The notes under the pieces: model-generated
Databases searched by the model: none
What the model saw: the letters and a program-made list of their open reading frames with translations, nothing else
Told to the model about the DNA's origin: nothing
NCBI GenBank assembly: GCA_944324345.1
Contig: CALUVT010000004.1
Span: forward strand, 1-64,000
DNA length: 64,000 nt
Direction of reading: 5' to 3'
DNA from: Candidatus Gastranaerophilales bacterium
GTDB taxonomy: Bacteria; Cyanobacteriota; Vampirovibrionia; Gastranaerophilales; Gastranaerophilaceae
Made by a program: the position numbers and the translations under genes
In this document: positions 1 through 64,000 of the stretch, piece by piece
How the letters are laid out: every line of letters begins with the position of its first letter
Position numbering within the stretch: position 1 is the stretch's first letter

Positions 1-351
1 CTGCTGCCTCCCGTAGGAGTATGGGCCGTGTCTCAGTCCCATTGTGGCTGATCATCCTCTCAAACCAGCTACTGATCGTCGCCTTGGTGGTCCATTACAC
101 CGCCAACTAGCTAATCAGATGCAGACTCATCCTTGAGCACCGGAGTTTTCAAGATTAGTATTTCAACTAAGCTCATATGGGGTATTAGCAGAAGTTTCCC
201 TCTGTTGTCCCCCTCTCAAGGGCAGATTCTCTACATATTACTCACCCGTCCGCCACTTTCCTCTCTAGCAAGCTAGAGATTCTCGTTCGACTTGCATGTA
301 TGAAGCACGCCGCCAGCGTTCGTCCTGAGCCAGGATCAAACTCTCCATTGT
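1..351 (-). rRNA. rrs: 16S ribosomal RNA, 5' portion (partial)
   Basis: The reverse complement carries the universal 5' 16S sequence (27F site complementary to 325-344) and ends at the left edge in the conserved 338/357 region, so about the first 350 nt of the small-subunit rRNA are here and the rest lies outside. The 5' end is placed at about 351 by counting back seven bases from the 27F site. The V1-V2 region is compatible with a Melainabacteria-type 16S, but I cannot place it without a search. No protein gene overlaps it. Confidence 0.97.
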
Positions 352-622
352 CAGAAAGTTATGATTCTCTGTCCCGAAGGACAGCTTCTCGCTCATTACA
401 TTCGCTAAGCGTTTCGCTTAACGTGTCCTTATCATTTTGTTTTTAGAATTAACAAAGTATTGTTTGTTTCAGCTATTCTGTTGTCAAGGTACAGTTTGTT
501 TCAACCACTTTGTTAAAAGTTCTGCTATCACAGACACAATCATCACATTAGATTGGGGTTTACTTCCTTTTATATTTATATCAGATGCATTTATTTAATT
601 GCTAGTGTCATCTGCATTTCTT
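352..622 (-). promoter_or_regulatory. 16S rRNA leader region
   Basis: Transcribed leader between the likely rRNA promoter and the 16S 5' end. Two small perfect hairpins are visible: 369-384 (6-bp stem, CGAA loop) and 406-420 (6-bp stem, TTT loop), plausible processing or antitermination elements. A second TTGACA (minus strand, 487-482) with an AACAAT 17 nt downstream could be a P2 promoter, but the match is weak. The minus-strand CTTTTAACA at about 509-517 resembles a boxA core. Confidence 0.4.
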
Positions 623-650
623 ATATTATATCATCAATTTTTTTTGTCAA
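623..650 (-). promoter_or_regulatory. rRNA promoter (P1)
   Basis: On the minus strand a perfect -35 TTGACA (650-645), a 16-nt spacer and TAATAT (628-623) lie about 275 nt before the 16S 5' end, in the AT-rich setting usual for strong rRNA promoters. Confidence 0.55.
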
Positions 651-1011
651 GTGATTTTTTTTAAAATCTTCAAATTTCTTAACTTTGTCTGATATTTTTA
701 AGGTTCATCGTGCTTTCTGTTCATTCAGAGCACGTCTCTGATTGTATGCAAAAGAAATTTTAAAGTCAAGCACTTTTTTTCATGTTTTTTTTACTTTTTT
801 TGTTTCATTTTCTATAAATCCACTAAACACAACTGTTTTAACCCTTTACAAAAATTCATATTTACTAGCCTAACTATTTTTTTGACGATTTACTACTTAA
901 TTTGTTCCCGACATTTCTCATTTTTTTGAATGAGTTTTTTTGAACAAGTATAGGATATACTCGTTCTATAATGTAGAAAGGATAATTATTATTTAATAAG
1001 GAGAAATTGTC
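651..1011. other. Intergenic region between rrs and the 1012 gene
   Basis: AT-rich, no supported coding sequence. It contains one inverted repeat (709-734, 6-bp perfect arms CGTGCT/AGCACG) without a T-run on either side, so it is not a simple terminator. A perfect TATAAT at 967-972 serves the gene at 1012; no good -35 stands at 16-18 nt, although TTGAAC lies 21 nt upstream. Confidence 0.4.
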
Positions 1012-1443
1012 ATGACAAAAAATTTTAAATGTTTAGTTGTATCTCTTGGGTTAGTATTGGCATGTTCTACAGCAGCTTTTGCCGATGGTAATGCTTTCAC
1101 TCCTTTAAATTTCGATGATACTGTTTACGGAACACCGGCAAATGTCAGAACTTCATCAACATCTAATACAATTCAAGCACCTGTGTCTACAACAAGGCAG
1201 AGTGTAGCTGAAGAACCTGCAGGAAATACAAAAATGCAAAACGCAATTATCCAACTTGATAATGCACAAGTAGATGTTAGAAACGAACTGTTAAACTACA
1301 AATCAAAATATGCAGATGTGGATGCTCAATATAAGGCTGTTAAAGCTGAAAGAAAAGCTTTAGATAAACAAATCAAATCTATTGAAAGCAGACTTAAAAA
1401 AATCGACAAACAAAAAGAAAATATTAGAAAGAACATGATTTAA
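1012..1443 (+). CDS. Small secreted coiled-coil protein, unknown function
   Basis: A 143-aa protein with a clear signal peptide (MTKNFK, then a hydrophobic run ending in STAAFA, cleavage near residue 24/25). The middle (25-75) is Ser/Thr/Asn-rich and low complexity; residues about 76-143 are a charged helical coiled coil rich in Lys, Asp and Glu. It is probably periplasmic or surface-exposed. A good RBS (AAGGAGA, 998-1004, 7-nt spacing) fixes the start. It is monocistronic, with a promoter TATAAT at 967-972 and its own terminator. I do not recognise a family; a periplasmic Skp-like or adhesin-like scaffold is possible but unsupported. Confidence 0.85.
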   Translation: MTKNFKCLVVSLGLVLACSTAAFADGNAFTPLNFDDTVYGTPANVRTSSTSNTIQAPVSTTRQSVAEEPAGNTKMQNAIIQLDNAQVDVRNELLNYKSKYADVDAQYKAVKAERKALDKQIKSIESRLKKIDKQKENIRKNMI

Positions 1444-1467
1444 GAAAATAAACTAAATAAAAACTGT

Positions 1468-1503
1468 AACCGGTCTGTTAATATAACAGGCCGGTTTTGT
1501 TTA
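1468..1503 (+). terminator. Rho-independent terminator
   Basis: A 13-bp stem (one G-T pair) AACCGG.../...CCGGTT with a 3-nt loop, followed by a T-rich tail, 25 nt after the stop of the 1012 gene. Confidence 0.85.
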
Positions 1504-1546
1504 TAAATGAATTGTTTAATACAAAAAAGTAAATACATTAATAATT

Positions 1547-3520
1547 TTAATCATTACCATTATATATTCTTATATAATTCCAGTAACTTCTAAACACTTT
1601 TTTCACGTAATTTTGAGTCTCAGAATAAGGAATCTGTTCTACAAATTCATCAGTATCATTATAATGAAGCGTAGTTTTCCAATTTTTTATAGAACCTATT
1701 CCGCCATTATAAGCTGCAACTGATGAAATATCATATCCTTCAAGGTTTGTTCTTAAAAACTCGTAGTAATAATTTCCTAACTTTATATTCATGTCAGGAT
1801 TGAATAACGATGAAGGTATTAGCATGCCTAATTTAAACTTATTATTTATTTCTGTTGCAGTAGAAGGCATAAGCTGCATCAATCCGCTTGCTCCCGCAGC
1901 ACTTTGTGCCAGAGGGTCAAAATAGCTTTCTTCCCTTGTTAATGCTAGCATTAAGGGTGGATTGTTACCTGTTTCATCTGCATATTTTTTTATTTCATCA
2001 TAATAAATAACCGGATACACAAGTCTCCAACGCAAGTCATACTTGTCGGGCTTGTCTGAAATCTTTTCCATCGCATCGCGTGCAACGAGCATTGAATGTG
2101 AGTAATCACCTTTCTTGTACAAAACCCAGCTCTTTATAAAATCATCATCCCCGACAAGCTCATTTACTACATCATAATCCTGTAAATCAACAAGCTTCAC
2201 TATTATATTATTACGGGTATATTTATATGGATATAAAACAGGTTTGGGGTTGATATAACTTGTTAACAGAGGGGTTTGAATATGGGTTAGTCGCAAATAA
2301 GCCCTATAAGCATAATAAGTATCGGGATATTTGTCTATAACGTTCTTGTAATAATTTGTATATTCATCATAATTGTTCAGCCTTTCTGCAATTTTCCCAA
2401 GCCAAAACATGACTTTTGGGGCTGACAAAGAATCAGGATACTTATTCAAGTGGTCCATGCCGATTTTTTCAGCCGAAGTGTAATCTTTAGCTTTTATCTT
2501 TAGGAAAAAAATATTTGAAAGAGCGTCTGCAGCAAATCTTCCATTAGGATATTTCATGTACAAATTTGTATAACAAGATTCTTTATCCTTTTGAGGAAGG
2601 TTTTGGCACCTTAAACTAAGAAGATAATCACGGCCTTTTCCATTTGCGACACTTAAAAGTCTATCAACAGATTTAGTTTTTGATTCTGAAAGCTGTATAT
2701 ATATATCAATAGCTTGCAATATATCATCTTCCGCAACATAATTGGACCGTTTTTCTAAACCATTTTCAGTTAGATATTTGGCTCTTTGGAAATTTTTCAT
2801 GGCGAAAGAATTTTTTACATCTAAAGCCCAACTCTCAGTTAAATCAACTTTTTTAATCAGCTCTTCAGCCTTTTCATATTCACCATATATATAAAGAGAA
2901 TTTGCCATTAACAAATAATCGTCTTTTGAAATATCTCCAGGTATCTCAAGCCAATTATCAACGACATTTAGAGCCAAAACACCTGAAGGAGCACTTTTCA
3001 AATAGTGTCGAAAACAATTTTGAATGTCATCTTTAACCGAAGTTGGGAAAATTTTGGCATTTCTATACTTGTTTTTTAAAATCAAACCTAAGTAATATTC
3101 GGAAGCTATTGCATAGTCAGATTCAGGAGCATTGTGAATAATATATTCAAAATACTTTTTGGCAAGCTGGGGTTTGTCTTTTACTAATTTTTGCCCTGCT
3201 AAGTAACGGGTTCTTATACTAAGTTTGTGTTTGGGATAATTGTTAAACAATATTTGATACTGTCTTAACTCCGACTTATCATCCCCAAGCATTTTAGCAC
3301 ATTCGCCCCTATGATATATAGCTATCGGCTTAAGATTTGAAAACAAAGATATTTTTGAAAAAAGGTAATAAGCGTTTTGATAGTTGCCATCCTTAAAATC
3401 CTGCATTGCAGCTTTGTATATTTCATCAGTCTTATGTGGCGGCTGATAAACAGCAGCAAAAGTTCCGGCACTGACTAACACAATTCCAGCCACAATACCT
3501 GCAATAACTCTCTTTTTCAT
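1547..3520 (-). CDS. slt: Soluble lytic murein transglycosylase (Slt-type)
   Basis: Cleaves peptidoglycan glycan strands to 1,6-anhydro products. Numbered from an upstream ATG (3535), residues about 30-500 are helical TPR-like repeats and residues about 525-640 are the SLT (GH23) domain, with the catalytic Glu in REESYFDP (about E536), then SGLMQLMP and AAYNGG motifs. An N-terminal Lys-Lys-Arg plus a hydrophobic segment gives a signal peptide or anchor. I chose the second ATG (3520) because a perfect TATAAT (minus 3539-3534) overlaps the first ATG, so a transcript would begin between the two; GAGTGG just before the ATG is a weak RBS. It stands alone, divergent from manC. Confidence 0.9.
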   Translation of the reverse strand: MKKRVIAGIVAGIVLVSAGTFAAVYQPPHKTDEIYKAAMQDFKDGNYQNAYYLFSKISLFSNLKPIAIYHRGECAKMLGDDKSELRQYQILFNNYPKHKLSIRTRYLAGQKLVKDKPQLAKKYFEYIIHNAPESDYAIASEYYLGLILKNKYRNAKIFPTSVKDDIQNCFRHYLKSAPSGVLALNVVDNWLEIPGDISKDDYLLMANSLYIYGEYEKAEELIKKVDLTESWALDVKNSFAMKNFQRAKYLTENGLEKRSNYVAEDDILQAIDIYIQLSESKTKSVDRLLSVANGKGRDYLLSLRCQNLPQKDKESCYTNLYMKYPNGRFAADALSNIFFLKIKAKDYTSAEKIGMDHLNKYPDSLSAPKVMFWLGKIAERLNNYDEYTNYYKNVIDKYPDTYYAYRAYLRLTHIQTPLLTSYINPKPVLYPYKYTRNNIIVKLVDLQDYDVVNELVGDDDFIKSWVLYKKGDYSHSMLVARDAMEKISDKPDKYDLRWRLVYPVIYYDEIKKYADETGNNPPLMLALTREESYFDPLAQSAAGASGLMQLMPSTATEINNKFKLGMLIPSSLFNPDMNIKLGNYYYEFLRTNLEGYDISSVAAYNGGIGSIKNWKTTLHYNDTDEFVEQIPYSETQNYVKKVFRSYWNYIRIYNGND

Positions 3521-3691
3521 ATCCCACTCAAACATTATATTTACAGTCTAACAAAAAAATATTTATTATTCAAGAAAGTTTAGAAGTCAGGAAATCCAGC
3601 TTTTTTATAAAGAAAAGTAACATTAAAAAATAAGCTGTTATTTAGCAATCTATTTTATATTATAATATCATATATAAAGATAGGAGGAGTA

Positions 3692-5080
3692 ATGTACGGA
3701 ATAATTTTGGCGGGGGGTTCAGGCAGCAGGTTGTGGCCGTTATCAAGAGAACTTTATCCAAAACAATTGTTAAATCTCAATTCAGATAAAAGTCTTTTAC
3801 AGGCGACATTTGAAAGGTTAAAACAGTGCATGCCGGAAGACAAAATTATTAGTATAACAAATACTAAACATACTTCAAATATCAAAATGCAACTTTCAAA
3901 ACTCACAACATCCCCTGTTGTTCTTGCAGAACCGGTAGCCAAAAATACTGCTCCCGCAATTGTACTTGCAGCTAAATATATTATGCAAAACTCAAATTCA
4001 GATCCAGTAATAATTGTTGTTCCGTCTGACCATCTTATTCAGGATAATGAAAGATTTCTATCAACTGTAAAAAAAGGAGAAAAGTTAGCTGAAAAAGGGT
4101 ATATCGTGACTTTTGGGATTCAACCAAACTACCCGGAAACAGGATATGGATATATAAATACTTCTGACAAAATTGATGAAGGATTTTTGGTTAAAGAATT
4201 TGTTGAAAAACCTGATTTCGAAACCGCAAAAAAATATTTGAATGCAAAAACTTATTTCTGGAACAGCGGGATATTTATGTTTAAAGCGTCAACTCTTTTT
4301 GAAGAAACTTTAAAGCATGCTCCGGAAATTGCAAAAATCGCAGAAAAATTTGATTTTTCAAAAAATAAAGACATACCATTTATAGAATTTGACAAGATGC
4401 CAAGCATTTCAATAGATTACGCAATCATGGAAAAATCAAATAAAATTGCACTTGTCAAATTGGAAAGCGACTGGAATGATTTAGGTTCCTGGCAATCTAT
4501 TTATGACATAAGCAAAAAAGATGAAAATGGAAACGTTTTTGTAGGTCACGTATTAGATAAAGATTCTAAAAATTCTTTTGTCTATGCGTCATCAAAACTT
4601 GTTGCAACAATAGGACTTGAAGATACTGTTATTGTAGAAACGGAAGATGCTATTTTAGCCTGTAAAAAAGACCGAACTCAAGACGTAAAACAAATATTTG
4701 ATACATTAAAAAAACAAAACGATGATACACATCTTGTACATAAAACAGTTTACAGACCCTGGGGGTTTTATACTGTAATTGCACAAGGAGATGGTTTCCT
4801 GACAAAAATCATACACGTAAATCCCGGACAAAAATTATCAGTACAGTCACACAACTATAGAAGTGAACATTGGGTCATTTTGTCAGGTACGGCAAAAGTT
4901 GTTCTTGAAGGCAAAGAACTGATATTGTCTCCTGGACATAGTATTGACATCCCACTAAAAGCAATTCATTCTTTGCAAAACCCTTATGATGAGGATATTG
5001 AGATTATTGAAGTTCAAAAAGGTGACCCTCTTCTTGAAGAAGATATCATTAGATATGAAGACATGTATGGACGCGTATAG
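3692..5080 (+). CDS. manC: Mannose-1-phosphate guanylyltransferase / mannose-6-phosphate isomerase
   Basis: Makes GDP-mannose from GTP and mannose-1-phosphate, for surface polysaccharides. The N-terminal domain (1-280) has the nucleotidyltransferase signature LAGGSGSRLWPLSRE with PKQLL, and FVEKPD. Residues about 350-462 form the type II phosphomannose isomerase cupin (RPWGFY, then QSHNYRSEHW). In the classical AlgA/ManC cupin the middle of that motif is HHH; here it is HNY, so isomerase activity is less certain than transferase activity. The length of 462 aa is usual. A strong RBS (AGGAGG 3682-3687) fixes the start and TATAAT at 3661-3666 is a likely -10. No polysaccharide cluster is adjacent. 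Confidence 0.93.
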   Translation: MYGIILAGGSGSRLWPLSRELYPKQLLNLNSDKSLLQATFERLKQCMPEDKIISITNTKHTSNIKMQLSKLTTSPVVLAEPVAKNTAPAIVLAAKYIMQNSNSDPVIIVVPSDHLIQDNERFLSTVKKGEKLAEKGYIVTFGIQPNYPETGYGYINTSDKIDEGFLVKEFVEKPDFETAKKYLNAKTYFWNSGIFMFKASTLFEETLKHAPEIAKIAEKFDFSKNKDIPFIEFDKMPSISIDYAIMEKSNKIALVKLESDWNDLGSWQSIYDISKKDENGNVFVGHVLDKDSKNSFVYASSKLVATIGLEDTVIVETEDAILACKKDRTQDVKQIFDTLKKQNDDTHLVHKTVYRPWGFYTVIAQGDGFLTKIIHVNPGQKLSVQSHNYRSEHWVILSGTAKVVLEGKELILSPGHSIDIPLKAIHSLQNPYDEDIEIIEVQKGDPLLEEDIIRYEDMYGRV

Positions 5081-5116
5081 AAAGTAAGATAGCAAAAAAA
5101 AATATTCAGGGATTTT

Positions 5117-5122
5117 TATAAC
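5117..5122 (+). promoter_or_regulatory. -10 element for a leaderless CheR-like gene
   Basis: TATAAC ends 6 nt before the ATG at 5129 and no Shine-Dalgarno is present, which puts the expected transcription start at or next to the A of the start codon. Confidence 0.5.
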
Positions 5123-5128
5123 TATACT

Positions 5129-5914
5129 ATGAAAGTAAACTACGGTTATCGTACGTATAACCCTAATTATTATAAATATAACCACAATCCCTCCTTTGGA
5201 ACCAACGGAAGAGTATACAAATCTCAATATGGTGTAGAAATGGGGACCATGACATATCCATTTCGCTCTGACATTGATTGGAAAAAATTAACGGAGTATA
5301 TGATCCGTCACTTTAAAAATAAAGATAAAGTGAATATAGTCCAATTCGCATCATCAGATGGTTCTGAAGCTTATTCCCAAATTATTTCATTTTTGGAAAG
5401 AGGTAAAAACGAAGATATAGGGAAATTTTTCCCGATATATGCTTACGACATTGACGAAGAAATTATTAAAGCAGCACAAAGCGGACTTTTAAATATCCAT
5501 CCGGAAAACATGGAACATATAAACCATAACTGCAAGGATTATACTGAATATTTTAAAAAGAGTAGTAAAAATCTTGAAATTAAAAATAACGTTTATGATC
5601 TTTTTCAAAAGAAATATACAACCTATGCAGTATCTGAAGATGTCAAGAAAAAAGTTATATTTAAACAGGCAGACATGTTTGACATACTTGTCCATCTGGA
5701 AGACGATTCCAATACAGTTCTGATGTGCAGAAATGTTCTTGGATATTTTTCTGACAGAGTAATAAAAAATACAGTTGAAATGGTCTCAAGAAAGTTGAAA
5801 AAAGACAGCTTATTTATTATAGGGAAAATAGATACAGACAGTTGGATAAAGAATTACTTAAAAGCGAACAATTTTAGGGAAATAATAAAAAACGTATTTT
5901 TAAAAATAGCTTAG
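5129..5914 (+). CDS. CheR-like SAM-dependent methyltransferase domain protein
   Basis: A 261-aa protein. Residues about 67-250 match the CheR methyltransferase fold: VQFASSDGSEAYS (71-84) corresponds to the SAM-binding Gly-rich stretch, YAYDIDEEII (104-113) to the acidic loop, and RNVLGYF (201-207) to the RNVxxYF motif. The N-terminal alpha-helical substrate-recognition domain of chemotaxis CheR is missing, replaced by a Tyr/Asn-rich segment holding NPSFGTNG (20-27). No chemoreceptor or che gene is in the window, so glutamate methylation of a receptor is doubtful and the substrate is unknown. The start is probably leaderless. The stop overlaps the stop of the convergent zincin gene by 4 nt. 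Confidence 0.75.
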   Translation: MKVNYGYRTYNPNYYKYNHNPSFGTNGRVYKSQYGVEMGTMTYPFRSDIDWKKLTEYMIRHFKNKDKVNIVQFASSDGSEAYSQIISFLERGKNEDIGKFFPIYAYDIDEEIIKAAQSGLLNIHPENMEHINHNCKDYTEYFKKSSKNLEIKNNVYDLFQKKYTTYAVSEDVKKKVIFKQADMFDILVHLEDDSNTVLMCRNVLGYFSDRVIKNTVEMVSRKLKKDSLFIIGKIDTDSWIKNYLKANNFREIIKNVFLKIA

Positions 5915-6729
5915 AGCTTAATTTTTCCTAATTCCTTGTAATAACCGCAATCAAGTAATGCATAAAAACGTTCAACAACATCAGGAGCTATGGCCTCTGT
6001 CCATTCTTTATCCAAATAAAGAGCTTCAATTAAACGGGCGAAAAGTTCTGTAGGTTTTTCGTAATATTTCTTTAATTTGTTTATGCGGGCAGAAATTCTT
6101 GCTTGCTTACGGGTACAAGATTTTAATCTTATATACGCTGCAAAAGCCCGAGGCATATCAAAATCTCTTTCAAGACTGTCAATAGTATATATTTTTACTT
6201 CACGTTTGAAAAAGCCTCTTTCTATAATTTTTACCCTATCATACTTCAACAAATAACGCGCATTTGATTTTTTTATGTATTTGTCAAACTCTCGGAACTT
6301 CTTCGAACGCATAAATTTGGGATAATCAAACTTTATTATTCTATCATACTCGTTAATTTTTGTTTTTACACGTGCTTTATGTTCATAAAGCCTTATACAT
6401 AAAGAATTTTCATCCACAAAATTAGTAACGCAAACAAGTTGTTCAAAGAAACTCTTATCATCAGTTTGGAAAAGCATCTTGAGCGTTCCTCCCGTTTTTG
6501 GCATGTCAGGCTCGATTTTTGAATGAACATAATGTGCAAATTCATGCAAAAGAGTCGGAACAATCCTGCTTTCCGCAATATTTTTAGAAATATCAATTCT
6601 GCCATTCAAAAAAAATCCCTGATGTCCGCGAGCCTTAGTTGTCAGGTGAACAGAAAGACCTAGAGATTTAAAATAATTTATCAATTCTTCTTTCTCAGGA
6701 TTTATATATTTTTGTAGAAGAGTTTCCAT
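5911..6729 (-). CDS. Putative zinc metallopeptidase (HEFAH zincin)
   Basis: A 272-aa protein from this start. It holds TLLHEFAHYVHSK with the zincin HExxH motif (H62, E63, H66), plus basic helical stretches; there is no signal peptide, so it is probably cytoplasmic. This resembles ImmA/IrrE-type (M78) or SprT-like metallopeptidases, which cleave regulators or act on DNA-bound proteins, but I cannot assign a family. An ATG 18 nt upstream (6747) is in frame; I prefer 6729 because TATAAT (6741-6736) ends exactly 6 nt before it and covers the upstream option. It follows the glcD-like gene by about 24 nt, so it may also be read from that operon. Confidence 0.7.
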   Translation of the reverse strand: METLLQKYINPEKEELINYFKSLGLSVHLTTKARGHQGFFLNGRIDISKNIAESRIVPTLLHEFAHYVHSKIEPDMPKTGGTLKMLFQTDDKSFFEQLVCVTNFVDENSLCIRLYEHKARVKTKINEYDRIIKFDYPKFMRSKKFREFDKYIKKSNARYLLKYDRVKIIERGFFKREVKIYTIDSLERDFDMPRAFAAYIRLKSCTRKQARISARINKLKKYYEKPTELFARLIEALYLDKEWTEAIAPDVVERFYALLDCGYYKELGKIKL

Positions 6730-6735
6730 AGAAGA

Positions 6736-6741
6736 ATTATA
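6736..6741 (-). promoter_or_regulatory. -10 element for a leaderless zincin gene
   Basis: TATAAT on the minus strand, 6 nt before the ATG at 6729; no ribosome binding site is present. Confidence 0.5.
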
Positions 6742-6753
6742 CAACAACTTTAT

Positions 6754-8139
6754 TTAAAAAATCTTATAAGGATTTAAAATATTATTCGGGTCAAAAATTC
6801 TTTTAATCTTTCTCATATAATTTAGTGCTGTAGAATTTATAACCTTATGAATGTGAGCACGCTTTTCTGAACCTATGCCATGCTCGCCTGAAAGTATTCC
6901 TCCAAGCTGTGCTGTCAAATTGTATATCTCGCTTTTTGCAAGTTTATAGCGATTATATTCATCCTCATCCTTGTAATTTATAGGAATCTGAGGATGCACG
7001 CTTCCGTCTCCGACATGCCCAACCATACAAACATCTAACCTATATTTTTCGCAAATCGCACGAATTCCAAGGACAAGTTTTTCCAAATTTTCTCTCGGAA
7101 CAATAACATCATCTGTTGTAACATTAGGCTTTAACTTTGCACAAGCAGCCATAGAAGACCTTCTCGCCATCCATATATTTGAATACTCTTGCTCATTATG
7201 AGAAACTTTTATTTCAGATGCATTAGAAACTTTCAAAATCCCAGTGACTATTTTTTCTTGATAATCCATAGTACATTCAAAACCATCTATTTCAATAATC
7301 AATGCAGCATCTTTATCTGTTAACAATCCTGTAGGATAATATTGTTCAACCGTTTTTATAGCATTTTGATCCATAAAATCAATCGTTGCAGGGAAAACAC
7401 GTTGCTCAATGATAGAGTTCACTGCCTCAACAGCTTCTTTCACAGTATCAAAATATGCCATAATAACTTTTTTACTCTCCGGTTTTGGAATGAGCTTCAG
7501 TGTAGCTTCAACAACTATGCCCAGAGTCCCTTCAGAACCGACAAACAGACTCCCTAAGTTATACCCTGTCGCATTCTTTATGGTATTTGCCCCAGTTTGA
7601 AGTAACTCTCCGTTTGCCATGACAACTTTTAAATCTATAATATAATCCTTTGTTGTCCCATACTTAAATGACTTCGCACCGCCTGATGACTGGGCAATAC
7701 TGCCTCCAATAGTTGATACTGCCAAATTTGACGGGTCTGGAGGATAAAAAAGTCCCAAATTTTCTACTTCTTTTTGTAAATCTCCTAAAACAACCCCAGG
7801 TTCCACAACAGCAGTCATGTTTTCTTTATTAATTTCTATAATTTTGTTCATTTTAGAAAAATTTAATATAACTCCGCCATGCTGTACAACACAAGCACCA
7901 ACCACATTAGTACCGGCACCACGGCATATTACCGGAATTCGATACTTGTTTGCAATCCTTACTACCGACTGAACCTGTTCAATTGTCTCTACAAAAACAA
8001 CAGCATCCGGAAGACTTTCTATCTTGCGAACATTAGTTGCATCTTGGGCATAAGCGTAACGTTCCTCTAACGTTGCCAAGACATTAAAGTGGGGTAATTT
8101 CTTTCTTAAATCTGATATTAATCTATTCTTCATCAACAT
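6754..8139 (-). CDS. glcD: FAD-binding oxidase, GlcD / D-lactate dehydrogenase family
   Basis: Oxidises a 2-hydroxyacid (glycolate, D-lactate or D-2-hydroxyglutarate) with FAD. It has the PCMH-type FAD domain (GAGTNVVG near residue 75, VEPGVVLGDL, IGGSIAQSSGGAKSFKYGTT) and the C-terminal FAD-oxidase domain with VGHVGDGSVHP and LSGEHGIGSEKR. The length of 461 aa is normal for GlcD. No glcE or iron-sulfur glcF partner is adjacent. The start lies inside the end of the giant coiled-coil gene (17-nt overlap), so the two are translationally coupled; ATG 8139 and ATG 8133 are both possible and neither has a good RBS. The exact substrate cannot be read from sequence. Confidence 0.88.
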   Translation of the reverse strand: MLMKNRLISDLRKKLPHFNVLATLEERYAYAQDATNVRKIESLPDAVVFVETIEQVQSVVRIANKYRIPVICRGAGTNVVGACVVQHGGVILNFSKMNKIIEINKENMTAVVEPGVVLGDLQKEVENLGLFYPPDPSNLAVSTIGGSIAQSSGGAKSFKYGTTKDYIIDLKVVMANGELLQTGANTIKNATGYNLGSLFVGSEGTLGIVVEATLKLIPKPESKKVIMAYFDTVKEAVEAVNSIIEQRVFPATIDFMDQNAIKTVEQYYPTGLLTDKDAALIIEIDGFECTMDYQEKIVTGILKVSNASEIKVSHNEQEYSNIWMARRSSMAACAKLKPNVTTDDVIVPRENLEKLVLGIRAICEKYRLDVCMVGHVGDGSVHPQIPINYKDEDEYNRYKLAKSEIYNLTAQLGGILSGEHGIGSEKRAHIHKVINSTALNYMRKIKRIFDPNNILNPYKIF

Positions 8140-11100
8140 AAGATGTCAACTTTTCTATACTAATTCCAAGTCTGGACAACATCTTTTCTATCTTGTCCAC
8201 TTTTCTATTTAACACCATATCATCTTTTTCTTCAAGTGTCGATAAAATTTTATCTAATTTTGATTCCAATTCTGAAATACGTTCTTCTTGCTTTTCAAAT
8301 CTTAACTGCAGTGAATTTAGAAACGCTGACTGTTCAGGAACAAGACCCTTTAACTCATCTAAACCTTCCTTAATATTTGAAATTTCAGCAGTCTTATCTG
8401 TTATACTCGAAATATTTTCGGTCGTAGAATCTATCCATTCACCCAAATACATCATTACCTGGTGGAAAACCTTGTCCGCATTTGCAGATGATATTGCCAT
8501 AGATTGCAAGTTATCAAGTTTTCTTTCAAGTCTTTCTGACAACTGCGTTTTATCAAGCTCATTTATTCTATCTTCCAAACGATATATTAAACTGCTAAAA
8601 TTATTTAACCCATCATTAAGAACCTTATATGACTCATCCGAAGTCAAAATAAGTTTGTTTGTTCTTGAACTTATACTCAAAATATCTTCATTAAGTTTTT
8701 CAATATCACTTTTTAAATCAACTATCTGGTCTTGAGTAAGTGAAGATTCCAACCCTTCAACCGCATTGACAACCTGTTTAATCCCTTCAGATAAACCTTC
8801 AAAATCAGCACCGGCAGATATTTGGTTCATCGCAAGTCGTAATTTTGCAATATCAGATTCTACATCCTGTAGAGTGTATGAATAATCAAAATCATCATTT
8901 GAACTTGCTATTTGATGAAGCTGTGTTTGAACTTGAATAAGATTTTGCTTAATTTCATCTGTTTTTTCTTCTACAAAATCTTTTATATCTTCAGTTTCTT
9001 CAACAAATGAAATTTGATCAAAAAGTGATACAAGTGCATTCATTATAGTTGTTTTTACATCTTCAGAATTTTTTTCTAAATCAAGATTATCAAGTTTTAA
9101 TAACAAGTCACGTAAATATTTATCTATAGCTGCTGCCTTTTCATCAGAAGTCGCCTCAAAATACTTACGCTGTTCAAAAATTAAATCCTTTATATCATCA
9201 ATTTCTTCTAAAATATCTGATTCATTTGTACTTAAGGCCAGGACATCAACCTTCTCATGCAAAACAGACAACATTTCAGAAACTTTTGTTTCCGTTTTAG
9301 AAAATTCGCTCAACTGGTCATTAATAATTTTAAGTCCTGAACCAAACTTACTCTCAATTGACTGAAGAGCATCGTTATCAGAGAACTTTTCATCAATGGT
9401 TTGCATATAAGATTTAAAAGTTATATCCAAATCAGATAGGACATTACCTTGTTCTTGAATTGCACTTTGCACATCATCAAGCTTATCAAGTTTTGAAGAT
9501 ATTCTATCTATTGAATTATTTCCATTTAAATTATTCAACAGAACTTCAATATGAGCTTTTAAATCATTCAAATGTTCATCATATTTCTCTTCCAAAGAAT
9601 TCTGGGCTGTCCTCAAACCCTTTTCAAAAGTAATGTTTAAAAGTTCCAAATCACTTTGGAGTTTATCATTTACACATTCCTCTATGGTTGAAACTTTTTC
9701 AAATGTTTCCTTGTAGGCTTGCTCTAATTTTACAACAGCTTCTGATGTAGATGTCAGCTCCCCGTTAACATCTAAACTCAACCCTGTAAATGAAGCCTCA
9801 AGCTGTGTTTTTAGTTCCGAAGTAATAGTCCCGAAATCAAAACTCAAAAGATCTTCTATGTTAATCTTTATAGGCTCAAATGCTCTAATTATATCTTCCG
9901 TTTTAGACTGCAAAGCATCAGCAATATCTGTGTTTACAAGCCCTATTTCTTCTTTTAGAGAAGATATTTTCTCCTCAATATCATCTACTAAATGTTCCCC
10001 GTTAGAAGACGAATGTTCTTCCTTTATGGAGTTTACGACATTTAACAGATCTGAAAACTTTTCATCTATTGGCTGTAAAGCACCTTGAACAACTGAACTA
10101 AAACTTTGTCCTACTGAATTATCCAAACTCTTAATATTATTGATAATATTTTCAATTCCTGTGTCGATTAAGGATAATGATTCGGAAAATTTTTCATCAG
10201 CATTTATTTTGGCAGATTTCAATGTATTGCTTAAAATTGATAATTCAGCTTTTACATCTGTTATTTCTTCCAATGAAGATGCAATTTTTGCCTCTGTATC
10301 AGAAGTACTATTTTCAACAATCTGGACAAATTCAGACAGTTTACCCTGAAGAGTTTCCATCTTTTGTTCATAATCTTCAGAGACGTTCGCAAGTGAACTT
10401 TCCAAATCCAAAAGCTTTTCGGTAATTTTATTGTCCCCGGAAACTTTCATCTCGTTCGAAGTTTGATCTAATTCACTTACGTAAACCTTTAAGCTGTCAA
10501 TAGCGTTGTTAAAGTATTCCTTAAGATTTTCAATATTTCCGGAAATATTTTTTAGCTCACTAACCTGAACCAAATTATCATCTTTTATCTCCTGCATTGA
10601 CTCTTCATGGAACATTCGAACATCGTTGGAAAATTGTGAAAACATTTCATTTAACGAATTTATGCCATCTGCGAAATCTCCGGAAACACCTTCCGACACA
10701 GCATCCAACTTGACCGAAACAGAATTCATGGAATCATAAATTCTTTCCAAATAACTTTCAGTAAGCTTGTGGAGTTCGTTTTTTAACTCATCCACAGTTC
10801 CTGAAACGCTATCCAAGTTTGTTAGTAACGCTTGCAAATTCCCTGAATGTAAATCTTGAAATTCATTTTTAAAAGACTCTAAAGCCTCGGACAAATTACC
10901 CAAAGCAGACTTTATACCATCAAAACCTAAAGACGTATTAAAAGTATTTGAATCATTTTTTTGAACAAATTCTTCTTTTATCGTATTTATCTGATTAAGT
11001 ATATCACCTACAGACACCTTAATATCATTTGCACTTATTCTGATACTGTCTTCCAGTTTGTTTCCCAACTCATCTTTTATAAGATGTAAATTATCCGAGA

Positions 11101-14100
11101 CTTTCTGGATAGTATCAAAAGAACTATTTGAATATAAATCGCTTAGTGCTTGTATATTGGAAGTAATTTCAGAAAGGCTTGCATTTATGCCATCAATTTT
11201 TTCTCCTGTCAGTAAACTGTTATCATCAAGACTTTTACTTAACAGAACTTTTACATTATTTATTTCGGCTACAAGATTTTCATAATTCATTTTTGAATTA
11301 TTTTCAAAAGATGCCCTTATTTCATCTATTCTACCGGCTATATTTTCAAAATCGGAAAAATAATTCAAAGTTTCTAACTTTTCCAAAACAGCAGCTATCT
11401 GTTCCCTGCCGGCCTCTGTACTAATATGAAGAACGCTGGCACTATCCAACAATTTTTGAACAAATTCGGAAAATTCTTTTCTAAAATTAGAAAAATCTTC
11501 CGCAGTAACAATTTTTGAAAACACCTCTTCTAATTCAACAAGTTTTTCCAAAATTTGGTTTTTATTACCCTGCGAATTATTTTCAACAAAACTTCTCAGA
11601 TCGGAAATCAAACCGTAAAAATTATCCAATTTGTCCAAAACGAGATCAGACTTTTCATTACTGCTCAAATTAGAATTTATTAAATCTATCTTCTCGCACA
11701 AACCGGTAAAATTACTGTTTGAGGAAGTTTCATACAAAGACAACATATCGTCCATTTTTGATGAAAGTTGAGCCAAATCATATGAATAATCTTGCTTTTC
11801 TAGCACATCCAATTTATCAAGAATTTTTTCGGCATAATCCTTTGATGCAACAATTTCCGATATATTAGAAAACAAACTCATCAGTTCAGAATTTTTGGTA
11901 CTAATTTCATTTATCGAAGACAGAATAAAATTAGAAGTGGACACGATATTTGAAAGTTCCAATTTTATCTCACTGCTTTGCTGTGAAAAGTCTAAGGAGT
12001 TTATTTTTTCCAAAACATTTCTAATCTCATCTTGAACAGAGGAAACAGAAACATCAAAAGAATGCGATAAAACCTCTATGGATTCCAACTTTGCAGATAA
12101 CTTAGCTTCGCTTTCCGATTGAACTGTAGAAATAGAAGAATTTATTTCGTTTATGAAATCTCTCACGCCGGAAATATTTTCTTGAACATTATACTTAAAA
12201 GTCTCTATATCTGACGAAATTTTGTTCTCGCAAGCTTTTATATCATCCGAAAGATTTTTTATTGTTTCTAACTTCTGTTGCTCTCCAACATAATTTGATT
12301 GAACAAATACATCCTGCTGTCTTTGCAAATCATCAGTAATTTTTTCAGATAGACTGTCTAAAATCGACTTCAAACTTTCAAAATTCACTCTGGCATTTCC
12401 GGATAGAGTCTGTTCAACGTTATCAATTTTTAAAGAAACATTTCCAACAGAATCCAAAATTTTTGATGAATTTTCCAAATCCGTCATTGCAGACTGTTTA
12501 AATTCATCTCTAAAAGTTTCTACAGTTGATGCGACATTTGTTATATTTGAAATTATTTGCTCAGCATTCTGTCTTGCAAGTTCATTAAAATTACTTTGAA
12601 GTTCATTTACGTTTTGGGAAATCTCTTCAACATAATCTCTCAAAGCTTCGTAATTTGAATTTGCATTATCTTTGGCTTCGGAAAGAATTTCAGACAAATT
12701 TTCAACAACCTTGTCTAAAGAACCGCTTATATCCAAAGGTTCCTTGCTGTTGCTTTCAGAAATTAAGTCTTTTAAAGAGGATATTTCATTAACTTGTTCT
12801 TCAACACGTGCCTTCAAATATTCTATTGATTGATTAGACAAATCAAAACTGTTTTCACTTTTTGATACAATTTCATCTTTTAATAGCTGCATGGCAGATA
12901 TAACATCATTTAAACCAGCTTTCAAATCACCGTAATCGTCTTGGAAATCTGAAGATATACCGCTTCTTAAAGAAAGAATGTCATGGGAAATACTTGCAAT
13001 ACTTCCGGATATTTCATCTAATTTCACCTCATTGCTATTGTTTAACAAAACGCTGATATTATCTAAAACATCATCAAGACTGCTTTTCAAAGATGAATAT
13101 GCTTCCCGCCTTTTTTCATCAAGATTTTCAAAACTTCTGTTTAAATTTTGGGAAAGTCCTGTTATTTCTTGGGATAAATTAGAATAATTCAACCTTGAAC
13201 CATCTTCAAATGCATTTTTCAAATTATCCAATCTATTTACAACATTCTCAAAATCATCTCTAAAATCGAGAGATTTTACAGTTGTCAGAATGTTTTCAAT
13301 TCTATCCGTGCTATAGGTAAGCTGAGAATTTAGAGCAGAAGAATTGTCTATAATTTTTTGGACAAAATCGGCAAGATCTTGTTTAAATCCTTTAAAATCG
13401 GCTCCGGTTACTATGTTCTGGAATGAATTTTCAAGTTTTTCAACCCCTGAATTTAATTCTTCCGAAGCTTGGGATGACAAACCCGAAATAAAATCTTTCA
13501 AAGAATCAAAAATACTCTGGAAATGAGAAATAGAAGACGGTAAAGCACTAATTTCATGCGAAACTCCTTCTATTCTTTCTTTAATATCTTTCAGTTGGGT
13601 TGCATTATCAATTCCATTTATAGCAGAAGCTACATCAGAAAGTTTATCTTCCACATTCCTGAACGAATTTTCAATATCTGAGCTAACCCCTGACAAATCA
13701 AGAGAAATTTCTCCGATAAGGGTCGATATTTCGTCCTTATCCAGTGTATTTTCATCTAAACGAGATAACTTAGAATCAATCTGCTCCAAAACGGGTCGTT
13801 GTGCAGAAATTCTGTTCGAAAAATCAGTCATATTCAAAGCAAGTGAATTAAACAAATCTTTCAATTCTGACGTTTTGGCAAGTTCTTCTTTTGCGGAGGC
13901 AATATTGTTATTAAAAAAGTTTTCTATCTCATTAAATTTTTCAACAGTTATGTTGTGCTTCTCATCGACGGATTTTTTCAACTCAGAAATGTAAACTCTG
14001 ATTAAATCGGCAGTACCGTCATCTTCCGCAATCAAATCTAACTTATTGTTTATCCCCGCTAAAACTCTTTCAACCCCTTGTGCATTATTTTCATTTTCAG

Positions 14101-14149
14101 CACGCATATCTTTGATAATTTCAGCAATTTCGTCAACTGTTAAAGCCAT
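8123..14149 (-). CDS. Giant cytoplasmic coiled-coil protein, about 2,008 aa
   Basis: Almost wholly helical heptad sequence, rich in Ser, Leu, Asn, Asp, Glu and Lys, with very few Cys, Trp or Pro, and no signal peptide or membrane segment. A segment is repeated: around residue 249 (TGADFKGFKQDLADFVQK) and around 882 (TAEDFSNFRKEFSEFVQK), each followed by a similar stretch of about 90 residues containing DFEN and LNYSN/MNYEN, and a shorter third copy near 1777 (SAGADFEGLSEGI). A GTG 9 nt upstream (14158) is in frame; ATG 14149 has a GTGAG stretch at RBS distance. It is the first gene of an operon with the GlcD-type oxidase. I recognise no family; a structural or cytoskeletal filament, or a chromosome or cell-shape organiser, is conceivable. 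Confidence 0.85.
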   Translation of the reverse strand: MALTVDEIAEIIKDMRAENENNAQGVERVLAGINNKLDLIAEDDGTADLIRVYISELKKSVDEKHNITVEKFNEIENFFNNNIASAKEELAKTSELKDLFNSLALNMTDFSNRISAQRPVLEQIDSKLSRLDENTLDKDEISTLIGEISLDLSGVSSDIENSFRNVEDKLSDVASAINGIDNATQLKDIKERIEGVSHEISALPSSISHFQSIFDSLKDFISGLSSQASEELNSGVEKLENSFQNIVTGADFKGFKQDLADFVQKIIDNSSALNSQLTYSTDRIENILTTVKSLDFRDDFENVVNRLDNLKNAFEDGSRLNYSNLSQEITGLSQNLNRSFENLDEKRREAYSSLKSSLDDVLDNISVLLNNSNEVKLDEISGSIASISHDILSLRSGISSDFQDDYGDLKAGLNDVISAMQLLKDEIVSKSENSFDLSNQSIEYLKARVEEQVNEISSLKDLISESNSKEPLDISGSLDKVVENLSEILSEAKDNANSNYEALRDYVEEISQNVNELQSNFNELARQNAEQIISNITNVASTVETFRDEFKQSAMTDLENSSKILDSVGNVSLKIDNVEQTLSGNARVNFESLKSILDSLSEKITDDLQRQQDVFVQSNYVGEQQKLETIKNLSDDIKACENKISSDIETFKYNVQENISGVRDFINEINSSISTVQSESEAKLSAKLESIEVLSHSFDVSVSSVQDEIRNVLEKINSLDFSQQSSEIKLELSNIVSTSNFILSSINEISTKNSELMSLFSNISEIVASKDYAEKILDKLDVLEKQDYSYDLAQLSSKMDDMLSLYETSSNSNFTGLCEKIDLINSNLSSNEKSDLVLDKLDNFYGLISDLRSFVENNSQGNKNQILEKLVELEEVFSKIVTAEDFSNFRKEFSEFVQKLLDSASVLHISTEAGREQIAAVLEKLETLNYFSDFENIAGRIDEIRASFENNSKMNYENLVAEINNVKVLLSKSLDDNSLLTGEKIDGINASLSEITSNIQALSDLYSNSSFDTIQKVSDNLHLIKDELGNKLEDSIRISANDIKVSVGDILNQINTIKEEFVQKNDSNTFNTSLGFDGIKSALGNLSEALESFKNEFQDLHSGNLQALLTNLDSVSGTVDELKNELHKLTESYLERIYDSMNSVSVKLDAVSEGVSGDFADGINSLNEMFSQFSNDVRMFHEESMQEIKDDNLVQVSELKNISGNIENLKEYFNNAIDSLKVYVSELDQTSNEMKVSGDNKITEKLLDLESSLANVSEDYEQKMETLQGKLSEFVQIVENSTSDTEAKIASSLEEITDVKAELSILSNTLKSAKINADEKFSESLSLIDTGIENIINNIKSLDNSVGQSFSSVVQGALQPIDEKFSDLLNVVNSIKEEHSSSNGEHLVDDIEEKISSLKEEIGLVNTDIADALQSKTEDIIRAFEPIKINIEDLLSFDFGTITSELKTQLEASFTGLSLDVNGELTSTSEAVVKLEQAYKETFEKVSTIEECVNDKLQSDLELLNITFEKGLRTAQNSLEEKYDEHLNDLKAHIEVLLNNLNGNNSIDRISSKLDKLDDVQSAIQEQGNVLSDLDITFKSYMQTIDEKFSDNDALQSIESKFGSGLKIINDQLSEFSKTETKVSEMLSVLHEKVDVLALSTNESDILEEIDDIKDLIFEQRKYFEATSDEKAAAIDKYLRDLLLKLDNLDLEKNSEDVKTTIMNALVSLFDQISFVEETEDIKDFVEEKTDEIKQNLIQVQTQLHQIASSNDDFDYSYTLQDVESDIAKLRLAMNQISAGADFEGLSEGIKQVVNAVEGLESSLTQDQIVDLKSDIEKLNEDILSISSRTNKLILTSDESYKVLNDGLNNFSSLIYRLEDRINELDKTQLSERLERKLDNLQSMAISSANADKVFHQVMMYLGEWIDSTTENISSITDKTAEISNIKEGLDELKGLVPEQSAFLNSLQLRFEKQEERISELESKLDKILSTLEEKDDMVLNRKVDKIEKMLSRLGISIEKLTSYVDEE

Positions 14150-14275
14150 TCGTCTCACTTTCTTAAAAAAATATTCCCTGACATATATTTTAGCAGAACC
14201 ATAATAAACTATGCAAACTGTTAACTTCTAATATTACAATTGTAAAGATATAGTATCCTTTTTTTTATTAAGTGC

Positions 14276-14281
14276 TATAAT
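14276..14281 (+). promoter_or_regulatory. Extended -10 promoter of the kor operon
   Basis: TGCTATAAT (TG at 14273-14274) lies 30 nt before the korD start, in the divergent intergenic region with the coiled-coil gene. Confidence 0.6.
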
Positions 14282-14311
14282 TTCAGACATACGGAATTGT
14301 GAGAGGTGCGG

Positions 14312-14524
14312 ATGAGTTACATAGTAATAAATAAAGAAAAATGTAAAGCATGTTATTTATGCATTGAAGAATGCCCCAAAAAGCTGTTGAGAGTGAGTAA
14401 AGAAACTAACAGTCTTGGAAACCACGTGGTAGAATTTAATGATCCGAATAATGAATGCCTTGGCTGTGCAATGTGTGCAACCAGATGTCCGGATTTAGCA
14501 ATTACAGAAGTTTATAAAGGATAA
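14312..14524 (+). CDS. korD: 2-oxoacid:ferredoxin oxidoreductase, delta (ferredoxin) subunit
   Basis: A 70-aa 2[4Fe-4S] ferredoxin-like subunit that carries electrons from the catalytic subunits to ferredoxin. Two clusters are evident: CKACYLCIEECP and CLGCAMCATRCP. I chose ATG 14312, with GAGAGG at 14301-14306; a GTG at 14306 is in frame but overlaps that RBS. It heads the korDABC operon, with korA starting 5 nt downstream of its stop. The order delta-alpha-beta-gamma is typical of the 2-oxoglutarate or branched-chain 2-oxoacid enzymes of anaerobes. Confidence 0.92.
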   Translation: MSYIVINKEKCKACYLCIEECPKKLLRVSKETNSLGNHVVEFNDPNNECLGCAMCATRCPDLAITEVYKG

Positions 14525-14529
14525 TTAAA

Positions 14530-15597
14530 ATGACAACACAATGTTTAACTAATAAGAAAGTCCTAACCAAGGGCAATTATGCTATAGCACAGGCAGCCAT
14601 ACTTGCCGGATGCCAATGTTATTTTGGTTACCCGATTACTCCTCAAAGTGAAATCGGGGAATTCATGAGTGGAAAGATGCAGGAATTAAAAAGAGCTTAT
14701 GTTTCTGCAGAAAGTGAGTTGGCTGCTATCAACATGACAATAGGTGCGGTGTCAACTGGTGTTAAAGCAATGACATCGTCTTCTTCTTGTGCAGTTTCGC
14801 TAATGCAGGAAGGTTTGTCCTATGCTACAGCAGATCAGTTACCGGTAGTTCTTGTTAGCGTTATGCGTGGCGGCCCGGGGCTGGGAAATATTTACCCTTC
14901 TCAGGGGGATTATTTTCAAGCGACAAAAGGCGGAGGAAACGGCGACTATAACCTTATAGTTCTTGCTCCTTCAACGGTTCAGGAATGTGTGGACTTAACT
15001 TATAAGGCTTTCTATCTTGCTCAAAAATACAGAAACCCCACTGTCCTTCTTGCAGACGGACTTTTGGGACAAATGATGGAACCTGTAGAATTCTATGACT
15101 ACCCGTATCCTGAAATTGACACATCAAGTTGGGCTTTAACAGGAGCTAAAAACAGAGAAGCAAGAATTATACGTTCTTATGCCCCACTTGCTGATGATCA
15201 ATGTGTGTTTTTGAAAAAACTTTTTGAAAAATATAGGATTATTGAAGAAAATGAAGTTGAATGGGAAGAAATTAACACATGTGATGCTGATATAGTTTTA
15301 GTAAGCTTTGGCAGTACGTCAAGGAATGTAAAAACAGCAATGAAAATGTTGAGAGAAAAAGGTATAAAAGCAGGATTTTTCAGACCTATAACACTTTACC
15401 CGTTCCCAAGTAAGAGATTAAAAGAACTCTCTAAAAATGTGAAAAAATTTGTAACTGTTGAAGTTAATATGGGACAGATGGTTAATGATGTCAGACTTGC
15501 AGTCAACGGAGCATGCCCTGTTGAACTTGTTAACAAAGGAGTTGGAGCCCCTCCATCGGCTGCAGAAATCGTATCTAGAATTGAGGAATTAATATAA
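14530..15597 (+). CDS. korA: 2-oxoacid:ferredoxin oxidoreductase, alpha subunit
   Basis: A 355-aa alpha subunit (pyrimidine-binding and transketolase C-terminal-like domains) that forms the thiamine diphosphate site with KorB. It shows GNYAIAQAAILAGCQCYFGYPITPQSE at the N terminus (read in parts), the active-site Ser/Thr-rich SSSSCAVSLMQEG region, and RGGPGLGNIYPSQGDY. The oxidised substrate may be 2-oxoglutarate (giving succinyl-CoA) or a branched-chain 2-oxoacid; family members are hard to separate by eye. The stop overlaps the korB ATG by 1-4 nt (TAATG), which indicates coupling. Confidence 0.92.
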   Translation: MTTQCLTNKKVLTKGNYAIAQAAILAGCQCYFGYPITPQSEIGEFMSGKMQELKRAYVSAESELAAINMTIGAVSTGVKAMTSSSSCAVSLMQEGLSYATADQLPVVLVSVMRGGPGLGNIYPSQGDYFQATKGGGNGDYNLIVLAPSTVQECVDLTYKAFYLAQKYRNPTVLLADGLLGQMMEPVEFYDYPYPEIDTSSWALTGAKNREARIIRSYAPLADDQCVFLKKLFEKYRIIEENEVEWEEINTCDADIVLVSFGSTSRNVKTAMKMLREKGIKAGFFRPITLYPFPSKRLKELSKNVKKFVTVEVNMGQMVNDVRLAVNGACPVELVNKGVGAPPSAAEIVSRIEELI

Positions 15598-16349
15598 TGG
15601 CAACACAAGTTTTTAAATTACCAAAATCACTCAAAGGTGATGTAAAATATTCATTCTGCCCGGGCTGCGACCACGGTGTTGCAGTAAGACTCGTTGCAGA
15701 AGTTATTGACGAGTTGGGAATCAGAGAAAATACCATTCTTGCAGCATCTATAGGATGTTCTGTAACAACATACGATTTTATAAACGTTGATTCTCTAGAA
15801 GCTCCGCATGGGAGAGCTCTTGCAGAAGCTACCGGTATAAAACGTGCAAGACCTGATAAAATTGTGTTTACATATCAGGGCGACGGAGATTTTGCGTCAA
15901 TAGGCTTGGCAGAGAGTATGCATGCCGCTTTAAGGGGTGAAAAGCTTACTGCCATTTGTATTAATAACACTACCTACGGTATGACAGGCGGTCAACTTGG
16001 ACCCACAACCCTATTAGGACAAGTCACAACAACATCACCTACAGGCAGAAATGTCGAATACTACGGTTATCCTATTAAGATTGCAGAACATATTGCTCTT
16101 TGTGACGGAACAGCATTTTCTGCAAGAGTTTCATTAGACACCATCGCAAACATAAGAAAAGCAAAACAAGCTATTAAAAAAGCTTTTGAGGTTCAAATGA
16201 GCAGGCTTGGTTTTGGGTTTGTTGAAATTCTTTCAACCTGTCCTACAAATTGGAAAATGTCACCACAAAAGGCACACGAAAGAGTTCGTAATGAAATGAT
16301 GCCGATATTTAAACCGGGTATATATAAAGATAAAACATCTCAAAATTAA
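15597..16349 (+). CDS. korB: 2-oxoacid:ferredoxin oxidoreductase, beta (TPP-binding) subunit
   Basis: A 250-aa thiamine diphosphate-binding subunit. FCPGCDHG near residue 20 is the conserved Cys-rich start, and GDGDFASIGLAE with NNTTYGMTGGQLGPTT is the TPP/Mg motif (GDG...NN). It catalyses the oxidative decarboxylation that yields acyl-CoA and reduced ferredoxin. It is translated in overlap with korA and followed by korC after 20 nt with an AAAGGA RBS. Confidence 0.94.
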   Translation: MATQVFKLPKSLKGDVKYSFCPGCDHGVAVRLVAEVIDELGIRENTILAASIGCSVTTYDFINVDSLEAPHGRALAEATGIKRARPDKIVFTYQGDGDFASIGLAESMHAALRGEKLTAICINNTTYGMTGGQLGPTTLLGQVTTTSPTGRNVEYYGYPIKIAEHIALCDGTAFSARVSLDTIANIRKAKQAIKKAFEVQMSRLGFGFVEILSTCPTNWKMSPQKAHERVRNEMMPIFKPGIYKDKTSQN

Positions 16350-16369
16350 TAAATAAAAGGAATAAAATA

Positions 16370-16924
16370 ATGACAGAAAAGAACTTTATAATAGCAGGAT
16401 TTGGCGGGCAAGGAGTATTGTTGGCAGGAGAGGTTTTGGCAAATGCTTTTATGCTTGCAGAAAAACATGTTACTTGGTACCCATCATATGGTGCAGAAAT
16501 GCGTGGTGGAACCGTAAATTGTGAAGTTGTTATGAGTGATGATGATGTAAGCGAGGTAAATAAAGCTGATGCAGATTTTATAGTAGCTTTAAATCAAGCA
16601 TCTTTTGATAAATTTGTTTCCAAAATAAAAACCGGAGGATGGATAATTGTAAATTCAACTCTAGCAAAAGAAAGCAAACCGAGAAATGATATTAATTATC
16701 TCTTTGCTCCAATAACAAAGCTTGCAGAAAATGTTGGGAATGTAAAAATGACAAACATTCTAGCCTTGGGTCTTCTTGCAAAAGCCAGCAATCTCGTAAG
16801 CTTGTCTTCATTAGAACAGGCCTTGGATAACGTAATTCCACCACATAGAAAAAATCTATTACCTTTAAATATAAAAGCTTTAAAAATCGGTTATGAGTAT
16901 GATTTATTAGCCACTCAAGTTTAA
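16370..16924 (+). CDS. korC: 2-oxoacid:ferredoxin oxidoreductase, gamma subunit
   Basis: A 184-aa gamma subunit with the diagnostic FGGQGVLLAGEVLANA start and the EMRGGTVNC motif. It completes the four-subunit KorDABC enzyme, a reversible CoA-dependent 2-oxoacid dehydrogenase that uses ferredoxin and is characteristic of anaerobes. It is the last gene of the operon; no clear terminator hairpin follows. Confidence 0.93.
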   Translation: MTEKNFIIAGFGGQGVLLAGEVLANAFMLAEKHVTWYPSYGAEMRGGTVNCEVVMSDDDVSEVNKADADFIVALNQASFDKFVSKIKTGGWIIVNSTLAKESKPRNDINYLFAPITKLAENVGNVKMTNILALGLLAKASNLVSLSSLEQALDNVIPPHRKNLLPLNIKALKIGYEYDLLATQV

Positions 16925-16999
16925 ATCAACTAAAAAAATGATTTAAAAAAAAGAAATTAGCTTTATTCTAATAAGGTACATTTCAAGAGGTCTTTCAAA

Positions 17000-17230
17000 G
17001 TGGAAAAAAAATTAACACAACAGATAAAAGAAAAAGAAATTCAACTTGCAAAACTAAAAGAACATATTGAAAAAAGTTCAATTTGCTCAGATTTGTATAA
17101 CAAGGTCGTTTTAGAAAAAGCTATCCTGAAAAAAGAATTAGAAGACTTAAAAAAGAATAAAATTGTTATAAACATCAAAAATTTTCTACCTCGGAAAAAA
17201 ACTTTAATCTGTGATTATTTTAAAAAATAA
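17000..17230 (+). CDS. Small coiled-coil protein, unknown function
   Basis: A 76-aa, Lys/Glu-rich protein, coiled coil over about residues 1-55, with a basic tail. It starts at GTG (17000) with CAAGAGG at 16984-16990 as RBS. It lies 75 nt after korC and may be a separate unit. Nothing links it to a known family. Confidence 0.5.
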   Translation: MEKKLTQQIKEKEIQLAKLKEHIEKSSICSDLYNKVVLEKAILKKELEDLKKNKIVINIKNFLPRKKTLICDYFKK

Positions 17231-17328
17231 ATAATATCACCGGAATAGGTAATTCCCATACAAATAATTTTCTATTCCTTCATTGTACATATCCCATCAG
17301 ATTTTTCTGAAGCAGGTATAAGTTACTT

Positions 17329-17432
17329 AAAGGTAGCTACTGTCGTGCTTCAGATGAGTAATTTCACTGTCATCATCACTGATTGAAGCAAACGGCTGGA
17401 AAATTCCTGATGATTATCCTTACATCAAGTAA
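17329..17432 (+). pseudogene. Remnant of a prepilin-like gene (3' end)
   Basis: Two frames give pieces of the pilin C terminus found elsewhere in the window. Frame 1 (17332 on) reads GSYCRASDE and a stop, like GRYCGALIQ of the 28.1-kb pilin. Frame 2 reads ANGWKIPDDYPYIK and a stop (17430-17432), like NNWQFPKDYPW and NFEFEDDYPIKL. A frameshift separates them and no FTLAE start is seen upstream. The rest of 17231-17519 holds no other gene; the ppdK promoter and RBS occupy its end. Confidence 0.55.
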
Positions 17433-17519
17433 ATAAAAAACTGTTGCATTTGCTATTTTCATGTTATAGTTATATCAAGATATTAAGTGTTTATTATACA
17501 ATAAGAAAGGAGATAAACT

Positions 17520-20198
17520 ATGACTGAAAAACGTGTATGGTTGTTTAAAGAAGGCAACGCAGACATGCGAAATCTTCTTGGCGGTAAAGGTGCAAACCTC
17601 GCTGAAATGACCAACTTGGGACTACCTGTTCCTCCGGGGTTAACTATTACTACTGAAACATGTATGGATTACATTAACCACGGAAACAAAATGCCTGCAG
17701 GCTTAATGGATGAAGTAAAGTACTATTTAAAAGAAGTTGAAGAACAAGCAGGCAAAAAATTTGGAGATGCTGAAAATCCACTTTTGGTTTCTGTTCGTTC
17801 AGGTGCAAGACTTTCTATGCCAGGTATGATGGAAACTATCTTAAATTTGGGGTTAAATGACAAAACTGTTGAAGGGATGATTAAGCTCACAAACAACCCA
17901 AGATTCTGCTATGATTCATATAGAAGATTCTTAACAATGTTTGGTTCTGTTGCTTGGGAAATCGACAGACAAAAATTTGAAGATTACCTCGACAAAATTA
18001 AAGAAGAAAAAGGTTACAAATCTGATACAGACTTAACTGCAGAAGATTGGAAATCTTTAATTGAACCATACAAAGAACTTATAAAGAGAGAAACAGGTAA
18101 AGAATTTCCGCAAGATCCATACATTCAATTAGAAGAAGCAATTGAAGCAGTATTCAGATCATGGAATATTCCTCGTGCTGTTGCATACAGAGAACACTAT
18201 AAAATTGACCATAACTACGGAACAGCAGTTAACGTACAAACGATGGTATTCGGTAATATGGGTGATGATTGTGCTACAGGTGTATCATTCACAAGAAACC
18301 CGTCAACAGGTGAAAACAAATTTTACGGAGAATATCTGACAAATGCTCAAGGTGAAGACGTAGTTGCAGGTATCAGAACTCCAAAACCTATTGCAGAACT
18401 TGAACATGAAATGCCTGATTTGTACAAACAGTACGTTGACATTGCTAAAAAACTTGAAAAAGGCTATAAAGACGTTCAAGATATGGAATTTACAATTGAA
18501 AGAGGTAAATTGTATATCTTACAAACACGTAATGGTAAAAGAACAGCAAAAGCATCTGTAAGAATTGCTGTTGAAATGTGTGAAGAAGGAATAATTGATA
18601 AAGAAAGAGCTATAGAGCTTGTTGATGCAAACCAACTTTATCAAGTATTGTTACCTGATTTTGACCCTGCCGCAAAAAAAGAAGCACATAAAATTGCTCA
18701 AGGTCTTGCAGCATCACCTGGAGCTGCAGTAGGTAAAATAGTATTTGATACTGAAGAAGCTGCAGAACGTGGTAAAGCAGGTGAAAAAGTTATATTAGTA
18801 AGAATAGAAACTTGTCCTGATGATATTCACGGCATGATAGAATCTCAAGGTGTATTAACACTAAGAGGCGGTATGACATCTCACGCTGCAGTTGTTGCGA
18901 AAGGTATGGGTAAACCTTGTGTTGCAGGTTGCGAAGATTTATCTATTGACCTTAAGAATGAAACATTAACAGCAGCTGACGGTACTGTATATCACAAAGA
19001 TGATATTATTTCTCTTGATGGCGGTACAGGTGAAGTTATGGAAGGTTCTGTACATTTGGTTCCTCCAAAGATGGATGAAAACTTCCAAAAGCTATTCAAA
19101 TGGGTTGATGAAACTAAATTATTGAGCGTAAGAGCAAATGCTGACACTCCTGCTGATGTTGCGAAAGCTCTTGAACTTGGTGCCGAAGGTGTAGGTCTTT
19201 GCCGTACAGAACACATGTTTATGGATCCGGACAGACTTCCTTGGGTTCAAAAAATGATTATTGCAGGTACTCCTGAAGCTAGAAAAGAAGCTCTTGATCA
19301 CTTGTTACCTATGCAATACAGCGATTTTTATGCAATGTTTAAAGCATTAGGTGACAAATCAATGACAATAAGACTTCTTGATCCACCTCTTCATGAATTC
19401 TTACCGGATAAAGAAGAGTTGATTGCAAAAGTCGCAACTAAAAAAGCTAAGGGGGAAGATTACAAAGAAGATGAAAAACTTCTCAATATCGTTGAAGCAA
19501 TGTCTGAATCTAACCCAATGATGGGCTTAAGAGGTTGCCGTTTGGGCTTAACTTATCCTGAAATCAACGAAATGCAAGTTAGAGCAATCTTTACAGCAGC
19601 TTGTGATTTGAAAAAAGAAGGATTAGACGTTAAACCTGAAGTAATGATTCCTCTTGTAGGCCACGTAAACGAGTTAAAAACAGTAAAAGCTGTATTGGAA
19701 CGCGTTGCTAAAGAAGTAATGAATGAAAAAGGTGTTACAGTTGATTATATGTTCGGAACGATGATTGAAATTCCTCGTGCTGCATTGACTGCTGATCAAA
19801 TTGCTGAATACGCAGAATTCTTCTCATTCGGAACAAACGACTTAACACAAATGACATTCGGCTATTCAAGAGATGACGCTGAGGGTAAATTCTTACAGAA
19901 CTATGTAGAACAGAAAATTCTTCCAGCTAACCCATTTGCAACATTGGATCAAGAAGGTGTTGGACAGCTAATGAAGATAGCTTTGGAAAAAGCATTGAAA
20001 ATTAGACCGCATCTTAAACGTGGAATCTGCGGAGAACACGGTGGAGATCCTGCTTCTGTTAAATTCTGCCACAGAATTGGTTTGAACTACGTATCATGTT
20101 CACCATTCAGAGTTCCGCAAGCAAGACTTGCAGCAGCTCAAGCAGTAATTGAATTTAAGCACAGCAAGGAAGAAGAAGGCCCTCTTGGCTGTAAATAA
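17520..20198 (+). CDS. ppdK: Pyruvate, phosphate dikinase
   Basis: Interconverts pyruvate, ATP and phosphate with PEP, AMP and pyrophosphate; in anaerobes it acts in glycolysis or gluconeogenesis. At 892 aa it is full length: the ATP-grasp N-terminal domain (LLGGKGANLAEM near residue 20), the phosphohistidine swivel domain (GGMTSHAAVVAKGMGKPC, catalytic His455), and the C-terminal TIM barrel with GLCRTEHMF, MIEIPRAAL, FGTNDLTQM and GICGEHGGDP. A strong RBS (AAAGGAG) precedes the ATG. Codon use is cleaner and more GC-skewed than its neighbours, which suggests high expression. A long terminator follows. Confidence 0.97.
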   Translation: MTEKRVWLFKEGNADMRNLLGGKGANLAEMTNLGLPVPPGLTITTETCMDYINHGNKMPAGLMDEVKYYLKEVEEQAGKKFGDAENPLLVSVRSGARLSMPGMMETILNLGLNDKTVEGMIKLTNNPRFCYDSYRRFLTMFGSVAWEIDRQKFEDYLDKIKEEKGYKSDTDLTAEDWKSLIEPYKELIKRETGKEFPQDPYIQLEEAIEAVFRSWNIPRAVAYREHYKIDHNYGTAVNVQTMVFGNMGDDCATGVSFTRNPSTGENKFYGEYLTNAQGEDVVAGIRTPKPIAELEHEMPDLYKQYVDIAKKLEKGYKDVQDMEFTIERGKLYILQTRNGKRTAKASVRIAVEMCEEGIIDKERAIELVDANQLYQVLLPDFDPAAKKEAHKIAQGLAASPGAAVGKIVFDTEEAAERGKAGEKVILVRIETCPDDIHGMIESQGVLTLRGGMTSHAAVVAKGMGKPCVAGCEDLSIDLKNETLTAADGTVYHKDDIISLDGGTGEVMEGSVHLVPPKMDENFQKLFKWVDETKLLSVRANADTPADVAKALELGAEGVGLCRTEHMFMDPDRLPWVQKMIIAGTPEARKEALDHLLPMQYSDFYAMFKALGDKSMTIRLLDPPLHEFLPDKEELIAKVATKKAKGEDYKEDEKLLNIVEAMSESNPMMGLRGCRLGLTYPEINEMQVRAIFTAACDLKKEGLDVKPEVMIPLVGHVNELKTVKAVLERVAKEVMNEKGVTVDYMFGTMIEIPRAALTADQIAEYAEFFSFGTNDLTQMTFGYSRDDAEGKFLQNYVEQKILPANPFATLDQEGVGQLMKIALEKALKIRPHLKRGICGEHGGDPASVKFCHRIGLNYVSCSPFRVPQARLAAAQAVIEFKHSKEEEGPLGCK

Positions 20199-20240
20199 TG
20201 TGAAAATTATTTATAAATAAATATATTCACAAGCAAATTA

Positions 20241-20275
20241 AAACGAGGCGGAAGTTAAAAACTTCCGCCTCGTTT
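20241..20275. terminator. Bidirectional terminator
   Basis: A perfect 16-bp stem with an AAA loop, A-rich on one side and T-rich on the other, between the convergent ppdK and R3H ATPase genes; it should work for both. Confidence 0.9.
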
Positions 20276-20288
20276 ATTATCTCTTTCA

Positions 20289-21920
20289 TCAATTATTAAA
20301 ATCTTTTCCGCCGACTATTCTCAAATGCCTGTTGCTACCCTCACCAATTGATGTACTTTTCATATTATGCTGTTCAACAAGTTCGTGCTGCAACTTTCTT
20401 ATGTGCTGATTTTGCGGAGTAAGCTCGACATGCTCTGCACCTGCCAAAATCTTATTTATAGCGGCCTTTGCTTCATCTAAAGCTCTTTCTGCATCATCAT
20501 AGTAGCCGCACAAAGTTTCAGAGGCCTCTGTTATTTGCAAAGCTTCCTTCAAAACCTTTTGAATTTGTGCCATTGAATTTGTTTTTACGTAGAAAATCTG
20601 TAATCTATAATCATTAGCGATACTAAGAACCTTTGCCCCACCTTTTATGAAATTTTTGTGAGCTATAACTATATCTGCATCTTCAAGATTACGAGTAATC
20701 TCCGCATTTAAGTCAAGTCTTTCAATAACCTTTTCGACAATAGTTCTTGAAACTGCATAGAGATATATTTTTTTTATTCCCTTAACTTCTTCTACGTATT
20801 TTTGTCTTGAAAAACTAAATTTTAAACTGTCAGTGTTATGTTCCGGAACGCTTTTGTCTAACCTGTTAACTTCTTTTGGAATATCACTCAAAGTCGGTTC
20901 TGTTTTTGGTACAGTTTGTTGCGGTGGCAATTCGCCCTCATAAGACTTATCAACCTTACGGATTTCCGGTCTTATAGGCCAGCCTCTTAGTATATAATCT
21001 ACAGCTTCTGCGGTGTTTTTATAAACAGCCAAAGTGTTTCTATCCAAAATTTCGATTACAACATCAAATGTCGGTTGTTTTTCTCTTTCTAAAACCGTCT
21101 TTTGTGAAGCTCTACGCTTAGCTTCATCATCTCCTAAAGTAACTGATTGAATGCCTCCTACAAGATCTGACAAAGTGGGGTTTTTAATTAAATTTTCCAA
21201 ACTGTTACCGTGAGCCGTTGCAATGAGCATAACACCACGTTCAGCTATTGTACGTGCAGCTTGAGCTTCCTCTTCGGTTCCAATTTCATCAACCACAATA
21301 ACCTCAGGAGTATGGTTTTCAACAGCCTCTATCATAATATCTTTTTGAAACTGTGGCTGAGTAACTTGCATACGTCTTGCATGGCCTATGGCTGGATGCG
21401 GAGTATCACCATCACCAGCAATTTCATTTGAAGTATCAACAATTACAACACGTTTTCCCAACTCATCTGCAACTAAACGTGAAATTTCTCTTAATTTTGT
21501 TGTTTTACCAACCCCGGGACGTCCTAGGAACAAAATACTTTTATTCATCATACAAATATCTTTGATACAAGCAATTGTTCCGGTAACTACTCTACCTATA
21601 CGGCAAGTAAGACCAATAATCTTGCCTTGGCGGTTTCTTATTGCACTAATTCTATGCAAAGTACCGGGAATTCCTGAACGGTTGTCTGATGTAAAATCCT
21701 GAATACGACTTGTTATATAATTAATATCATCTTCTGTTACAAATTCATCACCCAAATATTCAATTTTTCCCCCGGCGTGACGAATTTCCGGTGTACGACC
21801 GATATCTAAAACAATCTCTATAACATCTTCCATCTTTTCATAAGTGATATGCTTTTTTACTTTTTCAGGAAGAACTTCTGTTAATCGATCTAGGTCATTT
21901 TGAAATTGTAAATTACTCAT
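20289..21920 (-). CDS. Ycf45-like AAA ATPase with C-terminal R3H domain
   Basis: A 543-aa protein. The ATPase domain carries Walker A GRPGVGKTT (about 133-141), Walker B VIVVDEIG and RGVMLIATAHG; this is the family of chloroplast Ycf45 and the SpoIIIAA-like secretion-type ATPases. The C terminus (from about residue 485) is an R3H single-stranded nucleic-acid-binding domain ending IGEGSNRHLRIVG. The combination is typical of cyanobacteria, where its role is unclear (RNA or DNA binding is inferred). An in-frame ATG 51 nt upstream exists; I chose 21920 because AGAAAGG stands 7 nt before it. An extended -10 (22047-22042) lies about 120 nt upstream. Confidence 0.88.
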   Translation of the reverse strand: MSNLQFQNDLDRLTEVLPEKVKKHITYEKMEDVIEIVLDIGRTPEIRHAGGKIEYLGDEFVTEDDINYITSRIQDFTSDNRSGIPGTLHRISAIRNRQGKIIGLTCRIGRVVTGTIACIKDICMMNKSILFLGRPGVGKTTKLREISRLVADELGKRVVIVDTSNEIAGDGDTPHPAIGHARRMQVTQPQFQKDIMIEAVENHTPEVIVVDEIGTEEEAQAARTIAERGVMLIATAHGNSLENLIKNPTLSDLVGGIQSVTLGDDEAKRRASQKTVLEREKQPTFDVVIEILDRNTLAVYKNTAEAVDYILRGWPIRPEIRKVDKSYEGELPPQQTVPKTEPTLSDIPKEVNRLDKSVPEHNTDSLKFSFSRQKYVEEVKGIKKIYLYAVSRTIVEKVIERLDLNAEITRNLEDADIVIAHKNFIKGGAKVLSIANDYRLQIFYVKTNSMAQIQKVLKEALQITEASETLCGYYDDAERALDEAKAAINKILAGAEHVELTPQNQHIRKLQHELVEQHNMKSTSIGEGSNRHLRIVGGKDFNN

Positions 21921-22041
21921 TTGCTGCCTTTCTGCTATTTTGTTACAACTTAAGGTAACAAAATATGTCACCGGCTTATAACGACTTTCCGCACCCGCAG
22001 CGAAAACTTTAATTCTTTATTCAACTTACCTTTCTACTTAT

Positions 22042-22050
22042 ATTATACCA
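22042..22050 (-). promoter_or_regulatory. Extended -10 promoter for the R3H ATPase gene
   Basis: TG-G-TATAAT on the minus strand (hexamer 22047-22042). A TTGATG lies 19 nt further upstream as a poor -35. Confidence 0.5.
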
Positions 22051-22243
22051 CTTTTTCAAGAAATCTCATCAATCAAAGATATTACAAAAATTTCAATTTT
22101 ACATAACTTAATAGACAAAGTAAAAAATAAAATAACAATGAACAAAAATCTATTTTTAAGAAAAATAAATTAAAAAATAATTGGAATTTTATATTAACAA
22201 TTGTTACAAAAGTTATTATATTTTTTAAAGTTTTTAAACAAAA

Positions 22244-22260
22244 ATGTCGTAGTACGACAT
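22244..22260. promoter_or_regulatory. 17-bp perfect palindrome, candidate operator
   Basis: ATGTCGTA-G-TACGACAT lies 36 nt upstream of the 602-aa gene in otherwise AT-rich DNA. No T-run follows, so it is unlikely to be a terminator. A regulator-binding site is inferred. Confidence 0.45.
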
Positions 22261-22296
22261 GAACGTTACTAGTATTGAAAGGAAAATCTTAAAAAA

Positions 22297-24105
22297 ATGG
22301 GATTAGCAGCAGGACAAGCTAGACTACTAAGTATCACAAGCCGAAAAGCGGATTGTGAATTCCAGTCAATGCGTCTTTCACACCAAAAGATAGCATTGTC
22401 AAGGGAACTTGCTGACCTTTCAAATGAATATCAAAATTCACTCGATCAAACAAAATTAATTTATGATTATTATGGAACAGGAGATACAAATACTCCTTTA
22501 ACTTACAGCATATTGATGACTCCTTCTGCTCTAAACGATTACATGCCGATAACTTTAACAGATACATCAGGCAGGGTAACATTGAATAGTAAATATGCAG
22601 AAGCAGCAAGAGCCGCAGGTATTCCTCAAGAAGGATTGGGGACATTGCCTTCTGAAACTATGCGTAACAGCTTTATACAAAGTCTTGCTAATAGCGGTTT
22701 AATTGCCGAAAAAACAGCATCTACGATTCTTGGGTTGCCATATAACCAGGCTGCAGGTTTTGGCGGCGGTTCAACAGCAGCTATTGTAACATCTTCCGGT
22801 AATGTTACTGATTTAATCAAATACATTAATGAAAATTGTAATGGTACATTCACAGTTGATAAAAATGATCAAAGATTACAAAAAGCCTGCACTGCGACCA
22901 AAGATAAATCCGAAGTAGCTCAAGTATACCCTAGCACAGGGAATGGAAGAATGGATGATCCTTTATCAATGAGTTTAGGGGAATTATTAGGTAGTAATAC
23001 ATCGTATTGTCTTGATTACGAAGGTATACAAGGTGAACAAACGCCTGTAATAGGTATTGCGATGATGACATCATACTTAACAGGTGATGACGGTTTTATT
23101 GATTGGTTGTATGATGAATTTTCCAGCGTTTTAGATTTGGGAGATGGCTACACAGGTGCAGCTCTTGAATATGCTATGCAACAAACAAAAGACCTTTTCA
23201 CACCAACTGTAACAGCAAATATAGAAGGTACAAACCAAAATGTAGCAAATTTTTGGTACAATTACACCGGACCAGAGGGACCTAACGGTGTTAAATATGA
23301 CAATTTAGATCGAATAACAAGTTGGAAAGATGATAAGTATAATCTTCAGGCATACGTTAATGAACTTAGTGCAAATACCATGGATGCAAGCCACCCCAGA
23401 TACGAAGCATATGTCGCCGCTGGGAGTAGTAGTTACGTAGGCTTTAACGTTTTAAGGAGTAATCAAGAAATTACAGGTGGTGACCCATATGACAGAGGTA
23501 CGGCATCTATAAACCTTAATAATATTGCTAAAGCATTTTTAACATTCTTTGCCGACTATATGAATGGAGTATCTAAAAAAGATTCAAACGGTTATGAACA
23601 GTTCTCTGTTGGTATTGGAGCTCTAGATAACCAAAATACAAATAATCTTGCAACGGATGATTACTTATATGAATACACTTGGGCAGTCGGTTCCAGTGTA
23701 TCTAGTGACGACTTGGGGCAAGCAACTTTCTATGATACGTTGTTTAACCAGATTTGTACAAACGGATGGACTGAAAATAACAAAATTGATGATAAAGATT
23801 ATTTACAACAAATGCTACAAAGCGGTATGCTTTACATATCAAAAATTAAAGATGATGGTTTCTATTATCAAGCAAACTATGCAACTGATGCTTATATAAA
23901 AGAAATTGCTGATGAAACATATATCGCACAAGCTGAAGCAAAATACAACACAGAAAAAGCTAAATTAAATGCGAAAGAAGAAACTCTTGACTTGAAGATG
24001 AAAAATCTGGATACCGAAATATCATCTTTAACAACAGAGTACGACACAGTTAAAAATACAATTTCTAAAAATATCGAAAAATCATTTAAACGTTATAATG
24101 CTTAA
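22297..24105 (+). CDS. Lineage-type 602-aa protein, unknown function
   Basis: The N terminus (MGLAAGQARLLSITSRKADC) runs into a helical segment to about residue 60. The middle (about 65-540) is Asn/Asp/Tyr/Gly-rich and looks globular or repetitive; the C terminus (about 548-602) is a charged coiled coil. There is no classical signal peptide and no membrane segment. Helical ends around a Gly/Asn-rich centre recall filament or surface-layer subunits such as flagellin-like proteins, but no motif confirms this. I have the impression that proteins with this start are common in gut Melainabacteria; that is memory, not a search. A GAAAGGA RBS precedes the start, and a palindrome lies upstream. Confidence 0.85.
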   Translation: MGLAAGQARLLSITSRKADCEFQSMRLSHQKIALSRELADLSNEYQNSLDQTKLIYDYYGTGDTNTPLTYSILMTPSALNDYMPITLTDTSGRVTLNSKYAEAARAAGIPQEGLGTLPSETMRNSFIQSLANSGLIAEKTASTILGLPYNQAAGFGGGSTAAIVTSSGNVTDLIKYINENCNGTFTVDKNDQRLQKACTATKDKSEVAQVYPSTGNGRMDDPLSMSLGELLGSNTSYCLDYEGIQGEQTPVIGIAMMTSYLTGDDGFIDWLYDEFSSVLDLGDGYTGAALEYAMQQTKDLFTPTVTANIEGTNQNVANFWYNYTGPEGPNGVKYDNLDRITSWKDDKYNLQAYVNELSANTMDASHPRYEAYVAAGSSSYVGFNVLRSNQEITGGDPYDRGTASINLNNIAKAFLTFFADYMNGVSKKDSNGYEQFSVGIGALDNQNTNNLATDDYLYEYTWAVGSSVSSDDLGQATFYDTLFNQICTNGWTENNKIDDKDYLQQMLQSGMLYISKIKDDGFYYQANYATDAYIKEIADETYIAQAEAKYNTEKAKLNAKEETLDLKMKNLDTEISSLTTEYDTVKNTISKNIEKSFKRYNA

Positions 24106-24120
24106 AATAGTATTCTTAAG

Positions 24121-24176
24121 TACAATTAAAGAACTCTTACAGCTGAATTCGAACAAGTAAGAGTTCTTTAATTGTA
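24121..24176. terminator. Bidirectional terminator with 20-bp arms
   Basis: Perfect 20-bp inverted arms (24121-24140 and 24157-24176) around a 16-nt loop, between the convergent 602-aa and acyltransferase genes. The A-rich and T-rich flanks fit termination in both directions. Confidence 0.85.
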
Positions 24177-24186
24177 TGTTAACAGC

Positions 24187-25017
24187 CTAAACATCAGCGA
24201 CCTGTGGCAAGTCAATACTCTTTAATCTCTGTTCAATTCTTCTATACCACTTAAGGTGCTGTTTAAAAAGTATATTGTATTTTGTAATATCTCCGTGCGA
24301 AATCTCATAAGCTTGGTTATCACAAACCTTTTCCATAGACCTTTCTAACATATGAGTTAATTCTTTTCTGTCATAAGGCATAGTCTCTCTTGAAAGTTCA
24401 ATCCTTTCACCAAACTCAACAATAACTTCAGGCCTGTTATCTCTAAAAAATGTATAATCAACAGCCAAAGGTATCAAATGAACTTTGCCATATCTTTTAA
24501 CAGCATTCTGAGCAATATATGCCAATCCTGTTTGAAATTCTATAGGTCTGTAATGAGGTGGTCTTATAATTCCTTGAGGGAAAATACACAAGATATTTCT
24601 TAAATCTCCAACGACATCAACTGAATACTTTAAAGCCTTCATAGCAGATTGTGGAGACTTTTTATTAACAGAATACGCACCACCGCGTCTCAAAAGAGGA
24701 AATCTGTTTAACTCTTCAACCATCAAACGAATTTCCTTGTGAAATATACGATGAGTAATATTATAAAAAACTATACCATCCCACCAGTTGCTGTGTGGAG
24801 CAAATAGAATTACCGGTACGTTTTGATCCCTGTCAAAGTAATTTTCTGCTCCCTTATATCTGAATGCATAAAAACGATTCTGAAGCATGTTAAAGAAAAA
24901 CATACTAGCAACCCAAAGCCAAAACTTGCTTGTCTTAGCAGGTTTAAATTTCTCCTCTTTATTCCTCAGCTTAGTCGGCGGGATGTCAGAATATAATTGT
25001 TCCTCTGTTTCTACCAT
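24187..25017 (-). CDS. plsC: 1-acyl-glycerol-3-phosphate acyltransferase family (PlsC-like)
   Basis: A 276-aa membrane-associated acyltransferase that probably adds the second acyl chain in phospholipid synthesis. The HX4D active-site motif is HSNWWD in ILFAPHSNWWDG; FPQGIIRPPHYRP takes the place of the usual PEGTRS block, a divergence from the bacterial standard that leaves the acceptor open. A hydrophobic stretch lies at about residues 28-48. No RBS is visible; TACAAT lies 10 nt before the ATG, which implies a very short leader. A related lysophospholipid or glycolipid acyltransferase role is possible. Confidence 0.78.
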   Translation of the reverse strand: MVETEEQLYSDIPPTKLRNKEEKFKPAKTSKFWLWVASMFFFNMLQNRFYAFRYKGAENYFDRDQNVPVILFAPHSNWWDGIVFYNITHRIFHKEIRLMVEELNRFPLLRRGGAYSVNKKSPQSAMKALKYSVDVVGDLRNILCIFPQGIIRPPHYRPIEFQTGLAYIAQNAVKRYGKVHLIPLAVDYTFFRDNRPEVIVEFGERIELSRETMPYDRKELTHMLERSMEKVCDNQAYEISHGDITKYNILFKQHLKWYRRIEQRLKSIDLPQVADV

Positions 25018-25137
25018 AATATATTTAATTGTACTCTAGTTATGCAAAATACGCAAATAAGAAAGTGTTATTCTTTAAGAAAATTTAACGTTAACAAATA
25101 AATTGCATTTCAAAAAGTAAATTTTGTTAACCTGCAC

Positions 25138-25167
25138 TTGATTAGCAAAATTTTTTGTGATTACATA
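25138..25167 (+). promoter_or_regulatory. Putative rpsP promoter
   Basis: TTGATT (25138-25143), 18-nt spacer, TACATA (25162-25167), about 115 nt before rpsP, so the mRNA would carry a structured leader. Confidence 0.35.
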
Positions 25168-25190
25168 AAGTTGGAATAAGGTAATTCCTC

Positions 25191-25256
25191 TTAACCTTGT
25201 TCAAGGATTTGACATTTAAAGCGGCGGCTGCGTTAAGTGGCAAACCCGAAGGTTAC
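25191..25256 (+). promoter_or_regulatory. Structured 5' leader of rpsP
   Basis: GC-rich for this genome. TAACCTT (25192-25198) can pair with AAGGTTA (25249-25255) to close a domain; alternatively CCTTG/CAAGG (25195-25206) forms a local hairpin, as does AACC-CGAA-GGTT near the end. Mutually exclusive pairings before a ribosomal protein gene suggest autogenous control. I do not recognise a riboswitch class. Confidence 0.4.
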
Positions 25257-25282
25257 ACAAAAAAATAAGGGAAAATTTAAAA

Positions 25283-25672
25283 ATGTTAAAAATCAGATTA
25301 AAAAGAATGGGTGCTAAAAAGAATCCTTCATACAGAATTATTGTAATTAACTCAACAACAAAACGTGAAGGTAGACCTGTACAAGAATTAGGTCACTATA
25401 ATCCTAAAACTAAAGTTATGAAATTGGACAAAGTTGCAGCTCTTGATTGGGTTAAAAAAGGTGCACAACCAACAGAAACAGTAGCATATTTGATTAAGAA
25501 CTGTAATGAAGACGGTACTTTAAACTACAAGAAAAAAGAGACCGTTAAATTGTCTAAAAAAGCACAGGCAAAAGCTGCTGCAGAAGCTGAAGCAAAGGCT
25601 AAAGCTGAAGAAGAAGCAAAAGCTGCTGCAGAAGCTGAAAGCAACGCTGAAGAAGCTCCTGCTGAAGCATAA
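25283..25672 (+). CDS. rpsP: Ribosomal protein S16 with Ala/Glu tail
   Basis: Residues 1-80 are a standard bS16 (MLKIRLKRMGAKKNPSYRI, then VQELGHYNPKT), a 30S assembly and structural protein. Residues about 90-129 add a low-complexity Lys-Ala-Glu helical tail, as seen in several phyla. The upstream RBS (AAGGGA at about 12 nt) is weak and long-spaced, which fits leader-mediated control. The usual partners rimM, trmD and rplS are not adjacent. Confidence 0.97.
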   Translation: MLKIRLKRMGAKKNPSYRIIVINSTTKREGRPVQELGHYNPKTKVMKLDKVAALDWVKKGAQPTETVAYLIKNCNEDGTLNYKKKETVKLSKKAQAKAAAEAEAKAKAEEEAKAAAEAESNAEEAPAEA

Positions 25673-25693
25673 GATTACAAAGATAAACTTAGA

Positions 25694-25725
25694 AAAAAGA
25701 CCAGATTATAAATCTGGTCTTTTTT
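25694..25725 (+). terminator. Rho-independent terminator of rpsP
   Basis: A stem AAAGACCAGAT/ATCTGGTCTTT with a short loop and a T6 tail, 22 nt after the stop. Confidence 0.9.
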
Positions 25726-25769
25726 CTGTCTTAAATTAAACTCATAAAAACAACTATTTTTGAAAAACT

Positions 25770-26249
25770 TTAATCATTATATTTGCTAATTTCTAAGAAG
25801 TAATTTTCTAAAGCAGCGTAACCTTTATATATTTCGTTTGAAATATTTGCATAACTGTTCGCTACAATAAATTTTAATTCCTTTGTCCTTATCTCTAAAA
25901 TCATATCTGAATCATTTTTCAAATTTTCATCAGCAGACATTGACCACTTCTGCAATAACGCAAGTTCCTCATACATTTGTTTAACAGTCGTATATTCAAG
26001 AGTGTTAAAGTCATACTTTGCCAGTAACTTTTTCTCAAGATTTGTAATTCTCGGCATAACAGCTTGGAATTTAAATATTTTCTTGATGATAATATAGTTA
26101 TCAGCAAGCTTTCTGTGAGAATACGGAATTATATTTTTAGCTAAAAGTGCTGCATAAGAACGAGAGGTGAAAACTTCATCATGTCTTGAAAAAGCACTTC
26201 TGGATGTCAAGTCAAAATTTGATTTCTTTTCTATTAAATCTTCCGGCAT
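25770..26249 (-). CDS. Hypothetical helical protein, 159 aa
   Basis: Predominantly alpha-helical and charged, without signal peptide or membrane segment; the C-terminal half (about 80-159) could be a helical bundle. A GGGGGTAG stretch just before the ATG acts as RBS. It sits between rpsP and speD and converges on rpsP. No family recognised. Confidence 0.7.
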   Translation of the reverse strand: MPEDLIEKKSNFDLTSRSAFSRHDEVFTSRSYAALLAKNIIPYSHRKLADNYIIIKKIFKFQAVMPRITNLEKKLLAKYDFNTLEYTTVKQMYEELALLQKWSMSADENLKNDSDMILEIRTKELKFIVANSYANISNEIYKGYAALENYFLEISKYND

Positions 26250-26330
26250 TTCTACCCCCTAATACAAAAATCATACAAAAAGAGAAAATCGTTGTCATGA
26301 TATCTTGTCAAATTTTTTACATGATTTAAC

Positions 26331-26364
26331 AAAAGAGAGCTAATTTCTTAATCAGCTCTCTTTT
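26331..26364 (-). terminator. Terminator downstream of speD
   Basis: A 10-bp stem AAAGAGAGCT/AGCTCTCTTT with a T-rich tail on the minus strand, about 40 nt after the speD stop. Confidence 0.75.
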
Positions 26365-26404
26365 TATCATTAAACTTCCTTACAAGCAAACAGTTAAACT
26401 TTAC

Positions 26405-26860
26405 CTAATCAGCAAACTGCTGCATTATTTCAAAAGGTTTTTCAGCAACTCTAAGAGTTTCTTCATCAATAATACCTCTTTTCAATTCAGAAAAAGTTGC
26501 TTTTTTTGAATTAAATTTTTTCTTCAAAAATTCATAAGAAATTTTTGGATCGCACTTATCACCGCAAGTAAATAAATCGACTGCGGCATAGCCCAATTCC
26601 GGCCATGTGTGAATAGCCAAATGACTTTCAGATATAATAACTACACCTGAAACACCATAAGGGTTAAACATATGGAAACATTTTTGGACAATAGTAGCAC
26701 CACATTCAAGGGCGGCATCCACCATGTACTTTTCTACTTTATCAATACTGTTAAGTGTATTCGGATCACACTCAAAAAATTCTGCTAAAACGTGTTGTCC
26801 TAAGTGGATTTCTTTTTTGCCGTTTTCTTGAAACGCTGTAAATGGTGATATTACTGCCAA
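26405..26860 (-). CDS. speD: S-adenosylmethionine decarboxylase proenzyme
   Basis: Decarboxylates SAM to supply aminopropyl groups for spermidine. The 151-aa proenzyme has the self-cleavage site SESHLAIHTWPE: cut between E78 and S79, S79 becoming the pyruvoyl cofactor, with His84 and Cys99 (FTCGD) as the processing and catalytic residues. It begins at TTG (26860) with AGGAGG 8 nt upstream. An out-of-frame ATG between RBS and TTG would encode only MNWQ before a stop, which may reduce expression. No speE is in the window. Confidence 0.93.
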   Translation of the reverse strand: MAVISPFTAFQENGKKEIHLGQHVLAEFFECDPNTLNSIDKVEKYMVDAALECGATIVQKCFHMFNPYGVSGVVIISESHLAIHTWPELGYAAVDLFTCGDKCDPKISYEFLKKKFNSKKATFSELKRGIIDEETLRVAEKPFEIMQQFAD

Positions 26861-26883
26861 TTCATGTGCCTCCTATCTATAAA

Positions 26884-26912
26884 TGTATACTTATACCTGC
26901 TACAATTTGCAA
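26884..26912 (-). promoter_or_regulatory. speD promoter
   Basis: On the minus strand TTGCAA (26912-26907), 17-nt spacer, TATACA (26889-26884), about 25 nt upstream of the start. Confidence 0.5.
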
Positions 26913-27092
26913 TACGCAATTAACATATTACAATAAAAATCTAAAAATTTGTAAAATTTACACTTAAAAAAAATTTTTTTACAAATCTTATTAACTCAAT
27001 ATGCCCAAAAAGCAAAAATATTGTATCATTCAATCAGGTTATTTTTATTAATATTTTTTAACAAATTATGGTTGTAATTTTTATTTTTTGTA

Positions 27093-27098
27093 TATAAA
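27093..27098 (+). promoter_or_regulatory. -10 element close to the response regulator start
   Basis: TATAAA ends 8 nt before the ATG at 27107 and no RBS exists; a leaderless or near-leaderless mRNA is likely. Confidence 0.4.
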
Positions 27099-27106
27099 AT
27101 TTTACT

Positions 27107-27802
27107 ATGAATAAGATATTGGTAATTGATGACGATTCAGCTATTAATGAGCTTATAAAAGTTAACTTGGAATTAGGCGGATACAAGGTTATTCAAGCAT
27201 TTGACGGAGTAAGAGGCTTTGCATTATGCAAACAGGAGCTTCCTTCTCTTGTTATTTTGGATGTAATGATGCCTGATACGGACGGATTTACGGTAGCTCA
27301 AAGAATTAGAAAGAATGAACAAACAAAAGATATCCCGATTTTAATGCTTACAGCTCTTTCTCAAATTAACGATAAAGTAAAAGGGTTTGATATCGGTGTG
27401 GATGATTATTTGGTAAAACCATTTGAAATGGAAGAATTACAAGTTAGAGTGAGAGCTCTTTTAAAAAGAACTCGTCAAATACCTGAAAGTGCTTCAACCA
27501 GAGAACTTTTAACACTTGGAGAAATAACTCTTTTACCGGAACTTTACAGTGTAAAAATAAATGATAAGGTAGCTAAATTAACACCAATTGAGTTTGATAT
27601 ATTTAACCTTTTGTTCCAAAATCATGGGAATATGGTATCGTCGGCACAACTTTTAAAAGATATATGGGGATATTCTCCCGACGATGACATTGAAACTATA
27701 AGAGTACACATAAGGCACTTGAGAAGTAAAATTGACAAAATCTCAAATGGTAAAAAATATATTGAAACAATATACGGTGGTGGATACAAATTAAATCTAT
27801 AA
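27107..27802 (+). CDS. OmpR-family response regulator (RpaB-like)
   Basis: A 231-aa DNA-binding regulator. Receiver domain 1-118: acidic DDD at 8-10, phosphoacceptor D52 in LDVMMPD, Thr82 region, and K104 in VKPF. Winged-helix effector about 133-230 with LTPIEFDIFNLLFQNHG and DIETIRVHIRHLRSKI, ending IYGGGYKLN. The sequence style is like RpaB/PhoB; RpaB is a core regulator in cyanobacteria, so this may be its non-photosynthetic counterpart, but orthology is inferred. No histidine kinase gene is adjacent. Confidence 0.92.
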   Translation: MNKILVIDDDSAINELIKVNLELGGYKVIQAFDGVRGFALCKQELPSLVILDVMMPDTDGFTVAQRIRKNEQTKDIPILMLTALSQINDKVKGFDIGVDDYLVKPFEMEELQVRVRALLKRTRQIPESASTRELLTLGEITLLPELYSVKINDKVAKLTPIEFDIFNLLFQNHGNMVSSAQLLKDIWGYSPDDDIETIRVHIRHLRSKIDKISNGKKYIETIYGGGYKLNL

Positions 27803-27812
27803 TCTTGATAAA

Positions 27813-27977
27813 CTATTCTTTATCGAGATTTTCCAAAGCGTATTCACAGCAAAGCTGTACTAACTTGTTTAATGACACCCCCTTATTTTGAGCAACACAT
27901 TGAAGCTCTTGGACCAACTTTAGCGGTAATCTAAAAGTCTTATTCGTCATTTCCTGTTTTTCTACTCTAAACATCAT
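27813..27977 (-). CDS. Ribbon-helix-helix (Arc/CopG-like) small DNA-binding protein
   Basis: A 54-aa protein read on the minus strand: KTFRLPLKLVQELQCVAQ, then NKGVSLNKLVQLCCEYAL, the beta-strand/helix/helix pattern of RHH repressors or antitoxins with the SLNKL turn. Start options are two adjacent ATGs (27977, 27974; AAAAAGGG before them) or an internal ATG ten codons in, with CAGGAA. No toxin gene overlaps. It diverges from the prepilin at 28111; an inverted repeat in the gap between them is a candidate operator. Confidence 0.75.
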   Translation of the reverse strand: MMFRVEKQEMTNKTFRLPLKLVQELQCVAQNKGVSLNKLVQLCCEYALENLDKE

Positions 27978-27994
27978 ACCCTTTTTTTACATTT

Positions 27995-28038
27995 TAAGTG
28001 TATTTTTAATATATTAATATACTCTATTTTTACACTTA
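27995..28038. promoter_or_regulatory. Inverted repeat between RHH and prepilin genes
   Basis: TAAGTGTA (27995-28002) and its exact complement TACACTTA (28031-28038) flank an AT palindrome TTAATATATTAA (28006-28017). It lies in the divergent promoter region, so control by the RHH protein is inferred. Confidence 0.45.
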
Positions 28039-28110
28039 TTTTATTATTGCAAAATACACCAATTTATGATAATATACTATTGCTTAAAGGAATTATTGGA
28101 GGAATTAATT

Positions 28111-28773
28111 ATGGGAATAAAAGGATTTACACTTGCAGAAACTCTTATTACACTTGGGATTATAGGTGTTGTAGCAGCCCTTACAATACCTGCATTAATA
28201 ACAAATCACCAGAAAGAAGTCACACTGAACAAATTAAAAGAAACATATAGCCTCCTTGGACAAGCATTTAAAAGTGCAACTGTCGAAAATGGCGGTGATA
28301 TGAGTTACTTATTCACAAATTCTAGTGACACTGATAATCAAAAGTTTGCGGAGAAATTTATAGCAAAAAACATTATACCCTACGTCAACGTTATTGAAGA
28401 CTGTGGGTATCAGTTGACCAAATGCAGAGGTAAATCATATACATATCTGGATAATACAACAACCGGATATCTTGGAGTCGTAAGATATGGAGTTCTCTTA
28501 AAAAACGGCACTTTTTTGGATTTTGTATTTAATTACGGGCACAGTGACGCAACCATATATGTAGATTTGAATGACAAGAAGGAAAACAACAAGTTCGGGA
28601 AAGATATATTTGTAATGTACATAGAACAGGGTAAAAACGGAATATTTTTTGATGGATATAAATTAAACGATACACAATTGGAGGATAATTGCAAAAAAGG
28701 TGGAAACGGAAGATATTGCGGAGCATTAATACAAAGAAATAATTGGCAATTCCCAAAAGATTACCCTTGGTAG
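28111..28773 (+). CDS. Type IV prepilin-like protein (pseudopilin family)
   Basis: A 220-aa secreted or pilus subunit. It starts MGIKG then FTLAETLITLGIIGVVAALTIP: prepilin peptidase cuts after G5, with Glu at +5 and a hydrophobic helix. The globular domain has Cys pairs, a D152-L-N154-D155...G163-K-D165 loop like a calcium loop, and ends NNWQFPKDYPW. The start is set by GGAGG (28098-28102). An in-frame upstream ATG at 28066 has no RBS. It is a single gene, divergent from the RHH regulator. It could form a T4P/T2SS-like pseudopilus; no assembly genes are in the window. Confidence 0.85.
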   Translation: MGIKGFTLAETLITLGIIGVVAALTIPALITNHQKEVTLNKLKETYSLLGQAFKSATVENGGDMSYLFTNSSDTDNQKFAEKFIAKNIIPYVNVIEDCGYQLTKCRGKSYTYLDNTTTGYLGVVRYGVLLKNGTFLDFVFNYGHSDATIYVDLNDKKENNKFGKDIFVMYIEQGKNGIFFDGYKLNDTQLEDNCKKGGNGRYCGALIQRNNWQFPKDYPW

Positions 28774-28828
28774 GGCTATAAAATCTAAAAGAACAAAATA
28801 AAACCGTAAAAAATACTCTCAAAATAAT

Positions 28829-29719
28829 TTAATTTTCTTGTTCATATCCAAAATATTTGAGGGTATTTTGTTTTTTTCTCCAGTCCTTTTCAACTTTTAC
28901 TTCGAGCTTTAAAAAGACTTTCTTTTCGACTATTTTTTCAAGTTCTAAACGAGCATCTGTCCCTATTTTCTTTAACAGACTACCACCCTTGCCAATTAAA
29001 ATTCCTTTTTGACTTTTTGTTTCACAAAAAATTGTTGCAAAAATTCTATCAATCTCAACATCTTCTTGATAATTATCAACCTTTACGGCAACAGAATGGG
29101 GGACTTCATCAGATGTATTTAATAATATTTTTTCTCTGATAATTTCTTCTGTTATGTCACGCATAGACTCTTCCGTAACAATATCTTCAGGATACAAATA
29201 ATCACCGTCGGGAAGATACTTGAAAATATTCTTTAAAAGAGTATCAATATTTCTTCCTGTCTTAGCTGAAATTCTAACTATCGGATAATTCTTGTCAAAC
29301 AAAAGTTTGTAGGTCAAAAGATTTTCTTCAACTTTGTTCATATTTTTCAGTTTATCAACTTTATTCATAACGATAATTACAGGAATTTCAGTCTGAAGAA
29401 TATTTTTTACAATCCACTTGTCACCCTTGCCCGCAGGCTCAGAACCATCTACCAAGAAAAGTATTAAATCAGCATCGGGAACAGCCATTTTCGATTCGTC
29501 AAGAAGAAATTCCCCCAACTTGTTTAAAGGTTTATGAACCCCAGGAGTATCAATAAATACTATTTGACCTTGTGAAGTCGTATAAATTCCTTTAATTCTT
29601 TTTCTTGTAGTTTGAGCCTTGTCAGTCGCAATAACAATTTTCTGACCTAAAATCTGATTTAACAGAGTTGATTTCCCGACATTTGGCCGACCAAGTATAC
29701 TTACAAATCCACTTTTCAT
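28829..29719 (-). CDS. era: GTPase Era, ribosome maturation
   Basis: A 296-aa essential GTPase that binds the 3' end of 16S rRNA and assists 30S assembly. G1 GRPNVGKST (10-18), G2 TTRKRI, G3 DTPG, G4 NKVD, then the C-terminal KH domain with GKGGSLLKKIG and the EKDWRKKQNTLKYFGY end. No RBS; TGTTACAAT places the -10 hexamer 6 nt before the ATG, so it looks leaderless. Confidence 0.97.
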   Translation of the reverse strand: MKSGFVSILGRPNVGKSTLLNQILGQKIVIATDKAQTTRKRIKGIYTTSQGQIVFIDTPGVHKPLNKLGEFLLDESKMAVPDADLILFLVDGSEPAGKGDKWIVKNILQTEIPVIIVMNKVDKLKNMNKVEENLLTYKLLFDKNYPIVRISAKTGRNIDTLLKNIFKYLPDGDYLYPEDIVTEESMRDITEEIIREKILLNTSDEVPHSVAVKVDNYQEDVEIDRIFATIFCETKSQKGILIGKGGSLLKKIGTDARLELEKIVEKKVFLKLEVKVEKDWRKKQNTLKYFGYEQEN

Positions 29720-29725
29720 AAAAAA

Positions 29726-29731
29726 ATTGTA
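29726..29731 (-). promoter_or_regulatory. Extended -10 element for leaderless era
   Basis: TG-T-TACAAT on the minus strand, the hexamer ending 6 nt before the era ATG. Confidence 0.5.
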
Positions 29732-29820
29732 ACATAAAAAGTATATTTTTTTTACAAAGTAGCAATTTTTTTTATCTCAAAGTATTATATATAATGTAAG
29801 GGAAAATTTAACGGTAGAAA

Positions 29821-31767
29821 ATGGTAGTTAAAAAATTAAACGTAGTTGGCATAACGTTACTGCTTGCCTTAATGGTATCACCTATAATGGGGGTACCTGC
29901 TCGAGCTGAAAACAATCTTGTTCAGCTTGATTTAAAACGTGCCGCAAGCGATTCCGTAAACCTTACATTATTTACTTCAAATGCTTACAAAGACAATGTC
30001 CTTGTAAGAAAGAAGTCTGACAATAAATACGTTATTCTAATCCCAAAAGTTCAAAGTACAGGCTACAGCACCCCGAACTTAAATGGCGTAAAAGATTTAG
30101 TATCAAATATTGATGTCAAAACAGTAAATGATACAAGCGGCGGCTATACAAAAGTAACATTGATTACAACAAAGCCTCTTGATATAAAAACGAATACAAA
30201 ATTGAGCACACCCGCTACTGCTGAACAAAAAGAATACAAAACGCTTATAGCAGAAGCTAATGCTATTAAAAACACCATTGCAACCCCACAAACACCGCAT
30301 AAAACAGTGCAGCCAAAAACAGAAATTACCGTTAATAAAGCAAACATTGCTGCAAATAAACCTGCCCCTTCCTCTAATTTAAAATCACAAGGGCAATCAA
30401 AATCATCAACCGATAAGACAGCTGCTCAAAAGAAAAATACTGATATAAAACCAAACATCGTACTTCAGGAAATTTCTAAAGAAAAACTTGAGAAACAATC
30501 AAGGAAAGAGCACCTTTCCGAACTTATAAATGAAATCAAACAAGAACAACTGGAAAAACAAGTTCCGGCTGTTCCGCCTGCTGTTACAGAAAAAATTCCA
30601 AATACCCCAACAGAGGTAAAAAATATCAGTGAAATGCCTAAAGCAGAAACTCCAAATATTAAAGAATCTTCTTTTGCAAGAGTAAAAACACTGTATAATA
30701 GCGTACCAAAGAAAACAAAAAATATTTTGTTCTCTTTGTTCGGACTTTTACTACTTGTAAAACTCTCAAAATCTTTCACAAATAAAAATAAAACCGTTAA
30801 CACTACTTACAACCCCGCAACTGATAATCTGTATGTTCCAAACACTAATAGTAACAGTAAATATAGCAGCATAACTGATAATAAAGAATTATCCTGGCAA
30901 GAAAAATACCAGAGATATCTTGATGCATCGGCAAAACCTGTCTCAAGAGGTAAAAACAAAGGCAATTACACATTTATAAAAACTCCGGCAGAACCTGATA
31001 ATATAAGCAAAAAAAGAAGTGAACTTGAAAAACTTCTTGAAGAAATGCCAACATACCAAAATATTGAACCTGAAATTGTCGAAGATGTACACAGTGAAGA
31101 CAGTGCAATTCAACATTCTATCAAGTTCAAAGCCTTTGATAATCAAAGCTCAACATTAAATACAACTAACAGAAATAAAGCAAAAAGCAGATTCAAAAAA
31201 TACGAGGTGGAAATTCCGCTTCATGAACAAAAAACTGTTGAATTAAGTAATTCACCTCTGTATACCAATCCAAGAACATTAGAAGGTGCAAATTTAAATA
31301 TAGCTGACGTTGACAAAAACAGGATTAAATACAAACCTTCACAATACATTATGTCATCAGTCGATGAATACTTCTCTATTCTTGACAAAGAACAAGTTTC
31401 ACAACCTTCAGAAGATAAACAAACACCTAAATTTCAATTCAAAGAAACAGGAATATCCAAACAGACAAATCCTATTTCAAAACTAAGAGATGAAACAAAA
31501 TCGTCTTACCTCAACAATTTAATCATCAAATCAGGTTTTAATATTGATGAAAACAGAGGTTTCTATATGGTTAACCTTGAAGGTAAATCCGCTCTTATCG
31601 GGAAGGTAAATGATGAAATTACTGTTTTGAAAAAATACGACAAAATTGTAGATAAACCGCTTCAGGTAAGACACGACAATGCTAATGTTTACATGGTGAA
31701 AGCCGAAGGTTTTAAATCTCTTGTTGAAGTCGGTTCTGACAAAATGGGCGTATTAATAGAACTGTAA
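29821..31767 (+). CDS. Secreted/anchored 648-aa protein with AMIN-like N-terminal domain
   Basis: A signal peptide (hydrophobic core, PARA cleavage near residue 29/30) is followed by a beta-rich domain (30-135; VQLDLKRAASDSVNLTLFTS) resembling AMIN envelope-localisation domains. Then come a Lys/Pro/Thr-rich linker (150-295), a predicted membrane helix at about 300-316 (ILFSLFGLLLLVKL) and a long charged region to the C terminus, where residues 560-648 form a compact domain. AMIN domains are common in cyanobacterial cell-wall and secretin proteins; the match is by pattern only. Function unknown, possibly cell-envelope assembly. The start ATG lacks a strong RBS (TAAGGG at long spacing). Confidence 0.75.
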   Translation: MVVKKLNVVGITLLLALMVSPIMGVPARAENNLVQLDLKRAASDSVNLTLFTSNAYKDNVLVRKKSDNKYVILIPKVQSTGYSTPNLNGVKDLVSNIDVKTVNDTSGGYTKVTLITTKPLDIKTNTKLSTPATAEQKEYKTLIAEANAIKNTIATPQTPHKTVQPKTEITVNKANIAANKPAPSSNLKSQGQSKSSTDKTAAQKKNTDIKPNIVLQEISKEKLEKQSRKEHLSELINEIKQEQLEKQVPAVPPAVTEKIPNTPTEVKNISEMPKAETPNIKESSFARVKTLYNSVPKKTKNILFSLFGLLLLVKLSKSFTNKNKTVNTTYNPATDNLYVPNTNSNSKYSSITDNKELSWQEKYQRYLDASAKPVSRGKNKGNYTFIKTPAEPDNISKKRSELEKLLEEMPTYQNIEPEIVEDVHSEDSAIQHSIKFKAFDNQSSTLNTTNRNKAKSRFKKYEVEIPLHEQKTVELSNSPLYTNPRTLEGANLNIADVDKNRIKYKPSQYIMSSVDEYFSILDKEQVSQPSEDKQTPKFQFKETGISKQTNPISKLRDETKSSYLNNLIIKSGFNIDENRGFYMVNLEGKSALIGKVNDEITVLKKYDKIVDKPLQVRHDNANVYMVKAEGFKSLVEVGSDKMGVLIEL

Positions 31768-31800
31768 AATAATCTGAGTATTAAAGAGGGCCGAAATTAA

Positions 31801-32943
31801 TTGAAATATTATAGGTATATTAAATATGCAAGTTTAGTTTTGATTTTAATATTTTTGTTGTGCGGATGCGGTAAACCTCAAAAAGATTACATCAATATTG
31901 AATTTGCAAGTTGGGGCTCCAAATCAGAAATCGACATTATTAAACCAATTTTATCAGAATTTGAAAAAGAAAATCCTGATATTAAAGTAGAATTTATGCA
32001 TATCCCCCAAAATTATTTTCAAAAAATTCATCTTCTTTTTGCCTCAAATAAAGCACCCGATGTCATTTTCATAAACAATTTATACCTACCACTCTATGCA
32101 AATGCAGGAGTATTAGAGCCAATAACATTAAATGAAAACTCTTTTTATAAACAATCACTAAACGCTTTAAGCTACAACAGAAAATTATACGCAATTCCGC
32201 GGGATGTCTCAAATCTTGTCATTTTCTACAACAAGGATATGTTTAATAAAAAACAAATTTCATATCCTAAAAATAATTGGAGCTTTGAAGAATTTCTAAC
32301 TACTGCCAAAAAATTGACTGATGAAAACTGTTTTGGAATAAGTTTTGAAGAGGATCCTCTTTTTTATCTTCCTTATTTGATGAGTAATGGCGGAGGGATT
32401 CTCCCGAATGAACTAAAGAAAGAAGAAAGCCAAAAATCCCTAAATTTCTACGCAGACTTGAGAAAAAAATACCATGTTGCCCCTAAAAAAAGTGAAAGTG
32501 CAAGTGCTACCATGGCCCAAATGTTTTTACAGCAAAGACTTGGAATGTATTTATCCGGGCGTTGGATGGTTCCAAAAATTAGAGAAGAAGCCAAATTTGA
32601 CTGGGATATCGCAAAATTCCCAACAGGAACAAAAGGCAGCATAGTGCAACTTGACGCTTCAGGCTGGGCAATATCAAAATCTTCAAAACATAAGAAAGAA
32701 GCACTAAAACTTATAGAATACTTATCCTCAAAAGAAAGTATTGAAAAATTCAGTCAAAGCGGGCTAATTGTACCGGCAAGAGAAGATGTCGCAAATTCAA
32801 AAGCATTTTTAAATGAAGAAAAACCCAGACATAATAAAATATTCATAGAAATAATTCCACAATCCAAACCAACTCCGGTTACAACAAATTATAGAGAAAT
32901 TATTGATAACTTAAGAGTACAGATGGAACCAAAATTTAACTAA
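31801..32943 (+). CDS. ABC-type sugar-binding lipoprotein (family 1 solute-binding protein)
   Basis: A 380-aa lipoprotein: hydrophobic N terminus and lipobox ending LLCGC (Cys about 23). The mature part is a periplasmic-binding fold like MalE/UgpB (IEFASWGSKSEIDIIKPIL; DVSNLVIFYNKDMF; SGRWMV). It starts at TTG with AGAGGG 10 nt upstream. It lies 33 nt after the 648-aa gene. No ABC permease or ATPase gene is next to it, so it must share a transporter encoded elsewhere. The substrate is probably a sugar or oligosaccharide. Confidence 0.87.
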   Translation: MKYYRYIKYASLVLILIFLLCGCGKPQKDYINIEFASWGSKSEIDIIKPILSEFEKENPDIKVEFMHIPQNYFQKIHLLFASNKAPDVIFINNLYLPLYANAGVLEPITLNENSFYKQSLNALSYNRKLYAIPRDVSNLVIFYNKDMFNKKQISYPKNNWSFEEFLTTAKKLTDENCFGISFEEDPLFYLPYLMSNGGGILPNELKKEESQKSLNFYADLRKKYHVAPKKSESASATMAQMFLQQRLGMYLSGRWMVPKIREEAKFDWDIAKFPTGTKGSIVQLDASGWAISKSSKHKKEALKLIEYLSSKESIEKFSQSGLIVPAREDVANSKAFLNEEKPRHNKIFIEIIPQSKPTPVTTNYREIIDNLRVQMEPKFN

Positions 32944-32978
32944 AAAGAAAAATTACAGACATAAAGCTTTTTTTATTA

Positions 32979-32984
32979 TATAAT
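32979..32984 (+). promoter_or_regulatory. -10 element for leaderless proB
   Basis: TATAAT ends 6 nt before the proB ATG; no RBS is present. Confidence 0.5.
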
Positions 32985-32990
32985 CTTGAT

Positions 32991-34130
32991 ATGGACAGAC
33001 AAAAATTTATAGATGCAAAACGTATTGTTTTTAAATTCGGAACCAATATATTACGTGGAGATGACGGTTATGTATCATTGCCCCGCGTGTTTTCTTTCAT
33101 AGAAGATTTGGCAAGACTTGCAAGGCAAGGTAAAGAAGTTATCGTTATAACCTCAGGTGCAGTGGGTTTAGGTAAAAAAAGATTGGGAATTGAAAGCACG
33201 GAAGGAGTTGCTTTAAAACAAGCTTGTGCAGCAATCGGACAAAGTAAGCTAATGTCTATTTATGAAACAGGTTTTGACACATACGGACTTATTGCATCTC
33301 AAATTCTTTTGACAGAAGATGATTTTTCTCTGCGTCAAAGATATTTAAGCCTTAGAACAACTCTAAACAAACTCCTTGAACTTGGGGTTGTTCCTATTAT
33401 TAATCAAAACGATACAGTCTCGACTGTTGAAGTCCATCCGCAATTTGAACACATGCAAGTTTGTTTTTCCGATAATGATAAGTTATCTGCCCTTGTTGCA
33501 AGTGAATTAGACGCAGATCTACTTGTAATTTTGTCTGACGTAGAAGGCTTGTATGATAAAAATCCAAAAACAAATCCTGATGCCAAAATTATCCGCACAG
33601 TTGACGGTGTAACTGAAGATATCCTTGCACTTGGTACAGACGCGTCAGAAGGCGGCAGAGGTGGGATGAGGACAAAACTCAAAGCAGCACAAATTGTTAC
33701 AAGATTTGGCGGCAAAGTTCTTATTGCAAACGGAAAAATACCTTACGTAATTAAAAAAATATTTGAAGGTGAAGAAATTGGTACAATGTTTCTGCCTCAA
33801 ACAGGGAGCTTGCCGGATAAAAAACGCTGGATTGGGTATGCTACAAATATCATTGGACAAATCGTTGTTAATGACGGAGCTAAGAAAGCTTTATTAAAAG
33901 AAAAAAGTCTTCTTCCAATAGGTGTTTGTGAAGTTATAAATGAATTTAACAAGGGAGATGTTGTATCTATTCTTGATGAAAAGCATAATGAAATAGCTCG
34001 AGGAATTGTAAATTACAGTTCTGATTCCTGCCGAAAAGTTATTGGATGTCATTCTGATAATATAATGGATATTCTCGGGTTTAAAAACTACGATGCAATT
34101 ATAACAAGAGATAACATAACTTTATTGTAA
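32991..34130 (+). CDS. proB: Glutamate 5-kinase
   Basis: First step of proline synthesis: phosphorylates L-glutamate with ATP. The amino-acid kinase domain (1-260) has VFKFGTNIL, ITSGAVGLGKKRL and NQNDTVST; the C-terminal PUA domain spans about 285-379. The length of 379 aa matches the PUA-containing type. It forms an operon with proA, which begins 9 nt after the stop with an AAGGAG RBS. Feedback inhibition by proline is known for the family. Confidence 0.96.
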   Translation: MDRQKFIDAKRIVFKFGTNILRGDDGYVSLPRVFSFIEDLARLARQGKEVIVITSGAVGLGKKRLGIESTEGVALKQACAAIGQSKLMSIYETGFDTYGLIASQILLTEDDFSLRQRYLSLRTTLNKLLELGVVPIINQNDTVSTVEVHPQFEHMQVCFSDNDKLSALVASELDADLLVILSDVEGLYDKNPKTNPDAKIIRTVDGVTEDILALGTDASEGGRGGMRTKLKAAQIVTRFGGKVLIANGKIPYVIKKIFEGEEIGTMFLPQTGSLPDKKRWIGYATNIIGQIVVNDGAKKALLKEKSLLPIGVCEVINEFNKGDVVSILDEKHNEIARGIVNYSSDSCRKVIGCHSDNIMDILGFKNYDAIITRDNITLL

Positions 34131-34139
34131 GGAGTAAAA

Positions 34140-35396
34140 ATGGATTTTGTCCAAATCGCAAAAGATGCAAAACTTGCTTCACTAAAAATCGCTGATTTAT
34201 CAACAGAATTAAAAAATACTGCACTGTTAAAAATCGCTGATGAAATTGAATTAAACAAAGACGCCATTTTTGAGGCAAATAAACAGGATTTGAAGGAAGC
34301 AGAAAAACTTGTTGAGATGGGAGAATTAACAAAATCAACATTCAATCGCCTTAAGCTCGACGAAAATAAAATGCGTGATATGCTTCAAGGGATAAAAGAT
34401 ATTGCAAAATTAGATGATCCCGTAAATAGAAAGCTTTTAATAAGAGAATTAGACAAAGATTTGACACTGTATAAAGTTTCATGCCCTATCGGAGTTTTGG
34501 GTATAATTTTTGAGGCAAGACCGGATGTTATTGCACAAATTTCGTCACTTGCGATAAAATCTGCAAACGCGGTTATACTTAAAGGTGGCAAAGAATCAAT
34601 CAATACAAATAAAAAGATTTTGTCAATAATAAATTCAGCACTTGATAAAATCGAAAATTTTCCCAAAAATGTTATACAACAAGTATTTACACGAGATGAT
34701 GTCGCAGAAATGTTAAAGTGTGATAAATATATCAACTTAATAATTCCAAGAGGCGGCAACAAACTTGTAAAATTCATAAAAGGAAATACAAAAATTCCTG
34801 TACTAGGTCATGCTGACGGAATTTGCCACATATTTGTAGACGAGACAGCAGATCTTGAAATGGCAATTAAAGTTGTAACGGATGCAAAAACTCAGTACCC
34901 GAGTGCCTGCAATTCAGTTGAAACACTATTAATTCATGAGAAATTTCCTAATATAGATAATCTTCTTGCAGCTCTGCAATTGTCAGAAATTCAACTAATA
35001 AATAAACCTGAGAGCTGGTCTCATGAATATGGTGATAAGATTTTATCATTCAAAACTGTAAAAAATGTTGATGAAGCCATTGAACATATTAATACTTACG
35101 GCTCCGGTCACACTGACAGTATTATTACAAATAATATTGAAAATGCAGAAAAATTTATGAACAAAGTCGATTCCGCAGGAGTATATTTTAATGCATCTAC
35201 AAGATTTGCAGACGGTTTTCGCTACGGTTTCGGGGCAGAAGTCGGGATTTCAACAAATAAGACTCATGCAAGAGGCCCTGTCGGACTTGATGGTTTAACT
35301 ATTTATAAATACAAACTTGTAGGTAACGGAAATATCGTAAAAGATTACGTTGACGGTACGAAATGTTTTCATCATAATGATATAGTAAAAAATTAA
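34140..35396 (+). CDS. proA: Gamma-glutamyl phosphate reductase
   Basis: Second step of proline synthesis, NADPH-dependent reduction of gamma-glutamyl phosphate to the semialdehyde. A 418-aa aldehyde dehydrogenase-fold protein with IFEARPDV, LKGGKE, IIPRGG, and the catalytic Cys in YPSACNSVETLL. Near its end, VGISTNKTHARGPVGL is the family signature. No proC is in the window. Confidence 0.97.
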   Translation: MDFVQIAKDAKLASLKIADLSTELKNTALLKIADEIELNKDAIFEANKQDLKEAEKLVEMGELTKSTFNRLKLDENKMRDMLQGIKDIAKLDDPVNRKLLIRELDKDLTLYKVSCPIGVLGIIFEARPDVIAQISSLAIKSANAVILKGGKESINTNKKILSIINSALDKIENFPKNVIQQVFTRDDVAEMLKCDKYINLIIPRGGNKLVKFIKGNTKIPVLGHADGICHIFVDETADLEMAIKVVTDAKTQYPSACNSVETLLIHEKFPNIDNLLAALQLSEIQLINKPESWSHEYGDKILSFKTVKNVDEAIEHINTYGSGHTDSIITNNIENAEKFMNKVDSAGVYFNASTRFADGFRYGFGAEVGISTNKTHARGPVGLDGLTIYKYKLVGNGNIVKDYVDGTKCFHHNDIVKN

Positions 35397-35401
35397 AAAA
35401 A

Positions 35402-35488
35402 GGAGAGGTGTCCGAGTGGTTTAAGGTGCGGATCTCGAAAGTCTGTGAGGGGTAACACTCTCCGTGGGTTCGAATCCCACCCTCTCCG
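35402..35488 (+). tRNA. tRNA-Ser(CGA)
   Basis: Acceptor stem GGAGAGG (35402-35408) pairs with CCTCTCC (35481-35487), followed by discriminator G. The 7-nt anticodon loop CTCGAAA gives anticodon CGA (35436-35438), decoding UCG. A long variable arm (GAGGGGTAACACTCTC) and a T arm with GTTCGAATC are present. The terminal CCA is not encoded. It begins 5 nt after the proA stop, so it may be cotranscribed with proBA. Confidence 0.96.
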
Positions 35489-35824
35489 ATTTTTTTTATT
35501 TACCTAATTTTTTATTAATTTTTTGTAATTTAACTGTAATTTAACGGGACTGTAATTGTATTTTTATGCCCAGTTTGCTTATAAACATTATCTAATGTAG
35601 ACTTGGATTTCTATCTCAACAATACTAAATTATAGCCGTCGGAAGCTGTTGGATATTGTATTCTTAAACTGCTCGAAATAGGACTTTATTAGGACATAGA
35701 ATCACAAAGAATATTTTAAATTAGGTTAAAAACTTCTATAATCAAAGAAATTTTTGAGCTAATGTCTAATTGTATTGTTGGGCTGAAAGCCCAAACTAAA
35801 ACCTTAAAAAAATAATTTAAAAAT
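35489..35824. other. Intergenic region after tRNA-Ser
   Basis: About 335 nt, without a supported gene. It holds the left copy of a 27-bp direct repeat (35524-35550) and an inverted repeat TTGGGCT-gaa-AGCCCAA (35778-35794), which could end the minus-strand XRE gene but lacks a T-run. Several stop codons interrupt all frames. Confidence 0.5.
35524..35550 (+). repeat. 27-bp direct repeat, left copy (candidate island boundary)
   Basis: Made of TGTAATTTAAC twice in tandem, then GGGAC. A copy with one mismatch lies at 43698-43724 in the same orientation. It lies 36 nt downstream of the tRNA-Ser end. Confidence 0.6.
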
Positions 35825-36043
35825 TTACAGCGTGAAATCCAAAAGATTTTCTATATCCAAATCCAAAGCCTTGGCAATTTTTACCAGCGTAGAATATTTT
35901 GGGTCTATAGTACCGCACTCTATACGGCTTATTGTTCTTGTTGTGAGCCCGGTTTTTAAAGATAAATCAAGCTGAGAAATTTTTCTTTTAACACGTTCGT
36001 ATTTTATTTTATACCCTAGCTTAAGAAATAATTGCTTGTCCAT
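35825..36043 (-). CDS. XRE-family helix-turn-helix regulator
   Basis: A 72-aa protein, one HTH domain: KIKYERVKRKISQLDLSLKTG, then LTTRTISRIECGTIDPKYSTL, with the ISRIE recognition-helix pattern of phage Cro/C1-type repressors. It ends DIENLLDFTL. It is divergent from the GT4 gene and probably controls itself or island genes. No RBS; TAAAAT (36055-36050) lies 6 nt before the ATG. Confidence 0.88.
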   Translation of the reverse strand: MDKQLFLKLGYKIKYERVKRKISQLDLSLKTGLTTRTISRIECGTIDPKYSTLVKIAKALDLDIENLLDFTL

Positions 36044-36049
36044 TTGTAT

Positions 36050-36055
36050 ATTTTA
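36050..36055 (-). promoter_or_regulatory. -10 element for leaderless XRE gene
   Basis: TGTAAAAT on the minus strand; the hexamer ends 6 nt before the ATG at 36043. Confidence 0.45.
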
Positions 36056-36135
36056 CATAATTGACAAAGTTAATACGATATACTAAAATTCTAATACTAG
36101 ACATAAAGTATATAAAATAGTACGGTGATATAAGC

Positions 36136-37254
36136 ATGGACAACAAAAATAAAATTGCACTGATTCTAAAAAACGTAAATGAATTATATGAAGAGTACCC
36201 TGGAACCACTCATGGCGGAGGTTCTGTAGTAAATCAAAACCTGTATAAAGAACTGTTCTTAGAACAAAATATCTTTATTGATATTTATACATTTACCCCG
36301 GCAAAAGACATTGCTCAGCCGGCTAACGTAAATATTATAGAAATATACAAACTTATAAAACCATATGACAAACAAAAACTAATTGACTACATAGACACAC
36401 AAAACTACAACAAAGTAATAACTATTCACCCAGCAGATATTTTTAGAGGACGATTGCTTCAATCACACAGTCTGTTACACAGAATTAGAAATTCTCAGCT
36501 GGGAATTAAAATTTTTAAATATATATTTTTACAAAAGAAAATTTATAATACAAAAAAAATATACAAAAAACTTACATCAAAAGATACTTTCATAGCAGTA
36601 TCTAATAAAATAAAAGATGATTTTGCTGAAAATTTTAAAATCCAACCATCACAGATAAAAGTTGCATATCCGGGCTGCAAAAGAATATACCCAATTTGTC
36701 CGGAAGTTATAAAAAATGATTATCCAACATTCGGAATAGTTGCTAACAGTGCATTCAATAAAGGAGGACATTTGTTTATAGCTGCAGCAGGGATTGCAAA
36801 CACTATTTTGAATAAAAAATTTAAAATTATAATGATTGCACCTAAATTCAAAACAGATATTTTTATGAAATTACTTGTAAATATATATAATCTGCAAAAT
36901 AAAATTACAATCTTACCAAAACAAAAAGATATGAGTTATTTTTACACTAACATAGATTATCTTGTATTGCCATCAAAAAATGAAGCTTTTGGTTTAGTTG
37001 TCCTTGAAGCAATGTCATTTGGGAAACCAGTATTAGTTTCTCACACTGCCGGGAGCAGAGAAATAGTAACATATAATAATGGATTTATCTTCAATAGAAA
37101 TTCGTTTTCAGACCTTGTAAAAAATATTATTTATCTCACTAAAGTTTATTATGATGATTTTGACAGGTACAAAAATTTGAGTATAAATGCATATGAAACG
37201 TCACTAAAATATAGCTGGAAACACTTTATCGAAGAAATTTTGAAAGAAAAATAG
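36136..37254 (+). CDS. Glycosyltransferase family 4
   Basis: A 372-aa GT-B fold enzyme that transfers an activated sugar onto a polysaccharide or lipid acceptor. The C-terminal nucleotide-sugar domain has SKNEAFGLVVLEAMSFGKPVLVS with the E-x7-E signature, then GSREIV. The N terminus carries TTHGGGSVVNQNLY, the acceptor-side Gly-rich loop. It is very Lys/Ile/Asn-rich, more so than housekeeping neighbours, which suggests transfer. It stands alone on the island and the sugar is unknown. The RBS is weak (CGGTG). Confidence 0.87.
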   Translation: MDNKNKIALILKNVNELYEEYPGTTHGGGSVVNQNLYKELFLEQNIFIDIYTFTPAKDIAQPANVNIIEIYKLIKPYDKQKLIDYIDTQNYNKVITIHPADIFRGRLLQSHSLLHRIRNSQLGIKIFKYIFLQKKIYNTKKIYKKLTSKDTFIAVSNKIKDDFAENFKIQPSQIKVAYPGCKRIYPICPEVIKNDYPTFGIVANSAFNKGGHLFIAAAGIANTILNKKFKIIMIAPKFKTDIFMKLLVNIYNLQNKITILPKQKDMSYFYTNIDYLVLPSKNEAFGLVVLEAMSFGKPVLVSHTAGSREIVTYNNGFIFNRNSFSDLVKNIIYLTKVYYDDFDRYKNLSINAYETSLKYSWKHFIEEILKEK

Positions 37255-37280
37255 GAGTATTTATATCTCCTAATTTTTTT
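37253..37280 (+). terminator. Terminator of the glycosyltransferase gene
   Basis: A short stem AGGAG/CTCCT around a 9-nt loop, overlapping the stop codon and followed by AATTTTTTT. Confidence 0.6.
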
Positions 37281-37535
37281 ATGGATAATAACGAGAAGAA
37301 TATATAACAATTAAATTTTTACAAAAATTGACAAACTCTCATAATTTTCTCTTCTCTTTTGCAATATTGTTCCATATTTTATTTAAAATAAAAAGAATTA
37401 AAACTTGACTTTTCAAACAGGACTTTTTTGTTTTTATTTGTTATCGCAATAATATAGAGTATCTAACATATGTTAAATACGGGACTTAAATATTTACTTT
37501 AATTGGACTATTTTTCATATAAAAATTTTTTGCTA

Positions 37536-37541
37536 TATAAT
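37536..37541 (+). promoter_or_regulatory. -10 element for leaderless hydrolase gene
   Basis: TATAAT ends 6 nt before the ATG at 37548; no RBS is present. The rest of 37281-37535 shows no gene. Confidence 0.5.
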
Positions 37542-37547
37542 CTTTTT

Positions 37548-38309
37548 ATGAAAAAATTATTAATAACCATTTTCACCCTTACAGTCGCTTTTTTGCCGTG
37601 CTTTGCAAGTGATATACTGTTAACTGATTATTCTGAAAGCTCCAACTGGCTTGCAAGACCGGTGCAAAATCCTTATCCTGCAGACGTTTTCTATATCTAT
37701 CCGACAGTTTGTACAACTAAAGATAACACAAATCTTTGTAAAGTTAATGATTCTCAGATGAGAGAAGCTGCAAAAAGTGTCATAAAACTTCAGGCAGAAG
37801 CTTTTGATACTGTTGCAAATATTTATGCTCCTTTTTATACCCAGTATAATTTCAGGGCATTTGCTTATTCAAATTATGAAAAAATACAAAAAGATACCGC
37901 AAATAATGTTCAGGGCTTGTCTGATATTTATAGTGCACTTGATTATTATTTTAAAAATTTAAATCAGGGGCGTCCGTTTATCCTTGTCAGTCATTCTCAA
38001 GGTTCAGGTATAATGCTTATTGTTTTAAACGACTATATGAAAAAACACCCTGAATATTACAAAAATATGGTTGCAGCATACGTTTTAGGCTATCCGGTAA
38101 CAAAAGAATATTTAAAAGAAAATCCTCATTTGAAATTTGCGAAAAAAGCAAATGATACAGGGGTAATAATTTCTTATGATGTACAATCACCTGATAAGTC
38201 GGGAATAAATGTGCTGCAGGCAGAAAACCAACTTGCAATAAATCCGATAAACTGGAAGAAGGAGAAGAAAATTATAATACAAGTAAAAGATTCTCAATTA
38301 TTCAATTAA
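37548..38309 (+). CDS. Secreted DUF3089-like alpha/beta hydrolase, C-terminally truncated
   Basis: A 253-aa protein with a signal peptide (MKKLLITIFTLTVAFLPCFA) and a hydrolase core: nucleophile elbow SHSQGSG, with Ser in HSQG, and FYIYPTVCTT at the N terminus, as in DUF3089 lipases/esterases. Family members are normally longer; here the match ends near INPINW, and the last 15 or so residues come from another frame of an AAA+ fragment that begins at 38249. It is therefore probably the broken front half of a gene. A TTG start at 37503 is in frame but upstream of the promoter. Confidence 0.7.
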   Translation: MKKLLITIFTLTVAFLPCFASDILLTDYSESSNWLARPVQNPYPADVFYIYPTVCTTKDNTNLCKVNDSQMREAAKSVIKLQAEAFDTVANIYAPFYTQYNFRAFAYSNYEKIQKDTANNVQGLSDIYSALDYYFKNLNQGRPFILVSHSQGSGIMLIVLNDYMKKHPEYYKNMVAAYVLGYPVTKEYLKENPHLKFAKKANDTGVIISYDVQSPDKSGINVLQAENQLAINPINWKKEKKIIIQVKDSQLFN

Positions 38310-38770
38310 ACGAATTTGATGACTTTTTAAATGATAATCCTGACTTATTAGACGATTTTATAGAACTAATTGATAATTGTGCAAAAAAATATCACACAAC
38401 CATATTTTTAACTACTAATAATCCTTTACTAATAAATAAAAAACTTTTAAATAAGGTTGAATTAACAATTCCTATGGGAGTAGCATCAAAGAGTGATATT
38501 CGTGATATTGTACAATATTATGTCAATAACAGAGAAATTGACGGTTATAATTTAGAAGAAATTACTGACGAATTTGAAAATGTTAAACCTGATTACATGT
38601 ATAGTAATGCTCAAATAGAAAATATTATAGAGAAAAAATTACCTAAAAATCATTGTAGCCAAAATGATTTTATTAATATAATACGCTCAGTAAAACCTTG
38701 CATCACAAAAGAAATAAACGAAAAATTTGAAAACGAACAAAAAATCTTAAACAAGGACAAAACTTTATGA
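38249..38770 (+). pseudogene. 5'-truncated AAA+ family gene
   Basis: An open frame of 174 codons without a start at its front. It begins KLEEGEENYNTSKRFSII, matching VLEEAEENYKKNGKRTLV of the 39.1-kb protein, continues with a Walker B-like LNEFDDFL, a sensor-1-like TIFLTTNNP and a helical lid. The P-loop half is missing: the join to the hydrolase gene is at about 38249. An internal ATG (38474) could still give 98 aa. Its stop overlaps the next ATG (ATGA). Confidence 0.7.
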
Positions 38771-39132
38771 TTATAAGTTTTCCATCTAAAGAAATTAAAA
38801 ATGAATATAACTACTTAAAAAGTAGTAAAAAGGAAGTTAATATAAACAATACTTCAAAAAAATTAGACAGCTATGTTTATGACAAAACGCATAAATTCAA
38901 CAATGCTAAAACGTTTGGGCTTCTGACTGCAATGGATTTATTGTATGCCGGTATTTGGTTTAAAAGTAAAAATAAAAATTTTTTAACTAATTCTTTGTTT
39001 ATGTTGCTTGTGGCAAACGGTATTATTTTAAATTGTATATATGATGAAGAAAAAAACAAAAAATATACTCTTAATAATAAGGATGAAAAGTTAAGATTAT
39101 ATAATAGAAATGGAATTAATGCTGTAGTTTAA
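38767..39132 (+). CDS. Small membrane protein, two TM segments
   Basis: A 121-aa protein: charged N-terminal part (1-55), hydrophobic segments at about 56-71 and 77-95, polar tail. Coupled by ATGA overlap to the AAA+ fragment in front. The pairing AAA+ gene then small two-TM gene repeats the order in the minus-strand cassette (40974-42425 then 40392-40961). Function unknown; a membrane partner of the AAA+ protein is inferred. Confidence 0.6.
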   Translation: MIISFPSKEIKNEYNYLKSSKKEVNINNTSKKLDSYVYDKTHKFNNAKTFGLLTAMDLLYAGIWFKSKNKNFLTNSLFMLLVANGIILNCIYDEEKNKKYTLNNKDEKLRLYNRNGINAVV

Positions 39133-39139
39133 AGCAGTT

Positions 39140-40435
39140 TTATACAAAATATTCATAGATAACTTTGCCATCCATTGTTATATTTCCTGTGCATCTTAAT
39201 TTATTATTATCTAGCTCATTTATATTGTTTGGTCTAGGAAATTTTATTGATTTTATATTTTTAAATTTTGGTATCATTTTTATTATATCAAAATTTTTAA
39301 TTACAGCCTGAATTGCTTCAGTATTTTGAGAATCAACCCATAAAACATTGGAACTATAAGAAAAATCTCCTAGATACAAATCTACAAAATTTTGCTCAAA
39401 TGGTACATATTTAAACCTATATCCGTCACTATTTTTTATTTTTTGAATATTTGATAGAATATAATTATTTTGAATTTTTTGTAATTCTTCTAATGGAGCT
39501 TCTTTATCGATATTATATATTTTTACCCTATGTGGCTGCAATGCAATTGGATTAAGATTTTCAGTGTTGTTGCAACTGAATATAATAGTTGTTTTATACT
39601 GTTTACTTATCTTATCCAACATATCCTTTAAATCTCCGATTACTTCTTCGTTATCAGAGTCTTTTGATAGTAATTTGTCAAAATTTTCAACCCATACAAG
39701 AGTTCGTTTCCCATTTTTTTTATAATTTTCTTCTGCTTCTTCCAGCACTGTAAGAATTTGATCCAGTCTTGTATAATTCGATTCATTTTTATCTTCAATA
39801 TATATATAGTTTGAATTTGACTTACCTACAATCCATTTTAATGTTTCTGTGGCATCTTCTTTGCTCTTACTCTGTATCATCAGAGCATCCGGGATTTTTA
39901 CTTTTTTATTATCGTTATTAAATGCAGATAAAAATTCCTCATTTATTTGATATTTAACACAAGCTGCAGATAGTTCTTTCTTTGCAGCTTGTTCAAGTCG
40001 TGCTTTTTCCAATGCATAACTCTTTATTCTTTCCTGTTTAATAATACTTTCCATTCTTTCGAATTGAGCAGCTTTGTCTATATAATCCGGCCATTTCTGA
40101 AAATCTTTCCACCGTTGAGTATTAAACCATTTATCATAATTCCTATAATAACTTGGCGGTTCTGATGGAACTATAATATCTTGTTTCAGTAAATATGTGT
40201 GGTATTCTCTATCTGTTGAAGGTTTAAGATATTTAGCAATATAAGAATTTATAATACCTTTAGGCCAATCTTTTAATCTAAAGTCAGCAATTTTACGTGC
40301 CCATTTAGTTTCCTCTAGAGTTGGAAATAGTCCATTTACGTAATCTTGCCAATTTTTTAATTGTTGAGGAGTTAATCCATCCGCAATTTTATCAACAATT
40401 CCGGTAAAAGAGATTTGGTTTTTTTTTATTTCCAA
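39140..40435 (-). CDS. P-loop-less AAA+ relative, 431 aa
   Basis: Paralogous to the 483-aa AAA+ protein upstream, but the Walker A segment is replaced (IQSKSKEDAT at about 188-196 where the partner has YGPTGCGKTT) and Walker B is VWVENFD (248-253), keeping E250 but not the Asp before it. ATP binding is therefore unlikely and a regulatory or adaptor role is inferred. It begins with TTG (40435) inside the end of the preceding gene, next to a run of nine A; QISFTG lies at residues 7-12. It may instead be the frameshifted second half of the 40392-40961 gene. Confidence 0.7.
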   Translation of the reverse strand: MEIKKNQISFTGIVDKIADGLTPQQLKNWQDYVNGLFPTLEETKWARKIADFRLKDWPKGIINSYIAKYLKPSTDREYHTYLLKQDIIVPSEPPSYYRNYDKWFNTQRWKDFQKWPDYIDKAAQFERMESIIKQERIKSYALEKARLEQAAKKELSAACVKYQINEEFLSAFNNDNKKVKIPDALMIQSKSKEDATETLKWIVGKSNSNYIYIEDKNESNYTRLDQILTVLEEAEENYKKNGKRTLVWVENFDKLLSKDSDNEEVIGDLKDMLDKISKQYKTTIIFSCNNTENLNPIALQPHRVKIYNIDKEAPLEELQKIQNNYILSNIQKIKNSDGYRFKYVPFEQNFVDLYLGDFSYSSNVLWVDSQNTEAIQAVIKNFDIIKMIPKFKNIKSIKFPRPNNINELDNNKLRCTGNITMDGKVIYEYFV

Positions 40436-40961
40436 ATGACAGACTATTATCTGATGTTATTTTATTATTATAATTTTGAGTAGTTGAATTTACTTGCACT
40501 GATTGATTTTTTTGTTTTTCATAAACATTTTTTATTCCGAGAATAGCTGCTCCAAGACTTAATCCTACTCCTACAGAAATTTTTAAACCTTTATTAACAT
40601 GTGATTTACGAAGTTTGTTTAAAAGTGCTAATTTTTCTTCTAATTTAGATTTTTCTGTTATTTCAACTTGATCTTTAATTGTTTTTATTACATTGTCATC
40701 TATGGGTTTTCCCATTTTTTTTAATAGCCCCACACCTACATCAGTATTTTTTTGAACTGTTTTAGTAAATATATCTTTTTCATTTTCAACTGATTTTAGA
40801 TAATTCTTCTTATTATTGCTAAAATTGTCAGCAATTAAAAAACTTGTAGGAATAACCGCAGTTGAGCCTGCTAAGATTGCAGTAGACTCTAATATTTTTC
40901 TTTTTTTGTTTCTTTTTACATCTATATTGCTGTTAAAAGTTGTTACTCTAAAAGTTTTCAT
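40392..40961 (-). CDS. Membrane protein of the AAA+ cassette, two TM segments
   Basis: A 189-aa protein: basic N terminus (KRNKKRK), TM about 26-45 (ILAGSTAVIPTSFLIA), charged helical region 50-120, second hydrophobic Gly-rich segment about 127-143 (ISVGVGLSLGAAILGI), then a polar tail with SLSFGNKKK. It starts 12 nt after the AAA+ stop with an AAAGGAA RBS. The last 44 nt overlap the P-loop-less gene in another frame; the A9 tract there could fuse them. Confidence 0.7.
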   Translation of the reverse strand: MKTFRVTTFNSNIDVKRNKKRKILESTAILAGSTAVIPTSFLIADNFSNNKKNYLKSVENEKDIFTKTVQKNTDVGVGLLKKMGKPIDDNVIKTIKDQVEITEKSKLEEKLALLNKLRKSHVNKGLKISVGVGLSLGAAILGIKNVYEKQKNQSVQVNSTTQNYNNKITSDNSLSFGNKKKPNLFYRNC

Positions 40962-40973
40962 AATAAAATTCCT

Positions 40974-42425
40974 TTATAAATTTGCCTTATCGTTTTCATA
41001 CTGTTTTAGATATTCTTTTGTTATTCTTAAAAGATTATGGTCAGTATTTGAATTGTTATATTGTTCTATAGCTTGAAGGAACATATCTGTTGTTAGTGGG
41101 CTTTCATCAGGTTTTACAACATCTGCAGCAAGTTCACAAATCGCCTTTAAATGGGTATTACTGTATATCTCATCAGGTGCATATTTAAATAATTCATTCA
41201 AAATAGTATTGTAATCTAAATCCTGTGTATCGCACCCTTGAAGATAATGTTCAATTACTGCTACAGCATTAGTTTTATTTGGGGGATCAAGAGGATAAGA
41301 GGGTTCAATTCTATGTGAATTTCTTAATTCATAAGGAATTTTTTGCGGTTTATTTGTTGTGAGGAAAAATGTTACATGGTTATCCTCAGAACAACTTTCT
41401 AAAATTCCTTTCATTTCACTTATAAACTTATTTGAAACATCTTTTCCAAAAAATCTATCAAATTCATCAATAAGGATAATGGTTCTTTTCCCTGTTTTCA
41501 GAAATTCCTCTTGAGCTTTTTCCAATAAACCAGGAACTTCAATTTCATTATCTTCATAACCCATCAGAGTATCATAAATTTGTTGCTCTTTTGCTTTTTG
41601 TGTACCTCGACATTGAATAGTTTCTAAATTACAATCAGCTTCTTCGGCAAGAGCCTTTACAAAAGTAGTTTTACCGCAACCGGTTGGGCCATAAAATAAT
41701 ATTGCATTTGGTATTGGCGTAGCTAAATATTTACCAGATTTTTCATCATCTAGTTTATCAAGAAATTCTGTTTGAATTTTACTTTTTTCATCAAGATAAC
41801 CCGCAATTTTACTAACCCCCTTTTTATCTAAAAGTTCTTTTCTTCTTTTAATAATATCAAGTCTTCGCTGACTTGATAATTGAGAACTCTCAAATGCCGC
41901 CAAAATTTCTTTACTCATATTTAGCTGTTTTGCAAGTTGTGCAAATTTATTTTTGTTAGCAATTGCCTCTTGTTCCCTCTGTTCAAATAAATCTTGATAT
42001 GCATATGCAACTTTTAAAGCTTTCGTTTTTTCTTCACGTAATTTTTGCCGTTCTTTTTCTGAGCCATTTGTCCAATGATCCCAAAAACCATCTTTTATCG
42101 CTGCTATTTTTTTGTCATATTCAGCTTTAATTTCTGCTTCTTTCTTAAAATAACTATCAATAAAGGTCTCCTCTTCTTTAGAAAGTTCAATATTTTGATT
42201 TGTAAAAAGTGATGAGAAATCAGAAAAAGTTTCTTTAGTTTTATCGACAATCTTTTTACCTAAATTTTTAGCCTTGTCCAACATATTAGTTGAACCAGTA
42301 AACATAAAGGCATCCTTTTGAATATATTTATGTGCATAATTAGAATTAAGATTATTTAACTTTTGTTGTTGATTTTGTGTTGCGCTGTAATTATATGTTT
42401 GATAATATACTGGATTAATCTTCAT
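40974..42425 (-). CDS. AAA+ ATPase, 483 aa
   Basis: Residues 1-90: variable N terminus with FMFTGS at 40-45. Residues 90-230: long coiled coil, Lys/Glu-rich. Residues 235-400: AAA+ core with Walker A YGPTGCGKTT (245-254), Walker B IILIDEFD (316-323), sensor 1 FFLTTN and LRNSHR as arginine-finger region; then a helical lid. It resembles FtsH/ClpX-type cores but has no protease domain or zinc finger. A good RBS (AAGAGGAAATT). First gene of the three-gene minus-strand cassette. The biological role is unknown; a membrane-linked unfoldase or defence ATPase is conceivable. Confidence 0.82.
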   Translation of the reverse strand: MKINPVYYQTYNYSATQNQQQKLNNLNSNYAHKYIQKDAFMFTGSTNMLDKAKNLGKKIVDKTKETFSDFSSLFTNQNIELSKEEETFIDSYFKKEAEIKAEYDKKIAAIKDGFWDHWTNGSEKERQKLREEKTKALKVAYAYQDLFEQREQEAIANKNKFAQLAKQLNMSKEILAAFESSQLSSQRRLDIIKRRKELLDKKGVSKIAGYLDEKSKIQTEFLDKLDDEKSGKYLATPIPNAILFYGPTGCGKTTFVKALAEEADCNLETIQCRGTQKAKEQQIYDTLMGYEDNEIEVPGLLEKAQEEFLKTGKRTIILIDEFDRFFGKDVSNKFISEMKGILESCSEDNHVTFFLTTNKPQKIPYELRNSHRIEPSYPLDPPNKTNAVAVIEHYLQGCDTQDLDYNTILNELFKYAPDEIYSNTHLKAICELAADVVKPDESPLTTDMFLQAIEQYNNSNTDHNLLRITKEYLKQYENDKANL

Positions 42426-42526
42426 AATTTCCTCTTTTTTAGATTAAACCTCATAAAGAATAAATTTGCCATTATTATTAAAAAGAATAACAAATAATTT
42501 ACAAAAATTCACGTTCGTAAAAAGTG

Positions 42527-43603
42527 TTTAAATTCTGACCTTAAACTCTTTCCAGTCTTTTACCGGTTCTTCCGAGAATAGAATACCGTCTTGCAGAGCG
42601 TCAAAGTGTTGTTTACCGCAATGAATTTTTAATCTTTCAGGACTTCTCAAATCAAACAGGCTTGTTGTTCCTTTTGTTTCAAGAACAAAATAAAGTTTTT
42701 TTCGCCGTCTTTCTCTAAGAATACCTCCAATCAGGATTATAACTTCTTATTGGTGTTTCAATTTTAGGCGGGATTTTAAAAAACATTTTTACATCAGGAC
42801 CTTCATCAAGAGATTTTGCAAATCAGCTTTCAACACCACTATCATAAATCAGGTAATCATAAACACTTTGTTCAACCTGAACGGCATTACGGTCAAGATT
42901 TGCAAGAAGTTCTGCACTGTCAAATATTTCCTGAATATGATATTCTTCGCCTGCAAGTTTGATATATTTTATGCTATCAATCGCTAAACTATGACGGTTT
43001 CGTGAAATTATTTTAAGTGCTTTTTCATAAAATAACTCCGGGTTATTCATAAAATCCTGTTCTTGCCCGCTTTGTTTTAAAATCTTTATAATTGTTGAAT
43101 GCTATATAGCGTTTCAGAAATTATCAAACGCAAAATATCAGGTACATAACTATAAGTGTTTTCTAAATCTATAGTTTGCGTATGCTTTTTGGTTGAGTAA
43201 ACTCCTGCATTTTTAATTTCAGCAGTTGAAGTTAATACTTTAGCCTTTGGAATCTAGTGGCATTTTTCGTAATTCTTTTACACAGTTCTTTATTAGAGTG
43301 TTTGTATCAATATTTACCCTGTATGTTGTTTTTTTGTTTAATTTTATCCCACAATTCTTTTAATTCAGGAGATAAAATTGCCTGTTTTTTCAGTTTAACC
43401 GTAACTTCTTTATTCGCATCACGAATAACAGGGCGGTTGTCGGCTTTTTCTAATGCCTGCATAATTGTGCGTTGTGCGGTTTTTGTGTAACGTTCACTCA
43501 AATCAAGTTTGCCGGCTTTAAGCCGTGCTTTCATTGTGTCTTTTATTTCTTTGAGTTCAGATGTTAAATCAATCATTATAACTTCCCATTTCTTAGAGAG
43601 CAT
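42527..43603 (-). pseudogene. Decayed type III restriction enzyme Res subunit (C-terminal half)
   Basis: Pieces in different frames, in order on the minus strand: NKEVTVKLKKQAILSPELKELWDKIK; TYRVNIDTNTLIKNCVKEL; NNPELFYEKALKII (43050 on); QVEQSVYDYLIYDSG; KMFFKIPPKIETPIRSYNPDW; and LYFVLETKGTTSLFDLR with KIHCGKQHFDAL, ending at 42527. The TPI-YNPDW...ETKG block is the PD-(D/E)XK nuclease of type III Res proteins. Stops and frameshifts lie at least at about 42820, 42710 and 43300. The helicase half and the mod gene are absent. Open pieces at 43307-43603 and 42823-43050 are not genes of their own. Confidence 0.75.
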
Positions 43604-43697
43604 ATTAACATAAACTCATAAAAATTTGATACTCCAAGTTGCCTAAAATAATCAAACTGTCTGTTAAAAGAAATCAAACTAACTGTTCATTTACATT

Positions 43698-43724
43698 TGT
43701 AATTTAACTATAATTTAACGGGAC
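43698..43724 (+). repeat. 27-bp direct repeat, right copy (candidate island boundary)
   Basis: Same as 35524-35550 with one change (TATAATTTAAC as second unit), about 8.2 kb away in the same orientation. Confidence 0.6.
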
Positions 43725-43927
43725 ATTTTATCTGAATGCATAAAAAGATTATTCGGCAAAGTTGGCGTTGTTTGATTTTTGGTAGTTGGAAATAATTTTT
43801 CATGCTTTACAAAATTGTAATATTGTATGACTAAATAAATATTTCTACGCAATTATTTTTGATAATTTGTTTTTTATTTAATATAAGGGGAAATGTATTT
43901 TACAGGAATTATGAAAAAGGAGTTATT

Positions 43928-44284
43928 ATGGCGATTAGTTTAAATAAAATACTCGCAGTAGCAGCAAAATCTAATAAATATGAAGTTGTTAAGAATTTAC
44001 ATGATGCACCTGAGTTAGTGAATATTGTAAGACGCACAGGTTGGTCAACACGATTACAAACTTTTGATTCAAAATCTGGGAAATTATTATGTACTTCTCA
44101 TTACCTTGATGGTGATAATGCTATTGTAAAATATAATTCGAAAGGGGATGTCTATTTCGATTATTTCAATAAATTAATAAACGGGAAAAGACATACAACA
44201 GAAGAATTAAATGTTAATAACCTTGAAAATTTTATTTTGGCTATTAGAGAGCGATACAAAAATTTGACTAAATATGAAGTTTAA
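43928..44284 (+). CDS. Hypothetical protein, 118 aa
   Basis: A small soluble alpha/beta-looking protein beginning MAISLNKILAVAAKSNKYE, with no motif I know. The start is set by AAAAAGGAG (43914-43922); an ATG at 43859 is in frame but has no RBS. It lies outside the right 27-bp repeat, and two hairpins follow. Confidence 0.7.
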   Translation: MAISLNKILAVAAKSNKYEVVKNLHDAPELVNIVRRTGWSTRLQTFDSKSGKLLCTSHYLDGDNAIVKYNSKGDVYFDYFNKLINGKRHTTEELNVNNLENFILAIRERYKNLTKYEV

Positions 44285-44654
44285 AAAGAATTTTGTAGTT
44301 TTGGGCTTCTACCCAAAAAAATATAATAAGTATTCATTATGTAGTTAAAAAATGAACTATGAAAGAGAAAATAGTCCGGTTTCGGGCTATTTTTTTTATG
44401 TTAGACCCTGCAGAACATCTGCAATAATAAACATTAAAATATAAACGACTTTTAAAAATTGAGACGAAATTCCTACGGCATAAATATTTTAAAGAAGTTT
44501 TATCTGTTCAAAATATGAAAGGACAAAATATTTACCTTTATTATTCGTATACAAGGCTATTTCAAATTTTGTCAGTTTAATAAATTCTATAAAAGAGTTT
44601 TATTTAAAATAAACTTTTCCCTTTTAGATATTTGAATGTATAAAAGGAGCGATT
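44285..44654. other. Intergenic region before mscL
   Basis: About 370 nt without a gene I can support. It contains a 7-bp hairpin (44299-44318) and a stronger terminator (44369-44398) for the gene before it; the rest is AT-rich and must hold the mscL promoter, of which I see no convincing copy. Confidence 0.4.
44369..44398 (+). terminator. Rho-independent terminator
   Basis: A 9-bp stem AATAGTCCG/CGGGCTATT with loop GTTT and a T8 tail. Confidence 0.85.
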
Positions 44655-45125
44655 ATGTTCAAAAATTTATCCAAAGAATTGAAAGAATTTATACTTCGCG
44701 GCAACGTTCTTGATATGGCTGTAGGTATAATTATAGGAGCAGCGTTTGGAAAAATTGTTGACTCATTGGTAAAAGATATAATAATGCCTCCAATCGGTTT
44801 AATTTTAGGAAGAGTTGATTTTTCAAACCTTTATTTTCAAATATACCCGCACAATTTACATTACAAATCTTTGGAAGCAGCAAAAGCCTCAGGGGCTGTA
44901 ACTATAAATTACGGAATTTTTATTAACAATGTCATAAGCTTTCTAATAGTAGCTTGTGCTGTATTTATGGTTATAAAGGCGATTAACAAAATAAAAGATT
45001 CCATGCACAAACAAGATAAAATTGAAAAAGAAAAAACTACAAAAGAGTGTCCTTTTTGTTACTCAACAATATCATTAAAAGCTACAAGATGTCCTTTTTG
45101 CACATCTGATCTAATGGAGAAATAA
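44655..45125 (+). CDS. mscL: Large-conductance mechanosensitive channel with C-terminal zinc ribbon
   Basis: A 156-aa emergency channel that opens on hypo-osmotic stretch. TM1 holds [22 protein letters not shown] (cited in parts), then a periplasmic loop and TM2 [17 protein letters not shown]. The C terminus ends CPFC...CPFC, a zinc ribbon in place of a plain cytoplasmic helix. A good RBS (AAAAGGAGCGATT) precedes the ATG. It is monocistronic. Confidence 0.95.
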
Positions 45126-45219
45126 ACAAATTGAATTCAATTTAAAATTTGAAAAACTTTTCATAAGAAAGTTTTTATTACATTGTTTAATAATTTAAAA
45201 AGAATTATCATAAAGATGA

Positions 45220-45225
45220 TACAAT
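45220..45225 (+). promoter_or_regulatory. Extended -10 for rarA
   Basis: TG-A-TACAAT, the hexamer ending 8 nt before the ATG at 45234; no RBS is present. Confidence 0.5.
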
Positions 45226-45233
45226 ATTCTTAT

Positions 45234-46550
45234 ATGGAACAGAGGACACTTTTTGAAAATGAAAATAATCAGCCTTTAGCTTCTCGGATGCGTCCAAGAG
45301 ACTTGGATGAATTTGCCGGTCAACAGCATTTGATAGGTGAAGGAAAGATTTTGAGGAAATTTATTGAAGAGGATAAGATTTCTTCAATGATTTTCTGGGG
45401 GCCTCCTGGGGTTGGGAAAACTACTCTTGCAAGTATTATTGCCAACAAGACAAATTCTTCATTCATCAACTTTTCAGCAGTAACAAGCGGTATTAAAGAA
45501 ATCAAAACCGTCATGACTCAAGCTGAAAATGACAGAAAACTCGGGCAAAAGACTATTGTCTTCGTTGATGAAATTCATCGTTTTAATAAAGCTCAACAAG
45601 ATGCCTTTCTTCCATTTGTGGAAAAGGGAAGTATAATTTTAATTGGAGCAACTACTGAAAATCCGTCTTTTGAAGTTAATGGAGCTTTACTTTCAAGATG
45701 CAAAGTTTTTGTACTTCAGGGATTAAAAGTTGAAGATCTTGTGACCTTACTAAGACGAGCAATCACTGATAAAAGAGGTTTTGGGAATTTGACCGTCCAT
45801 ATAAGTGATGAACAACTTGCAATTATTGCAAAGTTTGCTAACGGAGATGCAAGAAACGCTCTTTCGACTTTGGAAATGGTTGTCCTAAACGGAGACGTTT
45901 CCAAAAATGGAGAAATAACCGTAACGGAAGAAACACTTGAACAATGTATATCAAAAAAATCACTTTTATATGACAAAAACGGAGAAGAACATTACAATAT
46001 TATTTCAGCTTTGCACAAGTCAATGAGAAATTCTGATCCTGATGCTGCAGTCTATTGGCTTGCAAGAATGTTAGAAGCTGGAGAAGACCCATTGTATGTG
46101 GCAAGAAGAGTTACAAGATTTGCGAGTGAAGATGTCGGGCTTGCAGATCCGCACGCTCTGGAAATTGCCGTTGCAGCATATCATGCCTGCCATTTCATCG
46201 GGATGCCGGAATGCTCCGTTAATCTGACCCAAGCCGTTATATACATGTCGATGGCCCCAAAATCCAATGCTTTGGAATTAGCCTATAATAATGCTAAAAT
46301 AGACGCCATAAAAGAACTTGCAGAACCTGTTCCGCTTGTTATCAGAAATGCTCCTACAAAACTTATGAAAGGGCTTGGATACGGAAAAGGCTACCAATAC
46401 GCCCATGATACGGAAGAAAAATTAACAAATATGCAGTGTCTTCCTGATTCTTTAAAGGACAAAGAATATTATCAACCTACGGAACAAGGTCTTGAAGCTA
46501 AATATAAAGCAAAACTTGAGCGGATAAAAGAGTGGAAAAAATCCCACTAA
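45234..46550 (+). CDS. rarA: Replication-associated recombination ATPase RarA (MgsA)
   Basis: A 438-aa clamp-loader-like AAA+ protein acting at stalled replication forks with SSB. Walker A GPPGVGKTT, Walker B VFVDEIHRFNKAQQDAFLP, sensor IGATTENPSF, C-terminal tetramerisation domain with RVTRFASEDVGLADP. An in-frame start at 45183 exists, but the promoter lies between the two, so I chose ATG 45234 (MEQRTLFENE). Confidence 0.96.
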   Translation: MEQRTLFENENNQPLASRMRPRDLDEFAGQQHLIGEGKILRKFIEEDKISSMIFWGPPGVGKTTLASIIANKTNSSFINFSAVTSGIKEIKTVMTQAENDRKLGQKTIVFVDEIHRFNKAQQDAFLPFVEKGSIILIGATTENPSFEVNGALLSRCKVFVLQGLKVEDLVTLLRRAITDKRGFGNLTVHISDEQLAIIAKFANGDARNALSTLEMVVLNGDVSKNGEITVTEETLEQCISKKSLLYDKNGEEHYNIISALHKSMRNSDPDAAVYWLARMLEAGEDPLYVARRVTRFASEDVGLADPHALEIAVAAYHACHFIGMPECSVNLTQAVIYMSMAPKSNALELAYNNAKIDAIKELAEPVPLVIRNAPTKLMKGLGYGKGYQYAHDTEEKLTNMQCLPDSLKDKEYYQPTEQGLEAKYKAKLERIKEWKKSH

Positions 46551-46554
46551 AACA

Positions 46555-47454
46555 TTAACTTGTACAACTGTTTTTATAAGTCTGTTTTCTTGTAACCGCA
46601 AGAATTACCCCGAAAAGAATCAACAAAACACCAATTGAAATTCTTAAAGTTAAGTGTTCATCAAAAAACAGTATCCCTATAAATATTGCAGTAAGTGGCT
46701 CTAAAGCTCCTAGTATTGCTGTTTTTGTTGAGCCTATGAGTTTTATGGCAATATTGATTGTTTCTAATGATATAATTGTAGGAAACAAAGCTAACCCCAA
46801 AACATATCCCCACAATAAAGGAGAATTCAGAATTTGGAGTTCTCTGCCAAAATCCAAATTTACAACATAAACTAAAAGGCCAAAAAGCATAACATAAAAA
46901 CTCATTTTCAAACTATTTATATGCCTGATTGTTTTAATATTTTTAACTCCAACAATGTATAACGCATATAACAAAGCAGAAGCAAATACAACACTAACCC
47001 CATGAATATTTAAGCTTGCACTCCCTCCTCCATGGTATAACAAAACTATACCCAATGAAGTTAAGAAAATGGACACAATAACATTGAAACTCATCCTCTC
47101 CCTAAAAAACATCGCCATAATAATCGCTACCAAAACAGGATAAATAAATAAAATTGTACACGCAATACCCGCTTCAATATACCTGAAAGCCTCAAAAAGA
47201 GTTAAAGAAGACAAAGAAAACAACAACCCTAATATAAAAAGAAAAGATAATTCCTTAAAATTTATACGCAAAGAAATTTTTTTTACAAATTTTAGCCACA
47301 AACCGAAAATCACAACAGCAATGGCATACCTGTAAAACAAAACAGAATTTACCCCTATACCGCTTGCAAAAAGTGGCAATGCAAATAGTGGGTTTGTCCC
47401 ATAACTTGCTGATGCAATTGTACCGTTTAATACACCTTTTATCTGTCTTTTCAA
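46555..47454 (-). CDS. EamA-family (DMT) transporter
   Basis: A 299-aa inner-membrane protein of about ten helices in two EamA repeats (FEAFRYIEAGIACTILFIYPV in the first; GALEPLTAIFIGILFFDE in the second). It exports or imports a metabolite, commonly an amino acid or nucleobase; the substrate cannot be told. It begins at TTG with GGAGAG 8 nt upstream. It is convergent with rarA, the stops being 4 nt apart. Confidence 0.88.
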   Translation of the reverse strand: MKRQIKGVLNGTIASASYGTNPLFALPLFASGIGVNSVLFYRYAIAVVIFGLWLKFVKKISLRINFKELSFLFILGLLFSLSSLTLFEAFRYIEAGIACTILFIYPVLVAIIMAMFFRERMSFNVIVSIFLTSLGIVLLYHGGGSASLNIHGVSVVFASALLYALYIVGVKNIKTIRHINSLKMSFYVMLFGLLVYVVNLDFGRELQILNSPLLWGYVLGLALFPTIISLETINIAIKLIGSTKTAILGALEPLTAIFIGILFFDEHLTLRISIGVLLILFGVILAVTRKQTYKNSCTS

Positions 47455-47529
47455 CTATCTTTCTCTCCAAACAACATGATAACAATATTACTAAGAAAAA
47501 ATCAATTTTCAAATAAACAATATTAATGC

Positions 47530-47535
47530 TATAAT
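47530..47535 (+). promoter_or_regulatory. Extended -10 element for leaderless tyrA
   Basis: TG-C-TATAAT, ending 6 nt before the ATG; no RBS is present. Confidence 0.55.
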
Positions 47536-47541
47536 AAGTCT

Positions 47542-48312
47542 ATGAAAATAGGAATTATCGGTTTAGGACTTATAGGCGGATCTCTATTTAAAGAATTAAA
47601 AAAATCTTACGATGTTGTTGCGGTTTCTAATTCTCAAAATGGTGAAAATATTTATAAATCGTACGATATTTTAAAAGATAGAGATATAATTTTTGTTTGT
47701 ACTCCAATGAACAAAACTCTTTCTGTTCTGGATGAACTGGAAAATCTTCTAAACAAAGATACAGTTGTAACCGACGTTTGCAGTTTAAAAGAATTTGTAT
47801 GTAAAAAAAATCGGCCCTACAAGTTTATACCGTCACATCCGATGGCAGGAACCGAAAACAAAGGATATGAAAATTCATTTGAAGGTCTTTTTAATGGTGC
47901 AAAATGGGTGATTGTAAAAGATGAAATGGCTAAAAAAACCGATGGAGAAGATTATTTAATTGAAGTTATTAACTACGTTGGAGCAAAACCCGTTTTTATG
48001 AGTGCACAAGATCATGACAAAGCTGCTGCAATGATATCACATATGCCAATGTTAATATCCCAAGCTCTAATGCTTGCAGCAAAAGACAATCCTCTTGCAC
48101 TTGAGATTGCATCAAGCGGATTTCGCGATATGACGCGTCTAGCTCTTTCCAATGAAGAAATGGCCTGCGATATGGTTTCAATGAACCATAAAAATATCGA
48201 ACAAGCCATCTTAAAACTCTATCAAGCCGTCGGAGAACTCACAAACGGTGACTATCCGACAATTATTAACGAGCTGAAAAACATCCGCTCAAAAATGTTT
48301 GTACAAAATTAG
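47542..48312 (+). CDS. tyrA: Prephenate/arogenate dehydrogenase
   Basis: A 256-aa NAD(P)-dependent enzyme of tyrosine synthesis. Rossmann motif IIGLGLIGGSL (4-14), VCTPMN, and SHPMAGTENKGYE with the catalytic His; AAMISHMPMLISQAL follows. There is no ACT or chorismate mutase domain, so it is the short monofunctional type and may prefer arogenate as in cyanobacteria (inference). The upstream DMT transporter is divergent. Confidence 0.93.
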   Translation: MKIGIIGLGLIGGSLFKELKKSYDVVAVSNSQNGENIYKSYDILKDRDIIFVCTPMNKTLSVLDELENLLNKDTVVTDVCSLKEFVCKKNRPYKFIPSHPMAGTENKGYENSFEGLFNGAKWVIVKDEMAKKTDGEDYLIEVINYVGAKPVFMSAQDHDKAAAMISHMPMLISQALMLAAKDNPLALEIASSGFRDMTRLALSNEEMACDMVSMNHKNIEQAILKLYQAVGELTNGDYPTIINELKNIRSKMFVQN

Positions 48313-48317
48313 CAATC

Positions 48318-49141
48318 CTAATCTTCGCCCCACTTTTTAATCGGATAATCTTTTAATTGGAAATTGTGGTTTACAAGCCAGGCCAAACAGGTAGAATGAT
48401 TATTCGTTTTGGAATCAACCCCTTGAACGTAACCAACGATGTACCAAACTCCTAAAGGAGTCCTTGAGCAATATTTTGTTATATCATCTTTGCTGTAATC
48501 TCTTCCTGCCGGGCCAAAGCCGTGCGGATAGCCATATCTGACATCAGAAGATGTATTCAATGTCATCTGATAAACATCAACCCCAAACATATTTGGTCCC
48601 TCATTTCCATTTACATCCACGGTGATTTGGGTTGCCCATTTAGTATTATAAACACCAAATATATATATAGAACCATTTTGTAATAAATATTCATAAACAG
48701 AGTTATGCGAATTAAAATTATCATAACCTTCGTACACAGCATTTGTAGTGTCATTGAATTCTTTTTTCTTAACATAAGCCAGTCTTTTATCCACATATTT
48801 TTCAAAAAAATCGTTGGTAAAATCAGGCCAAACCTCATAAGGGCCTAATTCTCCTTCCAGGCTTGACACTAATTTTTGCATGTCTGCATAGCACTTTCTA
48901 GCTTGAGTTGTATATTTATTGCCTATATAATTCATCAAAACAGGATAAGAAAGTGCAGCAACAACCCCTATGATACCAAGGGTAATTAATGCCTCAGCCA
49001 GAGTAAACGCACAAAACTTTTTGTACAAATTTGTTCTTGTAAAAAAACTATAAAATCCATTTTTTCTAAACGGCTCAAATAAGGAGGCTAAGCTGAAAAG
49101 TGCCCCCCCCCCGAAATTCTCGGTTTTCTTGCTTCTTCCAT
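48318..49141 (-). CDS. Type IV prepilin-like protein, candidate phase-variable start
   Basis: The globular part has a calcium-like loop D-V-N-G-N-E-G-P-N...G-V-D and ends FQLKDYPIKKWGED. The mature start FTLAEALITLGIIGVVAA follows LYKKFCA, with Ala in place of the usual Gly at -1. A TTG at 49028 would give a 236-aa frame but lacks an RBS. The real signals are AGGAGG (49154-49149) and ATG 49141, whose frame (MEEARKPRIS...) enters ten G (49112-49103) and, as assembled, stops after GHFSA. With 11 or 8 G it continues without a stop into the pilin, adding about 38 residues. The feature spans the whole unit. Confidence 0.65.
49103..49112 (-). repeat. Homopolymer tract of ten G on the coding strand
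   Basis: Ten G inside the leader codons of the 48.3-kb prepilin, the only such run in a genome of about one-third GC. It is able to slip and change the reading frame. Confidence 0.8.
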
Positions 49142-49191
49142 TACTATTCCTCCTAATTTTTGTTTTTTTATACTTCTGTTTGAACTTTCAA

Positions 49192-49220
49192 ATAGTATCA
49201 TGTTTTGTATTATTTTTCAA
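49192..49220 (-). promoter_or_regulatory. Promoter of the 48.3-kb prepilin
   Basis: TTGAAA (49220-49215), 17-nt spacer, TGA-TACTAT (hexamer 49197-49192), about 40 nt before AGGAGG and ATG 49141; it fits a start well upstream of the G tract. Confidence 0.6.
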
Positions 49221-50279
49221 TTATTTTTTAAACGCATCTGCTATTGATTTGTTGTAGTCAGGACGTAAAATTCCTTTTTCAGTGATTATACCCGTTATTA
49301 ATTCATGAGGAGTTACGTCAAACCCCGGATTTATAACTTTTACATCAGGAGCACAGATTATTTTTCCGTTAATATGAGTAACTTCTTCATGAGAGCGTTC
49401 TTCAATAACAATCTCATCACCTGTCTTAATAGATGTATCAATCGTTGATAAAGGTGCAGCTACATAAAAAGGAATATTATGATACTTAGCTGCAATCGCA
49501 ACTGTATATGTTCCGATTTTATTTGCGGCATCACCATTCGCAGCAATCCTGTCGGCTCCGACAACAACCATATCAATCATACCTTTTTTCATAAAATAAG
49601 AACACATACCATCGGTAATTAGAGTTGTAGGAATTCCGTCCAAAGTGAGTTCAAATGTCGTAATTCTTGCACCTTGCTGTCTGGGACGTGTTTCATCGGC
49701 AAAAACCTGAATTGTAGGGTCATTAGCGAAAGCTGAACGAACAACTCCTAGTGCTGTTCCATACCCAACTGTAGCAAGTCCGCCTGCATTGCAGTGTGTC
49801 AATATAGTTGCTCCCTTTGGAACAACTTCGGCACCATAATCACCGATTTTTTTATTAATTGCAATATCTTCATTTTCCAATTTTATAGCATTCTGTTTCA
49901 ATTCTTCAACGATGCCATTCACATCAGCTTTTGAATTTTTTATAACATCTTTTTGCTTTTCAACTGCCCACATGAGATTAACCGCCGTTGGTCTGGATGT
50001 TGCCATATAATCAGCTTTTTTGAGGAGTTTTTTCACAAACTCATCCCGTGAAAGATTTTCCTTTGCAAGTTCTTGAGCATACAAAACAACACCATGTGCA
50101 CCGGCAACACCAATTGCAGGAGCTCCTCTCACTATCATTGTTTTTATTGCATCAAACATTTCTTGACCTGTAGTAATATTAACATACTTAAATTCGTAGG
50201 GTAAAACTGTTTGATCAACCATTTTTGAATAATTATCAACCCATTCTATCGTTTTTATTTTTGAATGAAATTCTGCCAT
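49221..50279 (-). CDS. mtnA: S-methyl-5-thioribose-1-phosphate isomerase
   Basis: Methionine salvage: converts methylthioribose-1-phosphate to the ribulose form. A 352-aa eIF2B-like protein with RGAPAIGVAGAHG, THCNAGGLATVGYGTALGV (catalytic Cys), and VGADRIAANGDAANKIGTY (Asp). GAGGAAATAAA precedes the ATG. It is the last gene of the ruvC operon. Other salvage genes are not in the window; some anaerobes use this enzyme in a methylthioadenosine shunt. Confidence 0.95.
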   Translation of the reverse strand: MAEFHSKIKTIEWVDNYSKMVDQTVLPYEFKYVNITTGQEMFDAIKTMIVRGAPAIGVAGAHGVVLYAQELAKENLSRDEFVKKLLKKADYMATSRPTAVNLMWAVEKQKDVIKNSKADVNGIVEELKQNAIKLENEDIAINKKIGDYGAEVVPKGATILTHCNAGGLATVGYGTALGVVRSAFANDPTIQVFADETRPRQQGARITTFELTLDGIPTTLITDGMCSYFMKKGMIDMVVVGADRIAANGDAANKIGTYTVAIAAKYHNIPFYVAAPLSTIDTSIKTGDEIVIEERSHEEVTHINGKIICAPDVKVINPGFDVTPHELITGIITEKGILRPDYNKSIADAFKK

Positions 50280-50280
50280 T

Positions 50281-50742
50281 TTATTTCCTCACTGAATTAA
50301 TTAAATCTAGTACACAAAATGTTAAAAAGCCTGTAAAAGCATTTACAGTTGCCCCCAAAACACCTAAAAATACTGAAATTACGACAAGTATAAAGAAATT
50401 AGCATTCTGCATCATCAGCCCAACGCCATAATTTGCCGCAAGATGAAAAAACTTCATCAGAATAACCGAAATAGGGACATAAACAATCGAAAACCCGACA
50501 TAAGAAACAAAACCAGCTATAGCACCAATAAGCACACTGTCTTTAATCGAGTTTAAGGACAAGCATCCGTACTTAATCAAAATTGATATAACCAAAGGTG
50601 CCATAAAACATATCAAAAAAACAAAAGAAACAGTCCCGATATATGGTATCAAAGTGATACAACCAAGCAATGCTCCAAAAAATATGCTAAGTACTGAAAT
50701 TTGTCTCAATAAAATCCAATTAATATCCATAGCCTTTATCAT
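50281..50742 (-). CDS. Four-TM hypothetical membrane protein
   Basis: A 153-aa, very hydrophobic protein with about four membrane segments and short loops. The start ATG (50742) overlaps the ruvC stop as ATGA, which argues for coupling; an in-frame ATG at 50766 lies inside ruvC. It ends 1 nt before mtnA. Function unknown; DUF-type small membrane proteins next to ruvC are not a family I can name. Confidence 0.7.
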   Translation of the reverse strand: MIKAMDINWILLRQISVLSIFFGALLGCITLIPYIGTVSFVFLICFMAPLVISILIKYGCLSLNSIKDSVLIGAIAGFVSYVGFSIVYVPISVILMKFFHLAANYGVGLMMQNANFFILVVISVFLGVLGATVNAFTGFLTFCVLDLINSVRK

Positions 50743-51212
50743 AACATAAGCGAACGCGTATGACAAATTGCAATTGCAATAGAATCTACCGTATCATCAA
50801 GTTTTGGTAAATTATCGACTCCCAAGGATATTTTTACCATTTGTTCAACCTCTTTTTTATCAGCTCTGCCATAACCCGTTAAAACTTGCTTAACCTCCAT
50901 AGGGGTGTATTCGTATATAGGAACCTTGAATTTTTCAAGTACAGTTAATATCACTCCCCTTGCATGTGCGACTGGCATAACTGTCGTACGGTTTCTAAAG
51001 AAAAAGAGTTTTTCAATAGCTGCACAATCAGGTTTATATTTTTCAACAATTGTGTTCATATCCTCAAAAATTTCTAACAGCCTTGCAGACTCTCTTGTCC
51101 CTTTTTGAGTCTGAATAGAACCTGAATGCAAAAGAACAGGTTTTTCCTCATCGTATTCTATAACGGAATATCCAACTATTCCTAAACCCGGATCGATACC
51201 TAAAATCTTCAT
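50739..51212 (-). CDS. ruvC: Holliday junction resolvase RuvC
   Basis: A 157-aa endonuclease that cuts Holliday junctions. Catalytic acids: D7 in ILGIDPGLGIVGY, Glu in AIEKLFF, and the Asp pair of LDDTVDSIAIA. YGRADKKEVEQMV is the family motif. It starts an operon with the membrane protein and mtnA. No RBS; TGATATAAT lies 6 nt before the ATG. Confidence 0.95.
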   Translation of the reverse strand: MKILGIDPGLGIVGYSVIEYDEEKPVLLHSGSIQTQKGTRESARLLEIFEDMNTIVEKYKPDCAAIEKLFFFRNRTTVMPVAHARGVILTVLEKFKVPIYEYTPMEVKQVLTGYGRADKKEVEQMVKISLGVDNLPKLDDTVDSIAIAICHTRSLML

Positions 51213-51218
51213 AAAGGT

Positions 51219-51224
51219 ATTATA
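51219..51224 (-). promoter_or_regulatory. Extended -10 element for leaderless ruvC
   Basis: TG-A-TATAAT on the minus strand ending 6 nt before the ATG. Confidence 0.55.
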
Positions 51225-51272
51225 TCATAATTTTAAATCTTAGGGGAATTTGTAATTAACCATATATAATAA

Positions 51273-51842
51273 TTACCTTATTTTCCTTGCAAAAGAAAGC
51301 CCGGCCGGCAACGGTAAAATTACATTTTCATAATTCGGATGAGCATTTATAGCATCAATAAAAGGTTTGCATTTAGCTTCATGTGACAAAACATTATCAC
51401 ATGCTATAATTCCACCTTTTTCCAAATGCTTGTCGATAAATTCAAAATACTTGATATACTCGCCCTTATTTGCATCAACAAACGCAAAATCTATCACAAA
51501 ATCATCCGGCAGATATTCCAAATGCATTAAGGCAGAACCCTTGAGAGTTGTAATAACATCATCAACTTTGCAGATTTTAAAATTTTCCTTTGCAACATCC
51601 AGTCTTTTATCATAAAATTCAATAGTTGTAAGATGACCGCCGTTTTCTTTAACAGCCTTGCCCAGCCAAATACCCGAATATCCGTTTGATGTACCTACTT
51701 CAAGAACATTTTTCGCATTTTGAGCTTTTATTGTTGTATAAAGAAACTCCCCTGTAACACGTGCTATATTCCAGAATTGTTTCTGAGTTTTTTCTAAATC
51801 GCTTAAAACTTTTTCGGTAGTATCATCAAAATATTTCATCAT
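51273..51842 (-). CDS. SAM-dependent O-methyltransferase (family 3-like)
   Basis: A 189-aa protein of the catechol/caffeoyl-CoA O-methyltransferase type. Motif I LEVGTSNGYSGIWL, acidic IEFYD loop, FAFVDANKGEY and IIACDNVL near the metal site. Its substrate is unknown. The ATG overlaps the stop of the upstream secreted protein gene (TAATGATG), making it the last gene of a grpE-dnaJ-propeller-methyltransferase run. Confidence 0.87.
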   Translation of the reverse strand: MMKYFDDTTEKVLSDLEKTQKQFWNIARVTGEFLYTTIKAQNAKNVLEVGTSNGYSGIWLGKAVKENGGHLTTIEFYDKRLDVAKENFKICKVDDVITTLKGSALMHLEYLPDDFVIDFAFVDANKGEYIKYFEFIDKHLEKGGIIACDNVLSHEAKCKPFIDAINAHPNYENVILPLPAGLSFARKIR

Positions 51843-53308
51843 TACTTAATTTTTTGAACCCTTTCGGTTACAACTATTGTATTTGCAGGAATATCAATAG
51901 GTATAGATTTGATAACCTTATTTGTACCCAAATCAAACACAGTATACAAAGAAGCTTTTGTATCAGTAATTAAAGCTATATTTGTACCTTCTATTTGATT
52001 TATTTTAGTAGAAAAACCGTTAGTATTAAGATAAATCGCATCAGTCAGTTGATCTGTAGTTGTATCAAGTATTTGAATAGAATTATCTCCTGCCCCTAAA
52101 ACGTACAATCTGTCATGAAAAACTATCATATCAACAGGTTTGTCGCAAATTTCGATTTCTGCAATTAAGCCTATTGTTCCGTAATCTATTATCGCAAGTC
52201 TGTTTTTTGTTCTGCTTGTAACATAAATTTTGTTGTTGGCAAACGCAATTTTAGAAACATTCGGGAATTTCCCTATTTCTTTAAGCAAATAATTGTTATC
52301 AAGTTCTATTGCCCATATATCACGTGTTTTTTTGTCATAGTAAAACAACTTTGTTCCGTCATCAGATAGAGTTAGTTTTTCACACATGCCGGTAATTTTA
52401 ATTTGTTTTGACAAAGTCATTGTCTCTAAATTCACGGTATAAATACTTGAATCAACAGCACTTGAAATATATGCTATATTTTTATTTTTATCAATTAAAA
52501 TTTCATCTGGCTGACTTTTAGTGTATATCTGCTTGATAATCTGATCATCTGCTAAAGAAATCACATCAACCGATGGTTTTTCATAAGCTGTTACAAGCAA
52601 GAACTTGTCATCATAAGATTTCATGGAAATCGGAACGTTAATCTGTTTTAAAGAATACTCAGGTGTTTTTGCTCCTAGATTAAATACTTGAATATTTTTA
52701 GAATACGGAGAAGATACGTAAAAATTCTTATTTTTTAATGCCGGTATCTTTGACAGAGTGTTGAGAGTTGTTCCGGAAAGCTCGGATATAACAGGCTTTG
52801 AATTTTCAACTCTAATCCCCGGATCATTCACTGTCTTTATCTGAAGGTTTCCGACTATTGATTTTAAATTCTCCGGTATTACAAGCCCTTTAGGCACCAA
52901 CAAATCCTGAGGGAGAAGTCCTGTTCTCAACTCCATAGGCGGATTTGTCATTCTACCAACAGTCTTATAACCTCGAGGATCATTAACAACTTTCAACAAT
53001 ACAAAATCATTATTTAAAATTACGACATCAGGTTTTGATGCCAGAGTTTTGCCCGCAGGATAGGTTTCTTTTACGGAAAGTTTTTCCGGATTTAAAATTT
53101 TTGCAGGGAAAAGCGGCAGATAAACAGTATTATCAGGAAGTATTATCAAACCGTCAAACCTAAAAGTTGTTTTAGGAAAATCTTTAGCAATAAAGTTTTG
53201 AACATTATCAGGAATCTTTGCCGCAAATGCCGATGACGAAAATAAAAACATTACCGCCGATAGCACAAATACCTTTGCAAATTTTATTCCTAAATTCTTA
53301 AAAAACAT
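51842..53308 (-). CDS. Secreted YncE-like beta-propeller protein
   Basis: A 488-aa protein. Signal peptide (about 1-29, ending SSSAFAA), an N-terminal domain 30-170 with DLLVPKGLVIPENLKS, then seven-bladed-propeller repeats from about 180 on (ISLADDQIIKQIYTKSQPDEILID; LETMTLSKQIKITGMCEKLTLSDDG). It is probably periplasmic. The ATG touches the dnaJ stop (TAATG), so the genes are coupled; the functional link with the chaperone is unclear. Ligand unknown. Confidence 0.82.
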   Translation of the reverse strand: MFFKNLGIKFAKVFVLSAVMFLFSSSAFAAKIPDNVQNFIAKDFPKTTFRFDGLIILPDNTVYLPLFPAKILNPEKLSVKETYPAGKTLASKPDVVILNNDFVLLKVVNDPRGYKTVGRMTNPPMELRTGLLPQDLLVPKGLVIPENLKSIVGNLQIKTVNDPGIRVENSKPVISELSGTTLNTLSKIPALKNKNFYVSSPYSKNIQVFNLGAKTPEYSLKQINVPISMKSYDDKFLLVTAYEKPSVDVISLADDQIIKQIYTKSQPDEILIDKNKNIAYISSAVDSSIYTVNLETMTLSKQIKITGMCEKLTLSDDGTKLFYYDKKTRDIWAIELDNNYLLKEIGKFPNVSKIAFANNKIYVTSRTKNRLAIIDYGTIGLIAEIEICDKPVDMIVFHDRLYVLGAGDNSIQILDTTTDQLTDAIYLNTNGFSTKINQIEGTNIALITDTKASLYTVFDLGTNKVIKSIPIDIPANTIVVTERVQKIK

Positions 53309-54438
53309 TACTGGAATACTCCTTTAACTTTATCCATTATTGTATTCTGTTGTTTGTTTTTCTGATTATTTTGGATTTCATACAACCTTTTGTATAAATT
53401 TCTCTCTTCTTCTGACAATTTTGTAGGCGTCTTAACAGCTACTATTACAATGTGATCTCCTCTTTGAGATGGTCTTTGTATATAGGGAACTCCTGCATTT
53501 TTAATCTTTATGGAATTTCCGCTTTGTACTCCGGCTTGAACGGTAATCTTTTTATCGCCGTCAAGAGTTTTTACAACAACTTCGTCACCTAAAGCTGCTT
53601 GAGCAGGAGAAATTTCCAATTTAGAATAAACGTTATTCCCATCACGTTTAAAATACTCGGATGATTTTACATGCAAAACTACGTATAAGTCGCCGTTTGG
53701 ACCGCCATTAATCCCTGCGTCACCCTCGCCTGAAACTCGTATCTTTGACATATTATCAACACCGGCGGGGATTTTTACATTAATCTTTTTCTCTTTCTGA
53801 ACCTTACCCTGTCCTTTGCAATCCTTACAAGGGTTCATAACTTTTTTGCCCTTACCGTGGCAGTCCGGACAAGTAACAATTTGAGCAAATGAACCTAAAG
53901 GTGTACGAGTAACATGCTGAACCTGTCCTGTACCATGGCAAGTCGGACAAGTTACGGGTTTTGAACCTTTTTCCGCACCTGTTCCACCACAAGACGGGCA
54001 ATTTTCGAGATGATCAAATTTAATTTCTTTTTCCGTACCGAATATTGCTTGTTCAAAATCAATTTCAATATCTAATCTTAAATCATCTCCCTCTATCGGA
54101 GCATTTGGATCAGGTCTTCCGCCAAAACCGAAACCTCCCATTCCGCCAAAGAAAGAATTAAATATATCATTTAAATCGCCAAAACCGCCGGCAAACGGAC
54201 CACCTGTATCAAAGCCGGCATTTTTCAACCCGTCTTCGCCGTAACGGTCATAAGTTGCTCTTTTGTTATCATCCATTAATGTTTCATAGGCTTTACCTAA
54301 TTCTTTAAATTTCTCCTCCGCATCGGGGGCCTTATTTACATCGGGGTGTAATGTTCTGGCTTTTCGCCTAAACGCCGATTTTATCTCATCTTTTGAAGCG
54401 TCTTTTGAAACTCCAAGTATTTCATAGTAATCTGTCAT
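53308..54438 (-). CDS. dnaJ: Chaperone protein DnaJ
   Basis: A 376-aa type I J-protein that delivers clients to DnaK. J domain 1-70 with HPD, Gly/Phe-rich region about 75-110, zinc-finger domain with four CxxCxGxG repeats ([32 protein letters not shown]), then the C-terminal substrate domains. It follows grpE by 71 nt; dnaK is not between them or elsewhere in the window. Confidence 0.97.
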
Positions 54439-54509
54439 TTATATAAATCTTCCCTATTCTCAGTATTTGCAATAATATTTTAGCACGTGCAAAAACAATC
54501 CGAAAAATT

Positions 54510-55088
54510 TTAGTTTTCGGATGTTGCAACATTAACGAGTGCAGGTCTTAAGACCTTATCACCCATTTTATATCCCTTTTGTAATTCATTTATTATTGTG
54601 TGTTCAGGTTTTTCCGATGTTGGAGTTTGCATTACTGCATCGTGAAAATTCGGATCGAACTCTTTACCTTCGGTTTCAATAGGCTCCAGTCCGAGTTTTG
54701 TCAACGCATCAACCACCTGCTTGTGAACAAGGTTAAAACTTTCCTTAACTTTTTCACAATCTTCAACATTTTCTAATGCCTTTTGTCCGCGTTCAAAATT
54801 ATCTAACACTTCTATCATTTTTTTAAGAGCATTTTCGGTTCCAAACTTCAATAATTCTTCTCTTTCATGCTCCTGTCTTTTACGATAATTATCGAAATCA
54901 GCAGCAAGTCTAACATACTGTTGATTTAAAGCATCATATTTTTTCTGGAGTTCACTATCAGCTGTAGCTTCTTGAGTTTGGTTTTCTGCTTCTTCAGTAT
55001 TGTCATTGGAAGAAGCATCGCTTTGTGCAGCTTTTTCCAAGTCATCTGGATTTTTAAACGGGTTATTATTATGATGTTTATGTGACAT
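54510..55088 (-). CDS. grpE: Nucleotide exchange factor GrpE
   Basis: A 192-aa dimeric exchange factor for DnaK. The acidic Asn/Glu N terminus and coiled coil lead to the conserved LRLAADFDNYRKR-type segment (here VRLAADFDNYRKR) and the C-terminal beta domain with GYKMGDKVLRPALV. A GAGGTAGAG RBS precedes the ATG. It heads the grpE-dnaJ run; I see no CIRCE or HrcA site upstream. Confidence 0.96.
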   Translation of the reverse strand: MSHKHHNNNPFKNPDDLEKAAQSDASSNDNTEEAENQTQEATADSELQKKYDALNQQYVRLAADFDNYRKRQEHEREELLKFGTENALKKMIEVLDNFERGQKALENVEDCEKVKESFNLVHKQVVDALTKLGLEPIETEGKEFDPNFHDAVMQTPTSEKPEHTIINELQKGYKMGDKVLRPALVNVATSEN

Positions 55089-55356
55089 TTCTCTACCTCT
55101 TTTTTACATATATGAATATTATAATTTATCAATATTAATTAACAACAAAAATTTATTATTTTTTAATATTTAAAATGGAAGTAATACAAATAAAAATAAT
55201 CAATCACAAATACATACAGGCTAATTTTTTTTATAATTTAATTTCACTGTCGTTGCGGAATATTTTTCTTTACATAATTTAACTTATTTACATCAAAAAA
55301 ATATGATTGTATTATTATTATGTAAGGTAATTAATTATTTTTTAAAGGTAAGAAAA
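55089..55356. other. Divergent intergenic region grpE / murA
   Basis: About 270 nt, AT-rich, no gene and no recognised operator. The promoters for both genes must be here, but the hexamers I find are weak. Confidence 0.3.
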
Positions 55357-56679
55357 TTGACACAAAAATATTATATAAAAGGTGGTACCCCACTAAGAGG
55401 TGAAGTTTCAATCGGCGGTGCAAAAAATTCAGTACTTAAACTTATGGCCGCAGCTCTCCTTGCAAAGGGAGAAACAAAAATTCATAATGTCCCGGATCTG
55501 ACGGACGTTGAAATTATGCTAAGCGTAATTGCCCAGTTAGGAGCAAAAACTACATATAATAAAACAGAAAAATCCGTTACAATTGATGCTACTGATTTGA
55601 CGAGTATTACAGCAAAATACGAATTAGTAAGCAAAATGAGAGCCTCATTTATAGTCCTTGGTGCGTTGGTTACTCGCTGTAAAGAAGCTATTGTCGCACT
55701 GCCCGGAGGATGTGCTATCGGAGAACGCCGTGTTGACTTCCATATAAAAGGGCTGGAAGCACTGGGGGCCAAAATAAAAATTGAAAACGGATATGTCCAT
55801 GCAAAAGCAACAAAACTTGTAGGAACAGATATTTACCTCGACATTCCGTCAGTTGGTGCTACAGAAAATCTTATGCTCGCTTCAATTTTAGCAGAAGGAT
55901 CTACAAGAATTCAAAACGCTGCACAAGAACCGGAAATTGTTGATCTGGCAAATTTCTTAAATTCTATGGGAGCAGATGTTGTCGGTGCAGGAACCTCTGA
56001 AATTGTGATTAATGGGGTAAAACAAGAAAAACTTCACCCTATTGAATACACAACTATACCGGATAGAATTGAAGCAGGAACGTTTATGTCTGCAATTATT
56101 GCAACTAAAGGTAAAGCTATAATTAAAAATGTTTTTCCTGCTCATTTGACCTTCTTTACTGACAAACTTCTTAAAATGGGTGCAAATATTAAACTTATAG
56201 AACCCAATTCACTGGAAGTTTCATGCAAAAACAGACTTAATTCAATCAATTTTATTACCCAGCCTTACCCTGGATTTCCTACTGATTTGCAGTCAATGGC
56301 TATGACACTTTTAACAACCGCAAACGGAGTAGGTATTATTACGGAAAGTCTTTACGAAAACAGATTCATGCAAGTACCTGAATTAAGACGTATGGGTGCT
56401 GATATTCATCAGGACAGAAATCACGCTATTATTAAGGGGGTTAAAAAACTCACAGGTGCTACACTTGCTGCAAGCGATTTGCGGGCAGGAGCATCTCTTG
56501 TTGTAGCTGCACTGATGGCAGAAGGAAATTCTACAATAGAAAACTTACATCATATAGATAGAGGATACGAAAATTTCGAAAGTAAGCTAAGATTATTAGG
56601 AGGCAAAATAGAGAGAAGAGATGATGAAATAATTTCTCCTGTTGAACCTAAAGTTAACCTAACGGAGGGCTTACTCTAA
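55357..56679 (+). CDS. murA: UDP-N-acetylglucosamine 1-carboxyvinyltransferase
   Basis: First committed step of peptidoglycan synthesis: adds enolpyruvate to UDP-GlcNAc. GGAKNSVLKLMAAALL near residue 20, catalytic Cys in LPGGCAIGERRVDFH, then PDRIEAGTFM and PGFPTDLQ. I chose TTG 55357 (then TQKYYIKGGT), with AAAGGTAAG upstream. An ATG at 55303 is in frame but gives an atypical 18-residue extension. The stop overlaps the next ATG. Confidence 0.96.
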   Translation: MTQKYYIKGGTPLRGEVSIGGAKNSVLKLMAAALLAKGETKIHNVPDLTDVEIMLSVIAQLGAKTTYNKTEKSVTIDATDLTSITAKYELVSKMRASFIVLGALVTRCKEAIVALPGGCAIGERRVDFHIKGLEALGAKIKIENGYVHAKATKLVGTDIYLDIPSVGATENLMLASILAEGSTRIQNAAQEPEIVDLANFLNSMGADVVGAGTSEIVINGVKQEKLHPIEYTTIPDRIEAGTFMSAIIATKGKAIIKNVFPAHLTFFTDKLLKMGANIKLIEPNSLEVSCKNRLNSINFITQPYPGFPTDLQSMAMTLLTTANGVGIITESLYENRFMQVPELRRMGADIHQDRNHAIIKGVKKLTGATLAASDLRAGASLVVAALMAEGNSTIENLHHIDRGYENFESKLRLLGGKIERRDDEIISPVEPKVNLTEGLL

Positions 56680-57020
56680 TGACAGCTGCCTACAAACGCT
56701 GGTATGACCATGATCCTTTATTACTTGAGGTTATTGAGCTTTTAAAAAATTATCAAACAGAATTAAGAGCTCAGGCTGAAATTTTTCTGCAAAAAATAGA
56801 AGAAAAAGTTTCAAAAGAAACTATAGACAAATTTTATGCTATGGTTAAACCTGTAAATGCCAATAACCGCTGGTATGACAAAGATCCTGTTATATCAAAG
56901 ACAGTTGAAATTCTGAGAATTGTACCGCCGGAAGCACAGAAAATTTGTGCTCAAAATTTTATAAGAACTCTTAAAGAAATGGGAATAGAATACGAAAGCC
57001 CAAATAAGACCGAAGCGTAA
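56679..57020 (+). CDS. Tandem RWYDxDP-repeat protein, 113 aa
   Basis: Two similar halves: KRWYDHDPLLLEVIELL (6-22) and NRWYDKDPVISKTVEIL (about 62-78), each followed by a helix, so the gene arose by internal duplication. No signal peptide. It is coupled to murA by a 1-nt stop/start overlap, so a cell-wall-related role is plausible by context only. I cannot name the family. Confidence 0.75.
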   Translation: MTAAYKRWYDHDPLLLEVIELLKNYQTELRAQAEIFLQKIEEKVSKETIDKFYAMVKPVNANNRWYDKDPVISKTVEILRIVPPEAQKICAQNFIRTLKEMGIEYESPNKTEA

Positions 57021-57045
57021 GTTTGTAAAAAATATTTTTCTAATA

Positions 57046-57076
57046 AAAAAAAGATGGTTCTTTAACCATCTTTTTT
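57046..57076. terminator. Bidirectional terminator
   Basis: AAAAAAGATGGTT/AACCATCTTTTTT around a CTTT loop, between convergent genes. Confidence 0.9.
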
Positions 57077-57105
57077 ATTGTTCCTGTTTCCTAAATTCCT
57101 ATTGA

Positions 57106-57393
57106 TTATCTTACGACTTTTGTTACAAAGTTTGCTATTTCAAAAAATGAATCTTTTACAAATTCTTTCGCTAATGTTTTGATTGGTCTGTTTTCAAGTA
57201 CGTCGAATACGTAATAAATCGGATCCCTTGCATTATTAAAACGCATTCTTCTATCTTTCAATGCAAGATAATTGTAATCCTCAATATTAAATTCAGCAGG
57301 TTCGTGTCTGTTATTTTTTCTTTTTCTAAGTAAAGAACCAAACTGTCCATTTCCACTTGTATTATTATTTAGTTCGCTTGTTGTCGGTAACAT
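57106..57393 (-). CDS. Hypothetical basic protein, 95 aa
   Basis: A small protein with a Ser/Asn/Gly-rich N terminus (1-20), then a basic stretch (LRKRKNNRHEP) and a C-terminal helical part. AGAGAGAAGAAA serves as RBS. No family recognised. Confidence 0.6.
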   Translation of the reverse strand: MLPTTSELNNNTSGNGQFGSLLRKRKNNRHEPAEFNIEDYNYLALKDRRMRFNNARDPIYYVFDVLENRPIKTLAKEFVKDSFFEIANFVTKVVR

Positions 57394-57492
57394 TTTCTTC
57401 TCTCTCTTAATTATCTCTTACATATATATAAAGTATATAAAAGAGAAAAAATTGCTTTTTAGGTAGGAATTTTCGTTTACATTTGTTTACAT

Positions 57493-58098
57493 TCATAGTT
57501 TTATTGGGTAGTCGTCCTCAAATTCAAAGTTATCATGCTTTAAAATTAAAAAACAATAACCACCTGAGTCACTACTACCAGCGTTAGCTTTACATTTTGA
57601 TTTTGCTTGTTCTCGCGATACATTATATAAATTTGATATTTTATTATTGACTATATATGTAGTATAAACATCTTTACCCCCTGCATTTGGGGATTTGTCA
57701 CCATTTACGTCCATTACGATATCATATGCCGCACCAGGATGAAAACTTAATGAACTACCATCATTTAAATAGACTTTAATGTCAGCATTTTGAGAATTAC
57801 CATAAACTACTTTGTGATATTTTATGTAAGGTTTAATATATGTATCAAAAAATTTCACATGAGTTATTGAACCGTTAGATAAATTACCGAGATTTGGTAT
57901 TGTCCAACCACTCATATCTCCATGTTCGTCTTCAGACAACCTAAAAGTATTTAAAACAGTATTATATGTCTTTAGCAATTGAGCTGAAAATGATTTCTTT
58001 TTATAACTTTGGATAATACTTGGGATTGTCATTGCCGCCACTACTCCGATTATACCCAAGGTTATCAACACTTCCGCTAACGTAAAACCTTTTTTCAT
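57493..58098 (-). CDS. Type IV prepilin-like protein
   Basis: A 201-aa protein: MKKG then FTLAEVLITLGIIGVVAAMTIPS, prepilin peptidase cut after G4, Glu at +5. The globular domain carries the calcium-like loop D130-V-N132-G133-D134...N138...G141-K-D143 and ends FEFEDDYPIKL. AAAGGGG before the ATG is the RBS. It is divergent from an XRE regulator, with two operator-like inverted repeats in the gap. Confidence 0.88.
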   Translation of the reverse strand: MKKGFTLAEVLITLGIIGVVAAMTIPSIIQSYKKKSFSAQLLKTYNTVLNTFRLSEDEHGDMSGWTIPNLGNLSNGSITHVKFFDTYIKPYIKYHKVVYGNSQNADIKVYLNDGSSLSFHPGAAYDIVMDVNGDKSPNAGGKDVYTTYIVNNKISNLYNVSREQAKSKCKANAGSSDSGGYCFLILKHDNFEFEDDYPIKL

Positions 58099-58116
58099 TT
58101 TAGCCCCTTTCTATTA

Positions 58117-58131
58117 TGAAGTTATACTTCA
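58117..58131. promoter_or_regulatory. Candidate operator, inverted repeat 1
   Basis: TGAAGT-TAT-ACTTCA, perfect 6-bp arms, in the gap between prepilin and XRE genes. The TAT centre is shared with the second repeat. Confidence 0.45.
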
Positions 58132-58162
58132 CGTTGTACTATAATATATTTGCTTCTCATTT

Positions 58163-58181
58163 TGTAAGATTATATCTTACA
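58163..58181. promoter_or_regulatory. Candidate operator, inverted repeat 2
   Basis: TGTAAGAT-TAT-ATCTTACA, perfect 8-bp arms, 34 nt before the XRE start. Confidence 0.5.
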
Positions 58182-58214
58182 TATTTATTATCATTATTGA
58201 TACAAAATAGAATT

Positions 58215-58424
58215 ATGTCAAGACTGGAAAAACTTGGTCAAAACATTAAAAAATACAGAAAAATTAAAAAATTATCGCAAAACGAGCTTGCGGAATTGAT
58301 CAATTTTTCGCGGGAACATCTTGCCTGTATAGAAACGGGTAAGGAATATATCAGTCTTAGAAAGCTATTTTTAATTGCGGATAAACTTGAGGTATCATTA
58401 ACAAATCTTATTAACTTTGATTAA
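58215..58424 (+). CDS. XRE-family helix-turn-helix regulator
   Basis: A 69-aa, single HTH repressor-like protein: LGQNIKKYRKIKKLSQNELA, then LINFSREHLACIETGKEYIS, ending SLTNLINFD. I chose ATG 58215, because upstream in-frame starts (58116) would add a non-homologous extension and overlap the operators; TGATACAAA lies 8 nt before it with no RBS. It probably controls itself and the divergent prepilin. Confidence 0.87.
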   Translation: MSRLEKLGQNIKKYRKIKKLSQNELAELINFSREHLACIETGKEYISLRKLFLIADKLEVSLTNLINFD

Positions 58425-58428
58425 TTTA

Positions 58429-59847
58429 TTACTGGCCTAATTCAATAATATCAGATTCATTTGCGGTGAGGTTTTTGCCTATTGCTTTTTCAAGCTGAGC
58501 TTTTGCGGAATTGTATTGATATAAGGCGTTATAATAGCTTAATTGAGCCTGTTGATAATTTATTTGAGCATCTTTCAACTCTGTCGGGTTTGCTTCACCT
58601 ACACGATATCTTCCGTATGAAAGTTCATAATTTTCTTTTGCCTGTTTTACACCCAAAACAGCTACAGGCATTTGGTTTTTCTTTTCTTCCAAAGTTAAAA
58701 ATGCATTTTGTATCTCAAGATAAATCTCATTTTGTGTATTTTTGGCATTTGCGATTTCTTTATCGTAGAGATATCTGGCTTCTTGAATTTCATTTTTAAT
58801 CAACATACCGTTAACAGTCGGGAAATTAAGGTATCCGCCAAGGTTGTAACCATAATTTGATGTAAAGTTTTTACCACCTATTTGGAGTTGACCCTCTATA
58901 GAAAGTGTAGGGAAGTATGACTTTTTAACCAATTTCAATGTTTGGTTCGCACTTTCTACTTTTAACTCGGCTAGCTTCAATTCCGGTCTTGCTTCTCTTG
59001 CTATTTCTATGGATTTATTGAAAGTAATATTTACAGGTTCATATTTTAATCTTTCTTGTACATTATATTTGTCGATAAAAGGAACACCCATAATATTATT
59101 TAACTTTGCAACTGCAAGATTTACGGCATTATCTGCCTGAATAAGTTGAAGTTTTGCATTACTCAAATTAACTTCCGCTATTGTAACATCAACTTTGGGG
59201 TTCATACCTATTTCGTAGAATGCTTTAGCCTGGTTATAAAACATCTCAAACTTATTAACAGTATCTTCTGCCACTCTTTTATTTTCAAATGCGTAAAGCA
59301 GATTAAAATAAGCATCTTTAGTTTGATAAATTACTTCATTTATTGTTGCTCCAAGAGTTGTCTTGTTGGCTTCATAATCCAATCGTTTTATCGTTGCCTG
59401 GTTTTGAGTAACCCCAAAGTCATATAGCATTTGTTGAAGGGTTACTTGACCGAGTATAAAATAATTGAACGTCAAATTCCGACCTAAGGCGTCTGACAAC
59501 TGTAATTGTCTAATTCTTGTATAACCGGTTTGCCAGCTTACTTGTGGGAAATAATTTGACCAAACTTGCTTTATACGTGCATCTGAAGCCAAAATATCAT
59601 GAAATGCCGCATTTATCTGAGGGTTGTTTCCTAATGCAAGCTCTATACAACGTTCAAGGGTCATATCAATATTTTTTTCAACCGACCCTTCTATGACAAA
59701 ATCAGCTTCCTTTTCCTTAGTGTTAGGAAGAACTGCATCTGCCTTCGGATATTCATTTTCACTGACAGTATTTCCTATCTCTTCCGCGTAGACATTAAGG
59801 CTTGTAAGACCAAGTATTAAAAATATTAATATTATTTTCCTAAACAT
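58429..59847 (-). CDS. TolC-family outer-membrane efflux protein
   Basis: A 472-aa outer-membrane channel. Signal peptide (about 1-21, NVYA cleavage), then two OEP repeats: LERCIELALGNNPQINAAF, and the second YEPVNITFNKSIEIAREARPELK. Helical periplasmic barrel with YNALYQYNSAKAQLEKAIG near the end. It overlaps the RND gene in front by 8 nt and AAAAGGA is its RBS, so the three pump genes form one operon (adaptor, pump, channel). Confidence 0.93.
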   Translation of the reverse strand: MFRKIILIFLILGLTSLNVYAEEIGNTVSENEYPKADAVLPNTKEKEADFVIEGSVEKNIDMTLERCIELALGNNPQINAAFHDILASDARIKQVWSNYFPQVSWQTGYTRIRQLQLSDALGRNLTFNYFILGQVTLQQMLYDFGVTQNQATIKRLDYEANKTTLGATINEVIYQTKDAYFNLLYAFENKRVAEDTVNKFEMFYNQAKAFYEIGMNPKVDVTIAEVNLSNAKLQLIQADNAVNLAVAKLNNIMGVPFIDKYNVQERLKYEPVNITFNKSIEIAREARPELKLAELKVESANQTLKLVKKSYFPTLSIEGQLQIGGKNFTSNYGYNLGGYLNFPTVNGMLIKNEIQEARYLYDKEIANAKNTQNEIYLEIQNAFLTLEEKKNQMPVAVLGVKQAKENYELSYGRYRVGEANPTELKDAQINYQQAQLSYYNALYQYNSAKAQLEKAIGKNLTANESDIIELGQ

Positions 59848-62800
59848 TTTTTATCCTTTTCTTAAATTTGCTTGCTGTAAAAACTTTGAAATTTTCAACA
59901 AGCACAAAGAACGCCGGAACAAGAAATGTCCCAATAAAAGCAACTGCCATCATACCGCCAAATACTGTCATACCGACAGAATTACGACTTGCAGCACCGG
60001 CTCCTTTTGCAAATACCAACGGTAACAAACCGAGAATAAATGCAATGTTTGTCATCATTACAGCCCTAAATCTTAATTTTGCAGCCTGCAATGCAGATTC
60101 TATAATTCCCATACCATTTTGATGAGCATCTTTAGCAAATTCTATAATCAAAATTGCCTGCTTTGTAGATAAACCGATCAACATTACAAGACCAATCTGA
60201 GAATAAATATCAAGTGAATAACCTGATACATACTGGAAGAACAATGCTCCTACCAAAGCTACAGGTGAAATCAGCAATACTGCTATAGGAAGCATCCAGC
60301 TTTCATACAAACCAACGAGGAACAAATAAATAAATACCAGAGACATCGCAAGAATAGGCCCAATTTGCCCGCTCGATTGTTTTTCTTGAAGAGAACTTCC
60401 GGACCAGTTGTATCCCATATCTTTTGGCAAAACTTCATCTGAAATTTTTTCCATAGCTGCCATAGCGTCACCTGAGCTTACCCCGTTACGTGCCTGACCG
60501 TTAATTGTAATCGCAGGATACATATTAAACCTTGTTAAACTGTAAGGTCCTACAACATTACTTACCGATACAACAGCTGATAAAGGAACCATAGTTCCCT
60601 TAGAATTTTTCACATAAATTTTATCTATATCAGCAGGTTTTTCCCTAAAAGGAGAGTCTGCCTGTAAATAAACACGATAAACACGACCGTACTTGTTGAA
60701 GTCATTAACATAGGATTTACCAAAATACCCTGAAAGAGCACTATAAATCTCAGATATATCAACACCTTGAGCAAGAGCCTTATCCTCATTTACCTTTATC
60801 ATTAATTGAGGCAAATTCGCAGTGAATGATGTGTACACCATTTGGAAAGCCGAATTTTTATTTGCAGCTTCAATCAATTTTTGTGCTTCATCATAAAGCT
60901 CCTGTGGCGACCTGTCACCCTTATCCAAAAGCTGATACTCAAAACCTCCAAACATACCTAAACCAGAAATGGAAGGCGGTGAAAAAGATGCAATTGTGGC
61001 TGAAGGATAATTCGCAAATTCTTTTTTAATTTTACTTAAAATACTCTGCATAGATAAGTCTTTACTCTTACGTTTTGACCAATCGTCCAACTCTGCAACA
61101 ATAAGTGCAGTATTTTCACCAGAATACCCTACCATTGTAATTGTATTTTTCACCCCTGGTATTTTCAAAATTCTATCCTCAACCTCAGTTGCTACCATAT
61201 CGGTTCTGGAAGCGGAAGACCCGTCAGGCAGCTGAATTTGAGAGAAAACAGCACCCTTGTCTTCAGTTGGCAAAAACCCCTTCGGGACAAGATAAAACAT
61301 TCCGAGAGTAAAAATTATAACAACAGCATATAAGCTCATAGTGAGGACCGGAGAATCAATGAATATCTTAACTCCATCCAAATATTTGTCTCTTATACTG
61401 TTAAACCAATCATCAAACTTCTGAATAAAAGCAAAATCAGCTTTTTCTTCTCCGGGTTTCAAAATCATAGCACAAAGTGCAGGAGCAAGCGTTAAAGCGA
61501 CCAGAGTTGACAAGCCTATTGACGATGCAATACAAAGTGCAAACTGCCTGAACATTTGTCCCGTAATCCCTGACATGAAAGAAACAGGGACAAATACAGC
61601 CATCAAAACCAATGAAGTTGCAAGAACAGCACCAAATACCTCTTCCATAGTAACTTCCGTGGCATCAACAGGACTTTTCCCTTCCTGAATATGTCTTTGA
61701 GTATTTTCCAAAACAACTATAGCATCATCTACAACCAGACCTACAGCCAAAACAAGCCCAAACAATATCAAAAGATTTATCGAAAATCCTAAAATATTCA
61801 TAAAAATAAATACGCCAATCAAAGAAACAGGAATGGCACAGAAAGGGATTAAAGCAGCACGAGCACTGCCTAAAAACATATATGTAACAATACCTACAAG
61901 AATTACGGCAAGCCCTATTGCGTTAATAACTTCCTTAATAGATTCTCGAACAAATTCCGTTTCATCACGCTGAATTTTGTATTCTATACCCTGAGGAAAA
62001 CTCTTGCTCAATTCCGCCATCTTTGCCCTAATTTTATTAGACAAATCTATAGCATTAGCCTCAGGAAGCTGACTGACCGAAATAATTGCAGAATCTTTTC
62101 CTCCAATACGGGAAAAATATGAATAACTTTCGGCCCCAAGTTGAACCCTTGCAATATCTTTTAACTTAATTTGAGAACCATCAGGTTTCGAACGAACAAT
62201 TATATTTTCAAATTCCGAAACATCTTTCAAACGTCCCTTTGTCCTCATCGTAAGCTTTATCATCTGCTTATTGGCCATAGGTTCAACCCCGAGATCACCC
62301 GCAGGAACCTGAGTGTTTTGAGACTGAATTGCTGCATTTACCTCAGAAACAGAAACACCTAAATTGGCCATTTTTGCCGCATCTAACCATATTCTCATCG
62401 AATAATCCGAAGAGCCAAAAACCGAAACTTTACCAACACCCTTGATACGAGCAAGTTCATCTTTAATATATATGGATGCGTAGTTTGCAATGTATAAAGA
62501 ATCATAAGTATGCGATGGAGAATTAACGGAAATCATCATCAATCCGGGACCGCCTGTTGATTTTCTAACAGTTAAACCATACCTTCGTACATCTTCAGGC
62601 AAACGCGGAGTAACTAATTGAAGCTGGTTCTGAACATTTACAACAGCCATGTCGGGGTCAGAACCGATTTCAAAATATAAAGTAAGCTGATACTGTCCAT
62701 TTTGAGACGTTGATGACATATAAATCATGTCCTCGACACCGTTCAATTGAGCTTCAACAGGAGCTGCAATCGTATCTTCTACAACGTCAGAACTTGCACC

Positions 62801-62965
62801 TGCATATGTCGCAGTTACAATAACCTGCGGAGGAGTTATCGACGGATATTCTTCCAGCGGAAGAGTCAGTATCATCAAAGCTCCGGCAAGTATAATCGCT
62901 AAAGATATTACAATAGCAAGCTTTGGCCTTTTTATAAATAGATTTCCCTTATTTTCGTTATGCAT
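59840..62965 (-). CDS. RND multidrug efflux transporter (AcrB/HAE1 type)
   Basis: A 1,041-aa proton-driven inner-membrane pump. Starts with FIKRPKLAIVISLAIILAGALMIL (in parts), 12 TMs, two large periplasmic loops, and the proton-relay Asp-Asp in LVVDDAIVVLEN of TM4. GGMMAVAFIGTFLVPAFFV ends the last helices. I chose the ATG at 62965, with AAAGGGA close upstream; a start at 63007 would add 14 residues with no RBS. Substrate range cannot be read here. Confidence 0.96.
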   Translation of the reverse strand: MHNENKGNLFIKRPKLAIVISLAIILAGALMILTLPLEEYPSITPPQVIVTATYAGASSDVVEDTIAAPVEAQLNGVEDMIYMSSTSQNGQYQLTLYFEIGSDPDMAVVNVQNQLQLVTPRLPEDVRRYGLTVRKSTGGPGLMMISVNSPSHTYDSLYIANYASIYIKDELARIKGVGKVSVFGSSDYSMRIWLDAAKMANLGVSVSEVNAAIQSQNTQVPAGDLGVEPMANKQMIKLTMRTKGRLKDVSEFENIIVRSKPDGSQIKLKDIARVQLGAESYSYFSRIGGKDSAIISVSQLPEANAIDLSNKIRAKMAELSKSFPQGIEYKIQRDETEFVRESIKEVINAIGLAVILVGIVTYMFLGSARAALIPFCAIPVSLIGVFIFMNILGFSINLLILFGLVLAVGLVVDDAIVVLENTQRHIQEGKSPVDATEVTMEEVFGAVLATSLVLMAVFVPVSFMSGITGQMFRQFALCIASSIGLSTLVALTLAPALCAMILKPGEEKADFAFIQKFDDWFNSIRDKYLDGVKIFIDSPVLTMSLYAVVIIFTLGMFYLVPKGFLPTEDKGAVFSQIQLPDGSSASRTDMVATEVEDRILKIPGVKNTITMVGYSGENTALIVAELDDWSKRKSKDLSMQSILSKIKKEFANYPSATIASFSPPSISGLGMFGGFEYQLLDKGDRSPQELYDEAQKLIEAANKNSAFQMVYTSFTANLPQLMIKVNEDKALAQGVDISEIYSALSGYFGKSYVNDFNKYGRVYRVYLQADSPFREKPADIDKIYVKNSKGTMVPLSAVVSVSNVVGPYSLTRFNMYPAITINGQARNGVSSGDAMAAMEKISDEVLPKDMGYNWSGSSLQEKQSSGQIGPILAMSLVFIYLFLVGLYESWMLPIAVLLISPVALVGALFFQYVSGYSLDIYSQIGLVMLIGLSTKQAILIIEFAKDAHQNGMGIIESALQAAKLRFRAVMMTNIAFILGLLPLVFAKGAGAASRNSVGMTVFGGMMAVAFIGTFLVPAFFVLVENFKVFTASKFKKRIKNV

Positions 62966-63079
62966 AGTATCCCTTTGTCTGTTAAAGATTGAAAAACAAG
63001 AAGTCATTTACTAAGCAAATTATTACAGACTTAACTATACTTACTGCCTTGTTTTCTAACATCTTGTATTCGTTGTAAT

Positions 63080-64000
63080 TTATTTAGTGATTTTTTCCGT
63101 TTTTATTTTTTGCATTTCTTCTTCTGATACAATTTTCACAGGCTTGCCAGGCACAACTTTTTGCAAACCTTCGGTAATTATCCTATCTCCTTTTTGAAGT
63201 CCTTCATTTATAATCCAATTATGTCCCACCTGCTCTCCGGTTTTTACATAAACCAGCTGAGGCAAATCGTTTTCATCTAACTTGTAAACATATTTGCCTG
63301 CCTGATTTTCTAAAACTGCTGTCACAGGTGCAATAGGTACATTAACAGGTTTATTGGCAAAAAGTTTAACTGTTACAAATTCTCCATGAATTAAAGAATT
63401 ATCAGGATTCTCAAAAGTAGCTCTCATAGTAACAGTTCCGGTTGAAGTATCAACCTTGTTATCTTGGAAGTCCTGAACACCTGTGAGCGGATACTTAACA
63501 CCATTACTCATAATCAATTCAACCTTACGATTTTTGTTATCCCCACGATCTGATGTAGCAAGAGACTGGAAATCTCTTGAATCTAAAGGAAATGTCACAT
63601 AAATCGGATTTGTACTGTTAATCGTTGTCAAAGCACCTGATGTAGGAGAAACATAGTTTCCGACAGTAACATTGATTATCCCGACTTTACCATCAACAGG
63701 AGATTTCACATTTGTATAACCCAAATTTCTTTGAGCATCGTTATATGAAGCTTTGGCAGAAGCTAACTGAGCTTTTAAAGAATCTCTGTTTGACAACATC
63801 TGATCATACTGAGCCTTTGCAATATAATCCTTCTTCACAAGTTCTGCTGAACGGGCAAGCTGCTTTTCTGCATAAACCAGCTGTGCAGTCAAATTCTTCA
63901 CATTTGCACCGGCAACATTCGCTGCATTTGAGTATTCAGTCGGTTCAATCAAAAACAGAACCTGTCCCTGTTTTACAAAATCGCCTTCCTTAAAATAACT
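63080..64000 (-). CDS. RND periplasmic adaptor (membrane fusion protein), 5' partial
   Basis: The C-terminal 307 or so residues of an AcrA-type adaptor: lipoyl/coiled-coil part with YFKEGDFVKQGQVLFLIEP at the window edge, hairpin (VYAEKQLARSAELVKKDYIAKA in parts), then the barrel and membrane-proximal domains (GKVGIINVTVGNYVSPTSG; GLQKGDRIITEGLQKV). The frame continues past the right edge, so the signal peptide or lipobox is not visible. It is the first gene of the adaptor-pump-channel operon. Confidence 0.93.
   Translation of the reverse strand, partial: SYFKEGDFVKQGQVLFLIEPTEYSNAANVAGANVKNLTAQLVYAEKQLARSAELVKKDYIAKAQYDQMLSNRDSLKAQLASAKASYNDAQRNLGYTNVKSPVDGKVGIINVTVGNYVSPTSGALTTINSTNPIYVTFPLDSRDFQSLATSDRGDNKNRKVELIMSNGVKYPLTGVQDFQDNKVDTSTGTVTMRATFENPDNSLIHGEFVTVKLFANKPVNVPIAPVTAVLENQAGKYVYKLDENDLPQLVYVKTGEQVGHNWIINEGLQKGDRIITEGLQKVVPGKPVKIVSEEEMQKIKTEKITK

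Follow-up and report, generated by a model that had tools for sequence, protein, structure and literature searches.

Ten-guanine tracts in prepilin leader peptides point to default-OFF phase variation across a large set of pilins in Gastranaerophilales

Introduction

Phase variation through simple repeats has mostly been studied in pathogens. In Neisseria, pilC and opa are phase-variable, and pilE undergoes antigenic variation by gene conversion from silent copies; Campylobacter, which switches genes through poly-G tracts, is poor in mismatch repair. In endosymbionts and insertion sequences, transcriptional slippage at homopolymers is known to rescue genes. Gastranaerophilales are non-photosynthetic relatives of Cyanobacteria. 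Among the papers searched, none describes phase variation in Gastranaerophilales or Melainabacteria; pilus assembly machinery and a prepilin peptidase have been reported for a relative (PMC5877343). A PhasomeIt survey of Campylobacter recorded 5 to 81 phase-variable genes per strain, with 53% of tracts at 9G and 26% at 10G and an ON share in draft genomes near that of neutral drift (PMC6321876). In Neisseria, a guanine quartet has been described at pilE (PMC3547852).

Here we analyze a prepilin gene with a ten-guanine (G10) tract in a 64,000-nucleotide stretch of Gastranaerophilales DNA (the window), together with its counterparts in the source genome and relatives. The system resembles that of Campylobacter in its dispersed poly-G tracts, its AT-rich gut hosts, its frame-dependent surface genes, and its dozens of loci per genome. 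It differs in that one gene family dominates, the tract lies in the leader peptide, a flank motif and replichore polarity are shared, and MutS1 and MutL are present. As in Neisseria, G-rich DNA lies near pilin genes and the proposed variation concerns pilus-related surface structures; unlike pilE, every pilin here is encoded in full behind a start codon and G10 tract of its own. As in endosymbionts and insertion sequences, an intact out-of-frame gene stands behind a homopolymer of about ten bases, whereas those cases mainly involve A/T runs and have neither flank motif nor replichore polarity. Locked length and phase, replichore polarity, and a motif independent of coding sense set this system apart from its close kin, the contingency loci of Campylobacter and Neisseria.

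Results

The tract separates a prepilin from its start codon

The prepilin gene of the window lies on the minus strand. A candidate promoter, identified by consensus match (TTGAAA-N17-TACTAT, 49192..49220), is followed by a Shine-Dalgarno sequence (AGGAGG, 49149..49154), a 7-nt spacer, an ATG (49141-49139), and, at a distance of 29 nt from the ATG, a run of ten G (49103..49112) within the prepilin leader peptide, the proposed switch. The tract sits in a conserved DNA motif, TTC-G10-CACTTTTCAGCTTAG (49088..49115), for which the consensus is TC-G10-CA with GCTT or GCTC within +7 to +16. As assembled, the reading from the ATG (49088..49141) is OFF, ending after 17 codons at a TAG (49090-49088). 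The mature prepilin ORF, which begins with FTLAEALITLG (48318..49007), is intact and joins the frame of the ATG solely after gain of one G or loss of two; the former (or the latter) leaves 274 codons open through FTLAEALITLGIIG. After the upstream stop, the sole start in the pilin frame is a TTG (49028) that lacks a Shine-Dalgarno sequence. A G10 tract thus stands between ATG and pilin such that a change in its length switches the frame, the arrangement of a poly-G contingency locus. The preliminary description, which had read the same start signals and ten-G run, the stop at 10 G, the opening at 11 or 8 G, and a pilin frame devoid of its own ATG and ribosome-binding site, is correct to the base.

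A profile search placed PF07963, which covers the prepilin peptidase site and hydrophobic N-terminus, at 48945-49022 with 24.3 bits, above the cut-off; the protein started at the TTG scores 20.6 bits, slightly below the cut-off of 21.2. The G10 tract is the one run of at least seven G or C in the whole window, and the window's two other prepilins, which serve as internal controls, have ordinary short leaders, i.e., MGIK (28126-28773, plus strand) and MKK (57493-58086, minus strand) before GFTLAE. An Rfam search of the tract region gave no match. In a loose test, a -10-like hexamer was present 10-75 nt upstream of the ATG in 162 of 220 tract-bearing prepilins. The upstream neighbor (49221..50279, minus strand), which from family resemblance we take to be mtnA (S-methyl-5-thioribose-1-phosphate isomerase-like), provided an anchor for finding the orthologous site.

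Tracts mark most prepilins of the source genome

The source genome of the window (G000; 1.76 Mb, five contigs, AT-rich) contains 48 tracts of at least ten G, compared to the approximately 0.06 runs of ten or more G/C expected across the whole genome from the composition of the window; this genome-wide set lay outside the view of the preliminary description. With overlapping matches counted, G tracts seven or eight long are absent, and lengths of nine, ten, and eleven occur three, 44, and four times, respectively; two of the nine-G tracts were read, and neither has the motif. All except one of the 48 lie between a Shine-Dalgarno sequence with ATG and a prepilin motif, in the leader peptide. The exception (L038, G000:C3:52088) is an acyltransferase-like membrane protein that is in frame. 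With 68 PF07963 matches in this genome, about two thirds of the prepilins (47/68) carry a tract, and 17 tract-free prepilins have ordinary starts or short leaders.

The silent genes are maintained. Approximately 41 ORFs downstream of the tracts in G000 are intact, most of them encoding 160-310 aa. Values of dN/dS were 0.14-0.36 in seven of the eight measurable pairs, and the paralogue pair with the greatest divergence gave 0.57; since some pairs are paralogues with saturated dS, the better evidence comes from the less diverged orthologues L054/L056 (0.16), L088/L214 (0.14), and L201/L219 (0.31). No start codon at all follows the tract in 7/41, 13/28, 17/20, and 37/92 of the pilin frames counted, so these many loci must begin at the upstream ATG.

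Several observations concern the leaders themselves. One prepilin on the minus strand (L275, G000:C1:380678) has an interrupted tract, C5-T-C3 (CCCCCTCCC), within the usual motif and looks, from its sequence, like a switch locked off by a point change. Near-identical leader regions are fused to different pilins at L015, L041, L042, and L020 (two copies), suggesting that leaders have been duplicated or gene-converted and that recombination has occurred close to the tract. At many loci (e.g., L045), tract and pilin are separated by the same leader peptide, C-Y-N-S-D-[MI]-K-H-H, encoded by TATAATAGTGATATG, which is retained even though the leader should be removed.

Tract length and phase are nearly fixed

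Length, phase, and flank statistics rest on three genomes (G000, and partial sets of tracts from two congeneric species, G007 and G043); loci L140-L243 were retrieved by a G10 pattern, are thus biased in length and flank, and were excluded. Judged by the best start, 41-42 of the 47 tract-bearing prepilins of G000 need one additional base to come into frame, five already read in frame in the assembly (L002, L026, L032, L034, and L035), and none needs two; an automatic count had placed L043 at +2 through choosing a second start. The in-frame G11 alleles L026, L032, and L035 coexist with out-of-frame G10 paralogues with similar flanks. In G007, 62/66 need +1 and none is in frame: all 62 G10 pilins are out of frame and the four exceptions are all of non-G10 length. 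Among 30 tracts read in G043, 20 of 21 need +1, the exception being an in-frame G8. Overall, 122 of the 133 prepilin tracts in this three-genome sample need +1, six are in frame, and five need +2, a strong departure from the expected one third (122/133; p = 3e-45).

Of 148 unbiased tracts, 139 are G10 and approximately 6% are of other lengths; around 92% of prepilin tracts in the three genomes share the same OFF phase, with around 5% ON. Both length and phase are therefore held more tightly than in Campylobacter. ON and OFF states are far from random between loci (122:6:5), though the definition of a contingency locus does not require randomness. Homologous loci do differ in length across ON and OFF states, though rarely. 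Lengths found beyond G000 include G8 (in frame), G9, and G12, which fit slippage from G10, and the non-G10 tracts of G000 mostly behave as expected of slips from the G10 state. In G007, losing the C that adjoins the tract accounts for at least one case (L097) better than a slip does; among 16 orthologous pairs, tract differences were few and some arose from point changes adjoining the tract rather than slippage. The preliminary description proposed that the assembly had caught an off state. The locus is indeed OFF, but this understates the pattern: around 90% of tracts in three species rest OFF at G10, which argues for a default set by design and not for a single locus that happened to be off.

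Tract orientation follows the replichore

In all three genomes, the strand carrying G follows the replichore rather than the gene. The G strand changes twice in G000, from minus to plus in contig C1 (35-212 kb) and from plus to minus in C2 (210-305 kb), twice within contigs in G007, and once in the listed part of G043. There are hence no more than two switches per genome, and two is the pattern expected for an origin and a terminus. Oppositely oriented genes (30 in the three-genome sample) carry C10, so that G remains on the DNA strand that it occupies elsewhere in the replichore, and their non-coding strand bears the complete flank motif, TC-G10-CA...GCTT. A C precedes the tract in all 133 cases, as sample selection required, and follows it in 130/133. 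GCT[TC] occurs at +7..+16 in 97/103 genes with G on the coding strand and in 29/30 with C, compared to 1-6 in control windows. The leader residues are Gly or Pro, depending on tract orientation, which fits a region that, from what is known of the family, would be removed by prepilin peptidase. Skew at four-fold sites shows the tract strand to be rich in G and T, indicative of the leading strand, and one 16S fragment agrees; in contrast, the direction of the ribosomal L2 gene is opposite to this reading in all three genomes. Because of this contradiction, we consider the tract G to lie only probably on the leading strand.

The system extends across the genus

In the first search of relatives, runs of nine G were matched in all 23 congeneric genomes (1 to 329 matches, most with more than 50), compared to 0 to 10 in other families of the order. 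Among the matches listed from 84,980 species genomes, the motif occurs mainly in MAGs named Gastranaerophilales or Melainabacteria. Records of Fusobacterium sp. CAG:439 (L168, L178-L180, L186, and L188) have the same motif and pilins and are therefore probably mislabelled Gastranaerophilales. Five motif matches in IMG/VR were judged to be due to chance, since all fall in coding sequence of GC-rich phages that lack prepilins there.

A near-identical copy of the window locus (L051) at the mtnA site is likewise G10 and out of frame. Different G10 prepilins occupy this site in G004, G043, and G018, and most other genomes have none. The contig bearing L051 (G041:C28) is probably a contaminant from the species of the window, given that G041 also has a second mtnA, 95% identical. 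Tracts of G10 also occur in a few non-prepilin genes in G043 (L116, L115, L112 near 434), encoding a glycosyltransferase-like, a large membrane, and an unknown protein. Pilin-like proteins of ~500 aa with YTLAE[VI]I[VV]VM motifs stand behind G10 tracts at L117, L127, and L134 of G043 and, by their sequences, are possibly pilus-tip or other special subunits.

Discussion

We propose that slippage at replication phase-varies a large prepilin repertoire that is OFF by default at G10 and ON at G11 or G8, a reading to which we assign a probability of about two in three. Each such type IV prepilin gene has its own Shine-Dalgarno sequence and ATG, and its leader, the portion that prepilin peptidase would cut off, contains a tract of exactly ten G framed by the conserved motif. 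At G10, the leader would run into a stop and no pilin would be made; a replication slip that adds one base (G10 to G11) or removes two (G8) would bring the pilin into frame, and such switching would be reversible in living populations. With almost all loci OFF at their commonest tract length, each cell would show few of its ~50 or more pilins at once, and the set would differ from cell to cell. The 48 runs of one genome, nearly all of them at pilin starts, suggest bet-hedging in surface filaments on a large scale. Since tracts keep one orientation within a replichore irrespective of which way the gene runs, we infer that their behavior is set at the level of DNA and replication. Mismatch-repair loss is ruled out as a cause by MutS1 and MutL, which are present across the genus; their presence, in contrast to Campylobacter, also means that slippage may be slow and counts against the model, as do tract lengths tighter than those of Campylobacter.

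A further observation counts against this model: symmetric one-base slips predict that loci ON at G9, i.e., those needing +2, would be as common as those ON at G11, yet they are almost missing. Symmetric random slippage explains neither this scarcity nor the fixed length and phase. Either slippage is directional, which the fixed fork orientation could provide, or it occurs during expression. In the latter case, RNA polymerase would add a base, or the ribosome would shift by -1 on GGG GGG G or CCC CCC C, giving each G10 gene low constant expression without change in the DNA. That +1 is needed at G10 nearly everywhere and +2 almost never, that none of the 62 G10 pilins of G007 is in frame, and that mismatch repair genes are present would all suit such programmed slippage, as would the length of exactly ten, close to that of the RNA polymerase hybrid. 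However, polarity and flank motif track the DNA strand and not the transcript, with the motif reversed in C10 genes, and in-frame G11 and G8 alleles occur. A ribosomal slip site would require no exact ten-base length, and while the homopolymer could be used as one, the downstream stimulatory structure of a programmed -1 frameshift is absent: no RNA structure was detected 3' of the tract (mean z of +0.18 and +0.13; none below -2). We regard expression-level slippage as unlikely, albeit a live rival to the on/off switching claimed in the preliminary description, which is otherwise the best-supported reading; the strand-bound motif and in-frame G11 alleles favor slippage in DNA by about two to one or better. 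A dedicated, strand-directed switch cassette is a further proposal, which we regard as rather unlikely: TC-G10-CA...GCTT would be recognized at the fork by a polymerase, repair factor, or specific protein that holds the tract at ten with rare +1 events, and would have spread to prepilin starts in both coding senses with constant orientation relative to replication.

Pilin expression might instead bypass the tract by using an internal start or promoter, such as the TATAATAGTGATATG stretch, the upstream ORF being incidental; in many G000 loci, TATAAT-N6-ATG directly upstream of the pilin does resemble a leaderless promoter. In 21 of 60 such stretches, however, ATA, GTA, or other codons stand in place of the ATG, and the -10-like codons vary, so that they read as coding sequence; moreover, start codons are absent downstream of the tract at many loci, and the window locus has just its TTG. 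An internal leaderless promoter is thus unsupported as a general route, and we consider this explanation improbable. Sequencing or assembly error, named as the main alternative in the preliminary description, is very unlikely: ten-base G runs are error-prone, but the same G10 phase recurs at dozens of loci in independent assemblies, G10 is shared by the near-identical L051 and more than 100 other loci from short-read MAGs, and G11 alleles were assembled too. It is equally implausible that the genes are decaying pseudogenes; the frame is broken as assembled and L275 looks locked off, but the ~41 intact ORFs in one genome, dN/dS well below 1, and identical phase across species stand against decay.

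The tracts appear to form a genus-wide system in uncultured gut Gastranaerophilales, one that governs most of a large pilin repertoire. If this is true, individual cells would differ in the pili that they display, and automated annotation would give these genes wrong starts or treat them as broken. With length, phase, and replichore polarity all fixed, the system also makes it testable how orientation relative to the fork affects the rate and direction of poly-G slippage.
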